From Candidatus Saccharimonadota bacterium (lineage in GTDB: Bacteria > Patescibacteriota > Saccharimonadia > Saccharimonadales > Saccharimonadaceae): a stretch of DNA of 64,000 nucleotides. Within the stretch, counting starts at the first letter, position 1; each line of letters opens with the position of its first letter. The translations under genes and the position numbers were made by a program. Below, in pieces: positions 1 to 64,000 of the stretch. The stretch covers positions 1 through 64,000 of the forward strand of contig DAICXK010000004.1 in NCBI GenBank assembly GCA_027312225.1, in the 5' to 3' direction. The notes beneath the pieces were generated by a model. That model searched no databases, was not told where the DNA came from, and saw only the letters and a program-made list of their open reading frames with translations.

Positions 1-84
1 CGCAAAACTATTGGGCTGAAGATACAGGCTCAACCCAACAATAATGACAACTAGCAACGCCGCCGCTGTCAGTAGCCACTTCAT
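1..84 (-). CDS. Partial CDS: N-terminus of an exported/membrane protein (MKWLLTAAALLVVIIVGLSLYLQPNSFA...)
   Basis: Minus-strand reading from ATG at 84 to the window edge; signal-peptide-like; ATGA overlap with the next gene's stop. Confidence 0.6.
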   Translation of the reverse strand, partial: MKWLLTAAALLVVIIVGLSLYLQPNSFA

Positions 85-1244
85 CTGGCGCCCCCTACTC
101 GGTCATATTCCGAGGCAATCACATCGCCAATAATCGAAACTGCTTCCTGGCACAGTTCTTGATTTGAATCTCTCCCGAGAGAAATGCGTAGGCTGCCATC
201 GGCAACTTCCGGAGCAAGTCCTATCGCCGTCAGTACGTGCGAACGCGTCCCCTTATTTGCAGCACAGGCACTCCCCGTTGCGACAAGTACACCCTGAGAC
301 TCAAGTGCGAACAGAACGCGCTCTGCATCAATGCCAGGAAATGAAACATGCAGAAAGTTTGGGAGCTGATACTTTGGATTACCCGAAACAATCATTGCCG
401 GAAAACGATCTTCGAGCGCTTGTCTCATCTCATCACGTATTGCTGCCAATCGCTCTGCTTCTTGTCGTTGGCGTTTCTCTGCGCGCGTTAACGCCACCAT
501 AAAACCAATCGTGCCAGCAACATTCTCTGTGCCCGAGCGCAACCCGCGCTCTTGTCCGCCGCCAACCACCACAGGATTCAGCACAACATGACTCGCTGCC
601 CACAACAGCCCAACTTGTTTGGGTCCATATACCTTCCCGGCGTTCAACGTCATCATATCAACGCCTAGGCGCGATACGTGAATATCAATCAGCCCCAACC
701 CCTGGGACGCATCAGTATGAACATAAAGTGGCCGCTTCTCACCTGCTGCTAATCGGCGTCTGCGCTCAAGCTTGGCAATTTCGACAATCTCTCGTAACGG
801 TTGCAACGTACCGATCTCATTATTAGCAAGTGCAATGCTGATCAACTGCGTTTCAGGGCGCAGAGCCTTGGCCAGTCGTGCCGTATCGACTCGTCCATGC
901 TGGGATACACCGACGAGCGTTCTGTCATGCTGGTCCGCCGCGGCTAGCACGGCGTGATGCTCGATCTCCGATGTTACGACGTGGCCATCACCTGCGCTTG
1001 TGAACGCTAAGTTAATTGATTCGGTTGCCCCAGCCGTCATCACCACCTCGTTGCCACGCGCACCAAAAGCGTGTGCAATGGTGTCTTTCGCTTCTTCGTA
1101 ATCACGGCGCACCTGCAGAGCAGGACTATAAGGGCTTGAAGGATTATAAAAAGTATCCAAAAAATAAGGCGTCATTGCCTCAAGCGCACGCGGATCTAAT
1201 GGAGTCGCCGCCGCATAGTCAAGATATATTTTGGGAACGTTCAC
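81..1244 (-). CDS. Cysteine desulfurase (NifS/IscS-like, class V aminotransferase)
   Basis: YLDYAAATPLDPRALEAM, HVVTSEIEHHAVL, SGTENVAG, ATGSACAANKGTRSHVL; probable GTG start 8 nt after TATAAT. Confidence 0.93.
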   Translation of the reverse strand: MNVPKIYLDYAAATPLDPRALEAMTPYFLDTFYNPSSPYSPALQVRRDYEEAKDTIAHAFGARGNEVVMTAGATESINLAFTSAGDGHVVTSEIEHHAVLAAADQHDRTLVGVSQHGRVDTARLAKALRPETQLISIALANNEIGTLQPLREIVEIAKLERRRRLAAGEKRPLYVHTDASQGLGLIDIHVSRLGVDMMTLNAGKVYGPKQVGLLWAASHVVLNPVVVGGGQERGLRSGTENVAGTIGFMVALTRAEKRQRQEAERLAAIRDEMRQALEDRFPAMIVSGNPKYQLPNFLHVSFPGIDAERVLFALESQGVLVATGSACAANKGTRSHVLTAIGLAPEVADGSLRISLGRDSNQELCQEAVSIIGDVIASEYDRVGGAR

Positions 1245-1270
1245 TACGTACAATTATACCATTGTTACGG

Positions 1271-1705
1271 CTATAAGAGAGGGCGTCCGCTGGCTGGATC
1301 GCGCCGATACACCTCGCGCATCACGCGCTCGAAATAAATACCCACCGCCGCACGCAAGTTGACAAGTTCAGTACCTTCAACTTTCTCATACCGTGGGCCA
1401 GGCAACGCCTTCCAAATAGCATCATCACGAATCTCATACTTCACTGTCAGCTGCTGTAATTTACCGCTCGCATCGCGCCACTCTTCGTGCCATATCCATA
1501 CACGGGGGTCAGTGTTGAAAAATTCGCGTCGATGACCTTTTGCAACAGGGCCAAACAGCTCGCGTCCTACTTCGCTTTCCAGTTGAATAAGCTCACGCTC
1601 CGTCAATCCCTTCAGGGGATTACTATCTGTCTGCAGTGAGGCAAGATCGGGCAACCGTATCAGCTGCTTTAAGGCTTGGCTGATTTTAAGGCTGCGCACC
1701 ATCAT
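1271..1705 (-). CDS. Hypothetical protein
   Basis: ORF 144 aa, overlaps the next ORF by 1 nt. Confidence 0.6.
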   Translation of the reverse strand: MMVRSLKISQALKQLIRLPDLASLQTDSNPLKGLTERELIQLESEVGRELFGPVAKGHRREFFNTDPRVWIWHEEWRDASGKLQQLTVKYEIRDDAIWKALPGPRYEKVEGTELVNLRAAVGIYFERVMREVYRRDPASGRPLL

Positions 1706-1908
1706 TAAGCTGCCTCTAGCTCTGACTGGCGAGCTTGATAAAGACGCTCACCAAAATCTATAATTTCTGCTTGTGGTGAAGTTTCAATCTCGACACCAGC
1801 TTCCTTTAGGCCATCTTCAATAATTGCCTTGATCTCAGCTTCGGTATAACCGTCTCTGTCAAAGCCAGGGATGTTGAATTGGTGGGCATGGCGATTTTTG
1901 GCCGTCAT
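1705..1908 (-). CDS. Small hypothetical protein
   Basis: ORF with GGGAG ribosome-binding site upstream; coupled to the 1271-1705 gene. Confidence 0.5.
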   Translation of the reverse strand: MTAKNRHAHQFNIPGFDRDGYTEAEIKAIIEDGLKEAGVEIETSPQAEIIDFGERLYQARQSELEAA

Positions 1909-1961
1909 AATCACTCCCGCTTAATGGTTGCTGTGGGTGCTTTTTGTATGAGACTGTGTAT

Positions 1962-2717
1962 TTAAAGACCTGCGAATAGTTCGCGTGCATTTGCGGTCGT
2001 GGCTTTTGCTACCTCTTGAAGCGATAGGTTTCGCTCATAGGCGTGAAACTCAGCGACATGTTTTACAAATGCTGGCTCATTCACTTTACCACGAAAGGGC
2101 TTTGGTGTCAAGAAGGGAGCATCTGTTTCGAGCAACATTTTTTCAAGTGGAATTTGGCGGAACATCATCTGCTGGGCAGCATCCTTGGTAAACGTGCTGA
2201 TACCGTTCACCCCTATATAGAGCCCCCGCTCCAAAGCGCGGTCCAACGTCACCTGGGTATCAGTAAAACTATGAAGGACCCCCCGAATGTCAGGAAAGTT
2301 GTCAAGTACCGGCCAAAAGTCTTCGTAGGCTTCACGAACATGAAAACTTACTGGCAGTTTATAGTCGCTCGCCCACTGCAGCTGCTCCTCTAGTGCCTGT
2401 AGTTGCGCGGTGCGCGGTGAATGGTTATAAAAATAATCAAGGCCGATCTCACCGATTCCCACGATTTTAGATGGTTTCTCAGACAGCAATCGCCCGATAT
2501 CCTGCCAGCCGTCCTTTGTATCATGAGGGTGCACCCCAACGACCGCCCAAGCGTCGTCGCGATTCTGCACGAACCTCACCGCCTCACGCGAGTCCCCTTC
2601 ATTGGTGCCCACACAAAGCATCGTCACGCCAGCTTGAACTGCACGCAAATACACGCCCTCCCTGTCCTCAGGAAAAAACTGGACATCATGAATATGGCAA
2701 TGAGAATCAACTAACAT
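1962..2717 (-). CDS. tatD: TatD family metal-dependent hydrolase
   Basis: MLVDSHCHIHD, GEIGLDYFYN, HSFTDT, LLETDAPFLTPKPFRGK. Confidence 0.93.
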   Translation of the reverse strand: MLVDSHCHIHDVQFFPEDREGVYLRAVQAGVTMLCVGTNEGDSREAVRFVQNRDDAWAVVGVHPHDTKDGWQDIGRLLSEKPSKIVGIGEIGLDYFYNHSPRTAQLQALEEQLQWASDYKLPVSFHVREAYEDFWPVLDNFPDIRGVLHSFTDTQVTLDRALERGLYIGVNGISTFTKDAAQQMMFRQIPLEKMLLETDAPFLTPKPFRGKVNEPAFVKHVAEFHAYERNLSLQEVAKATTANARELFAGL

Positions 2718-2719
2718 AA

Positions 2720-4207
2720 CTACTCGGTCTTTGACACACGCGGATCCGGTGTGTGCTGGTATACCTTGGGAAATAGTACTGAACCTTGAGGCACAACGAC
2801 ACCAGTTTCAAACGTCGCATGAATTGCAGCTGCTGCGTCCGGCAAGAATGGCACTAGCAGATCACCAATCTGCAACAGTACGCCAACGCAATGGCCAAGA
2901 ATATCACTCAGGTGACCTTCTGCCTCAGGATCGGTGTCACGACGCTTTGCAACCTCCCACGGCTTCACGTTCTCAATATACTGGTTCAGCGCGCGCACAC
3001 TAATCCACACCTCATCAACTGCCTTATTAAATTCGAGATCGTTCATGGCATCATGGTACTTCTTCGTATCGTGTTCGGTTTGACGCGCATCGCCAATCAC
3101 GCCAGCTTGATAGCGCGTAATCATACTGGCCACACGCTGTACCACATTGCCAAGGTCGTTGCCAAGCTCGTTATTATAAGCATTCTCAAACTTTTCCCAC
3201 GTAAAATCGCCGTCATCAAGTGTTGGGATGTGTCGTGAAAAGTAATAACGAAATGCGTCCAAGCCGTACCCATCAATAATTTCGTTCGGATCGATTACAT
3301 TGCCCACCGTCTTGCTCATCTTTTGTCCGCCACTGTCAATGAATCCGTGAACCAGTAGTTTCTTTGGCAACGGCAATCCAAGTCCCAGTAACATCGCTGG
3401 CCAGATGCCTGCATGGAAGCGCAAGATGTCCTTGCCAATCACCTGCACGTCGGCAGGCCAGTAATCTTTCCATTCTGGCCGGTCAGGGTACCCAAGAACG
3501 GTGATGTAATTTGCCAATGCATCAATCCACACGTACATTACTTGCGATGGGTCGCCAGGCACAGGCACGCCCCAACTCAGATGCTTTGCTGGACGAGAAA
3601 TGCTGACGTCTTGCAGGCCATCCTTAATAAGTTCAAGAAACTCTTTCTTGCGGAACTCCGGTACAATCCTCATTTTATTTTTCTCGATTGCTTCGCGGAT
3701 TTGATCAGTAAACTCACTCGTCTTGAGATAATAATTTTCTTCACTGAGGCGCTGGTACGCTTGGTTATGGTCAGGGCAGATACCGTTATTCTCTGCGGCC
3801 TCTTTATCGGTCACGAATGCTTCGCACCCAACACAATACCAGCCTTCGTAACTGCCTTTATAGATATACGGCTCTAGTTGCTGCCAGATATACTGCACAG
3901 CACCGATGTGATGAGGATCGGTGGTGCGAATAAAGTCCGTGTAACTGGCGCCGACCTTCTGCATTAATATCTCGAAGTTTGGATACATTGAGTCGGTGTA
4001 TGCCTGTGGTGTCAGGCCAGCCGCTTCTGCCTTGGCAGCGATTTTATTTCCATGCTCGTCGGTGCCCACCTGAAACCGAACCTCGCGGCCATTCTGCCGT
4101 TGATAGCGCGTCCAGATGTCGGCAATAAGATAATCAAGCGCATTGCCAATATGTGGCGTACCGTTGACGTATGGAATGGCAGTAGTGATGTATAAGTTTT
4201 TTCCCAT
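2720..4207 (-). CDS. metG: Methionyl-tRNA synthetase
   Basis: ITTAIPYVNGTPHIGNALDYLIADIWTRYQR; KMSKTVGNVIDP (KMSKS-like). Confidence 0.96.
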   Translation of the reverse strand: MGKNLYITTAIPYVNGTPHIGNALDYLIADIWTRYQRQNGREVRFQVGTDEHGNKIAAKAEAAGLTPQAYTDSMYPNFEILMQKVGASYTDFIRTTDPHHIGAVQYIWQQLEPYIYKGSYEGWYCVGCEAFVTDKEAAENNGICPDHNQAYQRLSEENYYLKTSEFTDQIREAIEKNKMRIVPEFRKKEFLELIKDGLQDVSISRPAKHLSWGVPVPGDPSQVMYVWIDALANYITVLGYPDRPEWKDYWPADVQVIGKDILRFHAGIWPAMLLGLGLPLPKKLLVHGFIDSGGQKMSKTVGNVIDPNEIIDGYGLDAFRYYFSRHIPTLDDGDFTWEKFENAYNNELGNDLGNVVQRVASMITRYQAGVIGDARQTEHDTKKYHDAMNDLEFNKAVDEVWISVRALNQYIENVKPWEVAKRRDTDPEAEGHLSDILGHCVGVLLQIGDLLVPFLPDAAAAIHATFETGVVVPQGSVLFPKVYQHTPDPRVSKTE

Positions 4208-4225
4208 TAGATATATTGTATCAGA

Positions 4226-4900
4226 TTAGATGATCATTGCAGCAACGGCGTACCGACCGTCTACGTCTTGGCGTCCCTTTAGGAACTGACCGTGTGAGAA
4301 ATATTGCGGGTTTGTTGAGGTATCGACCTGGCTTACTTCAATATTGTTATCGTTCACACCAGCCGCACGTAGCTGCTTGGTCAGGACGTCCGTAAAGCTA
4401 CGCCCGTGAAATGCCCTTAGTGGGTAATCATCACCGTTTGGCGATGGCCCCAGCCACACCAATACATCAGCCGGATGGGACCCGTACTGTTTTGTCATGT
4501 ATTCTACCGATTTGATGCCCCCATACTGTTCTGTGCTATGACGCCCAAGATGCGATACCATGACGGCGCGATGGACCGGGTCATACAATACTGTTGCCAC
4601 ACAATCCGCGATAGGTAGCAGAATTGGCTGCCCAGGCTGCTGCGTTGATACACCATCAGCACCAGGCATTAGCCCCGCGGCTGCCTCCTCGTAATGACAA
4701 AAATCCTCTGTTTCGTAATCAGCGTAAAACACCGCAGTACGTGTTGGAGACATATCAATACGACGCAAAAACGCCTCCCGATTGTGAATGGCATCGGACG
4801 TCATTAGATCAACACCATCCTTCATCGAGCCGTCACTGACCGAGGAGACCGCAACCCTGACGTTACTGGGAAATATCGCGGGCTGATCGCTGGTAATCAT
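4226..4900 (-). CDS. Laccase-domain / polyphenol oxidoreductase family protein (YfiH-like)
   Basis: IADCVATVLYDPVHRAVMVSHLGRHST, WLGPSPNGDDYPL. Confidence 0.75.
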   Translation of the reverse strand: MITSDQPAIFPSNVRVAVSSVSDGSMKDGVDLMTSDAIHNREAFLRRIDMSPTRTAVFYADYETEDFCHYEEAAAGLMPGADGVSTQQPGQPILLPIADCVATVLYDPVHRAVMVSHLGRHSTEQYGGIKSVEYMTKQYGSHPADVLVWLGPSPNGDDYPLRAFHGRSFTDVLTKQLRAAGVNDNNIEVSQVDTSTNPQYFSHGQFLKGRQDVDGRYAVAAMII

Positions 4901-5663
4901 CCGTGTGCTCCATTAACCGGCACCAATCTTCAATCGTAAGGTCTTCGGCACGCGCGTCAGGTGAAATACCCGCTGCTGCCAGCAAAACTTCGACTGCTTG
5001 TTTGTCGAGTGCCAGACCGCCCGCGAGGCTGCTGCGTAACTTTTTGCGCTTGGCGCTAAAACCAGCCTTGACCAGACGGAAGAAGTTCTTTTCATCCTCT
5101 GGAGCAACCAGCGGAAATGGGCGTGTTTCGAGGATGACCACCTGGCTATCCACTTTTGGCGGTGGCGTAAAATACTCTTTTGGTACTTCTACGCCAAGGC
5201 TCGCCTCGGCGTACACTTGGGCAGCAATCGCGAGAATACTCATGTCACCCGGACCCGCCACAATACGCTCGGCAACTTCCTTTTGCACCAACAACACTGC
5301 AGCTGAAGGGCAATTGGTTGATGTCATCAAAGCACGAACAATCTTGCTGGTAATGTAATAGGGGACATTCGCCACCACCTTGTACCCTTTCGGAAGTTTC
5401 GTGAGGTCAAACGACAAGATATCCCCATTAACGACTTCGAGCGAAGTTCCTGGAAACTGTCCAGGTAATTTGTGCGCCAAATCGCGGTCGAACTCGACGG
5501 CAATCACTTTACCCGCCTGGCGTAACAATTCACTCGTCAACGTCCCGAGACCTGGGCCAATTTCAAGCACGGTGTCATCCTTGCTAAGATTGGCATCATC
5601 GGCAATCGCAGCCAGGATCTCGCGATCGCGTAACCAGTGTTGACCAAGCTCTTTCTTCGGCAT
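4863..5663 (-). CDS. rsmA/ksgA: 16S rRNA (adenine1518/1519-N6)-dimethyltransferase
   Basis: KKELGQHWLRD, DTVLEIGPGLGTLTSELLRQ, VANVPYYITSKIVRAL. Confidence 0.94.
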   Translation of the reverse strand: MPKKELGQHWLRDREILAAIADDANLSKDDTVLEIGPGLGTLTSELLRQAGKVIAVEFDRDLAHKLPGQFPGTSLEVVNGDILSFDLTKLPKGYKVVANVPYYITSKIVRALMTSTNCPSAAVLLVQKEVAERIVAGPGDMSILAIAAQVYAEASLGVEVPKEYFTPPPKVDSQVVILETRPFPLVAPEDEKNFFRLVKAGFSAKRKKLRSSLAGGLALDKQAVEVLLAAAGISPDARAEDLTIEDWCRLMEHTDDYQRSARDISQ

Positions 5664-5664
5664 T

Positions 5665-6885
5665 CTAATACCACTTGTTTTTCTGCCAAAATGCGTAAGC
5701 TTGCGGCCAGCCACCGTAGCGTCCATTGACATATCCATTCATCCAGTTCAGAGATACAACTGGGTCATACGGATTAGCCCCTACCTTACTACAAGGCAGT
5801 GCTTGCGCCAATCCACAAGCGCCCGATGATCGGTTGACTGCGTTCGGGTTCCATCCGCTTTCTTTCTGCACCATAAAGTCAGCGTATCCCCAATGGTCCT
5901 GCGGAATATTTGAAGCAGCCAGCCACTCGGTCTTGGTGCCACCACCCGTGTACGGCAAGAACTCTGGCTTTGTACCACGAATTTCGACTTGTTTTTTCGC
6001 AGGGGTAATGACGATACTGGTGATTTCCTTGCGGTTAACTTCCTTGCCGTCTCGGATGGTGACCTCATATGTCACACTACGCTTCCCCTTTTCGCCCGGA
6101 GTCTTTGTCTCACGATAATTTGTAGGACGATTCGCATCGCTGATTACCTCGACTTCAAAATCAACCTCTTCTTCAACAGTCTGCGTCTGCTTGCCTTCTC
6201 GCCAGACACGTAGTTCCATACCCTCAGTAATAGCTGTATTTAGTGGTAACGATGCCCTATCGTTTGGCCCCAAGGTAATATTCTTTTCTGCCAGCATTCC
6301 GGCCACCGTTGCCGCTTGAGTCCGTGCCGTAATGACTTCACCATATAATGTAAATGAAAATGCAGTCGCCCTTGTCACGACAAACTGCTCTGCCGCGCCA
6401 TCTATCAAGAGGTTGCTCGACTGCCGCGAGACTGCCGTGTCCTCTGGGTATAGTGTAATGCCCGCGTCCTTGGCGATCTGTTCGGGAGATTGCGACGCGG
6501 TCATAATTTTCTTACGAGTTGCACCGTCAATGATTACCAAAGGACGTGCGCGGTACACATTGACCGAATATTCATTTGCAACGAGCTGTTCATCGAGTGC
6601 TGGCTCGACCATATCTCTTGCGTCAACATCAATACCAGCCTCGGCCAAAGCACCGCCGATTGTTGCTGCCGTCGTGATGAATGATTGCTCGATACCTCGA
6701 TCGTACAAGGTAATAAGCCGCTCACCCTCAGCGCGCTCAATATTGTCGGCATGTACCCGAGAAGTAACAATACTGCCAACCAAAGACGCGACGACTACTG
6801 CAACCAGCAAGACTGTTCGTTTTGATGACCATGTTGTCACTCCACTGACAAATGCCATAACCCTATTCTTTTTCACTCGTTCCAT
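5665..6885 (-). CDS. Resuscitation-promoting-factor-like protein (DUF348/G5 domains plus lysozyme-like C-terminus)
   Basis: Repeated DUF348-like segments, G5-like region (EEEVDFEVEVISDANRPTNYRETKTPGEKGKRSVTYEVTIRDGKEVNRKEI), C-terminal SGACGLAQALPCSKV; lies next to ksgA. Start uncertain (6858 also possible). Confidence 0.8.
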   Translation of the reverse strand: MERVKKNRVMAFVSGVTTWSSKRTVLLVAVVVASLVGSIVTSRVHADNIERAEGERLITLYDRGIEQSFITTAATIGGALAEAGIDVDARDMVEPALDEQLVANEYSVNVYRARPLVIIDGATRKKIMTASQSPEQIAKDAGITLYPEDTAVSRQSSNLLIDGAAEQFVVTRATAFSFTLYGEVITARTQAATVAGMLAEKNITLGPNDRASLPLNTAITEGMELRVWREGKQTQTVEEEVDFEVEVISDANRPTNYRETKTPGEKGKRSVTYEVTIRDGKEVNRKEITSIVITPAKKQVEIRGTKPEFLPYTGGGTKTEWLAASNIPQDHWGYADFMVQKESGWNPNAVNRSSGACGLAQALPCSKVGANPYDPVVSLNWMNGYVNGRYGGWPQAYAFWQKNKWY

Positions 6886-6889
6886 TGTA

Positions 6890-9013
6890 TCAAATCTTTT
6901 CCAGTCGTGCATACTCGGCGTTTAACCGTTTCGTTGTGCCCCCATCAAATTCAATCGTAAGTGCCAGTCCATCGACATCAACAACTGTCCCCTTGCCAAA
7001 CGCTTGGGATTTTACCCTATCCCCACTGGTGAATGGTTCGTCAGGGAAGAAGTCGTCAAACTCATCAGCAGTATAACGATTCGTCGCACCCCTGTCTGGG
7101 CCTCCAGTTGTTTGTAGCACTTGGTCACCCATGTCAGCGATAAACCGCGAGACCGGCTGGTACGACCGCTGGCCAAAGGTGATACGGCTATACGCATAGG
7201 TCAAATGTAATTCTTCACGTGCGCGGGTCATACCTACATAGCACAGCCGTCGCTCTTCCTCTAGCTCGGCAGGGCCTGCTTCATACACGCGCGCATGTGG
7301 CAGAATCCCTTCCTCCATGCCAACCATATAGACAACAGGAAACTCGAGTCCCTTTGCCGCGTGAAGCGTCATCAACGTCACCTCATTGTCATCTGCCGAT
7401 GAGTCTGCCGATGACAACAATGCCGCCTCTTCCAGAAAATCATCAACCGATGCAAACGCACTGGCATCAGAAATCAGCGCGCCCAAGTTCTCCTGTCGAT
7501 CTTCTGCTTGCGGTGTATCATCCAAAATATAGGTATCATATCCAGTGCGCTTGATCAGTTTTTCAATCACCTCAGCTGGCGCGTCATTCACGATCGATGC
7601 CTGGATGCTGCGAAGAATTTCACCAAGTCCCGCCAGTGCAGCTTTAGCGCGAGGGGTCAGTGATGAAGTCTGTTCGACATTGGAAAGTGCAGCAATAATA
7701 TCAAAATCAGTTGACCCTTGCCACGCCAGGAACTTCTCAAGGCTGGTGGCACCGATACCACGCGTCGGCACATTGACAACACGGCTAAAACTCATGCGGT
7801 CACGGGGCTGTACGGCCAGTTTAAGATAGGCCAAGATGTCCTTTACTTCCTTGCGATCATAAAACCTTACCCCGCCAACAATCCGATACTTCACACCGTA
7901 ACGCATGAATGCACGCTCGAGCGGAGCACTCTGGGCATTGGTGCGATACAGTACCGCCACATCATCATACCGACGCGTCCCGATTGCTACTTGCGCAGCA
8001 ATCGCTTCGGCAACAAACGCCGCCTCAGCCGTCTCGTCGTCGACGGCATGGACCCGTACCGGCGCGCCCTCGCCGGCGGCTGTCCATAATTTTTTATCAC
8101 TACGCTGGGTATTTTTTAGTATCACGCTATGCGCCGCATCCAAGATGCTGGCCGTGCTGCGATAGTTCTGTTCGAGTTTGATGACAGTCGCACCAGGAAA
8201 GTCTCGCTCAAAGTTAAGAATATTCGTAAAGTCCGCCCCGCGCCAGCTATAAATCGACTGCCAGTCGTCACCAACCACTGCAATATTCTGCTGGTTATTC
8301 ACCAATAATTTGATCAGCGCGTACTGCGCAGCGTTGGTGTCCTGATACTCGTCGATGAGGATATGGGTGAATTTGTCGCGCCACTTAGTTCGCACCGTGC
8401 TATGATCACGAAATAGTCGCACCGTTTCGATCAATAAATCATCAAAATCGAGTGCGCCTGCCTCTCGCCGCATTTTCTCATACTGCCGGTACACCTTGGC
8501 AATCGTTTTTTGATAGGGAAACTGAGCAGTCGATTCAAATTCATCGGGTGTCACCAGTTCATTCTTGGCATTTGACACGGCCGAGCTGATCGTGCGTGGC
8601 TTGATCTCTTTGTCACTCACCGACAGCTGCTTCATCGCTTGCTTAATCAGCCCCTGGCGATCGTCCTCGTCATAAATAATAAAATTACGCGGCACGCCAA
8701 CCGCTTCGCCGTCAATGCGAAGTAATCTAACGCAAATACCGTGAAACGTTCCCATCCACGGCATGAACGTTCGCGTGTTTTCTTGCCCCAGTAGTCCACT
8801 GAGTCGCTCGCGCATCTCGCGTGCTGCTTTGTTAGTAAATGTTACCGCCAGTATCTGCTCAGGCCACACCCCCTCATTCGCAATCAAATAAGCAATACGG
8901 TGCGTTAACGCCTTTGTCTTGCCACTTCCGGCACCTGCCAAAATCAGCAAAGGACCAGAGGTGGTCGTGACCGACTGCTTTTGGGCATCATTAAGCCCCG
9001 CGAGAATATCCAT
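6890..9013 (-). CDS. UvrD/PcrA-family ATP-dependent DNA helicase
   Basis: LAGAGSGKTKALTHRIAYLI, ILIDEYQDTNAAQY, TLMTLHAAKGLEFPVVYMVGMEEGILPH. Confidence 0.95.
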   Translation of the reverse strand: MDILAGLNDAQKQSVTTTSGPLLILAGAGSGKTKALTHRIAYLIANEGVWPEQILAVTFTNKAAREMRERLSGLLGQENTRTFMPWMGTFHGICVRLLRIDGEAVGVPRNFIIYDEDDRQGLIKQAMKQLSVSDKEIKPRTISSAVSNAKNELVTPDEFESTAQFPYQKTIAKVYRQYEKMRREAGALDFDDLLIETVRLFRDHSTVRTKWRDKFTHILIDEYQDTNAAQYALIKLLVNNQQNIAVVGDDWQSIYSWRGADFTNILNFERDFPGATVIKLEQNYRSTASILDAAHSVILKNTQRSDKKLWTAAGEGAPVRVHAVDDETAEAAFVAEAIAAQVAIGTRRYDDVAVLYRTNAQSAPLERAFMRYGVKYRIVGGVRFYDRKEVKDILAYLKLAVQPRDRMSFSRVVNVPTRGIGATSLEKFLAWQGSTDFDIIAALSNVEQTSSLTPRAKAALAGLGEILRSIQASIVNDAPAEVIEKLIKRTGYDTYILDDTPQAEDRQENLGALISDASAFASVDDFLEEAALLSSADSSADDNEVTLMTLHAAKGLEFPVVYMVGMEEGILPHARVYEAGPAELEEERRLCYVGMTRAREELHLTYAYSRITFGQRSYQPVSRFIADMGDQVLQTTGGPDRGATNRYTADEFDDFFPDEPFTSGDRVKSQAFGKGTVVDVDGLALTIEFDGGTTKRLNAEYARLEKI

Positions 9014-9038
9014 TACCACCATTGTACTACGAAAATGC

Positions 9039-10166
9039 CTACATGAGGCCGAACGGGTCAAAGAAATACACAGCAGCACCCGCACCAACACCCGCCACAA
9101 TAAACAAGATAATCAGAACAACGCCGGTCCATCCCGACTTCTGCTTTGGTGTATGCTTGAGGGGCTGATGGTACTGTGTCGTATCAAATACAGGCGTCGG
9201 TTCGTCGGTAGGAGATTGAATCTTCTCGGTATATTGCTGCTGGATTGACCCACCCGCCAAAGCTGGTTGAGCCGCTGTATCAACAGGGGTAGACTCAACT
9301 GCGACAATATCTCCCTTAAGTTCTTCAGGTACAATATCAACATCAACTGGTGTCTGTGCCTCGCGCTCGAAAAGTACGTCGTCGCCCTCTTCATCGTGCT
9401 TAGCCTCGGGCTCTGTCTCAGCAGAAGGAGCCTGTTCGGTGGCTAAAACCTCATCGTCAACTGTCTCGACGGGTGCCTCCGGCACCGCAAGAAGTGATGC
9501 ATCGGTGTCTGTTGTATCGACCGAAAAGGCACCAAGTGGGCGCTTTTCAATCGTTGACCCATCGATAAACGGTGTGTCGACAGACACAGGCTCTTGGTCT
9601 TTCGCTATAACGTCATCAATCTCGTCAAGTTCACTAGCTACCTTCTCGAGTGCAAGCGTATGATCGTCAGTCTCATCCATCTCGGCTAGCGCATCTGTCT
9701 TGTCGAGTGATTCTGTATCCCCCATTGAAAAATTATGAAAATCAAGCGGATCGGGTAGTGTATGTTTATCTGCCTCAGAGACCTCATCTGCCTCAACTAT
9801 AGCATCATTCTCTGGGACAGGAGGGGCCGATGGCACCGGACTTTCATCAGCGGAAGGCTGAACTGGCGGAGTCACCGTCGCGGCTTGACGTGAAACGGCT
9901 GGCTTTTGGCGATTCTTCATGTCCGAAGAGGCATGCATGACGTCCATAAAACGGCCCGACGGGCGACGTTCGACAAGCTGCTTCTTTGTCGTTGGCACAT
10001 CCGGAGATGAGGTGGTAACCGACACGTCCGTCGGAGTCACAGCGACCGGTGCTTCACTGCGCTCGCTCGACGGCAAAGCATCTGTCTGTTTTGGTTCAGC
10101 ATCGCCATTAGCGCCCAGTAGAGAGCTTACTGCTCGATCAAGTTCGTCAAAATCTAAGTCCTTCAT
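9039..10166 (-). CDS. Acidic low-complexity protein with a C-terminal transmembrane segment
   Basis: Long Asp/Glu/Thr/Pro-rich ORF ending KQKSGWTGVVLIILFIVAGVGAGAAVYFFDPFGLM. Confidence 0.7.
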   Translation of the reverse strand: MKDLDFDELDRAVSSLLGANGDAEPKQTDALPSSERSEAPVAVTPTDVSVTTSSPDVPTTKKQLVERRPSGRFMDVMHASSDMKNRQKPAVSRQAATVTPPVQPSADESPVPSAPPVPENDAIVEADEVSEADKHTLPDPLDFHNFSMGDTESLDKTDALAEMDETDDHTLALEKVASELDEIDDVIAKDQEPVSVDTPFIDGSTIEKRPLGAFSVDTTDTDASLLAVPEAPVETVDDEVLATEQAPSAETEPEAKHDEEGDDVLFEREAQTPVDVDIVPEELKGDIVAVESTPVDTAAQPALAGGSIQQQYTEKIQSPTDEPTPVFDTTQYHQPLKHTPKQKSGWTGVVLIILFIVAGVGAGAAVYFFDPFGLM

Positions 10167-10183
10167 CCTACTCCATCCTTCAC

Positions 10184-10963
10184 CTACTTGGTAACACCCT
10201 TCCCTCGATGCGCTTTCTTAACAATTTCCGAAAAGGCAAACTCGTCGAGACTCGCGCCACCTACTAATAACCCATCAATATCAACCAATGCAAGATAATC
10301 TGCCGCGCTATCCGCCGTGACACTTCCTCCGTACAATACCTGCACCCCTTCAGCAGCTTTTTTCCCATACAAATGAGCAAGCTGTGATCGAATCGTCTTA
10401 GTAGCGCGAATAACGTCAGCTGGCTTTGCATTGACCCCAGTGCCAATTGCCCATACTGGTTCATAGGCAATTACAACTTGTTCAAGCTCTTCGCTGGTGA
10501 TATTTGCGAGCCCTCCGATCAATTGGTCGTGAAGCACCATATCAGTCTCGCCGTTCGTTCGCTCCTGGATTGTCTCACCAACGCATAAGATTGGTCGAAT
10601 ATGATTGCGTACCGCTGCCTGTACCTTTGCACGCGTGTCTTTATCTGTTTCATGAAAGATATGACGCCGTTCAGAGTGACCAACCAGGCCGTACTGGACA
10701 ATACCACGTAACTGGGATGCCGAAACTTCACCAGTATAGGCCCCATGATCACGCCAGTAGAAGTTTTGTGCTGCCAGTTTGAATTGGCGATAGTTGACCT
10801 GCACACTGAGCGTTTGCACCCCAAGCATCGTCGGCGCTAGCACCACCTCGACGTCACGTCGATTACGAATCTTTTTTGAGAGGCTATGCAAATAAAGACT
10901 CGCCTCATGAACGGTCATATTCATCTTCCAGTTGCCAATGATGAGTCGCTTATCTCGTGCCAT
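10184..10963 (-). CDS. tpiA: Triosephosphate isomerase
   Basis: LIIGNWKMN, GHSERRHIFHE, AYEPVWAIGTG, VLYGGSVTADSA. Confidence 0.96.
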   Translation of the reverse strand: MARDKRLIIGNWKMNMTVHEASLYLHSLSKKIRNRRDVEVVLAPTMLGVQTLSVQVNYRQFKLAAQNFYWRDHGAYTGEVSASQLRGIVQYGLVGHSERRHIFHETDKDTRAKVQAAVRNHIRPILCVGETIQERTNGETDMVLHDQLIGGLANITSEELEQVVIAYEPVWAIGTGVNAKPADVIRATKTIRSQLAHLYGKKAAEGVQVLYGGSVTADSAADYLALVDIDGLLVGGASLDEFAFSEIVKKAHRGKGVTK

Positions 10964-11001
10964 ATCGTTCTCGCATAATCCTTATGTTAAGTGTACTCTA
11001 T

Positions 11002-12231
11002 TTACCGGTTAGCGTCTAGCAAAGCCTCGACCCCTGGAAGCTTTTTTCCTGCCATCAATTCTAGTCCTGCGCCCCCGCCCGTTGAAACATGCGTAAAGCT
11101 TTTTCCACCGTGCCCGTCCCACTTCAACACAAAGTCAGCCGTGTCACCACCGCCAACAATAGAGGTGACATTCGGATGTGTTGCCAGTGCCAGTGCGATC
11201 CGAGCCGAACCATGGGCAAAATTATCCAGCTCGCTGTATCCGACTGGTCCGTTCCAGATCACCGTCCCTGCACCCTCAAGCATCTTGACGTAGCGCTCGA
11301 TCGTACGATCACCTATGTCAAGCGCGATATCATCGGCTGCAATAGCGTCAGAAGAAACCACGCGCCGCGACTCATCTTCGCTGATGTGACGTGCGACTGC
11401 GACATCGCTTGGCACCAGTATAAAGTTGTCCACCTCATCCTCGCCTGCTTTTGCGCGAGCGGCAGCATAAATCTGATCTAGCACCTCATGTTGGTTTGGT
11501 TCGTACTTGCTGGCACCGATTGATTCTCCTTGGTATTCCAAGAAGGTGTTTGCCATTGCACCACCGATTAGCAGTGTATCCGCCTTCTCAACAAACCGTT
11601 CAATAATCGTGATCTTGTCACTCACTTTCGCACCACCCAAGATAGTCACCAGCGGTCGTTTTGGTGATTCAACCGACTTTGTCAGCATCGTGTACTCTGT
11701 CTCAAGCAATAACCCCGCGACCGATGGAAGGAAGTGCGTGATAGCTTCGGTTGAGGCGTGCGCCCGATGTACCACGCCAAAGCCGTCCTGCACTAAGTAC
11801 TGGGCGCCACTTGCCTTGGCAATCGCCCCTGCAAAATCCTCGTCATTCGCCTCTTCTTCAGCATGAAATCTAAGATTCTCAAACAGCACAATCACGTTAG
11901 GTGTCGCCTTCTTTGCCGTCTGATATGCACGATCCCCAACGCAATCATCAGCTAGGCGGACCTCTCGGTCGAGCAATGTCGCTAATCGATCAGCAACTGG
12001 CTGGAGGCTGTATGCTGCGTTACGGGCACCCTCAGGGCGACCCAGGTGGCTCACGATCACGACTTTACATCCACGGTCGAGTAAATACCTAAGCGTAGGA
12101 AGGCTCGCGCGGATTCTCAGATCATCGCTGATCTTACCGTCGCTCGTCAGCGGCACGTTATAATCAGCCCTGACAAGTACTGTCTTGCCATCAAGAGGTA
12201 CGTCGCGAAGTGTCTTCTTGAAAAATGTCAT
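11002..12231 (-). CDS. pgk: Phosphoglycerate kinase
   Basis: VLVRADYNVPL, VVIVSHLGRPEGA, ILGGAKVSDKI, IVGGGDTADFV, HVSTGGGAGLELMAGKKLPG. Confidence 0.97.
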   Translation of the reverse strand: MTFFKKTLRDVPLDGKTVLVRADYNVPLTSDGKISDDLRIRASLPTLRYLLDRGCKVVIVSHLGRPEGARNAAYSLQPVADRLATLLDREVRLADDCVGDRAYQTAKKATPNVIVLFENLRFHAEEEANDEDFAGAIAKASGAQYLVQDGFGVVHRAHASTEAITHFLPSVAGLLLETEYTMLTKSVESPKRPLVTILGGAKVSDKITIIERFVEKADTLLIGGAMANTFLEYQGESIGASKYEPNQHEVLDQIYAAARAKAGEDEVDNFILVPSDVAVARHISEDESRRVVSSDAIAADDIALDIGDRTIERYVKMLEGAGTVIWNGPVGYSELDNFAHGSARIALALATHPNVTSIVGGGDTADFVLKWDGHGGKSFTHVSTGGGAGLELMAGKKLPGVEALLDANR

Positions 12232-12280
12232 CCCACCCTTTTCCTATTACATTACTTTTAGCATAACAGGTATCGCTGCC

Positions 12281-13705
12281 CTACTCAATAACGCGGACAC
12301 GGATCGTATCCGTCGCACCCTCAAGACCAGGCTGTCGACCGCTCACAATAATGACCGTCGCGGGCTTGCCGCCAAAGAAGCCTTCAGCTACCAATTCCTT
12401 GGCAAGTTCGAGCCCCGCCTTTTCTCCATCAGGACGGATGTAGCTGCGATTAGCATAGTTGAGTGCCAGTTGTTGCGCCGCGCGTGGTTCACTGGTGACA
12501 CTGATAATTGGCAGATTAGGACGGTATCCCGCGATATTCGTTGCTGTCGCACCTGATTTTGTCTCAGCAATAATCGCGTCAACTTTTAATTGCTCGGCCA
12601 AATGTACTGCGGCGCCACTGATTGCATCGCGCTGCGCATTGGCAGGAACAGTGTGGTCCTTCACCTCAACAACCGGGGCGTTATCCTGCGTGTACAGAAT
12701 CGTCTTCTTCATGGCAGCAACCGCCTCAAGAGGATACGAACCATTTGCCGTTTCATCTGAAAGCATGACGGCATCTGCGCCCTGGATGACTGCATTTGCA
12801 ACGTCACCGACTTCAGCGCGTGTCGGTTCTGGTGCATCAACCATACTTGCCATCATCTGTGTTGCGACGATAACCAGTTTATTGTATTCGCGACACAGCG
12901 AGATAAGACGTCGCTGGACGATAGGGACAATCTCTGCTCCCGCCTCAACCGCGAGGTCACCACGTGCGACCATGATGCCATCAGCCGCATCAACAATAGC
13001 CTTCATAACATCATCTTTAACCGCTGCCTTGGTCTCAATCTTTGCAATGATTTGCGCCGTTGAGCCTCCAGCCGTAAGAATCTGGCGGAGATTATGGATA
13101 TCGTCTGGGCTCTGCACGAAGCTGAGGGCAACATAGTCGATATCCTTATCAAGGCCGTATTCGATATCCTTGAGGTCTTTCGGAGTTAGAATATCCCCTC
13201 CGAAGTCAGTATCGGGGAGGTTGATACCCTTCTTACTCATCAAAACACCGTCATTCTCTACCTTCAAGGTAATGGCTGTATCAGATGAAATGTCGACGAC
13301 AGTTGTTCGCACTTTACCGTCAAAGATATAAATCGGCTCACCCACCTTTACCTTGGTAGCAAGATTATATTGCACGGGCAGTCGATTGCTGCCATCGTGC
13401 TCTTCTACTGCAAAATCAAGAACGATCTCATCGCCCTTTTTCACGTCAAATCGGTTGTCGGCTAATGCTCCGAGGCGAATCTTTGGCCCCTGAAGATCCT
13501 GAAGAATAGCTACTGGCTTGCCGACCTTTTTGCTGGCCTCACGAATCCACGGTAGCTGCTCGTCACGTTCCTCAAATGAACCATGGCTGAAATTAAGTCG
13601 AATTCCGTTTACTCCCTCAAGAAGAAGTTTCTCAATCATCTCAGGGGTATTAGTGGCAGGGCCAAGGGTTGCTAGTATTTTTGTTCGTTTGAAAATTACA
13701 CTCAT
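12281..13705 (-). CDS. pyk: Pyruvate kinase
   Basis: TKILATLGPAT, IRLNFSHGSFE, IMVARGDLAVE, ATQMMASM. Confidence 0.97.
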   Translation of the reverse strand: MSVIFKRTKILATLGPATNTPEMIEKLLLEGVNGIRLNFSHGSFEERDEQLPWIREASKKVGKPVAILQDLQGPKIRLGALADNRFDVKKGDEIVLDFAVEEHDGSNRLPVQYNLATKVKVGEPIYIFDGKVRTTVVDISSDTAITLKVENDGVLMSKKGINLPDTDFGGDILTPKDLKDIEYGLDKDIDYVALSFVQSPDDIHNLRQILTAGGSTAQIIAKIETKAAVKDDVMKAIVDAADGIMVARGDLAVEAGAEIVPIVQRRLISLCREYNKLVIVATQMMASMVDAPEPTRAEVGDVANAVIQGADAVMLSDETANGSYPLEAVAAMKKTILYTQDNAPVVEVKDHTVPANAQRDAISGAAVHLAEQLKVDAIIAETKSGATATNIAGYRPNLPIISVTSEPRAAQQLALNYANRSYIRPDGEKAGLELAKELVAEGFFGGKPATVIIVSGRQPGLEGATDTIRVRVIE

Positions 13706-13802
13706 GCGTTTAATTGTACCTTATCCTCTTACTTTTATCATAAGAGTTAGTCCTGCAGGCATACTACCGCAGTCTACCTCTCGTACTGTCAATTTATTAT
13801 CT

Positions 13803-13877
13803 TGGTGACCTCACGGAGAATCGAACTCCGATTGCCAGGATGAAAACCTGGTGTCCTAACCGTTAGACGATGAGGCC
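13803..13877 (-). tRNA. tRNA-Glu(TTC), CCA encoded
   Basis: Cloverleaf read on the minus strand: GGCCTCATCGTCTAACGGTTAGGACACCAGGTTTTCATCCTGG...TGAGGTCACCA. Confidence 0.92.
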
Positions 13878-13913
13878 ACGAAGAGAATAAATCGACAGCG
13901 TCTTCCATATCGT

Positions 13914-13945
13914 AGCAAAAAAACAACCTCTTGAAAAGAGGTGAT
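13914..13945 (-). terminator. Rho-independent terminator for the minus-strand GC-rich gene
   Basis: Minus strand CACCTCTTttcaAGAGGTTGTTTTTTT. Confidence 0.7.
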
Positions 13946-13959
13946 TGCGGGTGTCTGTC

Positions 13960-14034
13960 CTGCCGAGAGGACCGGTGGTAGTCTGGGGAGTATGTATACT
14001 TCATCCCATCTACGCTTCCGGTCCCCTCGGGCAG
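13960..14034. repeat. Long imperfect hairpin 3' of the GC-rich ORF 14043-14456
   Basis: CTGCCGAGAGGACCGG ... CCGGTCCCCTCGGGCAG arms. Confidence 0.65.
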
Positions 14035-14042
14035 GGGTTCGA

Positions 14043-14456
14043 TCAGACGTGGTCGCCGCGGTACACCTTGCGGCGCGGACGACGACCGTTGTCGTACCGC
14101 GGCTTGTGGTCACGCCCACGGAGCTGCCGGCTGACGCCGTTCTGCTTCTCCATGAACCGGGCGCTCATGATCGCCCGACCACCAGCCTCGATGACGATGT
14201 GCTGCTTGTCGAGCAGCTGGTACACCGTCAGCTGGACGAGCGCGGCGTGCGCCTGTCCGGTCTTCTTCATGTCGCCGACGGCGTGCGCCCGCTTGATCAT
14301 GAAGTCGATCAGGCTGTCCTGGGCATCCCTGCCCTTCAGCTCGATCGCTCCCTCGTGCGCCCTGAAGACGCCAGCGACGTGGCGAGCCATCGCTTCCCTC
14401 TGTCCACGGTTGAACTTCCGGTAGAGACGGCTCATCTCGGTGTTGTCGAAGTGCAT
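14043..14456 (-). CDS. GC-rich orphan protein (MHFDNTEMSRLYRKFNRGQREAM...)
   Basis: 138-codon ORF with G/C-ending codons and AGAAGGA upstream of the start; basic C-terminus. Confidence 0.6.
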   Translation of the reverse strand: MHFDNTEMSRLYRKFNRGQREAMARHVAGVFRAHEGAIELKGRDAQDSLIDFMIKRAHAVGDMKKTGQAHAALVQLTVYQLLDKQHIVIEAGGRAIMSARFMEKQNGVSRQLRGRDHKPRYDNGRRPRRKVYRGDHV

Positions 14457-14571
14457 GCTGCATCCTTCTGATCGGAAATGTGCGGATAACAACCCCTGAC
14501 AGGGGAACAGCACTGTGCTGTAATTACGTTCGTCAATCGAGGGTTCGATTGACGATCACCTCGGCAGAAGC

Positions 14572-14610
14572 CTGCTGATAATGATGGTGTAACTATACAC
14601 CTATTGACAC
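14572..14610 (-). promoter_or_regulatory. Sigma70-type promoter for the 14043-14456 gene
   Basis: Minus strand TTGACA-17 nt-TATAGT. Confidence 0.55.
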
Positions 14611-14721
14611 AATTTGTCAAATATATTGTAGAGTAGTGTTTTTATCTGACCCCTGTACGCTATATCTAGTGAAAAGACCCATAATTGCTTGTGCTTTTCT
14701 CAATATAATTGTATACAATAT

Positions 14722-14752
14722 TGACATTTTAAGCATTTTGTGATACATTTGT
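14722..14752 (+). promoter_or_regulatory. Putative sigma70-type promoter reading toward the GC-rich operon
   Basis: TTGACATTTTAAGCATTTTGTGATACATT. Confidence 0.45.
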
Positions 14753-14795
14753 AAGTAATCGCCCGTGGGTGGTGTGAGGACTAACGCACAGGTGA

Positions 14796-14829
14796 GGATC
14801 GTTGATAAGTCAGATTATTACAGTACATG
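14796..14829 (+). repeat. Outer inverted repeat, left copy
   Basis: GGATCGTTGATAAGTCAGATTATTACAGTACATG; 16-bp AAGTCAGATTATTACA is exactly inverted at 17712-17727. Confidence 0.7.
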
Positions 14830-14961
14830 TAATTCTGGCTGCAAAGTAGCACACATCGCACGAGTACGACCTGGTCGTACCTTTTGTCGTGATATGCGTG
14901 CTGCTTTGCAGCGCCACTTTAGATCGGTGTTTGAGCTTTCGCTCACACCGTAAAAGTGAAG

Positions 14962-14981
14962 AAGTGCATGTTTGTTTAGTT
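14962..14981 (+). repeat. Inner inverted repeat, left copy
   Basis: AAGTGCATGTTTGTTTAGTT, inverted copy at 17620-17638. Confidence 0.65.
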
Positions 14982-15152
14982 ATTTTGGTTACACACTCAC
15001 CTTAGTCGTGGATCTCCCCTGGAAGAGGCAGCATACTGCCGATGTTCTCCCCGAACGTCAGTGGCATGTTGCCCCTTCCATGAGGGCAACAACTCGCATT
15101 CGCCATCAACAGCGCGAACGAGCAAAGCCCTCAACAAAGGAGAATCACTACC

Positions 15153-15935
15153 ATGGGAAAGAACACCACCAAGAAGCGTCCGGCGACCGCACCGCAGGCC
15201 GTGTTGGAGGAAGCCGTCGAGATCTCTGCTGAGATCAAGGCAGCCGCCGACTTCACGGATCTCGGCGCGGCCGTCGACTACGCCCGTACCATCACGGACC
15301 TGGCCAAGCGGGAGGCGTACTACGCCGAGCTGAAGCCGCTCCGTGACATCACGGCGTTCGACTTCTACAGCCGCGTCAAGAAGCCGCTGACCGAGATGCA
15401 GGCCGCTACGGCGACCGGCGACAAGGCAGCGGCCGGCAAGGCGGCGACCAAGGTCGCTGCCGGCCTCGAGGCCTTCGCCGAGATCAGCCCCGAGTTCCGG
15501 ACGTACGTCAAGGGACTCGAGGACCGAATCGCGGCGCTCGAAGGCAACGACCAGGCGCAGGACACGCGGCTCGATGCGATCGAGCAGTGCCTCGCCGCAC
15601 TCACCCGCGGTGAGCAGGTCAAGCCCTTCGACCCCCACAAGGATCAGAAGGCGCAGCCCGCCCCGGCTCCGACCACACCGACCTCCACCGTCCCGCCCAA
15701 GGACCCGCACGCCGTCACGGATGCGGAGAGCCTGGCGGCGGATACGGGGGCCGAGTACGAGGAGCCCGATCAGGGCAACAAGGGCGGCTTCTTCCAGAAG
15801 ATCGTCAACGCGTTCCGGCTGGGGACGAGCAAGGACGGGTCCACCACGGACTCGGACAAGCCCGACCCCCGCAAGTACGCGGGACCCATCAAGACCGACA
15901 ACACCGCCTCCGGCGGCACCCACGGAAAGGAGTGA
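15153..15935 (+). CDS. GC-rich orphan protein 1 of a two-gene operon (coiled/alanine-rich)
   Basis: 260 aa ORF, AAAGGAG upstream, strong G/C third-position bias. Confidence 0.7.
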   Translation: MGKNTTKKRPATAPQAVLEEAVEISAEIKAAADFTDLGAAVDYARTITDLAKREAYYAELKPLRDITAFDFYSRVKKPLTEMQAATATGDKAAAGKAATKVAAGLEAFAEISPEFRTYVKGLEDRIAALEGNDQAQDTRLDAIEQCLAALTRGEQVKPFDPHKDQKAQPAPAPTTPTSTVPPKDPHAVTDAESLAADTGAEYEEPDQGNKGGFFQKIVNAFRLGTSKDGSTTDSDKPDPRKYAGPIKTDNTASGGTHGKE

Positions 15936-15939
15936 CGAT

Positions 15940-17538
15940 ATGGATACCCTCCATCTCGCCCTCATCATCATCTGGGGCGTCGTCACGGCGACGTCCTTCG
16001 CTCTCTGGCTGCAGCCCGGTCGGGTGCGTCCGAACGGCCTCCGGTACCGCAAGGTTCCCGGAGGGTTCGTCTGGTTCGCGCTCGTCGGGCTCACCGCCGC
16101 CATCTGCTGGCCGTTCATCCAGAACGGCTGGCTGGGGCCGTGGTGGTCGCTGGGTATCATCGCCGTCGGTGCCCTGCTGGTCTACTGGATCAGTCAGGTC
16201 CGATGGCTGGACATCCTGGCGACGGTGGCTGTCCTGGGTCTGTTGCTGGTGCCTCTGGCCCCGGCCGCAGCGCAGGCGTTCACCGGCTGGACCACTCCGA
16301 CTTCCACCGAGTCGACCGAACCGTCGGATGAAGATCCGGTGGACCAGGTTGGCACCGACGAGTCGGACGTCCCTGACGTCTACCCGCAGCGGTACCTGGA
16401 CATCCTTCGGGACAACGGGTACGAAACCGAGGTCGTCGAAGGCCAGGAGATTCCGATCTTCCAGGCCAAGTCGACCAAGCGGTATGACGATCAGCGGCGT
16501 GACTGGGCCGATGCGGTCTGTCTTCCGGTCGCTGATCGCGAGGCCGTTCTGGCCATGGTGCTGGGATCCCCCGACTGTGCGGCGCAGGTCGCATCGGGTC
16601 TCTACCGTCTGCCCGTCATCGGGCTGGACGGCAAGACCCAACAGCTGGGAGAGATCAGCCCGTGGCTGGCTCAGTTCGAGGACCCCTCGGGGCTCAACGA
16701 CTGGGCTCAGGCGGCTATGGCATCGGAGGGTGCGGAGCGCATTGAGTACGCGCGGAAGCTCGTGCTCATCGCGATCCAGCTGGAGCAGTTCGCCGACGGG
16801 GGAGTTCAGGACGGTCGCGAGACCGACTACAACTTCCACGTCACCGATCGACTGACGGTCGACGAGCAGAACCCGTGGGACGCCATCCCCGAGTTCGCCC
16901 TGTCGCCCGACCAGTACAAGGGCACCTTCGTGGTGTTCACGATCACGTACAAGGGCTTCGAGGGCTGCTGGTCAGAGTTCGGCATCAACACCGGTGATGG
17001 CCGCTTCGCAGGGTTCACCTGCGAGACGCCCACGCCGGAGCCGTCTAACCCGCCGACACCGGAACCGACGCCGACACCAACGCCGACGCCAACGCCAACG
17101 CCGACTCCAACCCCGGAGCCCTGCCCGTGGGACCCGGATCTTCCGAAGGACGATCCGAACTGCCTCGAGCCCAAGGATGAGGACAACGACCCGACGCCCC
17201 CCGAGGGTGTCGATCCGCAGCCTCAGCCTGATCCGGTCGAGACGGAGCCGCCGGCACCCCCGGCAGATCCTATCGACCCGGGTGAGGAGCCTGGCGACCC
17301 GATTCCCCCCGGGGATGACGGTACTCCGGATGTGCCGGTTCCGGACGACGAGGGGCACGAGCCCCCCGCCGACCCGCCGGCTGAAGATCCCGACAACACC
17401 GGTGACACCGACGACCCCAGCGATGGGGAGATCACCGATCCGGACGCGGCGGCCACTGCCGGCGCAGGTGCACTCGCGTTCGCTCCGCTGATCCCCTGGT
17501 TCATCGGCACGCGGCGCAAGCTGCGCGAGAACGCGTAA
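15940..17538 (+). CDS. GC-rich orphan membrane/surface protein: N-terminal TM helices, extracellular region, Pro/Thr stalk, C-terminal TM
   Basis: MDTLHLALIIIWGVVTATSFALWLQPGR start preceded by GGAAAGGAG; (PT)n stalk; C-terminal GAGALAFAPLIPWFIGTRRKLRENA. The ORF track starts earlier in frame (15574), overlapping gene 1. Confidence 0.75.
   Translation: MDTLHLALIIIWGVVTATSFALWLQPGRVRPNGLRYRKVPGGFVWFALVGLTAAICWPFIQNGWLGPWWSLGIIAVGALLVYWISQVRWLDILATVAVLGLLLVPLAPAAAQAFTGWTTPTSTESTEPSDEDPVDQVGTDESDVPDVYPQRYLDILRDNGYETEVVEGQEIPIFQAKSTKRYDDQRRDWADAVCLPVADREAVLAMVLGSPDCAAQVASGLYRLPVIGLDGKTQQLGEISPWLAQFEDPSGLNDWAQAAMASEGAERIEYARKLVLIAIQLEQFADGGVQDGRETDYNFHVTDRLTVDEQNPWDAIPEFALSPDQYKGTFVVFTITYKGFEGCWSEFGINTGDGRFAGFTCETPTPEPSNPPTPEPTPTPTPTPTPTPTPTPEPCPWDPDLPKDDPNCLEPKDEDNDPTPPEGVDPQPQPDPVETEPPAPPADPIDPGEEPGDPIPPGDDGTPDVPVPDDEGHEPPADPPAEDPDNTGDTDDPSDGEITDPDAAATAGAGALAFAPLIPWFIGTRRKLRENA
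17038..17126 (+). repeat. Pro-Thr low-complexity tract
   Basis: Repeated CCGAC(G/A)CC(A/G)AC encoding PTPEPTPTPTPTPTPTPTPTPEP. Confidence 0.85.
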
Positions 17539-17564
17539 CCTCGCCTGAGGTCATGGCCTCCGGG

Positions 17565-17606
17565 CGGTACCGCTACGACAGCCAGTCGTATGTACCGCCC
17601 GGGGTC
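17565..17606. repeat. Long GC hairpin at the 3' end of the GC-rich operon
   Basis: GGGCGGTAC...GTACCGCCC arms. Confidence 0.6.
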
Positions 17607-17619
17607 ATACCTTGGCAAC

Positions 17620-17638
17620 AACTAAACAAACTGCACTT
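17620..17638 (-). repeat. Inner inverted repeat, right copy
   Basis: AACTAAACAAACTGCACTT, reverse complement of 14962-14981 with one indel. Confidence 0.65.
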
Positions 17639-17704
17639 ACAACAGGGAGCTACTACTCCTGCTCGCAGCGTAAGCTCGCAGTCGAGGTTAGCTCCCTGCT
17701 AACC

Positions 17705-17737
17705 CATGTTTTGTAATAATCTGACTTGTATCGATCC
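17705..17737 (-). repeat. Outer inverted repeat, right copy
   Basis: CATGTTTTGTAATAATCTGACTTGTATCGATCC, reverse complement of 14796-14829 with few mismatches. Confidence 0.7.
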
Positions 17738-17860
17738 AATTTTCCTTAACAATTAGGATTATGTTTCTCGCCTAAAGCGAGCCACTTTTGTTACTAACCT
17801 AGTGTTACAACTAAATTTACCCTATAAATTCTACATGTGGAGTGTAGAAAGGAGTGTGTT

Positions 17861-20263
17861 ATGAAAAAACTATTTGCCGCGCTAGCCAGCGCGCCAAAAC
17901 GAACTGCGGGATTGCTTACTATGCTTGCCGCGGCCGTTATCGTTCCCTCCGTCCTTTGGGCGTGGGGACCAGAACGACCAACCTATACATATGCGAAGCC
18001 TGCGCCGCATGTGACATTTAACTCAATTGTCGACAATCCAAGTGTTGGCGACGAGCGAAACTTTGTTCGCATCCGCGAAGTTGCAAACGGAACAAATTTC
18101 CGTGACGACGTGAGCCTACAAGCAGGAAAAACCTACGAAGTGATGGTATTCTATCACAACAATGCTGCCGCTAACTTAAACGAAAGCGGCAAAGGTATTG
18201 CAAAAGATGTAACAGCACGCGTCCAGATGCCTGGACGTTTGGCTGCCGGTGAAACCGCTACTATTACCGGTTTCATCAGCGCATCAAATGCAACACCACA
18301 GACTGTATGGGATAACGCTCGAGCTACTACATCTGATGCAGTAGCCCTTCGTTACGTACCTGGATCTGCGAAGATTGCAAGTAGCAACGGTGCTGTCAAT
18401 GGAAGCGCCCTCTCAAGTAATCTTCTAACAAGTGGTGTCAAGCTTGGATATAACAAACTTGATGGTACGCTTCCTGGCTGTAACGAATACTCCGGTTACA
18501 TTACGTATCGATTTGTCGTTGACAAGCCAGATTTCACCCTTGATAAGCAAGTTAGTGTTGATGGTGGTAAGACTTGGACTGAATCTGCAAAGACAACTCC
18601 AGGTAGCACCATCCAATACCGCTTGATTTACAAGAACACTGGTACAGTCCAGCAAGACAATGTCATCCTAAAGGATGAATTACCTGCTGGTGTTACATAT
18701 GTCCCTGGTAGCAGTCAGATTGCGAACGCAAAAACTGGCGGTGTCTACAAGAGCACCGTTGATGGCATCACCGGATCGGGTGGCTACAAGATTGGATCGT
18801 TTACCCCTGGAAGCAATAACTATTTCAAATTTAGCGCTAAGGTCGGGGCAAACAGCACCCTTGCAAAGTGTGGCGACAATAAGCTCACCAACAAGGTGAT
18901 TGCCTACACCGAAAACGGTAGCAAAAGCGATACTGCCGATGTTACTGTTCCAAAAGACTGTCCACCAACACCAAAGTATACCTGTGACAGTCTCACCGTA
19001 AAGAAGTTGGAACGAACCAAGTTCGAGTTCACTACTGCTTACACGGTTGAGAACGCAACGTTCAAACACGTTACCTACGTCGTTAAGAACGCTGCTGGCA
19101 CCGAAGTATACCGTGGCCAAAACCGTGTATTTACTACCGAAACGGTTGGTACATACACTGTTGAAGCGTTTGTTACCGTCACAGTAAACGGTACCGACAA
19201 GACAGTTACCAGTGCAAAATGTAAGGGTACCTTTGAAGTGACCAAAAAGCCTGTCGAACCAAAGCCAGGTGTTACAATCACCAAAAAGGTAAATGGCGAA
19301 GACCGAAAGACCGTTGCCATTAACCAAGAGTTCACGTATCAGTTGACTGTAAAGAATACTGGTAACGTTACTCTTACAAACGTAAAAGTAACCGATGCTG
19401 CACCTGCCGGCGTACAGTTTATTTCTGCCGACAAGGGCGTCATCTCAAACAACGCGTGGAGCTACACGATTCCAGAACTTAAGGTTGGCGAAAGTATTAA
19501 CTTTGCTATCAAGGCAAAAGCAACCAAGTCAAATCTTACAGGCATCAAGAACACTGCATGTGTTGATGCACCGCAAGTTCCTGGAACCCCAGACGACTGT
19601 GATGATGCAACGATTGTCGTACCACCAACACCTGTACCTGGCGTGAAGATCGACAAGAAGGTTGATGGTGTCGAGCACAAGAAGGTAACCGTAAATCAAG
19701 AGTTTACCTACCAAATTGTTGTTCGTAACACTGGCACGATGGACCTCAAGGATGTAAAGGTATCTGATAATGCACCTGCGCATGTTCAGTTTGTCTCTGC
19801 TAATGCAGGAACCATCGCTGATAACAAGTGGAACCATGTAATCCCAGAACTTAAGGTTGGCCAAAGCGTCAGCTTTGCTATCAAAGCGAAAGTAACTAAG
19901 GAAGTAGAAGGTGTCATTACTAACACTGCATGTGTTGATGCGCCGCAAGTTCCCGGTACTCCAGATGACTGCGATGATGCAACAGTCGAAGTTCCAAAAA
20001 CACCTACCCCACCTGTCGATGAAGACATCAAGGTATGTGATCTTGAGACAAAGACAATCATCACTATCAAGAAGTCTGAGTTTGACGAGACCAAGCACAC
20101 CGAAGACCTTTCAGAGTGTGCTGAAGCCCCAACCCCAGAAGTTCCAACCGAGCTACCAACAACTGGTCTCTCTGAAGGAATCATGGCGTTCGCAGGACTT
20201 GGCTCGTTGGCACTTAGCGTTACTTACTACGCTATCAGCCGCCGAAGCCTTGGCAACCTATAA
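17861..20263 (+). CDS. LPXTG-type surface protein with DUF11-like tandem domains
   Basis: GAAAGGAG ribosome-binding site, signal peptide, repeated CVDAPQVPGTPDDCDDAT...PGV(T/K)I(T/D)KKV(N/D)G blocks, C-terminal LPTTGLSEGIMAFAGLGSLALSVTYYAISRR. Confidence 0.85.
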   Translation: MKKLFAALASAPKRTAGLLTMLAAAVIVPSVLWAWGPERPTYTYAKPAPHVTFNSIVDNPSVGDERNFVRIREVANGTNFRDDVSLQAGKTYEVMVFYHNNAAANLNESGKGIAKDVTARVQMPGRLAAGETATITGFISASNATPQTVWDNARATTSDAVALRYVPGSAKIASSNGAVNGSALSSNLLTSGVKLGYNKLDGTLPGCNEYSGYITYRFVVDKPDFTLDKQVSVDGGKTWTESAKTTPGSTIQYRLIYKNTGTVQQDNVILKDELPAGVTYVPGSSQIANAKTGGVYKSTVDGITGSGGYKIGSFTPGSNNYFKFSAKVGANSTLAKCGDNKLTNKVIAYTENGSKSDTADVTVPKDCPPTPKYTCDSLTVKKLERTKFEFTTAYTVENATFKHVTYVVKNAAGTEVYRGQNRVFTTETVGTYTVEAFVTVTVNGTDKTVTSAKCKGTFEVTKKPVEPKPGVTITKKVNGEDRKTVAINQEFTYQLTVKNTGNVTLTNVKVTDAAPAGVQFISADKGVISNNAWSYTIPELKVGESINFAIKAKATKSNLTGIKNTACVDAPQVPGTPDDCDDATIVVPPTPVPGVKIDKKVDGVEHKKVTVNQEFTYQIVVRNTGTMDLKDVKVSDNAPAHVQFVSANAGTIADNKWNHVIPELKVGQSVSFAIKAKVTKEVEGVITNTACVDAPQVPGTPDDCDDATVEVPKTPTPPVDEDIKVCDLETKTIITIKKSEFDETKHTEDLSECAEAPTPEVPTELPTTGLSEGIMAFAGLGSLALSVTYYAISRRSLGNL

Positions 20264-20311
20264 CCCGAGTCTGACCGCTCCTCACTGTTTAGCGATCAGC
20301 TCGACACATCA

Positions 20312-20346
20312 ATACCCCCTGTTTGTATAGCAGGGGGTATTTTTGC
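20312..20346 (+). terminator. Rho-independent terminator
   Basis: ATACCCCCTGtttgtatagCAGGGGGTATTTTT. Confidence 0.85.
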
Positions 20347-20361
20347 TATTATAGTTTTATT

Positions 20362-20583
20362 ATGGCGAAGCAGAAGAAAAAGCGTAACAAAAAATACAGC
20401 GGCTCGGATGCCGCTATGACTCGCCCATCAATCACACGAGTCGAGGCCGTACAGCGCAGCAACATTGGTCAATGGTGGCACGATCATAAACGCATTACCA
20501 AACCTCTTCTTATTGCTGGCGCCGTCATCCTACTTATCGTCTGGCTTATCATCGAGCTGATTCGCATCATCGCGAACGCGTAG
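20362..20583 (+). CDS. Small single-TM protein with basic N-terminus
   Basis: MAKQKKKRNKKYSG...ITKPLLIAGAVILLIVWLIIELIRIIANA. Confidence 0.65.
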   Translation: MAKQKKKRNKKYSGSDAAMTRPSITRVEAVQRSNIGQWWHDHKRITKPLLIAGAVILLIVWLIIELIRIIANA

Positions 20584-22725
20584 CCGTTCGAGTGGCAAAC
20601 GAAACCCAAAGGTGCTCCCCTTGCCTTCAACTGATGAAAATACCACCGATCCACCATGTTCCGTGATGACTCGTTTTGCAAGGTACAATCCTACGCCTGT
20701 ACCATCAGGCCGCTGTTTACGAGCATTCGAAGCCCGGTAAAACTTTGTAAATAACCGTGCCTGCTCTTCTTCTGGAACTCCGATGCCAGTATCTTTCACC
20801 TGCAGTACGACATCCTCGCCCTCAACCTCTAGCGATACCTTAATCTCCGTGCCTGGACGCGAATAATAAAGAGCATTATCCGAAAAGTTCATGATTACCT
20901 GGCGGATCTTCCCTTCATCAAGCAGTAGCTTTGGAAGCGACTGTGGTTTCTTGTATCGGAATGCCAAGTCTCGCCCACTCGCACTTATCTTCAAGCTATC
21001 TAGTTCCTGTCCGACCACTTTTGCAAGATCGACCGGGCGCTTGTCAATTGCAAACGTACCCGTCTGCAGGCGCGACACGTTAAGGAAATCGTTGATGAGA
21101 TGAACCATACGTTCGCTACTGACAAATGCCTCCGTCAAAAACTTTCTCTGCATCGGTGTAATCTCTCCTGCGTCACCCTCAAGAATCATATCGACATAGC
21201 CCTTGATACTCGTAAGTGGCGTGCGGAGCTGATGGCTTGCCATACTAATAAACTCGTCCTTCGCCTCATCAAGTTTGCGTAGCTGAGCGTTACTAAGACG
21301 CAATTCTTTCGTCGCCTCGTTAACGCGCTGTTGTAGCGTTTCGTTCAGTTCGCGGATCTCTTCAACTGATAGCGCATTCTGAATTGCAATCACCAATTCA
21401 TCGGCAACTGTTTCAAGTACCTCACGGTCACGACGCATGTATCGTCCCGATTGGTGCTCGTCCAGAAATACATACCCTAGGATACCGTCTGCCTGCTTAA
21501 GAGGGAGTACCAATTGCGCTCGATGCGAGACAAGGAACCTCTCGAGCTCATTGTCCCCTGCCAAGCTTATTTCATTACGATCAATGAGTAGCGTCCGAGC
21601 TTGCTTTACCCTCTCATCAAGCCATCTTAAATCCTGAAGAGGGACAGGTGAACGCCTGCGTTTACCCGATGCCACCATCTCATCCCCACGATAGACTAGG
21701 ATAACAACACCTTTGGACTTTAGGGTTGTTGCAAAAAGTGTCGCCATATTATTAAGCAGCTTGTGAAGCTCTGTTGTTTTTGTTAACGCTGCGCTTACCT
21801 GACGGTAGAATTGTTCGCGATGATACTGATGCCGATAAAATATCTGATTGGTGACACTGTCAAAGAAGCGCTTGATCGGCTGGAACGCGAATACAAGACA
21901 AAGCATAATAACCACATTAACGTTGTACTGCACGGAGGTTACTTCATCAGGCAATAACCACGTCGAAATCGCCGTCAGAGCAACCACATAGATGCCTGCT
22001 AAGGTAGCAAGAGTGCCGGTGTAGGCAAGTGTCCGTGCCACCGTCTGCCGAATATCAAACAACCCGTATCGCATAATCGCTACATAGACAATTGGCACAA
22101 ATACGAGCAGCCCTAGCGGGCCGATCCATATCAAATGGTAGTTTCCAAGACCTGGCAACACAAGGTTGTACAACATGCCGATTACCCCTGCAGATGCGTA
22201 CGCCCAAAACAGATAGTTCATTCGGGCGCGCTGTTTTGTCCGCGTGCGTGCAATAGAGCGGTATAGCAGCGTCACGCCGACCACGTAATACAGCGCAAAA
22301 TAGATAATATACCAGATGTACAACGCAGGATTTAATTCAGCAGTGTTCTGGCCCCCAACCGAGACCCCCGGCAACAACACCTCTGGGAGTAACCAAAGGC
22401 ATACCGCCCAGGCAAAGAACGGCAGACTCACCCAGGCAACAAAAGATTGCCTGGGAGCTTCTTGTTTATACGCCGTATAACCCAATAGAAACGCTGCAAG
22501 CGCAATCAGAGCGGCAGCAATGTAATACGCCGAAGCCGCAGCTACCAAGGTCGTTTCAGACGTAGCCGCCAGAAACAAGGCGACACCAAATGCCCAAGCC
22601 GAAGTACCAATCGTCGTCATCAAAAAGAAGCGCGCTTCGGGAATCCGTCCCCACTGGGGGATCGATAACGCACCCAAAGCAAGTGACAACGCACCTGCGA
22701 CCAGTAGCCCCACCTCTATCAACAT
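20530..22725 (-). CDS. Membrane sensor histidine kinase
   Basis: Multi-TM N-terminus, GAF-like region, FISMASHQLRTPLTSIKGYVDMI (H box), VIMNFSDNALYYS (N box), DGTGVGLYLAKRVITEHGG (G box). Confidence 0.9.
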   Translation of the reverse strand: MLIEVGLLVAGALSLALGALSIPQWGRIPEARFFLMTTIGTSAWAFGVALFLAATSETTLVAAASAYYIAAALIALAAFLLGYTAYKQEAPRQSFVAWVSLPFFAWAVCLWLLPEVLLPGVSVGGQNTAELNPALYIWYIIYFALYYVVGVTLLYRSIARTRTKQRARMNYLFWAYASAGVIGMLYNLVLPGLGNYHLIWIGPLGLLVFVPIVYVAIMRYGLFDIRQTVARTLAYTGTLATLAGIYVVALTAISTWLLPDEVTSVQYNVNVVIMLCLVFAFQPIKRFFDSVTNQIFYRHQYHREQFYRQVSAALTKTTELHKLLNNMATLFATTLKSKGVVILVYRGDEMVASGKRRRSPVPLQDLRWLDERVKQARTLLIDRNEISLAGDNELERFLVSHRAQLVLPLKQADGILGYVFLDEHQSGRYMRRDREVLETVADELVIAIQNALSVEEIRELNETLQQRVNEATKELRLSNAQLRKLDEAKDEFISMASHQLRTPLTSIKGYVDMILEGDAGEITPMQRKFLTEAFVSSERMVHLINDFLNVSRLQTGTFAIDKRPVDLAKVVGQELDSLKISASGRDLAFRYKKPQSLPKLLLDEGKIRQVIMNFSDNALYYSRPGTEIKVSLEVEGEDVVLQVKDTGIGVPEEEQARLFTKFYRASNARKQRPDGTGVGLYLAKRVITEHGGSVVFSSVEGKGSTFGFRLPLERLRVRDDANQLDDKPDDK

Positions 22726-22726
22726 A

Positions 22727-23842
22727 CTATTCCTCTGGCTTCCTTAACTGATAAATTGCATACGCCCCGTCATCAGGGCAGTAAACATCCAGTTCACCGT
22801 CAAGTTGTGCATCATCAAATATCTGGACCATTTCTTCAATCGAACGTGGCTTGATATGCGGCCACTGAATGACATCAAGCGTAAATGCAAGTTGAGGATG
22901 GGATTTGAGCATATTTCCTATCACTAGGATACCACCGGGACGGACCAATTCGTATGAATTCTGCAAGAACGTTCGAGCTCCTGCTAACTTGGTCTTCGTT
23001 TTAATGACGTTGCCATACGTATATGGCCAGTCATCAGCCTTAAGATATTCAACCAGCCCTACCGCATCGACCACATCAAACTGTCCTGCAGGAAGATGCT
23101 TCTGGCGCAGCGTACGAGATAATGCGTTTGAGGCAAAATCATGCATCCGCCTGCCAGTATCGGACCTCGTCATTCCCCGCAAACGCAAGATATTCATATT
23201 CATCGTTTCTAGCGACCCAGCCAAACCAGCCGTTGCTGCATATTCCTCGGCCAACCGCAACGCTTCTTGGTCTTTATCAACCAGTGTCATACGTGGCGTC
23301 ACACCGTGCTCTGAGGTAAGATTCCTTGCCGTCGCAATAATAGGTTGCGCGGCCCCAGATGCCAAGCTTAACCACTCCACCTGCCTATCATGACGTACCG
23401 ACTCGTCTGTCAGCAGTTCACCCACGACTGCGGCTCGGCTGCGAATACCCCTACCATCAGTGATATTACGGAACCAATCCCCCAACAAGGGATGAAGCGG
23501 TTTACCATTAGCAAGCGTTTCTTTGGACGGATCATACAATGAGTCCAGCGCGGCAGCGGTTGGCACAAGGTCAAGCCAGTCATTGAACGTTGGCAACCTG
23601 TCGATCAATGCTCGTGTGGCTGGATTACCCACACGATCAATTGCGTTCAAACGTTTACGCGCAAAATCCGTTTGCGTATGTCCGTAGTGGGCCAGCCCTT
23701 GATCGGCCAATTCTTCAAGAGCATTATTTACTTCCTCAAATGAATCCGAAACAAACGGGTCATCATACGTGAATTCATGCACTCGGTAATCGCGCGGCAC
23801 ATAGTGGTCGTAATGTACACGCTCGGTAGAATTGGCTTTCAT
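22727..23842 (-). CDS. SAM-dependent methyltransferase-like protein
   Basis: VEWLSLASGAAQPIIATARNL, GQFDVVDAVGLVEYL, LVRPGGILVIGNML. Confidence 0.65.
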   Translation of the reverse strand: MKANSTERVHYDHYVPRDYRVHEFTYDDPFVSDSFEEVNNALEELADQGLAHYGHTQTDFARKRLNAIDRVGNPATRALIDRLPTFNDWLDLVPTAAALDSLYDPSKETLANGKPLHPLLGDWFRNITDGRGIRSRAAVVGELLTDESVRHDRQVEWLSLASGAAQPIIATARNLTSEHGVTPRMTLVDKDQEALRLAEEYAATAGLAGSLETMNMNILRLRGMTRSDTGRRMHDFASNALSRTLRQKHLPAGQFDVVDAVGLVEYLKADDWPYTYGNVIKTKTKLAGARTFLQNSYELVRPGGILVIGNMLKSHPQLAFTLDVIQWPHIKPRSIEEMVQIFDDAQLDGELDVYCPDDGAYAIYQLRKPEE

Positions 23843-23889
23843 AATCCTTACTATACCGTAACGGTGATAATTCGTGCTATACTTTAGCC

Positions 23890-24267
23890 ATGACAAAGAT
23901 AGCCATTATCGAAGATGACGCCGTCATCAATCAGATGTACCGCATGAAATTTGAAGCAGCGGGCTTTCACGTTGAGGTAGCAGATAATGGTGTCCGTGGC
24001 GTTGCCATGGTTGCAGCTTTTAAACCTGACATTATCCTTCTTGATATCGGTATGCCAGAAATGCAAGGCGACGAAGCACTGGCCGAAATTCGTAAGGATC
24101 CTGCCAGCAAAAATACCCCTGTTATTATCCTCACAAACCTTGGCGAGGAAGAGGCCCCAAAGACTCTGCGTGGCCTCGGCATTCATAGTTACATCGTCAA
24201 AGCCGACCTGACCCCCCGACAAGTCGTTGCACGCGTCAAAGACGCATTGGGACTGACCGAGGAGTAG
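23890..24267 (+). CDS. Response regulator receiver protein
   Basis: KIAIIEDDAVINQMYRMKFEAAG, DIILLDIGMPEMQGDEAL, PVIILTNL. Confidence 0.93.
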   Translation: MTKIAIIEDDAVINQMYRMKFEAAGFHVEVADNGVRGVAMVAAFKPDIILLDIGMPEMQGDEALAEIRKDPASKNTPVIILTNLGEEEAPKTLRGLGIHSYIVKADLTPRQVVARVKDALGLTEE

Positions 24268-24275
24268 TTTTAATT

Positions 24276-25094
24276 TTACTGGTTGTTTTTCTCGGCGACT
24301 CTTCGTGCTGCCGTAATGACGTTATCTAGCAGCGCCGCAATAGTAAGCGGACCCACGCCACCCTTGTTTGGCGTAATGGTAATATCATCACGCTCGCGAA
24401 CCCGCGGATCAATATCGCCAATCACCACGCCCTCTTCGCTGGCAGTACCAGCATCTACAAGTACTGCATCCGCCTTTACCATGTCAGGCGTAATCAGACG
24501 CGGCACACCAGTTGCCGTTACAATCACGTCATGCTGGCGCAGCTGCTGACCCATACCAGTATGCGAGCTGTTGTAGACGGTGACATTATAGTTACTTGCC
24601 TTCCACATGCGTGCTAATGGCGCACCAACAAGCCTTCCCTCACCGACAATTGCAATACTCTTGCTGGCTAGATCAACACTGTAGGCCGCCAACAGCCAAC
24701 TGATTGCAATCGGTGTTGCGGGGTCAAAAGCTGGGGCGGGGCCAAGGCCGTCAACATCTTTATCGGACGAGACGCGCGCCAATACTTCATCAGTTACCGT
24801 CTGGTCTTCAAGCGGTAATTGGATGATGATACCGTGAACATCATCACGTCCGTTGAGTGTGTCGATCGTCGCCAACACCTCGCCCGAAGAGACTTTGTGT
24901 AGTTCAAACTCAACAAGGATATCTTCGGCATACCGCCCCTTTAAACGAACATACGTGTCAATGACGGGGTTATCGATCGTTTGCACGACAGCAAGACGCG
25001 GAATAACCTTCCACTGTTGACGGAGGTTGCGAACTTGTTTCGCCTGGCGTTCTTTCACAAACAGCGCGATGTCTGATCCATTGAGTAGTTTCAT
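24276..25094 (-). CDS. folD: Methylenetetrahydrofolate dehydrogenase/cyclohydrolase
   Basis: DDVHGIIIQLPLED, DKDVDGLGP, TPNKGGVGPLTIAALLDNVI. Confidence 0.94.
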   Translation of the reverse strand: MKLLNGSDIALFVKERQAKQVRNLRQQWKVIPRLAVVQTIDNPVIDTYVRLKGRYAEDILVEFELHKVSSGEVLATIDTLNGRDDVHGIIIQLPLEDQTVTDEVLARVSSDKDVDGLGPAPAFDPATPIAISWLLAAYSVDLASKSIAIVGEGRLVGAPLARMWKASNYNVTVYNSSHTGMGQQLRQHDVIVTATGVPRLITPDMVKADAVLVDAGTASEEGVVIGDIDPRVRERDDITITPNKGGVGPLTIAALLDNVITAARRVAEKNNQ

Positions 25095-25216
25095 CTGTAC
25101 CAGTGTAACAAATCAGTCATATATTGACAAATGTCCAATATATGTGCTATAATCAAAAGATAGAGTAGGTGTATTTACACCTATCCTAGGTTTTGATATA
25201 CTTTTTAAGTGTTTAC

Positions 25217-25293
25217 GGGCCATTAGCTCAGCTGGTTAGAGCACCTGCCTCTTAAGCAGGGTGTCCTGAGTTCAAGTCTCAGATGGCCCTCCA
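25217..25293 (+). tRNA. tRNA-Lys(CTT), CCA encoded; anchor of the cassette array (junction J0)
   Basis: GGGCCATTAGCTCAGCTGGTTAGAGCACCTGCCTCTTAAGCAGGGTGTCCTGAGTTCAAGTCTCAGATGGCCCTCCA. Confidence 0.95.
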
Positions 25294-25332
25294 AGGTAAA
25301 AAGTCCTGTCGTAAGATAGGGCTTTTTACTTT
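25293..25332 (+). terminator. Terminator directly after tRNA-Lys
   Basis: AAGGTAAAAAGTCCT...AGGGCTTTTTACTTT. Confidence 0.75.
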
Positions 25333-25485
25333 GAAATAATCAAGTTGTTATGACTGACATATGGATACATTGAACCCAACCCAAATCTGCAACTGATTAC
25401 ATTACTCTTGCACGACAGCTTACTGCAATCATAATAAAATATCGCTCAAAAAAATGAGCGATATTTTGTCAGCGCAAGCGATGTT

Positions 25486-25935
25486 TTATCGGCTTCTACC
25501 GTAACCACCTTGGTGGCCACCTTCACCACTACCCCATTCATGGTCAGCTGAGTTTGCCGCGTGACGTTTTTCGCGCTCCGCAAGACGTTCCGTAATTTGT
25601 TCGGTAGTAAGTCCACGCGCTTCCCAGCGAGCTTTCGCGGCTGCTTCCATCTTTGTTCGAAAGTCCTCTTCGGTCATGCCTTTTTCTTTGGCAATTTGCG
25701 ACATTGTTTTAGTTTCGAGTGCGGTTTGTAGTTCTTCGACCGTCATACCGACTACACCAGCTCGTGATTCGAGTGATGCCTGGCGACCACCACCGTATCC
25801 TCTCCCACTGCCATTATACGACTGAACACCAGCTTGATTGCTAGTGCTATTTTGCGCAGCGACATTTAGGCTAGTGGCGCCAGCTACACCCACAACGGCG
25901 AGCACTGCGATACTTGCGATCAATATTTTATTCAT
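25486..25935 (-). CDS. Small secreted protein, DUF2680-like
   Basis: Signal peptide; MTVEELQTALETKTMSQIAKEKGMTEEDFRTKME; Gly/His-rich tail. Confidence 0.6.
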   Translation of the reverse strand: MNKILIASIAVLAVVGVAGATSLNVAAQNSTSNQAGVQSYNGSGRGYGGGRQASLESRAGVVGMTVEELQTALETKTMSQIAKEKGMTEEDFRTKMEAAAKARWEARGLTTEQITERLAEREKRHAANSADHEWGSGEGGHQGGYGRSR

Positions 25936-25994
25936 ATTACAAATCTCCTTTTTTAACTTATGTTTGCATATGTAGTACTACAATAGACGCAATA

Positions 25995-26486
25995 TTATTT
26001 CACTAAATTCGTTCTCTGCCAGCCAGATCCACGGTGAGTGTTTTGTATATCGTTTTGCTTACCTGAATGGAACGTACCCATGCCAAGAATAGAAAAACCC
26101 ACGCCTAGAACTATAGATATAAGCAAGAAAACTGTTAAGATTGTTGTGGTTTTTTGACGATATAGAGTGCCCTGCTTGCGAATAAGCCACACAGCAACAA
26201 CAGAAAGTATCGCTGCAAAAATCACCGTCCACCAAGGAAACGAACTTAGGACAGCGCCTAATTTAGCACGAGCCCCCCATGCCATCGTATCGGCAGTTTG
26301 AATTCTTATCCACATAAACACAACGTTCATTAGATACGCTACAATTAGGCTAGCAGCTATCGTCCCCGCCGCGGACAATACGAGCAAGGCTGCGAAATAC
26401 CACTGTGGGCGCATAGTAACATCACCATTTTTGATTTGCTCAATCACTGCTGCTGCCGTTGATTTATTCATAATAGGCTTTTTCAT
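25995..26486 (-). CDS. Two-TM protein, putative anti-sigma factor
   Basis: ATGA overlap with the sigma gene; hydrophobic segments. Confidence 0.6.
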   Translation of the reverse strand: MKKPIMNKSTAAAVIEQIKNGDVTMRPQWYFAALLVLSAAGTIAASLIVAYLMNVVFMWIRIQTADTMAWGARAKLGAVLSSFPWWTVIFAAILSVVAVWLIRKQGTLYRQKTTTILTVFLLISIVLGVGFSILGMGTFHSGKQNDIQNTHRGSGWQRTNLVK

Positions 26487-27043
26487 AGCGTCACCCCTTT
26501 CTGCTTGCATAATGTTCGTAACTTGATTTTTGCGCGAGACAACCAAACGCCAACGGTCGAACGCGGTATATGCAGCACATCGCTGACATCATCGTATTTC
26601 ATGCCCTCAAAGTATATAAGCTGTATAACCTCACGGTATTTCGGCTCTATTTCCTCCAGACATTCATGGACACGCTCCTTTAGCATACCGGCCTCAACAA
26701 GATCATCGAGGCGAGATTCATATGATTGGTCAGGCAAAGCCTGGATGTCTTCATCACAAATATGTTTGTTCTTTTTAACGATGTTCATAGCTTCATTGTG
26801 AGCGATTCTATAAATCCAAGAGCTAAATTTATAGCTAGGTTTATAGCTTCGTAGATTTTGGTATGCTTTAATGAACGTTTCTTGAACCGCGTCCTCGGCG
26901 GCGGCTTGGTCATGGATGAGGTAGATGACGTAGCGCAGCAATCTTGATTCGTACCGGGTCATGAGTGTGGCATAAGCATCGGCATCGCCTTCGATAACTT
27001 GGACTACGAGTACTTCATCGCTTACCTCTACGCTTTTTGCCAT
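26483..27043 (-). CDS. ECF RNA polymerase sigma factor (RpoE-like)
   Basis: YLIHDQAAAEDAVQETFIKAYQNLRSYKPSYKFSSWIYRIAHNEAMN; region 4 YDDVSDVLHIPRSTVGVWLSRAKIKLR. Confidence 0.92.
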   Translation of the reverse strand: MAKSVEVSDEVLVVQVIEGDADAYATLMTRYESRLLRYVIYLIHDQAAAEDAVQETFIKAYQNLRSYKPSYKFSSWIYRIAHNEAMNIVKKNKHICDEDIQALPDQSYESRLDDLVEAGMLKERVHECLEEIEPKYREVIQLIYFEGMKYDDVSDVLHIPRSTVGVWLSRAKIKLRTLCKQKGVTL

Positions 27044-27376
27044 AAGTACATGATATATCATTTGACGGAATGGCTGCTTAAACGGCTAACTTTGGTGTTT
27101 AGAAAGCAACACCCTAAAGTATCTAACCAAACTCATCCTATCGCTACGATATCTCCTTTTAGGTTTCTGAAGTTCATATGTGATACATAAAGAACGTTAA
27201 AATTATTTCAAGTTATTTTTTCAATCGAACATATTCCCTAAAATGAAATACAGATACTGTCTTCGGACGGAAGATGAAGCTACCAAGAGCCAAGAATCAT
27301 TAGCGGTTAATATAATAATAAGTCAATCAATTCTCTTTTAGGTTGATACGTAAAACTCCTTTGACATTCTAATTTT

Positions 27377-27406
27377 AGTTGCAACAGTGATACATATGTC
27401 CCTCCA
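27377..27406 (+). repeat. Cassette junction J1 left arm + core
   Basis: AGTTGCAACAGTGATACATATGTCCCTCCA, then ATATGGTTATGCTTAAA and hairpin. Confidence 0.8.
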
Positions 27407-27423
27407 ATATGGTTATGCTTAAA

Positions 27424-27446
27424 CTCCTCTGTTATGAGGAGTTTTT
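27424..27446 (+). terminator. Terminator hairpin in the J1 right arm
   Basis: ACTCCTCtgttatGAGGAGTTTTT. Confidence 0.75.
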
Positions 27447-27532
27447 CGTGTAACACGTATTGACATTTCAATGTATTTTTGTAATAATATAAAATGCTCA
27501 CGTACCCTATCAGCATTGGAGTTGAAAAGCTA

Positions 27533-28060
27533 ATGAGCAAGCTGACAGTCGTAAGAACCGAGCTTGCCGCAAACCCTGCGGTAAGCGTCGTCGAGGACCG
27601 CCAGAAGAACTTCATGTCCGCTGCTGGTTTGTGGAACCACTGGGTCGACATCATCGTCGTACCCGCCCATGGTCTCTACACAGCAGAGGAGCTTCAGAAG
27701 TTCATGGACGGTCTTGTCACGATCAAGCCGACGCAGTCCGACCACTTCTACCAGTACGACACCGGCATGGCGTTCGGCAAGCTCTACTTCGACGAGACGA
27801 TCGGCACGATCGTCACCACCGGCACCCAGACGATCACGATCACCGACCCCGATGTCGTCGCGCCCGACGACTACAAGGAAGGTGTCCTGACCGTCGACAA
27901 GTCCGGAACTGTCGACCTCAGGCGTCGGACGCTCCTCTGGGTCTACCCAGATGAACACTTCGCACGACGAGCCATCGAGCAGGATACCGACGTGTATGAC
28001 ACGCGAGAGCCGGTCACAGTTGGCGCTCGTCGTCGCGGATTCCTGCGTAGCCGGAGCTGA
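27533..28060 (+). CDS. GC-rich orphan cassette protein (MSKLTVVRTELAANPAVSVVEDRQKNFM...)
   Basis: ORF with G/C-ending codons; upstream TTGACA/AATAAT promoter at ~27459-27487 and GGAG. Confidence 0.7.
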   Translation: MSKLTVVRTELAANPAVSVVEDRQKNFMSAAGLWNHWVDIIVVPAHGLYTAEELQKFMDGLVTIKPTQSDHFYQYDTGMAFGKLYFDETIGTIVTTGTQTITITDPDVVAPDDYKEGVLTVDKSGTVDLRRRTLLWVYPDEHFARRAIEQDTDVYDTREPVTVGARRRGFLRSRS

Positions 28061-28184
28061 TCTCAGTGACGGCGTCAGCATCGAGCCGTTCAGGGACGGG
28101 CAAGAGCCCGCTCTCTGAGCGGCTCTTGTCATGTTTATCTTCGAGAATCTAGTTCATAGAAAACTGATTTTTCTCCGCGACAAT

Positions 28185-28214
28185 AGTTGCAATAGACTCC
28201 ACTATGGCCCTCCA
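28185..28214 (+). repeat. Cassette junction J2 left arm + core (overlaps recombinase stop)
   Basis: AGTTGCAATAGACTCCACTATGGCCCTCCA. Confidence 0.85.
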
Positions 28215-29878
28215 AGTGTAGATTTGTAGCCCAGTGCTACCTGAAACAGTCCGTTCATATCTGTTGGCGGGCTGTTTTTTGGTGTTTCAAAGTCTATGTC
28301 AGCGTACGTTGGCATAGCGTTGAATATGAGAGCAAAAAATGCCGAGCGGCGGAGCGGGTTACTAGTGTTAAATACAAGTTCGTAGAGGTGTTTCAACAGG
28401 TACTTCGCGTATTGTAAAACCTGTTCCATATCGACGGTGTTCTCGGCCTGACAGAGCAACTGTTCATCGAGCGCTTTGATTTGCTTCTCCGTGCTTACGA
28501 TATCGTCTTCCATGTATTTTATTGCCGTCTCACTCGTCAGTATCTTCATATGATCAAGCGTGACGCGGATTTGTGCTTCGAGAGCTTGTTTCTGCTCAAT
28601 AAGCTTGTCATTGTCTTGGGTAGTTCGTGAGACTTTTTCTTCATACGATTCGGCTATCATTTGAGTCAGCTTATCTATGTACTCTGGTGCGATCTCAATA
28701 CTCTTTATGAAACGCTCGATTGCAGCATCAAAGTCAGCAAGCGGCTTTCTAAAATAGTGACCGTTACGAGAACAATGGTAGGCTGGATAATATTTGCCCA
28801 TTTTGCCACGCGCCGCACTTCCGGACAGCGGCTTTCCGCAGTAGGGGCAGCCTATGACTTTCTTGTACGGAAACTTGTCATTGATAATCTTTTTGATCTT
28901 CTGCCATTCCGGCGGCTCTCTACGGTGAACAGTTACTCTGTTGCTGTTGAGCTCAATGATATATTTGCCGTGATTAGCGTCGTTAAACATATCTATCGAC
29001 ACTAAGCCGTCAAACTGTGCCTTAACCGGCTTGTCATGCGTCCATTTCTCCTGAATTACACCAGCATAAATCAGTCGGTGGATGAAACGATCAACCATCT
29101 TCTCGTCCATCAGCTTCCCGCCATGCACGCTCTTGATCTTTGAAGGGTCATATCGATCACGCACAATCGTCTTGCGTGTCCTAAACCCAAGTCCATTGCA
29201 GGTATCGGCGATCTCTTGGTTACTATAGATACCTTGAGCTCTCATTTCAAAAACCCGGCGAATAAATACAGACTCCTCGGGATGCGGCTTGAGTATCATG
29301 CGCTTACCGTGGTTGCTATCAACCATTTCGCTCACGAAGCCGTAGGGCGGCATTCGCATCCAATAGCCCAGTTGCGTGTAGCGGATCTGAGCACCGATCA
29401 TACGCGTCATGATGTCACGTAGTTCGTCCTTGGCGTGTTCGGCCTCGAGTATCTCGCTCTTGAAACTGGGGCTATAGTCGCTCCAGTAGTACTTAAAACC
29501 TGTATACTCCAATGTATTGACACGTCGAGTATCGATAATACCAAATGTATCGATAAGTGTTACATTGAGCTCGTCAAGCTGTTCTTTGAGCTTAATGTAT
29601 GCGCCCGAACCGCCACGGGTGAAACGATCAATGGCCTTAATGAGAACAACTTCGATTGCTGGATTCTCTCGGCACTTTTCAACAATTGCCTGCATTGGCT
29701 GTTCTTCGTGTGATGCCGACTCAACCAAAACGACCGAATCGATAATCTGTATATTCTGCGTCCTTGCAAGGCTCTCGCCTCGTTGCCGCTGCTCCTCCGG
29801 CGAATCGCCCTCGCGTTTCTGTTTACCAGATGATACTCGTATAGCAAGCAGGCCGATTCTTTCACTGTTTGGCTGCAT
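28202..29878 (-). CDS. Large serine recombinase (resolvase + recombinase + zinc ribbon domains)
   Basis: GLLAIRVSSGKQKREGDSPEEQ; IKAIDRFTRGG; CPYCGKPLSGSAARGKMGKYYPAYHCSRNGH; C-terminal coiled coil. Confidence 0.95.
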   Translation of the reverse strand: MQPNSERIGLLAIRVSSGKQKREGDSPEEQRQRGESLARTQNIQIIDSVVLVESASHEEQPMQAIVEKCRENPAIEVVLIKAIDRFTRGGSGAYIKLKEQLDELNVTLIDTFGIIDTRRVNTLEYTGFKYYWSDYSPSFKSEILEAEHAKDELRDIMTRMIGAQIRYTQLGYWMRMPPYGFVSEMVDSNHGKRMILKPHPEESVFIRRVFEMRAQGIYSNQEIADTCNGLGFRTRKTIVRDRYDPSKIKSVHGGKLMDEKMVDRFIHRLIYAGVIQEKWTHDKPVKAQFDGLVSIDMFNDANHGKYIIELNSNRVTVHRREPPEWQKIKKIINDKFPYKKVIGCPYCGKPLSGSAARGKMGKYYPAYHCSRNGHYFRKPLADFDAAIERFIKSIEIAPEYIDKLTQMIAESYEEKVSRTTQDNDKLIEQKQALEAQIRVTLDHMKILTSETAIKYMEDDIVSTEKQIKALDEQLLCQAENTVDMEQVLQYAKYLLKHLYELVFNTSNPLRRSAFFALIFNAMPTYADIDFETPKNSPPTDMNGLFQVALGYKSTLGGP

Positions 29879-30050
29879 CGTCCGCTCCTATGTTCAGGAT
29901 AGTAGCTATCTTGGCTCCCACGTCCTGATCTTCTAAAATTCGCTCAACAACCAGATCGGCTATGATTCGCATGCGTTGTTCCAGCGTATAAACGAATACC
30001 CCTTCGGTTACTGGTTTCGTCTTGTTTTTTGACCCCGCAGTTCTTGACAT
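29862..30050 (-). CDS. Small basic protein overlapping the recombinase start
   Basis: MSRTAGSKNKTKPVTEGVFVYTLEQRMRIIADLVVERILEDQ. Confidence 0.5.
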   Translation of the reverse strand: MSRTAGSKNKTKPVTEGVFVYTLEQRMRIIADLVVERILEDQDVGAKIATILNIGADDAAKQ

Positions 30051-30240
30051 AATTTTGCCCAATCAACTATGCTTTATATGAATAGTATACCACCCGAATA
30101 TGAATAGTTGCAATACTTTTATGCTAAATTCCTGTGGATAAAATCCCCACTATGCAAATACCATACATTTTGTTGTTTTTTCTCTGTTAGCTCTTTTCTT
30201 TTTTCTCTCCTTTCTTTATATATACATATAAGGCAAATGT

Positions 30241-31029
30241 ATGAAGCGGTATGAGCCAAAAACAAGGTACAAGATTTCGGATAGTCAGGTGACGTTATTA
30301 TTGGCTGTATTAAAGTATCGGTTTGTGAGTAGTGATGTTGTAGCAGAGAGTATAGGGAAAGATAGATCAACGGTATATGAGAGACTCAGTGTCTTAGTTG
30401 ATCGAGGGTATGTCGTAAAGATGTATGACAAGACGTATAGATTGCGGCAGAGACCAGTTATTTACTATTTAGCACCACTCGGTATACGGTATCTTAAGAA
30501 ACTTGGGCATGAACGGACGCAGCTACACTACAAGAACAAAACCTTCAGTGATGAGCAGATAGACGAGCAGTTCTTACTAGGTCAGATGGCACGAGCGATT
30601 CGGCGGCAATACGACGATAAGCTCATACTCTATACCAAATACCAGTTAGGAAGCGATGGTTTCTACTTGACGCCGCCGCCCTTTGCCAAGTTTGTCGGTA
30701 AGACAGACAAAATCCCAGACTACTTTATGGAGTACTTCCCTGAGCGTCATGAGAGTTGGAAGATTAGACGGCGTATTAACCAGCATATTGACTATGCTGA
30801 TGAGAACGATGAGTATGCCTACCCACATCTACTCATTATCTGCGGCAACCAGAACACCGAGAAGAGAGTGGTGAGAACGACTGAAGACCTATGGGCAGAC
30901 TTCCTCGTGTTTACGACTACCAGGGAACGGCTGCTCAGCGGCGAGAAGAAGGTGTGGCTCAGGCCCGAGGAGGTGGATTGGGAGGAGGAACTGGAGTTTC
31001 ATAGCTTGCCGATGAGGTATGAGGAATGA
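30241..31029 (+). CDS. Winged-helix, replication-relaxation-like protein
   Basis: QVTLLLAVLKYRFVSSDVVAESIGKDRSTVYERLSVLVDRGYVVKMYD; YYLAPLGIRYL. Confidence 0.6.
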   Translation: MKRYEPKTRYKISDSQVTLLLAVLKYRFVSSDVVAESIGKDRSTVYERLSVLVDRGYVVKMYDKTYRLRQRPVIYYLAPLGIRYLKKLGHERTQLHYKNKTFSDEQIDEQFLLGQMARAIRRQYDDKLILYTKYQLGSDGFYLTPPPFAKFVGKTDKIPDYFMEYFPERHESWKIRRRINQHIDYADENDEYAYPHLLIICGNQNTEKRVVRTTEDLWADFLVFTTTRERLLSGEKKVWLRPEEVDWEEELEFHSLPMRYEE

Positions 31030-31130
31030 AATATGCTGACAAGCAAAAGTGAAATACTACCCCTGTAAAAGAAAAAATTAAGTGAAATAATGTAGTATTC
31101 ACGAGTGAAGTACTGTGATACAGTAGACGC

Positions 31131-32291
31131 ATGATCAAAACGCCAGAGCCGAACTACAATTCGAAGTTAACGGACATCATAATTCAGCTAGAACACTTGC
31201 GAGGACGTAGCGTCTCTAGTTCAACAAGCCAACAGATATTCGTACAACTCAAAAATCTTTTCCATATCATCGAAGCGCTATCTAGTGCTCGTATCGAAGG
31301 CAATCATACGACACTTGCAGGCTTCGTGGAAAAGCGCGCTCGAAAAAGCGAAAATGTGCAAAATGAGGATGAGAGCATGAAGGAAATCATCAACCTCATG
31401 CATGCGCTCGACTTTATTGACGAGCATATTGCAGCCATGCCAATAAGCCGTGATTTCATACTTGAGCTCCATAAAATTGTCGTTAGTGGTTTGACCCGCG
31501 AAGGCGATGACCACACTGGTGGTTTCCGTACTAAAGATGTCTCAATTGCAAATTCAAAGCATACTCCACCGTCACACTACGATGTAGCCGACTTGATGCG
31601 CGAGCTTATTGAATATATAGGCAGTGATACGAATAGCCGCGATGAGCTACTTAAGATCGCACTGGCACACCACCGGTTCGTATGGATTCACCCGTTCGGC
31701 AATGGTAACGGCCGTACCGTGCGGCTTCTGACATACGCAATGCTTTGCAAGAAGGGGTACATTGAACCAAACACACTCCGCCTATTTAACCCGACAGCCG
31801 TGTTCGCTGGTGACCGCTACAAATACTACGACATGTTGGAACGCGCAGATACGGGCGATGACACAGGCTTACTCGACTGGAGCGAATATTTCCTAAGCGG
31901 CATAAAAGACGAAACCGAAAAAACATTGCGCCTAGCAGATAGTAATTTCGTGAACGGCAAATTGCTCCTACCGGCTATATCACGTCTCAACTCGGCCGGG
32001 GTGCTTACAAGATTGGAGACGAGCACATTGGAACGCGCCGTGCGTAAGAAGACTATTAAAGCAGCTGACATTGCCGACCTGTGGGACAAAGATGTTGTAC
32101 CTTCTGCGGTCGCTAACCAAATTAAGAAAATGCGCGACGCCGGCTACCTGGCTACACTAAAAGAAGGTGGCCGCGAGTATAGTATAAACTTCATCGACAA
32201 CGATCTAACGCGTCTCGTGCTAGATCAAATGGAAGCCGAAGAACTACTGCCAATTCATGTAGATGACCTCGCCAAGGGAAGAACTGAATAA
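31131..32291 (+). CDS. Fic family AMPylase-like protein with N-terminal inhibitory motif
   Basis: IHPFGNGNGRTVRLLTYAM Fic motif; SARIEGN inhibitory-type motif. Confidence 0.92.
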   Translation: MIKTPEPNYNSKLTDIIIQLEHLRGRSVSSSTSQQIFVQLKNLFHIIEALSSARIEGNHTTLAGFVEKRARKSENVQNEDESMKEIINLMHALDFIDEHIAAMPISRDFILELHKIVVSGLTREGDDHTGGFRTKDVSIANSKHTPPSHYDVADLMRELIEYIGSDTNSRDELLKIALAHHRFVWIHPFGNGNGRTVRLLTYAMLCKKGYIEPNTLRLFNPTAVFAGDRYKYYDMLERADTGDDTGLLDWSEYFLSGIKDETEKTLRLADSNFVNGKLLLPAISRLNSAGVLTRLETSTLERAVRKKTIKAADIADLWDKDVVPSAVANQIKKMRDAGYLATLKEGGREYSINFIDNDLTRLVLDQMEAEELLPIHVDDLAKGRTE

Positions 32292-32617
32292 TGAAGATTG
32301 CCCTTCAGCAAGTTCAGGCAAACATTGGCGACATCGCCAACCGCCACGAATATAGCGCGGATGTTATCTATGAGCTGTTGGCGGCCTATGGCCGGTCAAA
32401 GTCGGCAATTACGCAGCTGCGTGAAGGTCACCTAAACAAAGCCGAAGACGCTGGCGCCGTACTGCAAAAAGACGTGGTCTATTTCAAGACCTTCGCGGCC
32501 GGTGCATCGCTGGAACACGAAGTGAGCGAACTATATGAAGACCCACTCACGCCGGCCGAAAAGCAGGCCATAGACGAGCAAGTTATAATCATCGACCCAA
32601 TAACTCGCGGCAAATAA
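32291..32617 (+). CDS. Hypothetical protein coupled to fic; resembles the N-terminal region of type IIG/Eco57I-like RM proteins
   Basis: ATG overlaps the fic stop region; VIYELLAAYGRSKSAITQLREGHLNKAEDAGAVLQKDVVYFK (resemblance from memory, not searched). Confidence 0.5.
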   Translation: MKIALQQVQANIGDIANRHEYSADVIYELLAAYGRSKSAITQLREGHLNKAEDAGAVLQKDVVYFKTFAAGASLEHEVSELYEDPLTPAEKQAIDEQVIIIDPITRGK

Positions 32618-32647
32618 ATCTTTGCCAAACATTGTATAATAAGGTCA

Positions 32648-32857
32648 ATGTCACAAGATCTGTCTAAAGTCGGTAATAATTTGCAACGCGCTCGGCACCA
32701 GCAAAACCTCACCCAAGCTGAGGTTGCGAAGCGCGCCGGAACGACAGTAAACCATTACGCTAAAATTGAGCGTGGCGAAGTCGTGCCGTCACTCAAAACT
32801 CTCGAGAAAATCATCAAAGCTCTAGACGTAAGGTCGTCCGATATACTGCCGTTCTAG
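32648..32857 (+). CDS. XRE-family HTH regulator
   Basis: LQRARHQQNLTQAEVAKRAGTTVNHYAKIERGEVVPSLKTLEKIIKAL. Confidence 0.85.
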   Translation: MSQDLSKVGNNLQRARHQQNLTQAEVAKRAGTTVNHYAKIERGEVVPSLKTLEKIIKALDVRSSDILPF

Positions 32858-33081
32858 CTCGGCGTATCGTCGCCATGCTTTTTGAGAAACTCTTCAAAAT
32901 CGAGCTTAGTCTTGCTGCCGATGCCGATAGAGACTTCATCCATACGTTTTAGCATATAGATTGCATAGTCGCGATTGGCTTTTGCCGGGTCATTGTAACG
33001 AAGAAACTTCAGCGCAGCTTGTATTGCCTCTTCACTTTCAGCGAGGTCTAAATCTTTGAAATCTTCGTCAGCGGTCGACAT
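32854..33081 (-). CDS. Small acidic protein
   Basis: 75 aa ORF overlapping the next gene. Confidence 0.5.
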   Translation of the reverse strand: MSTADEDFKDLDLAESEEAIQAALKFLRYNDPAKANRDYAIYMLKRMDEVSIGIGSKTKLDFEEFLKKHGDDTPS

Positions 33082-33511
33082 AATTCTTCATCCCTATAAA
33101 ATCTATCAATTGTTCTGCTTGCACTGAGGATACGACTCTTCTCATTATCTCGCAACTGTCGCTAAACGACAAAATATTCAAGCTGCCCTCGTAAAATACC
33201 TCACTATCGATAATCGCTAGCTTGCGGTGATGACCAATGGTATAGAGCACTAAAATGCCCATTTCTTGCATCATGCTCACCGCTTCGAGTGCCTGGCGGC
33301 AATAATCACCATCATGCTCTACTGGATCTTTTGTGTTGATAATCACCATAACCCCACGACGACGAAGCTTTGTGAGAATGGGCAGCAGTGCCGCCATGCG
33401 CCGTGTGGTGATAAACGGGCTCTCGATAATAACTTCGTGCCGGGCGCGCCGTAAATCACGCTCAAACTGGCCGTAGAAGGTATTCTGGTCGTAAAGGCTA
33501 GAGTTTTCCAT
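33068..33511 (-). CDS. PLD-like phosphodiesterase domain protein
   Basis: ARHEVIIESPFITTRRMAALLPILTKLRRRGVMVIINTKD; HHRKLAIIDSEVFYEGSLNIL (single HxKxxxxD). Confidence 0.75.
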   Translation of the reverse strand: MENSSLYDQNTFYGQFERDLRRARHEVIIESPFITTRRMAALLPILTKLRRRGVMVIINTKDPVEHDGDYCRQALEAVSMMQEMGILVLYTIGHHRKLAIIDSEVFYEGSLNILSFSDSCEIMRRVVSSVQAEQLIDFIGMKNYVDR

Positions 33512-33630
33512 CTAAATCCTCCAAATACACCTCACCATCACGCATCGTTACGCCAAGTGCAACCATTCGGTTGTAAAGCAACTCTAAATCAGCAAACAAC
33601 TCCTCCGGATTGAGTTTCAAATCTGGGACT
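33509..33630 (-). other. Truncated or non-ATG ORF running to junction J3
   Basis: Minus-strand reading EVPDLKLNPEELFADLELLYNRMVALGVTMRDGEVYLEDLDGKL*; no ATG at the start; possible TTG. Confidence 0.4.
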
Positions 33631-33642
33631 TCAGACCCTCCA
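33613..33642 (+). repeat. Cassette junction J3 (divergent left arm + core)
   Basis: AGTTTCAAATCTGGGACTTCAGACCCTCCA then ATACGCTTATGCTTAAAA. Confidence 0.7.
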
Positions 33643-33656
33643 ATACGCTTATGCTT

Positions 33657-33686
33657 AAAACAGAGATACTAATCTCTGTTTTTTTG
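33657..33686 (+). terminator. Terminator hairpin in the J3 right arm
   Basis: AAACAGAGATactaATCTCTGTTTTTTT. Confidence 0.8.
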
Positions 33687-33701
33687 ATTTATAATCATTT
33701 C

Positions 33702-34481
33702 ATGGACCTAAGAACAGTTACATGGAATATTGGTGGTGGGAAGCTGCTTAAAGACAGTGAAGACCCAGGACTGATGGCATCGTACACAGTTGATGGTATA
33801 GATGTCATTGCACGGCAAATAGCCGAAACTAATCCCGATATTGTTACTATTCAAGAAGCGCACGGTGATGACGGCGACAATCAAATTGCACAAATCGCCA
33901 AAGAGCTTGGTTACGAGCATTTCTTCTACGATGCGATAACTGATTCGCATATTGATTCGACTTATAAGCTTGGCAATGGGCTTATTTCGAGGTTCCCAAT
34001 TTCTGATGTCCAAACTGGAAGATTCTTGAACCCAGAATTAAATTTCGAGCTTGAGGGCAGGAAAGCCTTCACTCACGATAAAGGCTACGGCTCCTGCACG
34101 GTTAGAATTGGCGATATTGCGATATACGCTACTTCACTCCATCTCATACCGTTTAGGAGAGTTGGATTAGATTTCGACTCCGATACTGCCCTGCAAATCC
34201 TGGCAAGCGTATCAGCTGAGCTAAAAGACAAGCAATCAAGTGACTATCGACTTATTCAAGGGGATTTCAATATAAATTCCGACACAGTGAGGGCTTATCT
34301 CCAAGACCTGTTTGGCTCAGACAAGCTTGCCGAGGTAGTGCTCGACCAACCGACCACTCCAAAGGAGCGAATGTACGACCATGTATTATACCGAGGCTTG
34401 AGGCTTCGTAGTTTTAGCGTGGATTCAGACGTTCTTACTGACCATTATCCAGTAATCTGTGATTTTGAGATTGAACAATAG
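33702..34481 (+). CDS. Endonuclease/exonuclease/phosphatase (EEP) family protein
   Basis: TVTWNIGGG, IVTIQEAHGDDG, IQGDFNIN, LTDHYPVICDFEI. Confidence 0.88.
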   Translation: MDLRTVTWNIGGGKLLKDSEDPGLMASYTVDGIDVIARQIAETNPDIVTIQEAHGDDGDNQIAQIAKELGYEHFFYDAITDSHIDSTYKLGNGLISRFPISDVQTGRFLNPELNFELEGRKAFTHDKGYGSCTVRIGDIAIYATSLHLIPFRRVGLDFDSDTALQILASVSAELKDKQSSDYRLIQGDFNINSDTVRAYLQDLFGSDKLAEVVLDQPTTPKERMYDHVLYRGLRLRSFSVDSDVLTDHYPVICDFEIEQ

Positions 34482-34509
34482 TTCCAATAGAGTACACGAT
34501 GGCCCTCCA
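34480..34509 (+). repeat. Cassette junction J4 left arm + core
   Basis: AGTTCCAATAGAGTACACGATGGCCCTCCA then TACCGCTTATGCTTTAAATGA. Confidence 0.85.
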
Positions 34510-34568
34510 TACCGCTTATGCTTTAAATGATTTCTTTACGTAGTCATTTTTTCATATACAATTAAAGT

Positions 34569-34895
34569 ATGGACTTAAATGACTTACAAAATAGAGCAAT
34601 TGAGATTCGTGATAAGTATGATGAGTTGAATAAAGCTAAGCGCGGTATAACATGGAATGAACAGCAGCTTATGGCTGGATTCGTAGGTGATGTAGGTGAT
34701 TTATCAAAGATAATTATGGCAAAACATGGCTTAAGGTCTATGGACGATGTTGATACAAAACTTGCCCACGAACTATCAGATTGCCTGTGGTCAATCCTTG
34801 TATTGGCAAGTAAGTATAATGTTAATCTCGAACAAGAGTTTCAGAATACAATGGACGGACTCGACGCTAGAATTGATTCTGAACTAGCAGCATAA
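34569..34895 (+). CDS. MazG-like nucleotide pyrophosphohydrolase family protein
   Basis: MAGFVGDVGDLSKIIMAKHG...KLAHELSDCLWSILVLASKYNVNLEQEF. Confidence 0.75.
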   Translation: MDLNDLQNRAIEIRDKYDELNKAKRGITWNEQQLMAGFVGDVGDLSKIIMAKHGLRSMDDVDTKLAHELSDCLWSILVLASKYNVNLEQEFQNTMDGLDARIDSELAA

Positions 34896-34906
34896 GTTCG
34901 CAGATT

Positions 34907-34936
34907 GGTTGCTATAGCGTCCACCACGGCCCTCCA
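34907..34936 (+). repeat. Cassette junction J5 left arm + core
   Basis: GGTTGCTATAGCGTCCACCACGGCCCTCCA. Confidence 0.8.
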
Positions 34937-35122
34937 CGAATCATCCCCACCTTGTGTGGGGGTTTTCGTGGAGCCAAGAAGGCCTGATTCTTGACACCCG
35001 TGGGGTGAAGAGAGTGAGAACTGCCAGTCGGCAGTTCGCAAGGAATCCTTCCGTTGAAAGTTACGCTTCATAGGTGAAGTTTCGGGGTCGCGGAACGTGA
35101 CCAAGTCTCTCCTGTCCCTCCA
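34937..35122. other. ORF-less 186-bp unit between J5 and J6, possibly a structured RNA
   Basis: No substantial ORF; hairpin CTCCACGAA...CCCCAC/GTGGGG...TTCGTGGAG at its start; tRNA-T-arm-like end (CCAAGTCTC..CCCTCCA). Confidence 0.4.
35099..35122 (+). repeat. Cassette junction J6, tRNA-Lys-like left arm + core
   Basis: GACCAAGTCTCTCCTGTCCCTCCA aligns ungapped with tRNA GTTCAAGTCTCAGATGGCCCTCCA; then TAGAGCTTATATTAAAAC. Confidence 0.65.
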
Positions 35123-35132
35123 TAGAGCTTAT

Positions 35133-35164
35133 ATTAAAACAGAGATTATCATCTCTGTTTTTTG
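35133..35164 (+). terminator. Terminator hairpin in the J6 right arm
   Basis: AAAACAGAGATtatcATCTCTGTTTTTT. Confidence 0.8.
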
Positions 35165-35178
35165 TTATAATGCAAATT

Positions 35179-35694
35179 ATGAAGATACTCCAAATTATTC
35201 GAGATTCAAATGTATTTGATGGCTCAGAAAACCTTCCAAGTGATGATTGGTTTAAGCGACAAGCATCGAGGGCAGTCCTGTTTGATCAAGATGGGCGGGT
35301 ATATCTCTTGAAGATGTCCACCTACAATTATCACAAATTACCAGGTGGCGGTGTCGATGAAGGCGAATCGCTAGAAGACGCTGTGCGTAGAGAGTTGTTA
35401 GAAGAAGTTGGATGTCCTGCCGATGTATCTTCGGAACTAGGAGAGATCGTGGAATACCGCAATGACGACAAAATGGAACAGCATTCTTATTGCTATGTCG
35501 CGCATCAATCCGGTGACCTCGTAGAGACTGCTCTCGAAGAAAGCGAAATCGAAGAGGGTGCAAAAACAGTCATTGCCAACAATATCGATGAGGCAATCAA
35601 TCTTTTAGAAAATGATCAACCTACAAACTACGAGGGGCATTTTATTCAAATGAGAGATTTGCGATTTTTACGTGAGGCTCGGTCTGTAATTTAG
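35179..35694 (+). CDS. NUDIX hydrolase
   Basis: GGGVDEGESLEDAVRRELLEEVGCPADV (Nudix box). Confidence 0.92.
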   Translation: MKILQIIRDSNVFDGSENLPSDDWFKRQASRAVLFDQDGRVYLLKMSTYNYHKLPGGGVDEGESLEDAVRRELLEEVGCPADVSSELGEIVEYRNDDKMEQHSYCYVAHQSGDLVETALEESEIEEGAKTVIANNIDEAINLLENDQPTNYEGHFIQMRDLRFLREARSVI

Positions 35695-35722
35695 TTGCTA
35701 CCACGACACATGTGGCCCTCCA
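35693..35722 (+). repeat. Cassette junction J7 left arm + core (distal end of array)
   Basis: AGTTGCTACCACGACACATGTGGCCCTCCA. Confidence 0.85.
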
Positions 35723-35762
35723 AAGAAAAATCACCTCAATACGGAGGTGATTTTTCTTTTAC
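35722..35762 (+). terminator. Long-stem terminator after J7, probably the displaced original tRNA-Lys terminator
   Basis: AAAGAAAAATCACCTCaatacGGAGGTGATTTTTCTTT. Confidence 0.75.
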
Positions 35763-35791
35763 TTAGTGTTATAATCATACATGTTTTATCA

Positions 35792-35868
35792 GCACCCGTA
35801 GCTCAGTGGATTAGAGCATTTGTCTTCGGAACAAAGGGTCGTACGTTCGAATCGTACCGGGTGTACCA
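35792..35868 (+). tRNA. tRNA-Arg(TCG), CCA encoded
   Basis: GCACCCGTAGCTCAGTGGATTAGAGCATTTGTCTTCGGAACAAAGGGTCGTACGTTCGAATCGTACCGGGTGTACCA. Confidence 0.93.
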
Positions 35869-35955
35869 ATGAAAATGGGCTAGTTCTTCTAGTCCATTTT
35901 CATTGGTTGTAGTTCACATAGCACCAAGCATCCAAATGATATACTAGGTACTGTC

Positions 35956-36981
35956 ATGGATATTCACACAAACATCCCACTTAAGAACTACACAACTATG
36001 AAATTAGGCGGAAATGCTCGCTTTATCGCTGATATCCTCAAGCCAGAAGATGTTCCACCTCTGCTCGATAAAGCATCCCAGCAATCTCTCCCCGTGGCAA
36101 TCCTAGGCGGCGGCAGTAATACTATCGTTCGTGACGAGGGGTATGATGGTATCGTTCTGCGTATTCGTATCCCTGGCATCACGACAATCTCGGAGGAGCT
36201 CAATTCAGTCACTATAAAAATTGGTGCAGGTGAACTGTGGGACAATGTCGTTGCGTACGCTGTCGATCTCCGCCTTAGCGGCATCGAAGCCATGTCGGCA
36301 ATCCCTGGCACTGCCGGTGCCGCACCCGTGCAGAACGTTGGTGCGTACGGCCAAGAAATTGCCGACACGCTCGTCAGCCTCGAGGCATACGATACCGAAG
36401 CACGAACATTCGTCACACTTATGAATGAAGATTGCCGTTTCTCATACCGCAACAGTATTTTTCGTGACGACGCCAAAGGACGATACGTCATTACGTCTAT
36501 CACCCTGCAATTATCAAAAAATCTCCCCAGCCCACCATTCTATGACGCACTGCAGCGATACCTTGACGAGCACAATATCACCGCCTATACGCATCAAGCT
36601 ATCCGCGACGCTGTCATCGCTATCCGCAAAGATAAACTGCCCGACCCCACGGAACGCCCAAATACGGGATCGTTCTTTAAAAACGCCATCATTGAATCAT
36701 GGCAGCTCCCTGATATCCAGGCGATTGACCCTGACGTCCCATATTACGACATGGGTGACGGCCGGTACAAAATCCCTACCGGATGGCTAATCGAGAAAGT
36801 TGGCCTCAAAGGCAAGTTGCTGCATGGCATGCGCGTCCACGAAAAAAACGCCCTGGTCCTCATCAACGAATCTGCCGGCAGTTATGCTGATCTGGCAGAA
36901 GCCCGCGAAGAAATCACTACTGCAGTCCGCGCCATGTTCAGAATCGAGATCAGCCAAGAACCTCTTGAGCTCCCCTCGTAG
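35956..36981 (+). CDS. murB: UDP-N-acetylenolpyruvoylglucosamine reductase
   Basis: NYTTMKLGGNARF, ILGGGSNTIV, AIPGTAGAAPVQNVGAYGQE, NTGSFFKNAII. Confidence 0.95.
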   Translation: MDIHTNIPLKNYTTMKLGGNARFIADILKPEDVPPLLDKASQQSLPVAILGGGSNTIVRDEGYDGIVLRIRIPGITTISEELNSVTIKIGAGELWDNVVAYAVDLRLSGIEAMSAIPGTAGAAPVQNVGAYGQEIADTLVSLEAYDTEARTFVTLMNEDCRFSYRNSIFRDDAKGRYVITSITLQLSKNLPSPPFYDALQRYLDEHNITAYTHQAIRDAVIAIRKDKLPDPTERPNTGSFFKNAIIESWQLPDIQAIDPDVPYYDMGDGRYKIPTGWLIEKVGLKGKLLHGMRVHEKNALVLINESAGSYADLAEAREEITTAVRAMFRIEISQEPLELPS

Positions 36982-37023
36982 TTATCTTGCATATTACTGC
37001 CAAAAACCTTATGCTATAAACAC

Positions 37024-37554
37024 ATGAAAGAGCGTGGGTTTACTATTGTTGAGCTGCTCGTCGTCATCATTGTAATGGCAATTCTATTAACACTTGCGGT
37101 TGTTAATGTGCGATCAACGCAAGCCAATGCACGCGATGATGAGCGAATTGTTGATGTCGAAAATGTATCCCTTGCGCTCGAGAGCTTTTATGCATCAAAT
37201 CATGGTGGTGTTTTTACAAAATCGTATCCCGGAACACTGGAGTTCAATAATGACCTCGTCATGAATTTCATCAAAGAGCGTACTGGAGAAAGCTCGCTCA
37301 GGGCACCTGGTGTTGATTCAGACAGTCCCATAAGCTTTGTGATTGCTACCAACAATAATACACCGACAACCGGCCTCTCACCGATGCCAACAATAACAAC
37401 CTACGTCTACCAGCCTCTCACCTCAAATGGCACGCTGTGTCCCATTTCAGATGGTCCGTGCCAACGCTTTAATATTTACTATCGTCTCGAGAAAGCAACC
37501 GACGATTGTCCTGCCCCTGAAAACATATGTACCTATAAGAGTAAGAACCAATGA
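37024..37554 (+). CDS. Type IV pilin-like protein
   Basis: KERGFTIVELLVVIIVMAILLTLAVVNV prepilin signal. Confidence 0.9.
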   Translation: MKERGFTIVELLVVIIVMAILLTLAVVNVRSTQANARDDERIVDVENVSLALESFYASNHGGVFTKSYPGTLEFNNDLVMNFIKERTGESSLRAPGVDSDSPISFVIATNNNTPTTGLSPMPTITTYVYQPLTSNGTLCPISDGPCQRFNIYYRLEKATDDCPAPENICTYKSKNQ

Positions 37555-37943
37555 TAGCCTATACATCACGTAATTCGGGTTTTTCGGCGGTTGAACTGCT
37601 CATTGCATTATTTGTTGCTGTTATCTTCTTGGCTGCAGGTCATCAACTATACGCAACGATCGTCCAAGACAGTGGTGAAACACGCCAACGAGCTAAGGCT
37701 AACAATATTGCCTATAATACATTGCGCCAATATGTCAGTAATACGCCGAGCATATGCGCACCTTCTACACCTGTTAACAATCAACCGATTACTCCGGACC
37801 CAGACGGTCTCACTAATGTATTTACCACCGTCACTTATAGCTGCCCTCAATCTGGCCTACCGGGAATCACAAAAGTACAAGTTCGCGTAACCTATAGCGC
37901 AGAATCAAGAGAGGTTGTTCATGCAATGTATGCCATCCAATAG
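37551..37943 (+). CDS. Type IV pilin-like minor pilin
   Basis: RNSGFSAVELLIALFVAVIFLAAGHQLY. Confidence 0.85.
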   Translation: MIAYTSRNSGFSAVELLIALFVAVIFLAAGHQLYATIVQDSGETRQRAKANNIAYNTLRQYVSNTPSICAPSTPVNNQPITPDPDGLTNVFTTVTYSCPQSGLPGITKVQVRVTYSAESREVVHAMYAIQ

Positions 37944-38763
37944 ATCACGTCCTGGTTTCACGTTGGTCGAGATGCTCGTCATATCACCGATTGTCTTATT
38001 GACAATCGCAAGTTTCATTGGCGTATTGATTTACCTCACAGGCGAGACAATGATCGCACGGACCAGCAACACACTTGCCTACAAGGTACAAGACTCTCTT
38101 ACCACTATCGAACAGGATGTCGCACTCAGTGGTGCGTTTCTTGCGACAAACAGCGTGGCAATTGCCTCACCTCAAGGTTACAACAATGCAACGCAATCAT
38201 TTCAGAATGCTTCAACGACAACGGGGTCAATGCTCATAATTAACGCTATTGCTACTCAATCTCAGCATTACACACCACAGCATCGGTTGATTCCTCTACG
38301 CGATATGCCGTATCCCTGCAGCAATCTCGCGGTTAATAGAAACCAGGTAATGACATACAACATTGTGTACTTCGTAAAAAATAACAGTTTGTGGCGACGC
38401 ACCCTAATGCCAAGTAACTACGAAACTATCGGGTGCAACACACCATGGCAACGGCCTAGCTGCGAGCCAGGTCAAACGGGCGGCATGTGCCGTATCGAGG
38501 ACATGAAACTACTTGATGGTGTCACCTCGGCAGATTTTACCGTGCAGTATTTTTCTTCAGCTCAATCGACAAGCCCCATGACTGACGCCACCGACACGGG
38601 GGCAGCAGCTTCTAGCCGTCAAGACATCCTTAGTAACGCCAATACGGCCCTCATTACATTAAAGGCGACTCAATCGGTTGCCGGCAAAGAGGCCGACTAC
38701 ACTGGTACCCTACGTGTAACTCGTATTGGACTACTGTCCGAGCAAGTTACACCTGTCCCCTAA
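37915..38763 (+). CDS. Type IV pilus minor pilin-like protein
   Basis: SRPGFTLVEMLVISPIVLLTIASFIGVLIYLTGE. Confidence 0.85.
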   Translation: MFMQCMPSNRSRPGFTLVEMLVISPIVLLTIASFIGVLIYLTGETMIARTSNTLAYKVQDSLTTIEQDVALSGAFLATNSVAIASPQGYNNATQSFQNASTTTGSMLIINAIATQSQHYTPQHRLIPLRDMPYPCSNLAVNRNQVMTYNIVYFVKNNSLWRRTLMPSNYETIGCNTPWQRPSCEPGQTGGMCRIEDMKLLDGVTSADFTVQYFSSAQSTSPMTDATDTGAAASSRQDILSNANTALITLKATQSVAGKEADYTGTLRVTRIGLLSEQVTPVP

Positions 38764-38840
38764 ATAAATGCTTGCAAAGCATAACCCGAATGCGTTATAC
38801 TTCACCTATAAGTTAATTTAAATAGGGGGCATTCATACAT

Positions 38841-39278
38841 ATGAATCTTCAAACAAATCAAAAGGGTTTCACGATCGTTGAGCTTCTCATCGTTATCGTC
38901 GTAATTGCTATCCTTGCTGCCATCAGCATCGTAGCATATACAGGTGTGCAGGAAAATGCACGTAACACACAACGCGTTGCAAATGCGAAATCAGTTATTG
39001 ACGCAGCAAATGCATACTACAGCGAAAAAGGGTCATGGCCTACTCTGACAGACCTACAAGACTACACAACTGTTAAGATTTCATCTGACGTGAGCACCAA
39101 GCTGACCGCAGGAGCGACAACAGCACCTTCTGACACAAATAAAGATGGTCTTCGTTACGTACAGCGATTCGCATCAGGAACTACACCTCCTGCAATCGGT
39201 GCAACCGTTACCTACTTCGGTAAGCCGATCAGTGGTGGTAGTGATACTGCAGCAGTTCAAAACGTTGATCTTCCATAA
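38841..39278 (+). CDS. Type IV major pilin-like protein
   Basis: NQKGFTIVELLIVIVVIAILAAISIVAYTGVQENARNTQR. Confidence 0.93.
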   Translation: MNLQTNQKGFTIVELLIVIVVIAILAAISIVAYTGVQENARNTQRVANAKSVIDAANAYYSEKGSWPTLTDLQDYTTVKISSDVSTKLTAGATTAPSDTNKDGLRYVQRFASGTTPPAIGATVTYFGKPISGGSDTAAVQNVDLP

Positions 39279-39302
39279 CTAGTTCCTTAGTTGTATGAAG
39301 AA

Positions 39303-39340
39303 TACTAAAAAGATCCGTAAGTGCGGATCTTTTTAGTATC
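39303..39340. terminator. Bidirectional terminator between pilin gene and glyA
   Basis: TACTAAAAAGATCCGtaagtgCGGATCTTTTTAGTA. Confidence 0.85.
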
Positions 39341-39355
39341 ATGATAGCTCTAGAG

Positions 39356-40549
39356 CTAGCCAAGTGCTTCAATAATCTTTCCGGCTATCTCAATCATATC
39401 AGCCTCGTCAGCGCCCTTCGTTGTCATCGCAGGTGTACCAAGGCGCAATCCACTCGGGCGATACGGTGGCAAGGTATCATTTGGGATGCTGTTGGCATTA
39501 GCAGTTATACCCGCCTTCTCTAGTCGCTCCTGTGCTTCCTTGCCATCAATACCAAAGCTGCCGTAGACATCTGCAAGGATTAGGTGATTACTGGTGCCAC
39601 CCGACACGAGCTTCAGCCCGCCCTTTTGTAGCTCTTCAGCCAGTGCTGCTGCATTCTTCACCACCTGTGCGGCGTATTCCTTAAACTCGGGCTGCAAGGC
39701 CTCATGAAAGGCCACTGCCTTAGCAGCGATTGCGTGCATATGTGGGCCGCCCTGCGTACCAGGGAAAACTGCACGATCAATCAGTGTTGGAATGTTTTCT
39801 AACGTCTTTTCTGGTGCCTTCAGCGGATTACCAACCGTGCCCTTGCTGAGAATCAACCCACCACGAGGACCGCGCAGTGTCTTATGCGTTGTACTGGTAA
39901 TGACGTGGAACCCATAATCAAACGGATTCTTTGCAACGCCACCCGCAATCAGCCCGGCGATATGTGCCATATCCGCCATCAACAGCGCGCCAACCTCGTT
40001 GCCGATCTCGGCAAACTTAGCATAGTCTAGTTCGCGTGGATACGCGCTGAACCCAGCGATAATAATCTTTGGCTTGTGCTTGAGTGCCAGCTCGCGCAGC
40101 TCATCATAATCAATTTCGCCCGTTTCGACATCCTTAATGCCGTAACGAATAAAATTATAAATATTGGCGCTCCGTGTGACTGGCGCACCATGCGTCAAGT
40201 GCCCACCATGCGCGAGATCCATCGCCAGCACCGTGTCACCAGGCTGTAACCATGCATAATAGACGGCTTCATTCGCCTGCGCGCCACTGTGCGGCTGCAC
40301 ATTAGCGTGATCCGCACCAAATAACTGTTTGGCGCGGTCAATCGCCAGTTGCTCGACCTGATCAGTGTTCGTCTGACCACCATAGTAACGGCGGCGTGGA
40401 TAGCCCTCAGAGTATTTGTTCGTGAACACACTCCCCAGTGCCGCCAGAACTTGGTCACTAACATAGTTTTCGCTTGGAATTAATTCAATTACTTCTTGTT
40501 GACGTTTTTTCTCCGCCTCAATAAGATCGGCAATTTGCGTGTCTTGCAT
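39356..40549 (-). CDS. glyA: Serine hydroxymethyltransferase
   Basis: [52 protein letters not shown]. Confidence 0.97.
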
Positions 40550-40624
40550 GATGATTCTCCCCTTTTCTCCATTGTATCATTGAATAAGGCTTATTTTTTA
40601 TATCATTTATGATATACTATTACT

Positions 40625-42160
40625 ATGTCAGTAGCATCATACAAGCAAAAAATCGGTACTCTTATTCAAGATACCCGTCAGGCAAAAAACTTGACGCAGA
40701 CACAACTCGCTGAACTTATCGGCACGAGCCAAAGCGCCATTAACCGTATCGAAAAAGGCGGGCAAAATATCAGCCTTGAGATGGTGGCGCGCATCAGCGA
40801 CGTCCTATCAACCAACATCTTAACCTTGGGCAACTCCAATAAAATTAATTTCCGTGTTAACGGAGGTAAAAAGCTATCTGGTAGCATTGAGGTAAAGACC
40901 AGCAAAAATGCTGCCGTCGGCCTCTTATGCGCATCTCTCCTCAACAAAGGCAAGACGACATTGCGTCACGTTGCGCGTATCGAGGAGGTGAATCGTATCC
41001 TTGAAGTATTCGAGAGTATCGGTGTGAAAACACGCTGGCTCAACAATAATAATGACCTTGAGATTATTCCGCCCAAGCGTCTTGACCTCGAGAACATGGA
41101 CATTGAAGCCGCCAAGCGTACCCGTACGGTGATAATGCTGCTTGGTCCGTTGTTACATCAATACGATGACTTCAAACTGCCCTTTGCTGGCGGTTGCAAT
41201 CTGGGCACACGTACGGTCGAGCCGCATCTTGTTGGCCTGAGTGCCTTTGGTATGCAGGTTGAGGCTCGTGAAGGCACCGACTACTACCATGCAACTGTCG
41301 ACGAGACAGCACCTGAACGCGCCATCCTACTGACCGAGCGCGGCGATACCGTCACCGAGAACGTCATCATGGCAGCCGCATTATATGATGGCACGACCAT
41401 CATCCGAAATGCCAGCCCGAATTATATGGTACAGGACGTCTGTTTCTTCCTAGAAAAATTGGGCGTCAAAGTTGAGGGTATCGGTACGACGACGCTCAAA
41501 ATCACCGGTGTTCGCAGTATTAATCGCGACGTTGAATACCACCCTAGTGAAGATCCGATCGAAGCAATGAGCCTCATTGCAGCCGCAATCGTCACCCACT
41601 CAGAATTGACGATCACCCGCGTACCAATCGAATTTACCGAGATAGAGCTCGCTATCTTGCGCGGCATGGGTCTTGATTACAGCCTGACTGATGAATATAC
41701 GGCACGAAACGGATCGACCCGCCTCGTTGACATTACCATACGCCCATCTCAACTAACGGCGCCAAAGGACAAACTGCACAGTATGCCGTTCCCTGGGGTT
41801 AATATGGATAACTTGCCATTCCTTGGCCTGATTGCCACCGCCGCCAAGGGTCGTACACTAGTCCATGACTGGTCATACGAAAACCGCGCTATTTATTTTA
41901 CAGAGTTAACAAAATTGAATGGCACAATCGAACTGGTCGATCCGCACCGCGTCTATATCACCGGCCCCACCAAATGGAAGGCGGCCGATGTCGTTGCGCC
42001 ACCAGCTCTGCGCCCATCGGTCGTGATTCTGCTCGCCATGTTAGCGGCGCCAGGTAAATCAATTTTGCGTGATGTCTATTCAATTAACCGTGGTTATGAA
42101 GACCTCGCCAACCGTCTCAACAGCATCGGTGCCGAAATCGAGACAGTTCGGGATATCTAA
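40625..42160 (+). CDS. murA: UDP-N-acetylglucosamine 1-carboxyvinyltransferase with an N-terminal XRE-type HTH domain
   Basis: N-terminus TRQAKNLTQTQLAELIGTSQSAINRIEKGGQNISLEMVARI fused to MurA body INFRVNGGKKLSGSIEVKTSKNAAV; active-site loop GGCNLGTRTVEPHL. Confidence 0.92.
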   Translation: MSVASYKQKIGTLIQDTRQAKNLTQTQLAELIGTSQSAINRIEKGGQNISLEMVARISDVLSTNILTLGNSNKINFRVNGGKKLSGSIEVKTSKNAAVGLLCASLLNKGKTTLRHVARIEEVNRILEVFESIGVKTRWLNNNNDLEIIPPKRLDLENMDIEAAKRTRTVIMLLGPLLHQYDDFKLPFAGGCNLGTRTVEPHLVGLSAFGMQVEAREGTDYYHATVDETAPERAILLTERGDTVTENVIMAAALYDGTTIIRNASPNYMVQDVCFFLEKLGVKVEGIGTTTLKITGVRSINRDVEYHPSEDPIEAMSLIAAAIVTHSELTITRVPIEFTEIELAILRGMGLDYSLTDEYTARNGSTRLVDITIRPSQLTAPKDKLHSMPFPGVNMDNLPFLGLIATAAKGRTLVHDWSYENRAIYFTELTKLNGTIELVDPHRVYITGPTKWKAADVVAPPALRPSVVILLAMLAAPGKSILRDVYSINRGYEDLANRLNSIGAEIETVRDI

Positions 42161-42543
42161 GCGTAAGGGTTATAACCGCGGCTCGATGGCTCTTTAAAGC
42201 CCGTGCTCGGCTTTTCTGGTGGCATATCGCCCGCATTAAATGCCTGCCGGGATGTCGCACCGCCACCATCACTATCAGAAGGGGCAGTCGAACGCTTTAG
42301 TCGCGATGCCCGCGGACCGGCCTTCTTGGCCTTTAGCACACCAAAGCGCCCACCAATAGCCGAACGCTGATAATCGGCGATGCTACGTGGCTGTTGGGCC
42401 AGGTCGATACGTTGCTGGAAGGATTGGTTGCTTGCAGAACCAATTTGATCGCCGCGTCCAATCCGCGCGTGACCGCTACTATGAAGAATCTCAGCTTTGA
42501 TTTCTGATTCGTCTTTTCCAGAAAATTTACTTATATCTATCAT
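42157..42543 (-). CDS. Hypothetical protein
   Basis: 128 aa ORF convergent with murA. Confidence 0.5.
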   Translation of the reverse strand: MIDISKFSGKDESEIKAEILHSSGHARIGRGDQIGSASNQSFQQRIDLAQQPRSIADYQRSAIGGRFGVLKAKKAGPRASRLKRSTAPSDSDGGGATSRQAFNAGDMPPEKPSTGFKEPSSRGYNPYA

Positions 42544-42649
42544 GGTGTGTATTTTATTAGGTTTATAACCTTATAATACCATAAAGCTAGTGTTATTGTC
42601 AATAGTGCCTTTTCATGAGATAATTTGTTTGGTATAATACCTAGTAGTC

Positions 42650-42724
42650 GCGGGTGTCGTATAGTGGCTAATATACCTGCCTTCCAAGCAAGTGACGAGA
42701 GTTCGATTCTCTCCACCCGCACCA
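42650..42724 (+). tRNA. tRNA-Gly(TCC), CCA encoded
   Basis: GCGGGTGTCGTATAGTGGCTAATATACCTGCCTTCCAAGCAAGTGACGAGAGTTCGATTCTCTCCACCCGCACCA. Confidence 0.93.
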
Positions 42725-42763
42725 AAGAATAAAGACCTCCCTATGAGGTCTTTATTCTTTGGT
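42721..42763 (+). terminator. Long perfect-stem terminator incorporating the tRNA-Gly CCA
   Basis: ACCAAAGAATAAAGACCTCcctatGAGGTCTTTATTCTTTGGT. Confidence 0.8.
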
Positions 42764-42892
42764 ATGTGGCGGGTAATTACGCTTCATCAGCAAACAAAGT
42801 GAGCTAAACGAGAGTTCGGCACAGTGCTTTCACCCCTACCTGCCCTTGCCTATCCCCCTGTTACATAGTACAATTATCCAGTACTAGGTTAT

Positions 42893-42970
42893 GGCGACTG
42901 TAGCTCATTTGGTTAGAGCGTCGGGTTGTGGTTCCGAAGGCAGTGGGTTCAATCCCCATCAGTCGCCCCA
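42893..42970 (+). tRNA. tRNA-His(GTG), CCA encoded
   Basis: GGCGACTGTAGCTC...TCGGGTTGTGGTTCCGA...CAGTCGCCCCA with G-1:C73. Confidence 0.92.
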
Positions 42971-43009
42971 AAATAAAAAAGAGTGATATATATCACTCTT
43001 TTTTATTTT
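42970..43009 (+). terminator. 40-bp near-perfect palindrome after tRNA-His
   Basis: AAAATAAAAAAGAGTGATATATATCACTCTTTTTTATTTT. Confidence 0.8.
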
Positions 43010-43101
43010 GATTATATGTATACTATATAACGTCCGCTCACCAGTACGACACATATATTTCGAGTACACCCCTTATCTACATATAGTACAATGGTGTATA
43101 C

Positions 43102-43178
43102 GCCCCGATAGCTCAGCTGGATAGAGCAGAGGACTTCTAAGCCTAAGGTCGCAGGTTCGAACCCTGCTCGGGGTACCA
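43102..43178 (+). tRNA. tRNA-Arg(TCT), CCA encoded
   Basis: GCCCCGATAGCTCAGCTGGATAGAGCAGAGGACTTCTAAGCCTAAGGTCGCAGGTTCGAACCCTGCTCGGGGTACCA. Confidence 0.88.
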
Positions 43179-43193
43179 GGCATTTTATAGATA

Positions 43194-44330
43194 ATGGTTA
43201 CATTTTTTAGTTATACAAGTAAATTTCTCTATAGACATGTTGCAAAACCTGTACTCTTTAGTATGCAACCAGACGGCGTCCACAATGGCATGCTAGCGTT
43301 CAGTAAGGTGGTTCAGAAGCCACGAATTATGCGGAGAATGATCTCTGGAACGTTGGCCTACAAGAACCCCAGCTTCCTCACACAAACTATTCATGGCATT
43401 ACTTTTCATAACCCTATTGGTATATCAGCCGGTTTTGATAAAAATATTGAGATGTTGCCGATGCTACGTTCTATTGGCTGCGGCTTAATGGAGGGTGGTA
43501 CTGTCACTAACATTGCCAGCAAGGGCAATCCGCGCCCATGGTTTCACCGCCTCCCTAGTACACAGGCGCTCGTCGTCCATGCCGGACTACCAAACCATGG
43601 TATTGATACAATCTTAGCGCGTCTTGCGTCAATACCCGCGCACGTACGAGGTGATTTTCCTTTAAATATCTCGACAGCTCCATCAAATGTCGCAAGCATT
43701 GATACAACGAAAAAGATGATTGCCGACTGCGTCGCTGGACTGAAGAAAATTAAGAAATCAGGTGTCGCCAGCATGGTCACTATCAACCTGTCGTGCCCTA
43801 ATACGACAGCAAAAGAGCCGTTCACTAATCCAAAGGAACTAGACCAACTATTAGCGGCCATCGACAAGGTCAAGCTGCCCGTTCCTGTGTTTTTAAAAAT
43901 GCCAAACCAGTTGTCGTGGCGACAGTTTGACGGGCTACTAAAAGTTGCCGTCAAACATGGCATTGCCGGAGTTACGATCGCCAACCTTGTAAAAAATCGA
44001 TCGCTCGTCGATATCAAGGATCCTCTTGCCGACACGACACTTGGCGGCATCAGCGGACGCCCAACCTTTGCACCGAGCAATGAGCTTATCCGAAAAACAT
44101 ATCAAAAATATGGCGACCAGTTAACGATTATTGGCGTTGGTGGTGTATTTTCGGCCGAGGACGCCTACGAAAAGATCAAGAGCGGTGCGCACCTTGTCGA
44201 GCTCATCACGGGCATGATTTTTGAAGGCCCAGGTATCGTCGGACAGATTAACCGCGAGCTTGTCACACTTCTCAAACGAGATGGCTACACCCACATCAGC
44301 CAGGCAGTTGGCGCACATCTGCGTAAATAA
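43194..44330 (+). CDS. pyrD: Dihydroorotate dehydrogenase (quinone-type family)
   Basis: NPIGISAGFDKNIEMLP, INLSCPNTTAKEPF, GGISGRPTFAPSNELIRKTY, IIGVGGVFSAEDAYEKIKSGAHLVELITGMIFEGP. Confidence 0.93.
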   Translation: MVTFFSYTSKFLYRHVAKPVLFSMQPDGVHNGMLAFSKVVQKPRIMRRMISGTLAYKNPSFLTQTIHGITFHNPIGISAGFDKNIEMLPMLRSIGCGLMEGGTVTNIASKGNPRPWFHRLPSTQALVVHAGLPNHGIDTILARLASIPAHVRGDFPLNISTAPSNVASIDTTKKMIADCVAGLKKIKKSGVASMVTINLSCPNTTAKEPFTNPKELDQLLAAIDKVKLPVPVFLKMPNQLSWRQFDGLLKVAVKHGIAGVTIANLVKNRSLVDIKDPLADTTLGGISGRPTFAPSNELIRKTYQKYGDQLTIIGVGGVFSAEDAYEKIKSGAHLVELITGMIFEGPGIVGQINRELVTLLKRDGYTHISQAVGAHLRK

Positions 44331-44342
44331 TAGTTCCCGGGG

Positions 44343-46775
44343 CTATTCGTCAGGTGTTGGTTCCATCATTTGTCGGGCTGCGTCCTCACCCGCGAATACA
44401 CCCTGAACATCCTCAAGTGAAAGATGGACGGTCTGTCCCGGCATCGCCGAACCTGCCAGCATCAATTTCGCCACAGTATTCTCAACCGCACGCTGTACAA
44501 CACGACGCATCGGACGGGCGCCAAGACGTGGGTCGTATCCCCGATCAACCAAGAACAACTTGGCGTCGTCATCAACCGCAACGACAATCTTTTGCGCTGC
44601 CAGCGTCTTGTTAATGCCCGCCAAGATAAGATCAACGACCTGCAGGAGCTCTTTTTTATTGAGCGGGCGGAAGACAACAATCTCATCAAAACGATTCAGG
44701 AACTCAGGCTTGAAGGCACCGCTACTGATGAGTTCATTCGTGATCTGCTCTTCAAATTGCTCTAACTTGTACCCACGGTCGATATACTCGCGAATCCGAT
44801 CTGCACCGGCATTACTCGTCGCGATCACAATTGTATCCCGAAAACTAATCTCACGGTTCTTCACATCACGCAGAATGCCTTCATCAAGAAGTTGCAGCAG
44901 TGTCGTCAGTACTTGCGGGTGCGCCTTTTCAATTTCATCCAGCAGCACTACACTAAATGGCTGCTTCATTGCCTGGGCGGTCAGGCTGTGCGGATCATCA
45001 GCACCATCGGCAATCAGCCGCGCTACATCATCGGCTCGGACATATTCGTTCAGATCAAGTCGGATCATTTTGCCTTCACCGCCAAAGTAGACGTCAGCCA
45101 GGGCCTTTGACAGTTCTGTCTTACCAACACCCGTCGGACCAAGGAATAAGAAGGTGCCGATCGGTCGATCTTGATTGCGTACACCGGCACGTGCTCGACG
45201 CAAGGCATCACTTACCACACGTACCGCACGGGTCTGATTGACCATACGCTCATGGATGAGATCCTCAAGATTGAGCAGCTTCTCGCGTTCGTCATCCGCG
45301 GTAGCAACACCCACCTTCACACCAATTGTCTCTTCGATTGCACGCTGCACAGACTCTGCAGTCACTAGTTTGCCTTCGGCATATCCCGCCGATGCCTCCA
45401 ATAGCTTGAAGGCACGCCCCGGCATTTCGATATCATGCATGTATCGTTCACTGAGACTGTAGGCCTCTGTCAATGCATGATACGTAAAGATGACGTGGCG
45501 CTGATGCTCGGTTATTAGTAACTTGTCCTGCAAGACTCGCAATGTCTCTTCACGGTTCGCCGGAGGGACATTCACACGATTAAGCGCATTGTAAAGCGTT
45601 GGATTACGCCTGGCAATTTGCAACAGTCGTTGCTCATCCATCGTGAGCACCATGCGTAATCGCCCCGCCTCTAAGATAGGCTGTAGCACATTGGCAAGAT
45701 CAACAGAGCCTATCCCCTCTTCAAAGAATAGCTGCGCATCATCAAGGCAGAGAATGATATTCTTTGCACTATATGCCTCGCTGATAATTCCCATGATCAG
45801 GTTCTCTAGCTCACCACGGCCAGGTGCTGCTGCAATTAACGCAGCCGAATCGAGCACAAACACCTGGCGAAACTTAAGATGTGAAGGAAGGTTAGACGAG
45901 GCGTCAAGCAACCGCTCCGCCAAAGCCGCAACAAGTGTCGATTTGCCGACGCCATTTGCACCCACAAGAACTGCGTTCTGGCGGCCGCCTGTGCCAAACA
46001 TCTCGATCATTTTATCGAGCGCTTGCTGGTGAGCCTCAAGATCAACCTGCAGCAATCCCCCTGCAGCAATCTCCGCGCTAATATTATGTCCATAGCGTTC
46101 AAGCAGCGGAATATATCCAAATGACCAGTCACGCGCAATGCCACCTGTCCGACGAGGCGCTTGATGCTGATGAATGAGTTGCCTCAGATGATCATGCCAC
46201 CTGACCCCGGCCTCTAAATCGACATCCTCCAGCTTCATGTGCGCAAGTAATGTCTGGTAGCCAGGGATGAGGCGTACTAACGCGACAGCCAAAACTGCGC
46301 CCGTAATTGCATGGCTCCCCGTCTTCTCTTTAATGGCGCGTGCCTGCGCCCATACCTCCGCCGATGCGTCAGGATCATCGTGAAGTAGGTTACTGAAAAA
46401 ATTCATCGTAATACCAAACCGCACCGCCATAAACTGTCCGCCCGGTGTTGTTGATGCGGCCTTGGCGATGGCAACGGGTGATGGCTTTTCGGGTAGTAAC
46501 CCTAAGACATCCGAAGCTAACTGATCTGACAAGCTATCGGTCTTACCAAGCGGAATATCCTGCAACTCGCCACGACGCCACTCAAGAATCATCATTGGAA
46601 CCGCGGCAACTCCAATACACAACCATCCGTACGTGCTCCCGATAATAAAGAACGCTACGCCCGCCAGTGCTAATCCAACTGCTGTCACGACCAGCATAAT
46701 ACGCCACGATAGTGTCAGTGCCGCATTGATGCGAGCTTTCTCTGCCCGAGCTGAATGAAAGTTAAAGTCCTGCAT
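44343..46775 (-). CDS. Membrane-anchored Clp-type double AAA+ ATPase
   Basis: N-terminal TM segments (IMLVVTAVGLALAGVAFFIIGSTYGWLCIGVAAVPM), Walker A GANGVGKST and GPTGVGKTE, ClpB-like C-terminus. Confidence 0.9.
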   Translation of the reverse strand: MQDFNFHSARAEKARINAALTLSWRIMLVVTAVGLALAGVAFFIIGSTYGWLCIGVAAVPMMILEWRRGELQDIPLGKTDSLSDQLASDVLGLLPEKPSPVAIAKAASTTPGGQFMAVRFGITMNFFSNLLHDDPDASAEVWAQARAIKEKTGSHAITGAVLAVALVRLIPGYQTLLAHMKLEDVDLEAGVRWHDHLRQLIHQHQAPRRTGGIARDWSFGYIPLLERYGHNISAEIAAGGLLQVDLEAHQQALDKMIEMFGTGGRQNAVLVGANGVGKSTLVAALAERLLDASSNLPSHLKFRQVFVLDSAALIAAAPGRGELENLIMGIISEAYSAKNIILCLDDAQLFFEEGIGSVDLANVLQPILEAGRLRMVLTMDEQRLLQIARRNPTLYNALNRVNVPPANREETLRVLQDKLLITEHQRHVIFTYHALTEAYSLSERYMHDIEMPGRAFKLLEASAGYAEGKLVTAESVQRAIEETIGVKVGVATADDEREKLLNLEDLIHERMVNQTRAVRVVSDALRRARAGVRNQDRPIGTFLFLGPTGVGKTELSKALADVYFGGEGKMIRLDLNEYVRADDVARLIADGADDPHSLTAQAMKQPFSVVLLDEIEKAHPQVLTTLLQLLDEGILRDVKNREISFRDTIVIATSNAGADRIREYIDRGYKLEQFEEQITNELISSGAFKPEFLNRFDEIVVFRPLNKKELLQVVDLILAGINKTLAAQKIVVAVDDDAKLFLVDRGYDPRLGARPMRRVVQRAVENTVAKLMLAGSAMPGQTVHLSLEDVQGVFAGEDAARQMMEPTPDE

Positions 46776-47148
46776 GAGGCACCCATCCTATCGCAAACAT
46801 TACCGCGCCAACAATCGGGAAGAACGGCACAAACAGCCACAGCACAGCCTCGACCAATCCGGCAATCGCCAAGGTCAATATCCATACAGTACCAACTACC
46901 AGCATGATTGACCTAACGATCGCCCCGATACAACGTGACAACAGGCGGTCAAAGAAGGCACGAATTTGCACATCGAGGCTCCCCCGTACCCGTCCAGCAG
47001 AAATCTGTCGAAACGGCGCAAACAACGTCTTGACGAGCAGGTCTAATGAAAAGAAGTCATATGCCTTCGCAAGTCGCTCGCCGATCATGCGGGTTCGCTC
47101 GCGCCAGCCAGCACCATACCACCACCCAAGAAGTCCCACTATAAACAT
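46762..47148 (-). CDS. Small multi-TM protein coupled to the Clp-like gene
   Basis: MFIVGLLGWWYGAGWRERTRMIGERLAKAYDFFSLDLLVKTLFAPFRQIS; overlap with the downstream gene. Confidence 0.7.
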   Translation of the reverse strand: MFIVGLLGWWYGAGWRERTRMIGERLAKAYDFFSLDLLVKTLFAPFRQISAGRVRGSLDVQIRAFFDRLLSRCIGAIVRSIMLVVGTVWILTLAIAGLVEAVLWLFVPFFPIVGAVMFAIGWVPHAGL

Positions 47149-47171
47149 ATCTATATTGTATACTAGAATTT

Positions 47172-48452
47172 ATGGTTCGACCATTCTCAATTATCCTTGG
47201 CAAGACAGTCCGTCATATCGCGCGATTACGTGGCGGTAGCGGCTCGGCCCTACCTGGCCTTTTTGTCGAGCGTATTGACCCTCGTTTTACAAAACGAACA
47301 CTTGATACTCTACCGCACGGCGTCGTGCTGGTAAGCGGTACCAACGGTAAGACGACTACCACTAAGATGATTGTTGAGCTACTTGAGGGCCAGGGTCTAC
47401 GGGTATTTACGAATCGCACAGGCAGTAACTTCAGCCGTGGAGTTGCAGCAGCATTGCTGAGCGAGATCAGCCTTAGCGGCAAGCTGGCGGCCGATATCGC
47501 CGTTTTGGAGCTTGATGAGGCTCACGCTGTTCATTTCGTGCGTGCAATCGCGCCTCGCCACACGCTGCTCCTGAACGTCATGCGAGACCAGCTCGATCGT
47601 TTTGGCGAAATCGACACGACAGCAAAACTGCTTACGACTATCGCTGAACATACCACCCATAGCCTGACGCTTAATCGTGAGGATCCTCGTATTGCTGCAA
47701 TCGCAGATCTGATACCCGACACTGTATCTCTGCGCTATTTTGGTCTTGCACCTCAGTTACTGGGCCAGTTCCCGAGTGATGATAATCTTCACGATCAATC
47801 GAGTGTAAAAAGTACACAGTTGCCTGCGGACGTCATATTAGAGTCGTTCCGCGAAACCACCGCTTCGTTTGTCATTGATGAAACTGCCTATCCCACCTCA
47901 CTAAAACTATCTGGTATCTATAACATTTTTAACGCTGCTGCTGCTCTTGCTACTGTGCGAAACATCCTTGGAAATAAAGCCGACACGTCAAAACTTATTG
48001 AGACTCTCAGCACTATCACCCCGGCATTTGGCCGCGGTGAAATCATCGAAGTCAACGGCCAACCCCTCGAGTTGGTGCTTGTCAAAAATCCAAGTGGGTT
48101 CCGACTCGGGCTGTCGTCATTCTCACCCGCTGGGTACGCCACAATGATTGCCATTAATGATAACTATGCCGACGGTCGCGATATGAGTTGGTTATGGGAC
48201 GTCTCTTTCGAGAGCCTCAGGCAAGATGGCGTCGAGATGGTAAGCGGTATCCGTGCCTACGATATGGCACTACGCCTTGATTACGACAATGTGCCCGTCA
48301 GGACGATCATCCCAGATCTTAAACAGTCACTCAAAGACTTTATTACCGCGCACCCCGACCAACCAAAGCGTATATTCTGCACCTACACTGCGATGCTGGC
48401 ACTTCGCCGCGAGATTAACCTAGTTACCCCTGTGAAAGCGATCGACTCATGA
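47172..48452 (+). CDS. murT: Mur ligase family, lipid II isoglutaminyl synthase subunit MurT-like
   Basis: VLVSGTNGKTTTTKMIVELLEG; C-terminal DUF1727-like MIAINDNYADGRDMSWLWDVSFE. Confidence 0.9.
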   Translation: MVRPFSIILGKTVRHIARLRGGSGSALPGLFVERIDPRFTKRTLDTLPHGVVLVSGTNGKTTTTKMIVELLEGQGLRVFTNRTGSNFSRGVAAALLSEISLSGKLAADIAVLELDEAHAVHFVRAIAPRHTLLLNVMRDQLDRFGEIDTTAKLLTTIAEHTTHSLTLNREDPRIAAIADLIPDTVSLRYFGLAPQLLGQFPSDDNLHDQSSVKSTQLPADVILESFRETTASFVIDETAYPTSLKLSGIYNIFNAAAALATVRNILGNKADTSKLIETLSTITPAFGRGEIIEVNGQPLELVLVKNPSGFRLGLSSFSPAGYATMIAINDNYADGRDMSWLWDVSFESLRQDGVEMVSGIRAYDMALRLDYDNVPVRTIIPDLKQSLKDFITAHPDQPKRIFCTYTAMLALRREINLVTPVKAIDS

Positions 48453-49180
48453 GCAAACGACCATCCAAGCCAATTCATATCCTGCAACTATATCCGCGCG
48501 ATATGAATATTTACGGTGATACTGGCAATTTACTCGTGCTGCAGCGGCGCCTTGAACGATACGGATACGAGCCTGTCGTACATTCATATAACCCAGGCGA
48601 TGCCTTCCCTGATGATATTGACATAATTCTTGGCGGCGGCGGGCAGGATAGTGGTCAAAATAAAATCCAAGATGACCTCATTGCGATCAGCCCACGACTC
48701 CATGACCTGGCAGACGGCGATACACCAATGCTTGTTATCTGTGGGTTGTATCAGCTATTCGGCCACTTTTTCGAGACTCATGACGGTACCCGTATCAAAG
48801 GAATTGATCTTCTGGATGTTACAACCTACGGCCGGAGCGAACGTCTGATCGGCAATATTCACACCCATAGCCGGCTATTCGGTGATATCGTTGGGTATGA
48901 GAATCATAGCGGACAAACATTCCTCGGTACGAGCGCAACCCCGCTCGCTGAAGTGATATTGGGCGCCGGCAACAACGTGGAGGATACACACGAAGGCGCA
49001 ATGTATCGCCACGTCATTGGCAGCTACCTGCACGGGTCACTGCTACCCAAGAACCCTGCCATCGCCGACTATCTAATTCACCACGCCGTCAAAAAGAAAT
49101 ATGGTGAAGAAATTGAAAAGCAACTCAACGACTCGCTCGCCGATCAAGCACGAGCTGTCGCAATAAAACGACCTCGTTAA
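48449..49180 (+). CDS. gatD: Lipid II isoglutaminyl synthase glutaminase subunit GatD-like
   Basis: LQLYPRDMNIYGDTGNLLVLQRRLERYG, ILGGGGQDSGQ, MLVICGLYQLFGHFFE, HVIGSYLHGSLLPKNP. Confidence 0.9.
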   Translation: MSKRPSKPIHILQLYPRDMNIYGDTGNLLVLQRRLERYGYEPVVHSYNPGDAFPDDIDIILGGGGQDSGQNKIQDDLIAISPRLHDLADGDTPMLVICGLYQLFGHFFETHDGTRIKGIDLLDVTTYGRSERLIGNIHTHSRLFGDIVGYENHSGQTFLGTSATPLAEVILGAGNNVEDTHEGAMYRHVIGSYLHGSLLPKNPAIADYLIHHAVKKKYGEEIEKQLNDSLADQARAVAIKRPR

Positions 49181-49641
49181 ATAGATTTTAGTCGTTGCAA
49201 CTCTTTGATGACCTGGTCACCATGACCAAGCGGTGTGACACGACCATACACTTTCACGACCTGTCCATCAGGATTGATGATGAAGGTTTTACGCAAGATA
49301 CCTTCGCGGCCAAATTGCTTTTTACCCCACGCACCGTATGCGTTGATTACTTGACCCTCGGGGTCACTGAGAAGCGTAAAATTCAAGTTGTATTTTGCTT
49401 TGAACTTTTCATGCGCATCTGGTTCGTCCTTAGAAATACCGATCACTTCTGCACCGAGACTCGTTAACTCGTCACGCGCATCTCGCATTGCACAGGCCTC
49501 AATAGTGCATCCCGGCGTGTCATCCTTGGGATAGAAATACACGACGACCCATCGGCCGCGATAATCAACAAGGGAATGCTTGGTACCCGTTTCGTCTGAT
49601 AGTGTAAATGATGGTGCGATATAAGGAGTCGTCTGTTTCAT
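49177..49641 (-). CDS. bcp: Peroxiredoxin (Bcp/PrxQ-like)
   Basis: VVVYFYPKDDTPGCTIEACAMRDARDEL. Confidence 0.93.
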   Translation of the reverse strand: MKQTTPYIAPSFTLSDETGTKHSLVDYRGRWVVVYFYPKDDTPGCTIEACAMRDARDELTSLGAEVIGISKDEPDAHEKFKAKYNLNFTLLSDPEGQVINAYGAWGKKQFGREGILRKTFIINPDGQVVKVYGRVTPLGHGDQVIKELQRLKSI

Positions 49642-49698
49642 ATACCCAGTGTACCAGCAAAGGAAGCCTTCAGTAAGCCATGGTACAATGGAACGTAT

Positions 49699-50841
49699 AT
49701 GCCGTCCGAGAATGTGAAGAAAAAATCGACCCGCATCGCCACGTTTGATCTCTTGCGTGGTTATTTTATGCTGTCGATCATTATTAACCATCTGCAATGG
49801 TATCCAAACGGACTTGATTGGGTAGCGTTTCGCGGAACCTTGCTTGTCTCGGCGGCGGAAGGATTCTTTCTCATATCTGGTATTGTGCTGGGCATTGTGC
49901 GTGGGGCAAAGCTCCGTACCAAACCGTTCCGTGAGGCTGCCATACTGCTCATCAAACGAGGCGTATTGCTGTATATCGTAAGTGTTATCCTTGCCTTCCT
50001 GTTTACGCTCATTGGCTGGTGGTTCTTTATGGATACTCCCGGCCTCAAACCCGGCATCCGACCAATTGACCAGCCATTAAACGAAGTTATCATGGGTATC
50101 CTGAGTTTCCGTTACATCTACGGCTGGGCAGATTTCTTGCGTCTTTATTCCATATTCATTCTCATTAGTCCACTGGCGTTATGGCTGCTCCGTAAGAATC
50201 TTTGGTATGTCCTCATGGCGATAAGCATTGGTATTTGGTCGCTGTTCCCGTGGGCACTAGAGGTAAATAATGTAAGCAATACCACCAGTGAACTGCTCAT
50301 GGTACTATCATGGCAACTCATCTTCTTTGGTGGTATGACAATCGGCTATCACTGGGATGCCCTGACAAAATGGTGGCAATCGCTCACAGGCCGTATACGC
50401 CGCTCAATTCTCATACCAGTACTCGCCGTTGCTGCCGTTACCCTTGTTGTTGACGTAGGCATTTCAGTCATGCAAGCGCTCGGCATCGCCCCTGCACCAG
50501 TCACAGAATGGTATAACTCTCTCCGGCCGTTCTTTAACAAAGAAGAGTTACCAATCTACCGCCTCATATTATTCGGCTTATGGTTCATACTTGGCTTTTA
50601 TATATTCTCTAGGTACGAACGAATTATCAAGAAACTGTTTGGATGGTTGCTATTGCCCTTTGGACACAACTCGCTGTACGTCTACATACTTCATGCAGTT
50701 ATCTTATTCTTTGCGCACATGATTATCCTACCTGGTCAGGGATCAAATATACTCATTAATGCCATTGGTACGTTCGTCATACTCGGCATTATATATATCG
50801 CCGTTCGCAAGGAATTCTTATTTAAGATTATTCCTCGATAA
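49699..50841 (+). CDS. OpgC-like multi-TM acyltransferase-type membrane protein
   Basis: RIATFDLLRGYFMLSIIINHLQWYPNG; ~10 TM segments. Confidence 0.75.
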   Translation: MPSENVKKKSTRIATFDLLRGYFMLSIIINHLQWYPNGLDWVAFRGTLLVSAAEGFFLISGIVLGIVRGAKLRTKPFREAAILLIKRGVLLYIVSVILAFLFTLIGWWFFMDTPGLKPGIRPIDQPLNEVIMGILSFRYIYGWADFLRLYSIFILISPLALWLLRKNLWYVLMAISIGIWSLFPWALEVNNVSNTTSELLMVLSWQLIFFGGMTIGYHWDALTKWWQSLTGRIRRSILIPVLAVAAVTLVVDVGISVMQALGIAPAPVTEWYNSLRPFFNKEELPIYRLILFGLWFILGFYIFSRYERIIKKLFGWLLLPFGHNSLYVYILHAVILFFAHMIILPGQGSNILINAIGTFVILGIIYIAVRKEFLFKIIPR

Positions 50842-52336
50842 GCTCGTATGTTTCAATCATCTGCTTGTCCATAACAGCCGTGCTAAGCAGCCGGTAGTGG
50901 CTGGAGGGCACAAACCTTGGGTCATTGCCTGCCCAGCGAAGATGAACAATCTGCCTGCTCGTTATTTCATCGGCGCTTGCAACCCGTACATTTGAATCAT
51001 GGAGCATCGCATACCCACCAGCTCGCGCAACATTATCCTCGCTAAAGAAACGTACATCACAGCCGTCATAGTAAAATATGCTATCAATATAGGTGTATGG
51101 ATCGTCCGCAATGACTACTGTGTCATTTGTACATTCAACTGTCGTCCGAAGTTCGGCCGTGCGTGGGTCTTGCATACGCTCGAAGTTAAAGTTGCCCGTC
51201 CGGCCAAGTGTTGCGACTCCCGTACCAAGAATAGCCAGGACACCAATATACATGACCGGAGCAACCAGACGATGGCCTTTACTACGCACCCAACACAGGC
51301 CGATGATAACCGCCACAAGTGCATACATAAACAACGCAACATGTGCGATATATCGAATCAAATATACGGGCGGACGTGGTGGCAACGAGCTTACTGCGAA
51401 GAAGATAATCGGTACGACAACAAGCATCAGAAGAAGCACGAACCCAGGTACCTGCGATGCTGGCAACCTCTTGTACGCGTATACTGCAGTAACAATTATC
51501 ACAATTGCGGCCAGTGCCAATACCAACGAAAGCCAGCCTCCTATCGCCCATTCAGCGGTAAAGAGGCTTGTCATTGTTGCCATATCAACAAGACTTGTTA
51601 GTGTCACTTCCTGCCCGATGCCAGGCAACGCCGAGTTTTTTAACTGGTAGAAGAACGTGGAGATATACGGTGCAAACAATACGACTGCGCCAACAAACGC
51701 ATACAGCCACTTCCAGCGCCAAATAGGCTGCCGTTTCTTCTTGTCACGCAACGACACCCAGGTTAGCCAGACCACATGCGCCACCCATACAGCCAGTGTC
51801 ATGTACAGCGTGTACATTCCTAACGCGACGAGCGACGCATACAACACCCACCAAGCGTTATTCGTAGATTCGCGTGCTCGTACCAATGCATACGTTGCAG
51901 CCACACAGATAAGCGATGCCACAGCATACATGCGTACTTCGTATCCGTATCTGAGGGCGAATGGTGCCATAATAAGCATAAGTACCGATACCAGCATAAC
52001 GCGCGCGCCAAATAGCTGACGAATCAAAACAAGCATCATTGTCACGGCGCCGCCTAACGCGACTGCGCTCAGCGATCGCAATGCCACTTCGGTGAATCCA
52101 AATAGCTCACCCCACATCTTCAGTAGCAAATAATAAAAGGGTGGATGCGCATCAACTGCCGTCAACGCTAAAAGCCCTCCGACAGGCTCGCGTGCCAACA
52201 ATATCGAATAGCCTTCGTCGAACCAAATTGATTGCCCCGCCGAAAGCAACAAAGCAAGACTCGCAGCAATGACGCCTGCTGCAATCGCAATCACCCACCA
52301 ATATTTCTCTAGCGCCGCCAATAACGTCTTGTCCAT
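50828..52336 (-). CDS. Membrane glycosyltransferase, ArnT/PMT-like
   Basis: GQSIWFDEGYSILLAREPVGGLLALTAVDAHPPFYYLLLKMW; multi-TM. Confidence 0.8.
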   Translation of the reverse strand: MDKTLLAALEKYWWVIAIAAGVIAASLALLLSAGQSIWFDEGYSILLAREPVGGLLALTAVDAHPPFYYLLLKMWGELFGFTEVALRSLSAVALGGAVTMMLVLIRQLFGARVMLVSVLMLIMAPFALRYGYEVRMYAVASLICVAATYALVRARESTNNAWWVLYASLVALGMYTLYMTLAVWVAHVVWLTWVSLRDKKKRQPIWRWKWLYAFVGAVVLFAPYISTFFYQLKNSALPGIGQEVTLTSLVDMATMTSLFTAEWAIGGWLSLVLALAAIVIIVTAVYAYKRLPASQVPGFVLLLMLVVVPIIFFAVSSLPPRPPVYLIRYIAHVALFMYALVAVIIGLCWVRSKGHRLVAPVMYIGVLAILGTGVATLGRTGNFNFERMQDPRTAELRTTVECTNDTVVIADDPYTYIDSIFYYDGCDVRFFSEDNVARAGGYAMLHDSNVRVASADEITSRQIVHLRWAGNDPRFVPSSHYRLLSTAVMDKQMIETYELIEE

Positions 52337-52421
52337 TGCTCTATTTATACCGCAGCTGTGAGGTAAATACCACTAGAAAAACACTCGGCACTAGTGTATA
52401 ATCTCCTAAGTACCACCGTTT

Positions 52422-52497
52422 CGGGGTGTGGCGCAGTTGATAGCGCGCTCGGTTTGGGACCGAGAGGTCGAAGGTTTGAGTCCTTTCACCCCGACCA
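52422..52497 (+). tRNA. tRNA-Pro(TGG), CCA encoded
   Basis: CGGGGTGTGGCGCAGTTGATAGCGCGCTCGGTTTGGGACCGAGAGGTCGAAGGTTTGAGTCCTTTCACCCCGACCA. Confidence 0.95.
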
Positions 52498-52629
52498 TAG
52501 AAAAAAGACTGCCTTTTGGTGGTCTTTTTTCTATGACACAACATCGAGACTTAAGCCTTCGACCTTTTACCTCCCTCGCACAAACCTCTTACGCTTGCAA
52601 AACTCTCAATTTTACCTCATAATCACGTC

Positions 52630-52730
52630 CTGTCGTTTCTCTTTTATTGCGCGGTCCAGGGATTTCAGCTTTTCTGAACAAGCTTAGATCCCTGCACCGC
52701 GCAGGTATATACCGAAGAGAAAGGCGACAG
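52630..52730 (+). ncRNA. Long composite hairpin in the leader of the GC-rich ORF
   Basis: CTGTCGTTTCTCTT..TTGCGCGGTccAGGGAT...ATCCCTGcACCGCGCA...AAGAGAAAggCGACAG. Confidence 0.5.
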
Positions 52731-52756
52731 CCATTAATACAATCAGAACAAAGTGG

Positions 52757-53293
52757 GTGTTCAGCAACGCGCTGAGTTACTTGCCACTGCACAACCACCT
52801 CAACCGCGCCTACCGCGAGGCGGGTGCATACGCGTCTATCCCGCCAGCAATCCTCCAGTGGCGGGTTCCATCACGGCTCGTGCCGAAGGCAATCCACAAG
52901 CACATCAAGCCCGCCTGGGTAGTGCCGGATATTCTCAGGCAGATTGAAGACGCACGCAAGGTAGTCGAAGAACTACGCTCGTCTCTCGACCGTGAGCAAA
53001 CGACGTGCATCCACCACCTGCCGGACCGACCGCACCGCAAGCTGCATCGCAGCATTGAGGTCGCCCGCCAGGAGGTGCCAGCCGGGTTCACGCCAGGATG
53101 GGCCTACACCTTCAACCCGTACGAACTTGGCCTTGCGCTTCTCGACGAGTACGAAGCCTTCATCTTCCGAACGATGGAGCACCCCGGATGGACGCCCTTC
53201 ACCAAGCTCGCACGCATCAACCAGGAAGCCAAGCGCATCCAGGCTAGCGGCGACCTGGTGTCGAGTGAATTGTGGGCTGTTAGCTCTGATTGA
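52757..53293 (+). CDS. GC-rich orphan protein
   Basis: 178 aa ORF with GTG start, G/C-ending codon bias. Confidence 0.6.
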   Translation: MFSNALSYLPLHNHLNRAYREAGAYASIPPAILQWRVPSRLVPKAIHKHIKPAWVVPDILRQIEDARKVVEELRSSLDREQTTCIHHLPDRPHRKLHRSIEVARQEVPAGFTPGWAYTFNPYELGLALLDEYEAFIFRTMEHPGWTPFTKLARINQEAKRIQASGDLVSSELWAVSSD

Positions 53294-53399
53294 CAGGCAC
53301 ATGCCCGCACCCAAGTGAGACGAAAGAGCCCAATCCACTAGCGGATCAGGAGTCATTGTCCGCCGAAGGTGCGGGCTCTTTCTATGATAAAATAAGACC

Positions 53400-53702
53400 A
53401 TGACAACCCTTCTAGCTGGTACGATTCACAATAAAGTCCCCACTGATCTTCGTAGGGTTTTAACTGATAACAAATCGGCACGAGCGACGTGGGAGAGCAT
53501 TACCCCTCTAGCGCGAAACGAATGGATTTGCTGGGTCGAGAACGCAAAGCTCAACGAAACTCGTGTCCGCCGTATTGTACGGGCAGACCATGATCTCAGT
53601 ACGGGCAAGCGTCGCCCCTGTTGCTGGATAGGATGCATACACCGAACCGACAAAGAAGTCAGCCCGTCGGTTCGCGGTATTCTCGAGCGGAAAAAGTCCT
53701 AA
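53400..53702 (+). CDS. YdeI/OmdA-like (bacteriocin-protection family) protein
   Basis: PTDLRRVLTDNKSARATWESITPLARNEWICWVENAKLNETRVRRI. Confidence 0.75.
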   Translation: MTTLLAGTIHNKVPTDLRRVLTDNKSARATWESITPLARNEWICWVENAKLNETRVRRIVRADHDLSTGKRRPCCWIGCIHRTDKEVSPSVRGILERKKS

Positions 53703-53745
53703 TTACTGGTACAATTCGTACGCCGGCCGTGAATCATCAGATGTA

Positions 53746-54183
53746 CTAGCTATCAAGACGCTCTGTGTGTACTTTATATACACGTCCATCTTCTATGGAG
53801 AGGTTGTGTCGTCCCTCTACAAGATCCATTGTCACTGGTAACGTTTCACCGTCGCGTTCGACTACCCGAATAATCTCGTCATCACGGCTGGCTTTTTCGA
53901 GCGCTTCGTCTTCCGTCAGACCTCCATACCCGTCACCATCATCTACCTTTTGATCATGATTCGTAAATGACTTGTCGTCAATAAAGCATTGATCGGGATA
54001 ACTCTCGGCAATTCTTCCGCCTGCATCTTTACATTCTTGAAAACTATTAATCTCAATAGCTGTCTCGGTATTCTTCTCATATATTGTCCATACAACCGAC
54101 CCGACAATCAGCACCAGCCCTACCACCGTAAGAAGTATTGTCAGTGCTATCTTTGGTTTTTGCGATTCGCTCCTTTCGCTCAT
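53746..54183 (-). CDS. Single-TM anchored hypothetical protein
   Basis: N-terminal TM; extracytoplasmic Cys-containing region. Confidence 0.65.
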   Translation of the reverse strand: MSERSESQKPKIALTILLTVVGLVLIVGSVVWTIYEKNTETAIEINSFQECKDAGGRIAESYPDQCFIDDKSFTNHDQKVDDGDGYGGLTEDEALEKASRDDEIIRVVERDGETLPVTMDLVEGRHNLSIEDGRVYKVHTERLDS

Positions 54184-54299
54184 CAGAACCCTCCCTTTAT
54201 CGTAACTCTATTGCGCACTACCATAGCTGCCTTATACTGCTCTCCCCATTATTCTAACCAAGAGGTGGTAATATCACACCATATTTCCTATTTAGCTAC

Positions 54300-54542
54300 A
54301 TGGAACAAAGGACTACTCACGACCAGACGCCTCACGACACCTCTGACGCTGTTCATAATGTCCTGGCCGGCGTTTACTACCGAGAATCTCAACGACAACA
54401 AGCGGTTAATGATTTGATAGAAAAAGCTGATACTGCCGCTTCGGGAGAAGAGCGAGCAATGTGGCTACAACAAGCCCATGAGCTTAAAGCGTTGCATGAA
54501 GAATCGCTTCAGCTTCCCGATCTATTCCGTAGCAATCCGTAG
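54300..54542 (+). CDS. Small hypothetical protein
   Basis: 80 aa ORF. Confidence 0.5.
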   Translation: MEQRTTHDQTPHDTSDAVHNVLAGVYYRESQRQQAVNDLIEKADTAASGEERAMWLQQAHELKALHEESLQLPDLFRSNP

Positions 54543-54635
54543 ACACAACTGCAACACCACATACGCGATGTTGCAAATTACCCTGTGATTGCGACAGATT
54601 TGCATAAAATGCCCGTGGTGCGCTACCATGACGCA

Positions 54636-55493
54636 ATGGATATTTTGCAAGTTATATTTTGGTCATTCATCGGGAGTGTCTTTTCGCTGCTCGGTGGCAT
54701 ACTGCTCGTTGGCAATAAAAAGTTGCGAGACAAAGCGATTCGCTTTGGATTGCCGTTTGGTGCTGGTGCTCTGCTAGCAGCAGCATTTCTGGGGCTCCTC
54801 CCTGAGGCTGTCGAGGGCAGCGATATTCATGTTGTCGCAATGTACGCACTGGGCGGTTTTCTTGGATTCTTTATTCTCGAGCGGCTGCTTGGCTGGTTTC
54901 ACCATCATGAATCACATCACCATGACACCATCCACGGCAAGCGGAACGCGACTCATCAATGGCTGGTAATCGTTGGTGATACCCTCCATAACGCCATCGA
55001 CGGTGTCGCCATTGGCGCAGCGTTCCTCGTCAATCCCGCAGCAGGCATCGGGACGGCCTTGGCGGTTGCCGCACACGAGATTCCTCAAGAAATCGGCGAT
55101 TTCAGCATCTTACTTGGTAAGGGTATGCGTCCGCGTAATGTTGTCTTGGTCAATCTATTCAGTGCCCTGGCTACCGTCGCAACCGCGCTAGCAACCTATC
55201 TACTGGGAGATTCACTGAACCTTAACCCTGCATTCTTGATAGCGATCGCCGCTGGATTCTTTATCTATATCGCAGCCAGCGATATTATTCCAGACATTCA
55301 CGAGAAACCACGCCGCGAGGGTAACATCCAGGCACTGATGCTGCTTATCGGTGTCATTGTTATTGGGTTCATTATCAGCTTGACTCCCCACGGGCATTAT
55401 CACGAGGACAACCACAGCGATCACGACAGTCATCTTCACGAGCATCACAAAGACGCCGACCACGACCATCATCACGAAGAAGATCACGAATAA
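54636..55493 (+). CDS. ZIP family metal transporter
   Basis: VIVGDTLHNAIDGVAIGAAFLVNPAAGIGTALAVAAHEIPQEIGDF; His-rich tail. Confidence 0.92.
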   Translation: MDILQVIFWSFIGSVFSLLGGILLVGNKKLRDKAIRFGLPFGAGALLAAAFLGLLPEAVEGSDIHVVAMYALGGFLGFFILERLLGWFHHHESHHHDTIHGKRNATHQWLVIVGDTLHNAIDGVAIGAAFLVNPAAGIGTALAVAAHEIPQEIGDFSILLGKGMRPRNVVLVNLFSALATVATALATYLLGDSLNLNPAFLIAIAAGFFIYIAASDIIPDIHEKPRREGNIQALMLLIGVIVIGFIISLTPHGHYHEDNHSDHDSHLHEHHKDADHDHHHEEDHE

Positions 55494-55687
55494 TCATACA
55501 AACCGTCAAACAAAAAACACCAGTTGATCAGACTGATGTTTCTGTTCCATCGTGCGCACGTGGAGGTTCTACACGGCCCTTTCCTCAATTGTTTATCGGA
55601 ATGTGCCCCGTAGTCAGGTGTAAGTGTTTCTTTTAGAGATTAACTTACTACCCTCACACTATCACAGCATAAGCATCATGTCAATAG

Positions 55688-56095
55688 CTACGTCTTTATA
55701 TACAGTTTGTATGATGATTCGATCATATTTGTCAGCACACCAATGTCGATGTTGGTGAGTTTTGTCACGTACAGGCAACCTTTACTGGTCCTTACCTTGC
55801 CCAATTGCGCCAGTTCATCCTCGTACTGGTCAAACCCTTCCATGAAATAAATCGTGAGGCTTGCCTTGCGCGGACTGAACCCCAGCAGTGGCATATCACC
55901 TTCGCGACCAGAATCATATTTATAATGAACCGACCCGAACCCAATGATACTCGGGCCCCACATTACCGCAGGTTCGCCAGTGATTCGTGCCATAATGGCG
56001 ATGATTTTTCGTGCTTCGTCGGCGCGCTCTTGGCTGACAGTTGCGAGGAACTCGTCAACGCTGACATTGTTTGGCTTGGTTTTATTACCCGACAT
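55688..56095 (-). CDS. DUF1801-like protein
   Basis: PAVMWGPSIIGFGSVHYKYDSGREGDMPLLGFSPRKASLTIYF. Confidence 0.75.
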   Translation of the reverse strand: MSGNKTKPNNVSVDEFLATVSQERADEARKIIAIMARITGEPAVMWGPSIIGFGSVHYKYDSGREGDMPLLGFSPRKASLTIYFMEGFDQYEDELAQLGKVRTSKGCLYVTKLTNIDIGVLTNMIESSYKLYIKT

Positions 56096-56113
56096 ACTAG
56101 CCTAATCGTACAC

Positions 56114-56308
56114 CTAGATTATCTGGTACAGCAATCTCTTCCACTTGGCCCATACGACAAGTGTCACGACTACGACGAGCAAACGATACCTTTTATAGCG
56201 CCGGTATTGCATGATGAGAATTGGCAGCGTCAGTGCCACTGCGAGAAATGGCCATATCAACACAGCTGCCAGGAACGAAGTGCTGAATGACGAGAGAAAC
56301 GAAAGCAT
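56114..56308 (-). CDS. Small membrane protein
   Basis: SFLAAVLIWPFLAVALTLPILIM. Confidence 0.45.
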   Translation of the reverse strand: MLSFLSSFSTSFLAAVLIWPFLAVALTLPILIMQYRRYKRYRLLVVVVTLVVWAKWKRLLYQII

Positions 56309-56325
56309 AGCTCTATCATAGCGGC

Positions 56326-56796
56326 TCAGTTGCCCGGCTTAAATCGTGCCACGATCGCATCAACATCAAAGTTGCCATCCTCCGTGCCAACGATCATGTC
56401 CGCTTTTTGTATGATGGCATCAGTAAAATACTCTGGCTCGGCTTTGTCCCAAATCTCCCAAATGTCCTTCCAGTCATCTATCGTCCGATCATCGCGTGGC
56501 ACGTCACGTCCTTTGGCACGTTGATCGCGAATGTCCTCGGGAACTTGTACGAAAACACGAAATGGATGCAGGTCATCAAGGCGATCATCAAACACACCAA
56601 CACCCTCGTATATGACGATATCTTCCGTCGCCTCGCCTGCTAATTGGCGCAGTATTGGGATACCAATAAATGGCTTGTAGTCATCACCATAATCGTCCAA
56701 ATGGAAAAGTCGTGCCTGCAATTTCTCTGCCAACAAACAAGCCAGATATGTCTTACCCGACCCACCCTTGCCATCAATTGCAATATATCGTGTCAT
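56326..56796 (-). CDS. Uridine kinase-like P-loop NTPase
   Basis: YIAIDGKGGSGKTYLACLLAEKL, FHLDDYGDDYKPF, VIYEGVGVFDD. Confidence 0.82.
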   Translation of the reverse strand: MTRYIAIDGKGGSGKTYLACLLAEKLQARLFHLDDYGDDYKPFIGIPILRQLAGEATEDIVIYEGVGVFDDRLDDLHPFRVFVQVPEDIRDQRAKGRDVPRDDRTIDDWKDIWEIWDKAEPEYFTDAIIQKADMIVGTEDGNFDVDAIVARFKPGN

Positions 56797-56825
56797 ACAT
56801 ACAATTGTAGCATCTTGCCAGATTG

Positions 56826-57389
56826 CTAGCTTTGACCGTCTAGTCGCGGAACTATGATACTGTCACTTGTGATTGGATTCACGGCCTCGCTTACCTCGAG
56901 CATCCTATCCTGCAGACGGAGACATTCATCACTCGTGATCGGATGCGTCGCGTTTACCTGCACATACAGCCCCTCTTCTTGCCGTTGCTTTGTCACGGAA
57001 GTATACCAGGCCTGACGGTTACCGTTGTTAAGCCAGTCAAAGCGATACATCTCACGCGTATTTGTCTGATTTAGCTCTCTGACGTTCGCCACCTCAAGAA
57101 AACTCACTAACATACGCCACTGGTTATAGTCGCGCTTTTGCACTTTGCATGACATATACGTATCAATGCTGCCATCATACATTTCGTCAGGGTCATCGGC
57201 TTCGTTGCTGTAATCGAGCATTGTCAAGTAATGGCTCTTCGTTTCCTGATCAGTTCGCGGTCGGCGGGCGCGCTTGCGCAAATAGCCCATCATTAGGCTT
57301 TGGACCGCCAGAATATCCTCGATCTCAAGCTGAGGCTCTCGGATCAAATCAATAGGCCACTGCGGCAGTGCTATCTCCAGCTCTCTCAT
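56826..57389 (-). CDS. Hypothetical protein, possibly CYTH-like
   Basis: 187 aa ORF; family call uncertain. Confidence 0.45.
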   Translation of the reverse strand: MRELEIALPQWPIDLIREPQLEIEDILAVQSLMMGYLRKRARRPRTDQETKSHYLTMLDYSNEADDPDEMYDGSIDTYMSCKVQKRDYNQWRMLVSFLEVANVRELNQTNTREMYRFDWLNNGNRQAWYTSVTKQRQEEGLYVQVNATHPITSDECLRLQDRMLEVSEAVNPITSDSIIVPRLDGQS

Positions 57390-57424
57390 ATTCCCATTAT
57401 GCCATAATTACTTGTAAATGCAAC

Positions 57425-58309
57425 CTATTGTGGCTTGAGCTTTAGCGACACTGAGTTTACACAATGCCGTACATTCTTTGGCGTCAAATATTCGCCCTCA
57501 AATACATGTCCGAGATGCCCACCACAATTCGCACAGCTAATCTCGGTGCGGTGACCGTCAGCGTCAAGTGCTCGTTTGACAGCGCCAGGAATCTCATCGT
57601 CAAAGCTTGGCCAGCCACAATGTGCATCAAACTTATCTTCCGATTTATACAGCGGCGCCTCACACTGACGACAGACAAATGTACCCTGTCTGTGTTCGTC
57701 GAGCAGATCACCACTGAACGGCAGCTCCGTGCCCTTGTCTATAATGACGCGCTTTTCTTCATCGGTCAGATCATTCATCATCTGCCCCCCCCTGAACCAC
57801 TTCGTATACGCCTGCCGCACCTTTACGATTTTTGGCGCAATCACGATACTGCAATACCCGTTGGTAGGATTATTGGCAAAATAATCTTGGTGTTCTGGCT
57901 CGGCTTCGTAAAATGCGTCAAGTGGTGCAAGCTCGGTGACAATCGGATCGTCCCAGTTCGCCTGGGCGCGCCTGATTGCCGTCTCAAATGTTTGCTTTTG
58001 CGGCTCATCGGCATAGAACATCGCACTGCGATATTGAGAACCGACATCAGCACCTTGGCGATCTTTCGTAGTAGGATTATGAATCAGAAAAAAGATATCC
58101 AGTAAGGTCTCGGCTGGTAACACCGACTCATCAAATGTTACCTTCACTGCCTCAGCATGTCCCGTCGTACCCGTAGAAACAGTAGCGTAATTGGCGTCAC
58201 TCGCCAATCCGCCTGCATAACCACAGACAGAAGTTTCAACGCCCTTCAACCGTCGGAATACCGCATCTAGACACCAGAAGCAACCGCCTGCAAGTACATA
58301 TGTCGTCAT
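57425..58309 (-). CDS. msrAB: Bifunctional peptide methionine sulfoxide reductase MsrA/MsrB
   Basis: AGGCFWCLDAVFRRLKGV (MsrA); GWPSFDDEIPGAVKRALDADGHRTEISCANCGGHLGHVFEGE (MsrB). Confidence 0.96.
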   Translation of the reverse strand: MTTYVLAGGCFWCLDAVFRRLKGVETSVCGYAGGLASDANYATVSTGTTGHAEAVKVTFDESVLPAETLLDIFFLIHNPTTKDRQGADVGSQYRSAMFYADEPQKQTFETAIRRAQANWDDPIVTELAPLDAFYEAEPEHQDYFANNPTNGYCSIVIAPKIVKVRQAYTKWFRGGQMMNDLTDEEKRVIIDKGTELPFSGDLLDEHRQGTFVCRQCEAPLYKSEDKFDAHCGWPSFDDEIPGAVKRALDADGHRTEISCANCGGHLGHVFEGEYLTPKNVRHCVNSVSLKLKPQ

Positions 58310-58460
58310 ACTCTAACGTAGCTTTCCACCTGTCACGCCAATTATTTCGCCTGAGCATGTTTTGGCAAAACATTCCTCACACTCTCGGGAAGGTCGTTAA
58401 TTGATGCGTACGGCATTAGCGCCTCCTTTCATTTAACGATTTGTACTTTCTATTATAGCG

Positions 58461-58910
58461 CTATTCAACTCGCCTGGCAAAAGCCTCTTCGGTTTCGCGC
58501 ATGAAGATCTCCGCAACCTTTGGTCCGACGCCATGGAGTTTTTGCAAGCGTTTTGAGAACTCTTCCTCATCCTGACTACTCTCCAGCATAAGCCACAGTG
58601 ATCCTTCGTAATCGCGGAGTAGCTTTTCCATACACATCCGCAAACCGTGCTCCGTCACATGCTGGTAGCGCGTATACCCACCTTCGCGCAGCACACTCAC
58701 CAAGCGGCGTTCCGAAGCGTCAGTAATTGCCCAGGGTGTATCAAGCTTTTTTGTAATAAATAATTTCCACGTTGCAACAGCACTTTCCGAACGAATCGGC
58801 TTGCCAAAAAGATAACACAACAAAAACCAACGAAACAAATCTGTATCACCAGAAAATATATCAAGCTCAAACTCATCTGCAGTGTGATTTTTTTGCTCTG
58901 TGCGTGCCAT
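58461..58910 (-). CDS. Helix-hairpin-helix, DNA glycosylase-like protein
   Basis: KRLQKLHGVGPKVAEIFMRETEEAF. Confidence 0.6.
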   Translation of the reverse strand: MARTEQKNHTADEFELDIFSGDTDLFRWFLLCYLFGKPIRSESAVATWKLFITKKLDTPWAITDASERRLVSVLREGGYTRYQHVTEHGLRMCMEKLLRDYEGSLWLMLESSQDEEEFSKRLQKLHGVGPKVAEIFMRETEEAFARRVE

Positions 58911-58951
58911 ACTTTCATTATACTCCGAGTCGAGAGGCGTATAATAGGCTC

Positions 58952-59287
58952 ATGAAAGCACTGAAAAAAGCCGAAAAGCTCCTCACATCACTCATGAATC
59001 ATCTTGCTGATTTCGTTGGCAAGCCACAGGTATTCGCAGTTGTCTTCTTGATTATGGTTGGTTGGTTTGGCGCCGGTTTGTTCCTAGAATATGAAACGTG
59101 GTTCGATATCATCGACTTTACGATCTTTGTTTCGACTTTCCTCCTCTTGTTTGTTTTGCAAAGCTCACAGAACGCCGACACAAAGGCAATCCAAGACAAG
59201 CTCGATGAAATCATCGACTCACTTCCCACGGCCGATCGCACAAAAGAAGGGGAAGAGAAGAAAATAAAACGTGGAGAAAAGGAATAA
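58952..59287 (+). CDS. Low-affinity iron permease-like membrane protein
   Basis: VGKPQVFAVVFLIMVGWFGAGLFLEYETWFDIIDFTIFVSTFLLLFVLQSSQNADTKAIQDKLDEII. Confidence 0.8.
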   Translation: MKALKKAEKLLTSLMNHLADFVGKPQVFAVVFLIMVGWFGAGLFLEYETWFDIIDFTIFVSTFLLLFVLQSSQNADTKAIQDKLDEIIDSLPTADRTKEGEEKKIKRGEKE

Positions 59288-59384
59288 CGACTCGTTACGA
59301 CATACAAACAGATTTTACTCGCCTTGTGTTTGCCGAGCAGTTACAATTATCAGCAAGCGCCCCCTATGCTACACTAGGGATGTT

Positions 59385-59852
59385 ATGCGAAAGAAAATTG
59401 TGATCTTTGCAGGCTCAATTCTCGCTTCTCTTGCTGCGGGTGCCGTCGGCTCATTTGCTACTGTACCGAACATTCCTTCATGGTACGCCGATCTCAACAA
59501 ACCACCGCTTCTGCCACCGAACGAAGTCTTTGGACCAATATGGACACTGCTTTATATTTTGATGGGTGTCGCGCTTGCATTAGTCATTTTGCGCCAAGCA
59601 GGCAGCAAAACCTCTGCATACTTCTGGTTTAGCGCTCAACTCCTACTCAACACACTCTGGTCAATTGTCTTCTTCGGACTTCACCTGCCTTGGATCGCAG
59701 CCATTATCATCGCTCTACTTATCGCATCAATCATCATGACTATCCTAACATTCCGCAAGCTCGTACCTGCGACTATCTGGCTGCTCATTCCGTATCTCGC
59801 CTGGGTTTGCTTCGCGACCTATCTCAATGTTGGCGTCGCCATCCTCAACTAG
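59385..59852 (+). CDS. tspO: TspO/MBR family protein
   Basis: WYADLNKPPLLPPNEVFGPIWTLLYILMGVAL, WFSAQLLLNTLWSIVFFG. Confidence 0.93.
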   Translation: MRKKIVIFAGSILASLAAGAVGSFATVPNIPSWYADLNKPPLLPPNEVFGPIWTLLYILMGVALALVILRQAGSKTSAYFWFSAQLLLNTLWSIVFFGLHLPWIAAIIIALLIASIIMTILTFRKLVPATIWLLIPYLAWVCFATYLNVGVAILN

Positions 59853-59860
59853 CAACTGCG

Positions 59861-60115
59861 ATGGCTTTCAATCATTACGCAAAAATCAAACGGATCCTTA
59901 CCGAACAGCCAGAGGGCTGGTATATCCGACGTATCGACAAGCCAACCACCGCCAAGAACTTTCGCGGCGAAACAGTTCACTATGACCACTACTATCGCAT
60001 CTACACCGCCGATAGTGCACCGATCAAATATTGCAAGTTTCAAAAAATCGACAAGCTTGCCAGCATTCTCAACACGACAGAAGAAGAATTGCCAATTGTT
60101 GAAGAAATGGAATAG
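59861..60115 (+). CDS. Hypothetical protein
   Basis: MAFNHYAKIKRILTEQPEGWYIRRIDKPTTAKNFRGE. Confidence 0.65.
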   Translation: MAFNHYAKIKRILTEQPEGWYIRRIDKPTTAKNFRGETVHYDHYYRIYTADSAPIKYCKFQKIDKLASILNTTEEELPIVEEME

Positions 60116-60117
60116 TC

Positions 60118-60381
60118 CTACTGTGCCGTGCGCAGGATTTTTTCCATCGCCCTGCCCCTTACCAACTCATCAATGAGCTTATCGAGATAACGAATTTCAC
60201 ACATCAGCGGGTCCTCGATGTTTTCGATCCGCACACCGCAAATGACGCCAGTAATAAGTGTCCTGTTGGTATTCAGTTTTGGCGCCTGCGCAAAGAAATC
60301 TTCAAAATTCGTTTCATCCGCCAGCGCTTTTTCTAATTCCGCTTGGCTATACCCCGTTAACCAACGAATGACCTCATCGAC
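60118..60381 (-). pseudogene. DUF2200-like fragment lacking its N-terminus
   Basis: Minus reading [83 protein letters not shown] preceded by an in-frame TAA. Confidence 0.65.
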
Positions 60382-60474
60382 TTAGACCTTCGCCCGAGCC
60401 CGACCCTTGGGAATCAACTCGGCACCGCCACTGCAGAAACGAAGGGCTTTTATTAAAAAGCAGGAGTTCTGACG

Positions 60475-60663
60475 ATTTCGAAATTGACAAAGGAAGAAAA
60501 ACGAGCCGAAGATTATAAGGAATGGCGAGAGTTTCGCGAAAACTTTCCCGCCCTACCTTGGAAAGCTTGGGGTAGTTGGTTCAGCTGGGGCAGCCCGGTC
60601 AGACTGGGACTATTTTTCATCGAAATAGCCGCCGCACTCTGGATATTTTCCCAGATGTTCTAG
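60475..60663 (+). CDS. Small membrane protein without ATG start (not in ORF track)
   Basis: AGGAG upstream of ATT TCG AAA TTG ACA AAG; LTKEEKRAEDYKEWREFRENFPALPWKAWGSWFSWGSPVRLGLFFIEIAAALWIFSQMF*. Confidence 0.55.
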   Translation: MSKLTKEEKRAEDYKEWREFRENFPALPWKAWGSWFSWGSPVRLGLFFIEIAAALWIFSQMF

Positions 60664-60664
60664 C

Positions 60665-60705
60665 AAGGAATACCACCCGAGGAAATCGGGTGGTATTCCT
60701 ATCTT
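60665..60705. terminator. Strong hairpin terminator
   Basis: AGGAATACCACCCGAggaaaTCGGGTGGTATTCCT. Confidence 0.8.
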
Positions 60706-60739
60706 CAGTTCTGAAACTCAATTTACAGATTAGATTTTA

Positions 60740-61072
60740 CTAATACAGCCTTCCGCCGAGCGGCGCCTCCCTATCCGCCGTCACCAACACACAATTCCCT
60801 TTACCGTCTGGCACACCAAGCGTCAACACCTCAGACGTCACAGGTCCAATCTGGCGCGACGGGAAGTTTACGACGGCAAGAATTTGCTTGCCCGTCAGTT
60901 CCTCTTTTAAATAGTTTTGCGGTAATTGCGCGCTGGATTTCTTGACGCCAATCTCATCACCAAAATCAATCGTCAATTTATACGCAGGTTTGTGCGCCTC
61001 GGGAAAATCTTGTACATCAACAATCTTCCCGACGCGGATATCTAGTTTTTCAAAATCATCATAGGTTGCCAT
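60740..61072 (-). CDS. csaA: tRNA-binding domain protein, CsaA-like
   Basis: DDFEKLDIRVGKIVDVQDFPEAHKPAYKLTIDFG...VVNFPSRQIGPVTSEVLTLGV. Confidence 0.92.
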   Translation of the reverse strand: MATYDDFEKLDIRVGKIVDVQDFPEAHKPAYKLTIDFGDEIGVKKSSAQLPQNYLKEELTGKQILAVVNFPSRQIGPVTSEVLTLGVPDGKGNCVLVTADREAPLGGRLY

Positions 61073-61125
61073 GTCTCCAGTATAGCAATTCGCCTCTCCA
61101 CCCCTACCTGTGATACGCTAGAGAT

Positions 61126-61824
61126 ATGTCCGATACACCCCATATTGCAACCTCAAACAACCAACTAAATAAACTTCGTGCGTCAGTACTGGGCGCGAAT
61201 GATGGTATTGTCTCGACCGCAGGCTTAGTCCTGGGCGTAACTGGCGCTGCTGCATCAAAAGAAACGATTCTTCTTGCGGGATTTGCCGGACTAGTTGCAG
61301 GCGCGATTTCGATGGCAGCAGGTGAATTCGTCTCAGTCAGCAGCCAACGCGACAGCGAAAAGGCATTCTTAAACCGCACCAAGTCGCAAATCAAAAAAGA
61401 GCACGCCTCAGAGCTTGATGAGCTCGTCGAAATCTACACCGCAAAAGGTCTATCCGATAGCACCGCCCTACAGGCTGCCAAAGAACTACAACAAAATGGC
61501 ACCCTGATGGTCGAATTGGAAAAAGAGCTGGGCATCGATCCAGATGATCTTTCCAACCCGTGGAGCGCCGCCATTGCCTCAGCTACTTCATTTGTCATTG
61601 GCGCAGCCGTGCCGCTGGCAGCTATTGCGCTCGCACCCGCCGATCTACAGTTACCTATCACCGCAGGCGCAGTGCTACTCAGCCTTATCCTGACCGGCAC
61701 CTTCAGTGCGCGTGCGGGCCAAGCCGACAAAACTCGCGCTGCGCTACGTGTCGTCACCTGGGGTGTTGGTGCTATGGCGATTACGTACGCCATTGGACAC
61801 TTAGTCGGCGTTAGTATTAGCTAG
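61126..61824 (+). CDS. VIT1/CCC1 family transporter
   Basis: LRASVLGANDGIVSTAGLVLGVTGA, GLVAGAISMAAGEFVSVSSQRDSE. Confidence 0.93.
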   Translation: MSDTPHIATSNNQLNKLRASVLGANDGIVSTAGLVLGVTGAAASKETILLAGFAGLVAGAISMAAGEFVSVSSQRDSEKAFLNRTKSQIKKEHASELDELVEIYTAKGLSDSTALQAAKELQQNGTLMVELEKELGIDPDDLSNPWSAAIASATSFVIGAAVPLAAIALAPADLQLPITAGAVLLSLILTGTFSARAGQADKTRAALRVVTWGVGAMAITYAIGHLVGVSIS

Positions 61825-62743
61825 CCAAGACTTCGTCGGGCGTCTCGATCTCAACCTGAATGTGCCCAACAATCGGGATACGTTTATGCACCACGTGTTT
61901 GATGTTGTCGGTGATTTGCTCGATCTCGTCAGTATGCCGGTTGTCCTCGATGTGAACCTCCATGATAACCAGCAATCGCTCAGACCCAAGGTACATCGTC
62001 CGGAGGTCGAGCACTTCATTCACACCATCGACCGATACCGCAGCAGCAATAATCTCCTGCGAGGTTGTTGCATCAACCGCTTTACCGACAATCAGGTCGT
62101 GGACATCGCGTAGCAGCAGACAGGCCCCAACCATCATAGACAGACCAATAACAATACTACCGATACCGTCAAATTGTTCGTGCCCGGTTATGATAAAGAG
62201 AATTAGTGCAGTAAAACCAAACACGGCGGCCAATGTTCCTAATAGATCGATTACAAATGTCGCCTTTGTTTCAACGATACTCGATGACAACAATTGTTTC
62301 CACACGCTGCCACCGTTGCTGCGCTGCGCTAGGCGCTTTAGACTAAGACGAAATGCGTAAAAGTTCGTCATAAATCCGATGACTAGCATCACCATCGCAA
62401 TCCACACACTTTCAACTGGACCTGGGTTAACGAGTTGCTGATACCCAAAGTATAGTGACGCACCGCCTGTACCGGCAAACATGATAATTCCCGCGATCAG
62501 CACCCAAAAGAAGACTTCACGTCCATAGCCAAATTGAAAGTTGTGATCAGCCGTGCGCTTGGACCGACGAACGCCAAAAAATAATATGCCGCCCGTCACA
62601 AGGTCAGAGAGGCCCTGCAGGGCTTGTGCCAGCATGACAGTACTGCCCGTAATAATTGCCACAAAGATATTGAGCGCCACGTCAAATAAGCTAACAAACG
62701 CTGAGGTTGCGACAACCCTAAAGTCCGAGATAGGTTTACCCAT
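61817..62743 (-). CDS. Cation diffusion facilitator transporter
   Basis: LAQALQGLSDLVTGGILFFGVRRSKRTADHNFQFGYGREVFFWVL; C-terminal cytosolic domain. Confidence 0.9.
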   Translation of the reverse strand: MGKPISDFRVVATSAFVSLFDVALNIFVAIITGSTVMLAQALQGLSDLVTGGILFFGVRRSKRTADHNFQFGYGREVFFWVLIAGIIMFAGTGGASLYFGYQQLVNPGPVESVWIAMVMLVIGFMTNFYAFRLSLKRLAQRSNGGSVWKQLLSSSIVETKATFVIDLLGTLAAVFGFTALILFIITGHEQFDGIGSIVIGLSMMVGACLLLRDVHDLIVGKAVDATTSQEIIAAAVSVDGVNEVLDLRTMYLGSERLLVIMEVHIEDNRHTDEIEQITDNIKHVVHKRIPIVGHIQVEIETPDEVLAS

Positions 62744-62838
62744 TTATGACTATTAAAATATACTCTCGATGATAAATCAAGATGCACGATAAATATAGAT
62801 TTTACATCCACCCCCTCAGTCGCTATACTGTATAAGTT

Positions 62839-63876
62839 GTGTCTGCAGAAACAGTAAACCCATTGAAAATTTTCTGGCTATCCAGCCTTATTACTATCAC
62901 GCTTGGCGTGCTGATGCTACTGCATGGCGGGCTGATGGGGTTCTTACTCTTTACCATCCTCGTTGTCCTCGAAGTCACCTTCAGCTTTGACAATGCCGTT
63001 ATTAATAGCCGTGTGTTGGTACGCATGTCGCCATTCTGGCAAAAGCTCTTCCTGACTGTTGGTATCTTTATTGCGGTGTTTGTGGTGCGTTTCCTGTTAC
63101 CTATTATCATTGTCATGCTGACGTCTGGACATGGTTTTATGGAGGTCGTCAACCTAGCCCTCTATAACCCAGATCAGTACGGTGAAACGCTTCACCACGC
63201 CGCCCCTACTATTGATGCCTTCGGTGGCACATTCCTGATCATGATCGGCATCAGTTACTTTATGGACCGTAAAAAGGATATTCACTGGTTGTCGCGTATC
63301 GAAAAGCAGCTGGCAAGGGCAGGCGGCTACCAGAATCTCACCGTCTTCGTCATGCTTAGCGCTGCCATGGCCCTTTATTTCACTGTTGATGATGCGCATA
63401 AGGTTACAGTGCTGGTGGCGTCAATCATCGGAACACTTCTCCATATTGGCCTCAATATTTTTGGGTCATTCTTTGAGAAACGGCAAAAAGCATCTGCCAC
63501 CAAGCTTGTCGGTTTAGCCGCCTTTGGATCGTTTATGTACCTTGAAGTTCTCGATGCCTCGTTCTCTTTAGACGGCGTCATCGGGGCGTTTGCCATCACC
63601 AACGAGATTGTTTTGATTATTGCAGGTCTTGGTGCCGGCGCAATCTGGGTACGTTCACTGACAGTATACCTGATGCGATCTGGCGCGTTAGGAAAATATC
63701 GCTATCTCGAACATGGCGCACACTGGGCGATCTTGGCGCTGGGAATCATCATGCTAGTCAAACTTTATCACGTCGAGCCGCCAGAGTGGTTCACGGGATC
63801 ACTAGGACTCATCGTTATTTCAGTCGCCATTATTTCCAGCGTGTTAGAGCGCCGGCGAAACACAGTAAGCTCGTAA
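62839..63876 (+). CDS. TerC/DUF475 family integral membrane protein
   Basis: VVLEVTFSFDNAVINSRVLVRMSPFWQKLFLTVGIFIAVFVVRFLLPI, LEVLDASFSLDGVIGAFAIT; in-frame GTG (VSAETVNPLK) start. Confidence 0.9.
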   Translation: MSAETVNPLKIFWLSSLITITLGVLMLLHGGLMGFLLFTILVVLEVTFSFDNAVINSRVLVRMSPFWQKLFLTVGIFIAVFVVRFLLPIIIVMLTSGHGFMEVVNLALYNPDQYGETLHHAAPTIDAFGGTFLIMIGISYFMDRKKDIHWLSRIEKQLARAGGYQNLTVFVMLSAAMALYFTVDDAHKVTVLVASIIGTLLHIGLNIFGSFFEKRQKASATKLVGLAAFGSFMYLEVLDASFSLDGVIGAFAITNEIVLIIAGLGAGAIWVRSLTVYLMRSGALGKYRYLEHGAHWAILALGIIMLVKLYHVEPPEWFTGSLGLIVISVAIISSVLERRRNTVSS

Positions 63877-63894
63877 TTACTGCTAGCCCAACGA

Positions 63895-64000
63895 TCACGC
63901 AGGACGAACTTTGTTAACGCTCAGTTGCTTTTTTCGATACGTCACAACACGCTTAATTAAGTCGACTGGCAACGGCTGATCATTCGGAAATTGTACCGAG
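63895..64000 (-). CDS. Partial CDS: C-terminus of a DUF1801/YdhG-like protein
   Basis: Minus-strand reading SVQFPNDQPLPVDLIKRVVTYRKKQLSVNKVRPA*. Confidence 0.7.
   Translation of the reverse strand, partial: SVQFPNDQPLPVDLIKRVVTYRKKQLSVNKVRPA

Follow-up and report, generated by a model that had tools for sequence, protein, structure and literature searches.

Gene cassettes behind a tRNA-Lys gene

Modular gene capture is classically illustrated by integrons, whose known examples rely on a tyrosine recombinase acting on folded sites. The locus described here lies in the window (the whole 64,000-nt stretch of DNA analysed) and raises the question of whether a large serine recombinase (LSR) can build a comparable array at the end of a tRNA gene. 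A first-pass annotation of the sequence had described an integron-like array anchored on tRNA-Lys(CTT), in which the last 7 nt of the tRNA, CCCTCCA, recur as a core at every junction. All eight of its cores were recovered at their coordinates, as was the spacing of exactly 30 bp that it had claimed for an AGTT/GGTT motif at J1–J5 and J7. The parts of the locus are as follows.

25217–25293, plus strand: tRNA-Lys(CTT), the anchor (ARAGORN, Rfam)
25294–27406, no strand assigned: segment A; terminator, then minus-strand genes for a secreted protein, an anti-sigma-like protein and an ECF sigma factor
27377–27423, plus strand: J1, full site (left arm, core, right arm); matrix rank 5, right-arm pattern
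27407–28214, plus strand: cassette B; terminator, promoter-like sequence and a single gene (27494–28060, 188 aa, without family)
28185–28214, plus strand: J2, left arm and core, adjoining the LSR end of segment C; matrix rank 1
28202–29878, minus strand: LSR, 558 aa (Resolvase and phrog_95 matches, alignment)
28215–33642, no strand assigned: segment C, the recombinase element; LSR, wHTH protein (30241–31029), Fic (31131–32291), HTH (32648–32857) and PLD-like (33068–33511, minus strand) genes; ends and gene content match elements of G197 and G133
33613–33659, plus strand: J3, end arm of the recombinase element (AGTTTC), core and cassette right arm
33643–34509, plus strand: cassette D; terminator, predicted promoter and endonuclease/exonuclease/phosphatase gene (Pfam; ORF listed from 33651, start likely near 33703)
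34480–34526, plus strand: J4, full site (left arm, core, right arm); matrix rank 2, right-arm pattern
34510–34936, plus strand: cassette E; MazG-like gene 34569–34895 (weak match, E=0.0035, below cut-off)
34907–34936, plus strand: J5, left arm and core; matrix rank 3
34937–35122, no strand assigned: segment F; non-coding unit of ~190 bp with a tRNA-3′-end copy at its end
35116–35139, plus strand: J6, core and right arm
35123–35722, plus strand: cassette G; terminator, predicted promoter and NUDIX gene 35170–35694 (Pfam, E=6.5e-17)
35693–35722, plus strand: J7, left arm and core, distal end of the array; matrix rank 8
35723–35760, plus strand: terminator hairpin

The CCCTCCA 7-mer by itself is mildly enriched, with 12 occurrences in the window against 5.3 expected (12 were reached in 0 of 100 shuffles), and the signal resides in the arms, not in the core alone. 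A 23-nt left-arm matrix that excluded the core and was trained solely on arrays from other genomes placed J2, J4 and J5 at ranks 1, 2 and 3, J1 at rank 5 and J7 at rank 8 among 127,956 positions on both strands. The array region holds five left-arm matches of at least 12 bits, compared to a mean of 0.22 in 200 shuffles. The right-arm pattern, allowing up to three mismatches, occurs three times in the entire 760-kb genome, every time at this array (J1, J3 and J4), and was absent from the reversed control.

The annotation had read one plus-strand gene in each of B, D, E and G, and this reading was correct; other parts of it needed revision. The arm to the left of the J3 core is not the left arm of a cassette but the right end of the recombinase element, and two relatives carry a match to it at the homologous position. 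The left side of J6 is a copy of a tRNA 3′ end that closes segment F; relatives of this segment occur in G023 and G197, and it matched no Rfam family except tRNA. The sequence adjoining tRNA-Lys is a terminator and segment A, which ends with the J1 left arm and has no right arm on its tRNA side; the array proper therefore begins at J1. Segment A is absent from the congener G001. The hairpin at 35723–35760 has the form of the terminators found directly 3′ of uninterrupted tRNA-Lys genes in relatives, and is probably the tRNA's own terminator, displaced.

Related arrays occur across Saccharimonadales

Across Saccharimonadales, sampled mostly as metagenome assemblies, we catalogued 21 arrays behind tRNA-Lys, -Trp and -Gln, with further sites at tRNA-Met. 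The arrays comprise 84 segments with a median length of 645 bp, and the largest contains 22 junctions. The core always repeats the final 6–7 nt of the tRNA behind which the array stands (CCTCCA for Lys, CTGCCA for Trp, TAGCCA/CAGCCA for Gln and CCACCA for Met); in the Lys, Trp, Gln and Met arrays alike, site and tRNA have just this short core of 6–7 bp in common. The junctions of each array all lie on one strand, and 68 of 76 segments have their longest ORF on the plus strand, reading outward from the tRNA: as in an integron, single-gene cassettes stand in one orientation. Cassettes carry predicted -10-like boxes and terminators of their own. Of 77 segments, 44 have a terminator-like hairpin within their first 95 nt, compared to 9 with one at mid-segment, and the corresponding counts for a -10-like box are 68 and 36. 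The cargo includes NUDIX, GNAT, toxin-antitoxin and nuclease genes.

Enrichment of the junction motif beyond chance, which the annotation had proposed as a check, was found at every level, from the window to the family, the order and G044. Of 198 genomes of the family, 20 contain the right-arm pattern, with ~27 matches compared to 1 for the reversed control, and the combined left-core-right pattern gave 72 matches against 17 within the order; outside the order it stayed at background level (9 against 8). With a held-out matrix, G044 showed 18 left-arm matches that are each followed by a core, inside an 18.6-kb array, while its shuffled 99-kb contig gave ~2 per strand. We set aside single right-arm matches of a loose pattern with neither left arm nor array (genus g2 'ACTTCCA', L106–L111), which are probably chance or unrelated sites. 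An inverted-repeat symmetry of the left and right arms, plausible by eye, was not borne out (4.15 of 11 matches, null 4.22).

Cassettes turn over between junctions

Homology of cassettes between genomes starts and stops at junctions. The counterpart of cassette D is the sole cassette at tRNA-Lys(TTT) of G161, where the protein is 66% identical and the homology spans core to core. Another cassette occurs in both G287 and G317, its homology running from -30 to precisely +0 relative to the junctions, and cassettes shared between genera are preserved whole from one junction to the next. In G161 the cassette lies between tRNA-Lys and its terminator; in most of its congeners the terminator directly follows the tRNA, which represents the empty site. 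Within one genus, congeners hold different cassettes at the same tRNA-Gln. The cassette variation at orthologous tRNAs of relatives that the annotation had suggested looking for is thus present. No homologue of cassette B was found in plasmids.

Recombinase elements share target and end motif with the cassettes

The LSR in the window combines a Resolvase catalytic domain (E=3e-7), a recombinase domain (21.0 bits, just below the cut-off of 21.1; 35.1 bits in its G197 homologue) and a zinc ribbon (Cys344/347/369). Catalytic S16, R14 and the D84-R85-R88 motif are conserved in the alignment, and the final codons read through the core. It matches the phage integrase family phrog_95 (E=1e-31). Since no relative was found in viral contigs, and the closest phage proteins, Paenibacillus integrases, are only ~21% identical, nothing indicates that element C is a known phage. 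No sequence relative was found in the PDB.

Elements that match segment C at both ends and in gene content sit at tRNA-Lys in G197 and G133, the latter a plain LSR element with both ends visible; one LSR was observed per element. Because LSRs are common in the family, we judged their link to arrays by adjacency to the tRNA and not by presence in the genome. In six arrays (G197, G317, G174, G287, G330 and G289) an LSR lies directly behind the anchoring tRNA, while in the window it lies inside the array. Cassette-free LSR elements share the GTTnC end motif and its register with cassettes: GTTnC stands at -29 in 12 of 109 downstream tRNA cores, compared to 11 of 4,756 other CCA sites (P=6e-17). 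The annotation's attribution of the array to an LSR, which it had put forward as an inference, gains independent support from LSRs that directly abut the anchoring tRNA-Lys, -Trp and -Gln, and from this common register.

Some observations count against an LSR. About half of the catalogued arrays have none beside the tRNA, and near-identical arms occur in arrays served by LSRs of different subfamilies. Of 26 genomes searched, nearly all with arrays, 9 had no PF07508 match, several of these nine being incomplete. In the window, the tRNA adjoins segment A and not a right arm. Moreover, the cassette right arm bears no resemblance to the LSR-side arm of LSR elements, which leaves LSR recognition of the cassette right half-site without explanation.

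Discussion

The evidence points to an LSR, and not an integron integrase, as the placing enzyme. Genome comparison establishes the anatomy of the sites, the core-tRNA match, junction-to-junction homology, cassette turnover, LSR adjacency and the shared end motif. We infer that the LSR is the catalyst, that it works in trans and where the crossover lies, and consider it probable that these integron-like arrays were built by LSRs, with recombinase-less cassettes mobilised in trans by tRNA-targeting enzymes.

In the mechanism we propose, LSR-encoding elements of Saccharimonadales integrate precisely at the 3′ CCA terminus of a tRNA gene. The LSR gene forms their tRNA-side end; at the far end lies an arm of ~23 nt that starts with RGTTnC, and after it the 6–7 nt of the tRNA end are repeated. 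Small cassettes without a recombinase share this far-side arm and core and have a different right arm, WANNGSTTATGCTTAAA; an LSR would integrate them, and presumably excise them, in trans. With the crossover falling within the 6–7 shared nt, the tRNA end would be restored at each insertion. Most cassettes appear to open with a terminator and a promoter-like sequence of their own, which would let the tRNA transcript still terminate and the cassette gene be expressed independently. Repeated insertion at core sites would then yield directional arrays.

It is unlikely, by comparison, that successive LSR islands accreted in ordinary tandem at one tRNA and decayed by deletion to CIME-like remnants, with no dedicated cassette system. 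LSR elements do insert at these tRNAs, the window includes a full element and the irregular pieces A and F, and CIME-like islands without integrases are a published precedent (PMC3146451, PMC5704250). Decay remnants, however, would not share a cassette-specific right arm that LSR elements lack, nor a uniform size of ~0.6 kb, single complete genes, a 5′ terminator and a common orientation (68/76); shared cassettes stay intact between junctions across genera, and arrays of up to 22 contain no LSR remains. Derivation of the cassettes from ICEs or IMEs by deletion was rejected because the cassettes have a right arm that LSR elements lack and complete single genes.

We regard as improbable a role for the chromosomal tyrosine recombinase (Xer/XerA), which would move the cassettes as in pdif modules or Xer-exploiting elements while LSRs merely share the tRNA hotspots. 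Most array genomes have an Xer-like protein, and the arms are conserved across tRNAs despite differing LSRs, yet G161 (93% complete) has a cassette and no Phage_integrase match. Furthermore, site and tRNA are identical over just 6–7 bp with no shared binding arm alongside, as expected of the attB/attP pair of an LSR rather than of a tyrosine core site, and both the uniform direction of all junctions and the arm register common to LSR elements count against Xer. A true integron of diverged form (IntI with attC cassettes) is very improbable, although single-gene cassettes, directional arrays and the NUDIX, GNAT and toxin-antitoxin cargo resemble one. The genome has no integron integrase; the sole tyrosine recombinase (PF00589) found in it is XerC/D-like (143.6 bits, TIGR02249 cut-off 265) and lies on another contig, unlinked to the array. 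The core is a tRNA copy, and six junctions fold no more stably than shuffles (z -1.5 to +1.1), leaving a folded attC-like site structure unsupported.

The arrays also differ from the systems they most resemble. Like integrons, they are one-orientation arrays of promiscuous single-gene cassettes with a recombinase adjoining or missing (cf. In0/CALIN); unlike integrons, they involve a serine recombinase, a double-stranded-type site without attC fold, a tRNA end as target, and cassettes with their own terminator and promoter-like sequence. Accretion CIMEs (ICESt1 type) likewise bear att sites without a recombinase; they are mobilised by a neighbour, as the cassettes may be, but are kb-scale ICE remnants of tyrosine systems with no gene-cassette uniformity. 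The cassettes here have sites at both ends and no recombinase, and their turnover may reflect mobilisation in trans. The small mobile gene modules of pdif (XerCD-dif) systems also lie between short recombination sites, but these are 28-bp dif-like sites in opposite orientations, Xer-dependent and without a tRNA; a pdif module was rejected here, since all junctions of an array lie on one strand and the architecture is not dif-like by inspection. The closest precedents are SCC and the Dehalococcoides ssrA islands. SCC elements (Ccr serine recombinases) pile up one behind another at the 3′ end of a single gene, but measure tens of kb, use paired Ccr enzymes at rlmH and have a core not matched to a tRNA. 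The ssrA islands (DsiB, CcrB-like), as the available text of PMC3146451 describes them, have a serine recombinase on the reverse strand on the RNA-gene side, are tandem, flanked by directly repeated copies of the RNA 3′ end with a conserved motif just 5′ of the repeat, and in some cases lack a recombinase. They differ in their single tmRNA target, insertion in the T-loop, 20-bp repeats and multi-gene content with a six-gene integration module; single-gene cassette arrays are not described in that text. The annotation's view that this is not a described class needs qualifying: tandem accretion of serine-recombinase islands at a tmRNA 3′ end is already published (PMC3146451). The single-gene cassette form was absent from the papers searched. 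Among papers accessible without subscription, none on serine-recombinase cassettes in Saccharibacteria/CPR was found.

On balance we lean towards a second, independently evolved integron-like platform, in which LSRs capture, excise and reshuffle single-gene cassettes in tRNA-anchored arrays across the order, with tRNA end and terminator restored. If so, integron architecture would also be reached by way of a serine recombinase, showing that cassette arrays do not depend on a single chemistry. This route would further supply numerous natural LSR/att-site pairs whose specificity is encoded by the tRNA, an advantage in that the tRNA predicts the core, and LSR-driven cassette exchange becomes directly testable. 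Saccharibacteria are tiny parasitic bacteria with reduced genomes, and such a platform would help explain how the smallest parasitic bacterial genomes acquire single genes such as NUDIX, GNAT, toxin-antitoxin and nuclease genes.

Results

The eight CCCTCCA cores and the AGTT/GGTT spacing reported by the first-pass annotation are present in the window. The 7-mer alone was over-represented, but modestly; we therefore built a 23-nt matrix on the left arm (the stretch 5′ of the core), with the core excluded, trained it on arrays that do not come from this genome, and applied it to both strands of the window. Among 127,956 positions, junctions J2, J4, and J5 took ranks 1-3, J1 rank 5, and J7 rank 8. 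J3 and J6 have no left-arm match and carry a right arm (the sequence 3′ of the core) in place of the cassette left arm. Right-arm sites at ≤3 mismatches number three in the whole 760-kb genome (reversed control, 0), of which the window is contig 17. Outside the held-out tests, matrices were trained on part of the sites they scored, and junction lists were curated in part by eye.

Pieces of the window array, between tRNA-Lys and the last junction
Segment A: 25294-27406, tRNA-Lys to J1; ECF sigma/anti-sigma/secreted-protein operon
Cassette B
Recombinase element C: holds a 558-aa large serine recombinase (LSR)
Cassette D: endonuclease/exonuclease/phosphatase gene
Cassette E: MazG-like gene (weak match)
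Segment F: 34937-35122, 186 bp; non-coding, hairpins
Cassette G: NUDIX gene

Segment A has a plain terminator at its 5′ end and a good left arm at its 3′ end. Non-coding, hairpin-bearing kin of segment F (∼190-200 bp) were found at locus L093 and in G197 (C71, 24099-24299); these units, segment F included, end on the right in a copy of the 3′ end of tRNA-Lys from the same host; in G023 and G197 the copy is about 21 nt long. A search for an Rfam family for them found none. Such a unit may serve as an anchor piece or represent the smallest form of a mobile unit.

The window LSR conserves its catalytic and zinc-ribbon residues. Its closest relatives are in 'Candidatus Saccharibacteria' assemblies, and on this basis we place the host in Saccharimonadales. 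Relatives at 71-75% identity lie immediately 3′ of tRNA-Lys(CTT) in G122, G177, and G197; at the corresponding place, G133 has a core, and the sequence just ahead of this core resembles the 3′ end of a tRNA. The G133 element is solitary (tRNA-core-LSR ... GGTTTCGAAAAAGTATACGCTGG-core-flank; 11 kb) and has no cassettes. G197 has the same element followed by cassettes. The order HTH, 75-aa protein, PLD ahead of J3 is identical in G197, so J3 is, judged by gene order, the right end of element C. LSR reading frames continue across the attachment core and end on the antisense strand of the tRNA (window, 28202-28214; L211, 12929; L216, 9269; L209, 10016), so the last residues (...TLGGP in the window; ...SNPRHPA and ...GLEPVTFGL in others) are supplied by the target. 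Integration would necessarily alter the LSR C terminus, possibly as a switch.

Across Saccharimonadales, many of whose sampled genomes are metagenome assemblies, the left arm-core-right arm pattern gave 72 matches in 55/391 genomes versus 17 for the reversed pattern; outside the order, the counts were 9 versus 8. In the loci retrieved around the matches, three kinds of tRNA gene (Lys, Trp, and Gln) anchor arrays, and tRNA-Met has sites as well; the core tracks the tRNA: CCTCCA (Lys), CTGCCA (Trp), TAGCCA or CAGCCA (Gln), and CCACCA (Met). The G044 array (L173, G044:C15), also checked with a held-out matrix, comprises 22 junctions on one strand over 18 kb, the first 417 bp 3′ of tRNA-Lys; at the threshold used for these 22, the 99-kb contig has no junctions outside the array. 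No LSR lies alongside.

Segments have a median length of 645 bp (n = 84), and in 68 of 76 the longest ORF is directed away from the tRNA. The first 95 nt contain a terminator-like hairpin in 44/77 segments (mid-segment, 9) and a −10-like box in 68 (mid-segment, 36). The cargo, which is integron-like, includes NUDIX (7 of 76 proteins), GNAT, YoeB and YafQ toxins, PIN, and nucleases. A right arm is either of the GSTTATGCTTAAA or of the AGCATAAGCATNAT form; the two are nearly reverse complements of each other and occur mixed in one array (L174, L173, L175, and L177).

Six genomes (G197, G317, G174, G287, G330, and G289) have an antisense LSR immediately 3′ of the anchoring tRNA. These LSRs belong to several subfamilies, and the 3′ end of each abuts the tRNA end or runs across it. 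As an independent test, we examined downstream copies of the tRNA 6-mer in 16 tRNA-associated LSR elements, all but one of which were taken without selection for cassettes, for GTTnC at −29, as in cassettes. It was found at 12/109 copies (11/16 elements) versus 11/4,756 other CCA sites (P = 6e-17); the far-side arm is therefore common to LSR elements and cassettes. Cassette site and tRNA are identical over 6-7 bp only, and only such short identity is expected of LSR attP/attB pairs. On short LSR attP/attB identity, compare PMC5704250. The tyrosine recombinase of the window genome is XerC/D-like and unlinked to the array, and none of this kind was detected in G161, where a cassette is present. 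For most LSRs examined in Saccharimonadales, the site is the 3′ end of a tRNA gene (Glu, Leu, Phe, Gly, Met, Trp, or Gln), not a usual LSR target; a second LSR of the window genome (contig 19, 47117-48742; L031) is directly 3′ of tRNA-Phe.

Window cassette D is the sole cassette 3′ of tRNA-Lys(TTT) in G161 (proteins 66% identical), with DNA homology from one junction's core to the end of the next junction. It separates the G161 tRNA-Lys from a terminator that is directly 3′ of the tRNA in most congeners. The congener G001 of the window host has no array between tRNA-Lys and murB. G287 and G317 have a common cassette in different neighborhoods, homologous from 30 nt ahead of one junction to exactly the next. 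Cassette variation at orthologous tRNAs is seen at the tRNA-Gln loci of G287, G317, and G330, which are orthologous by their upstream flank and differ in contents.

Discussion

We propose that an LSR would insert an element or cassette at the tRNA CCA end, with crossover within the 6-7 nt common to cassette site and tRNA. The incoming element would restore the tRNA end, a cassette would bring its terminator, and repeated insertion would yield an array. Our guess is that, with the cassette right arm, a newly formed junction can still serve as a target, and that LSR-side arms may not allow this.

In their way of working, the arrays resemble integrons, and the lone, recombinase-less G044 array is comparable to CALINs. 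They are nevertheless not integrons: an integron integrase and attC sites were both tested for, and neither was found. SCC, one near case, is to our knowledge not described as a single-gene cassette array. The Dehalococcoides ssrA islands (PMC3146451) are the nearest published case: a serine recombinase lies at the RNA-gene side, the RNA 3′ end recurs in tandem direct repeats with a conserved motif upstream, the recombinase is missing from some islands, and a single-gene cassette array is not among the features described. Taken together, these comparisons lead us to regard the arrays as a new form of accretion by serine recombinases, one that would reach integron architecture.
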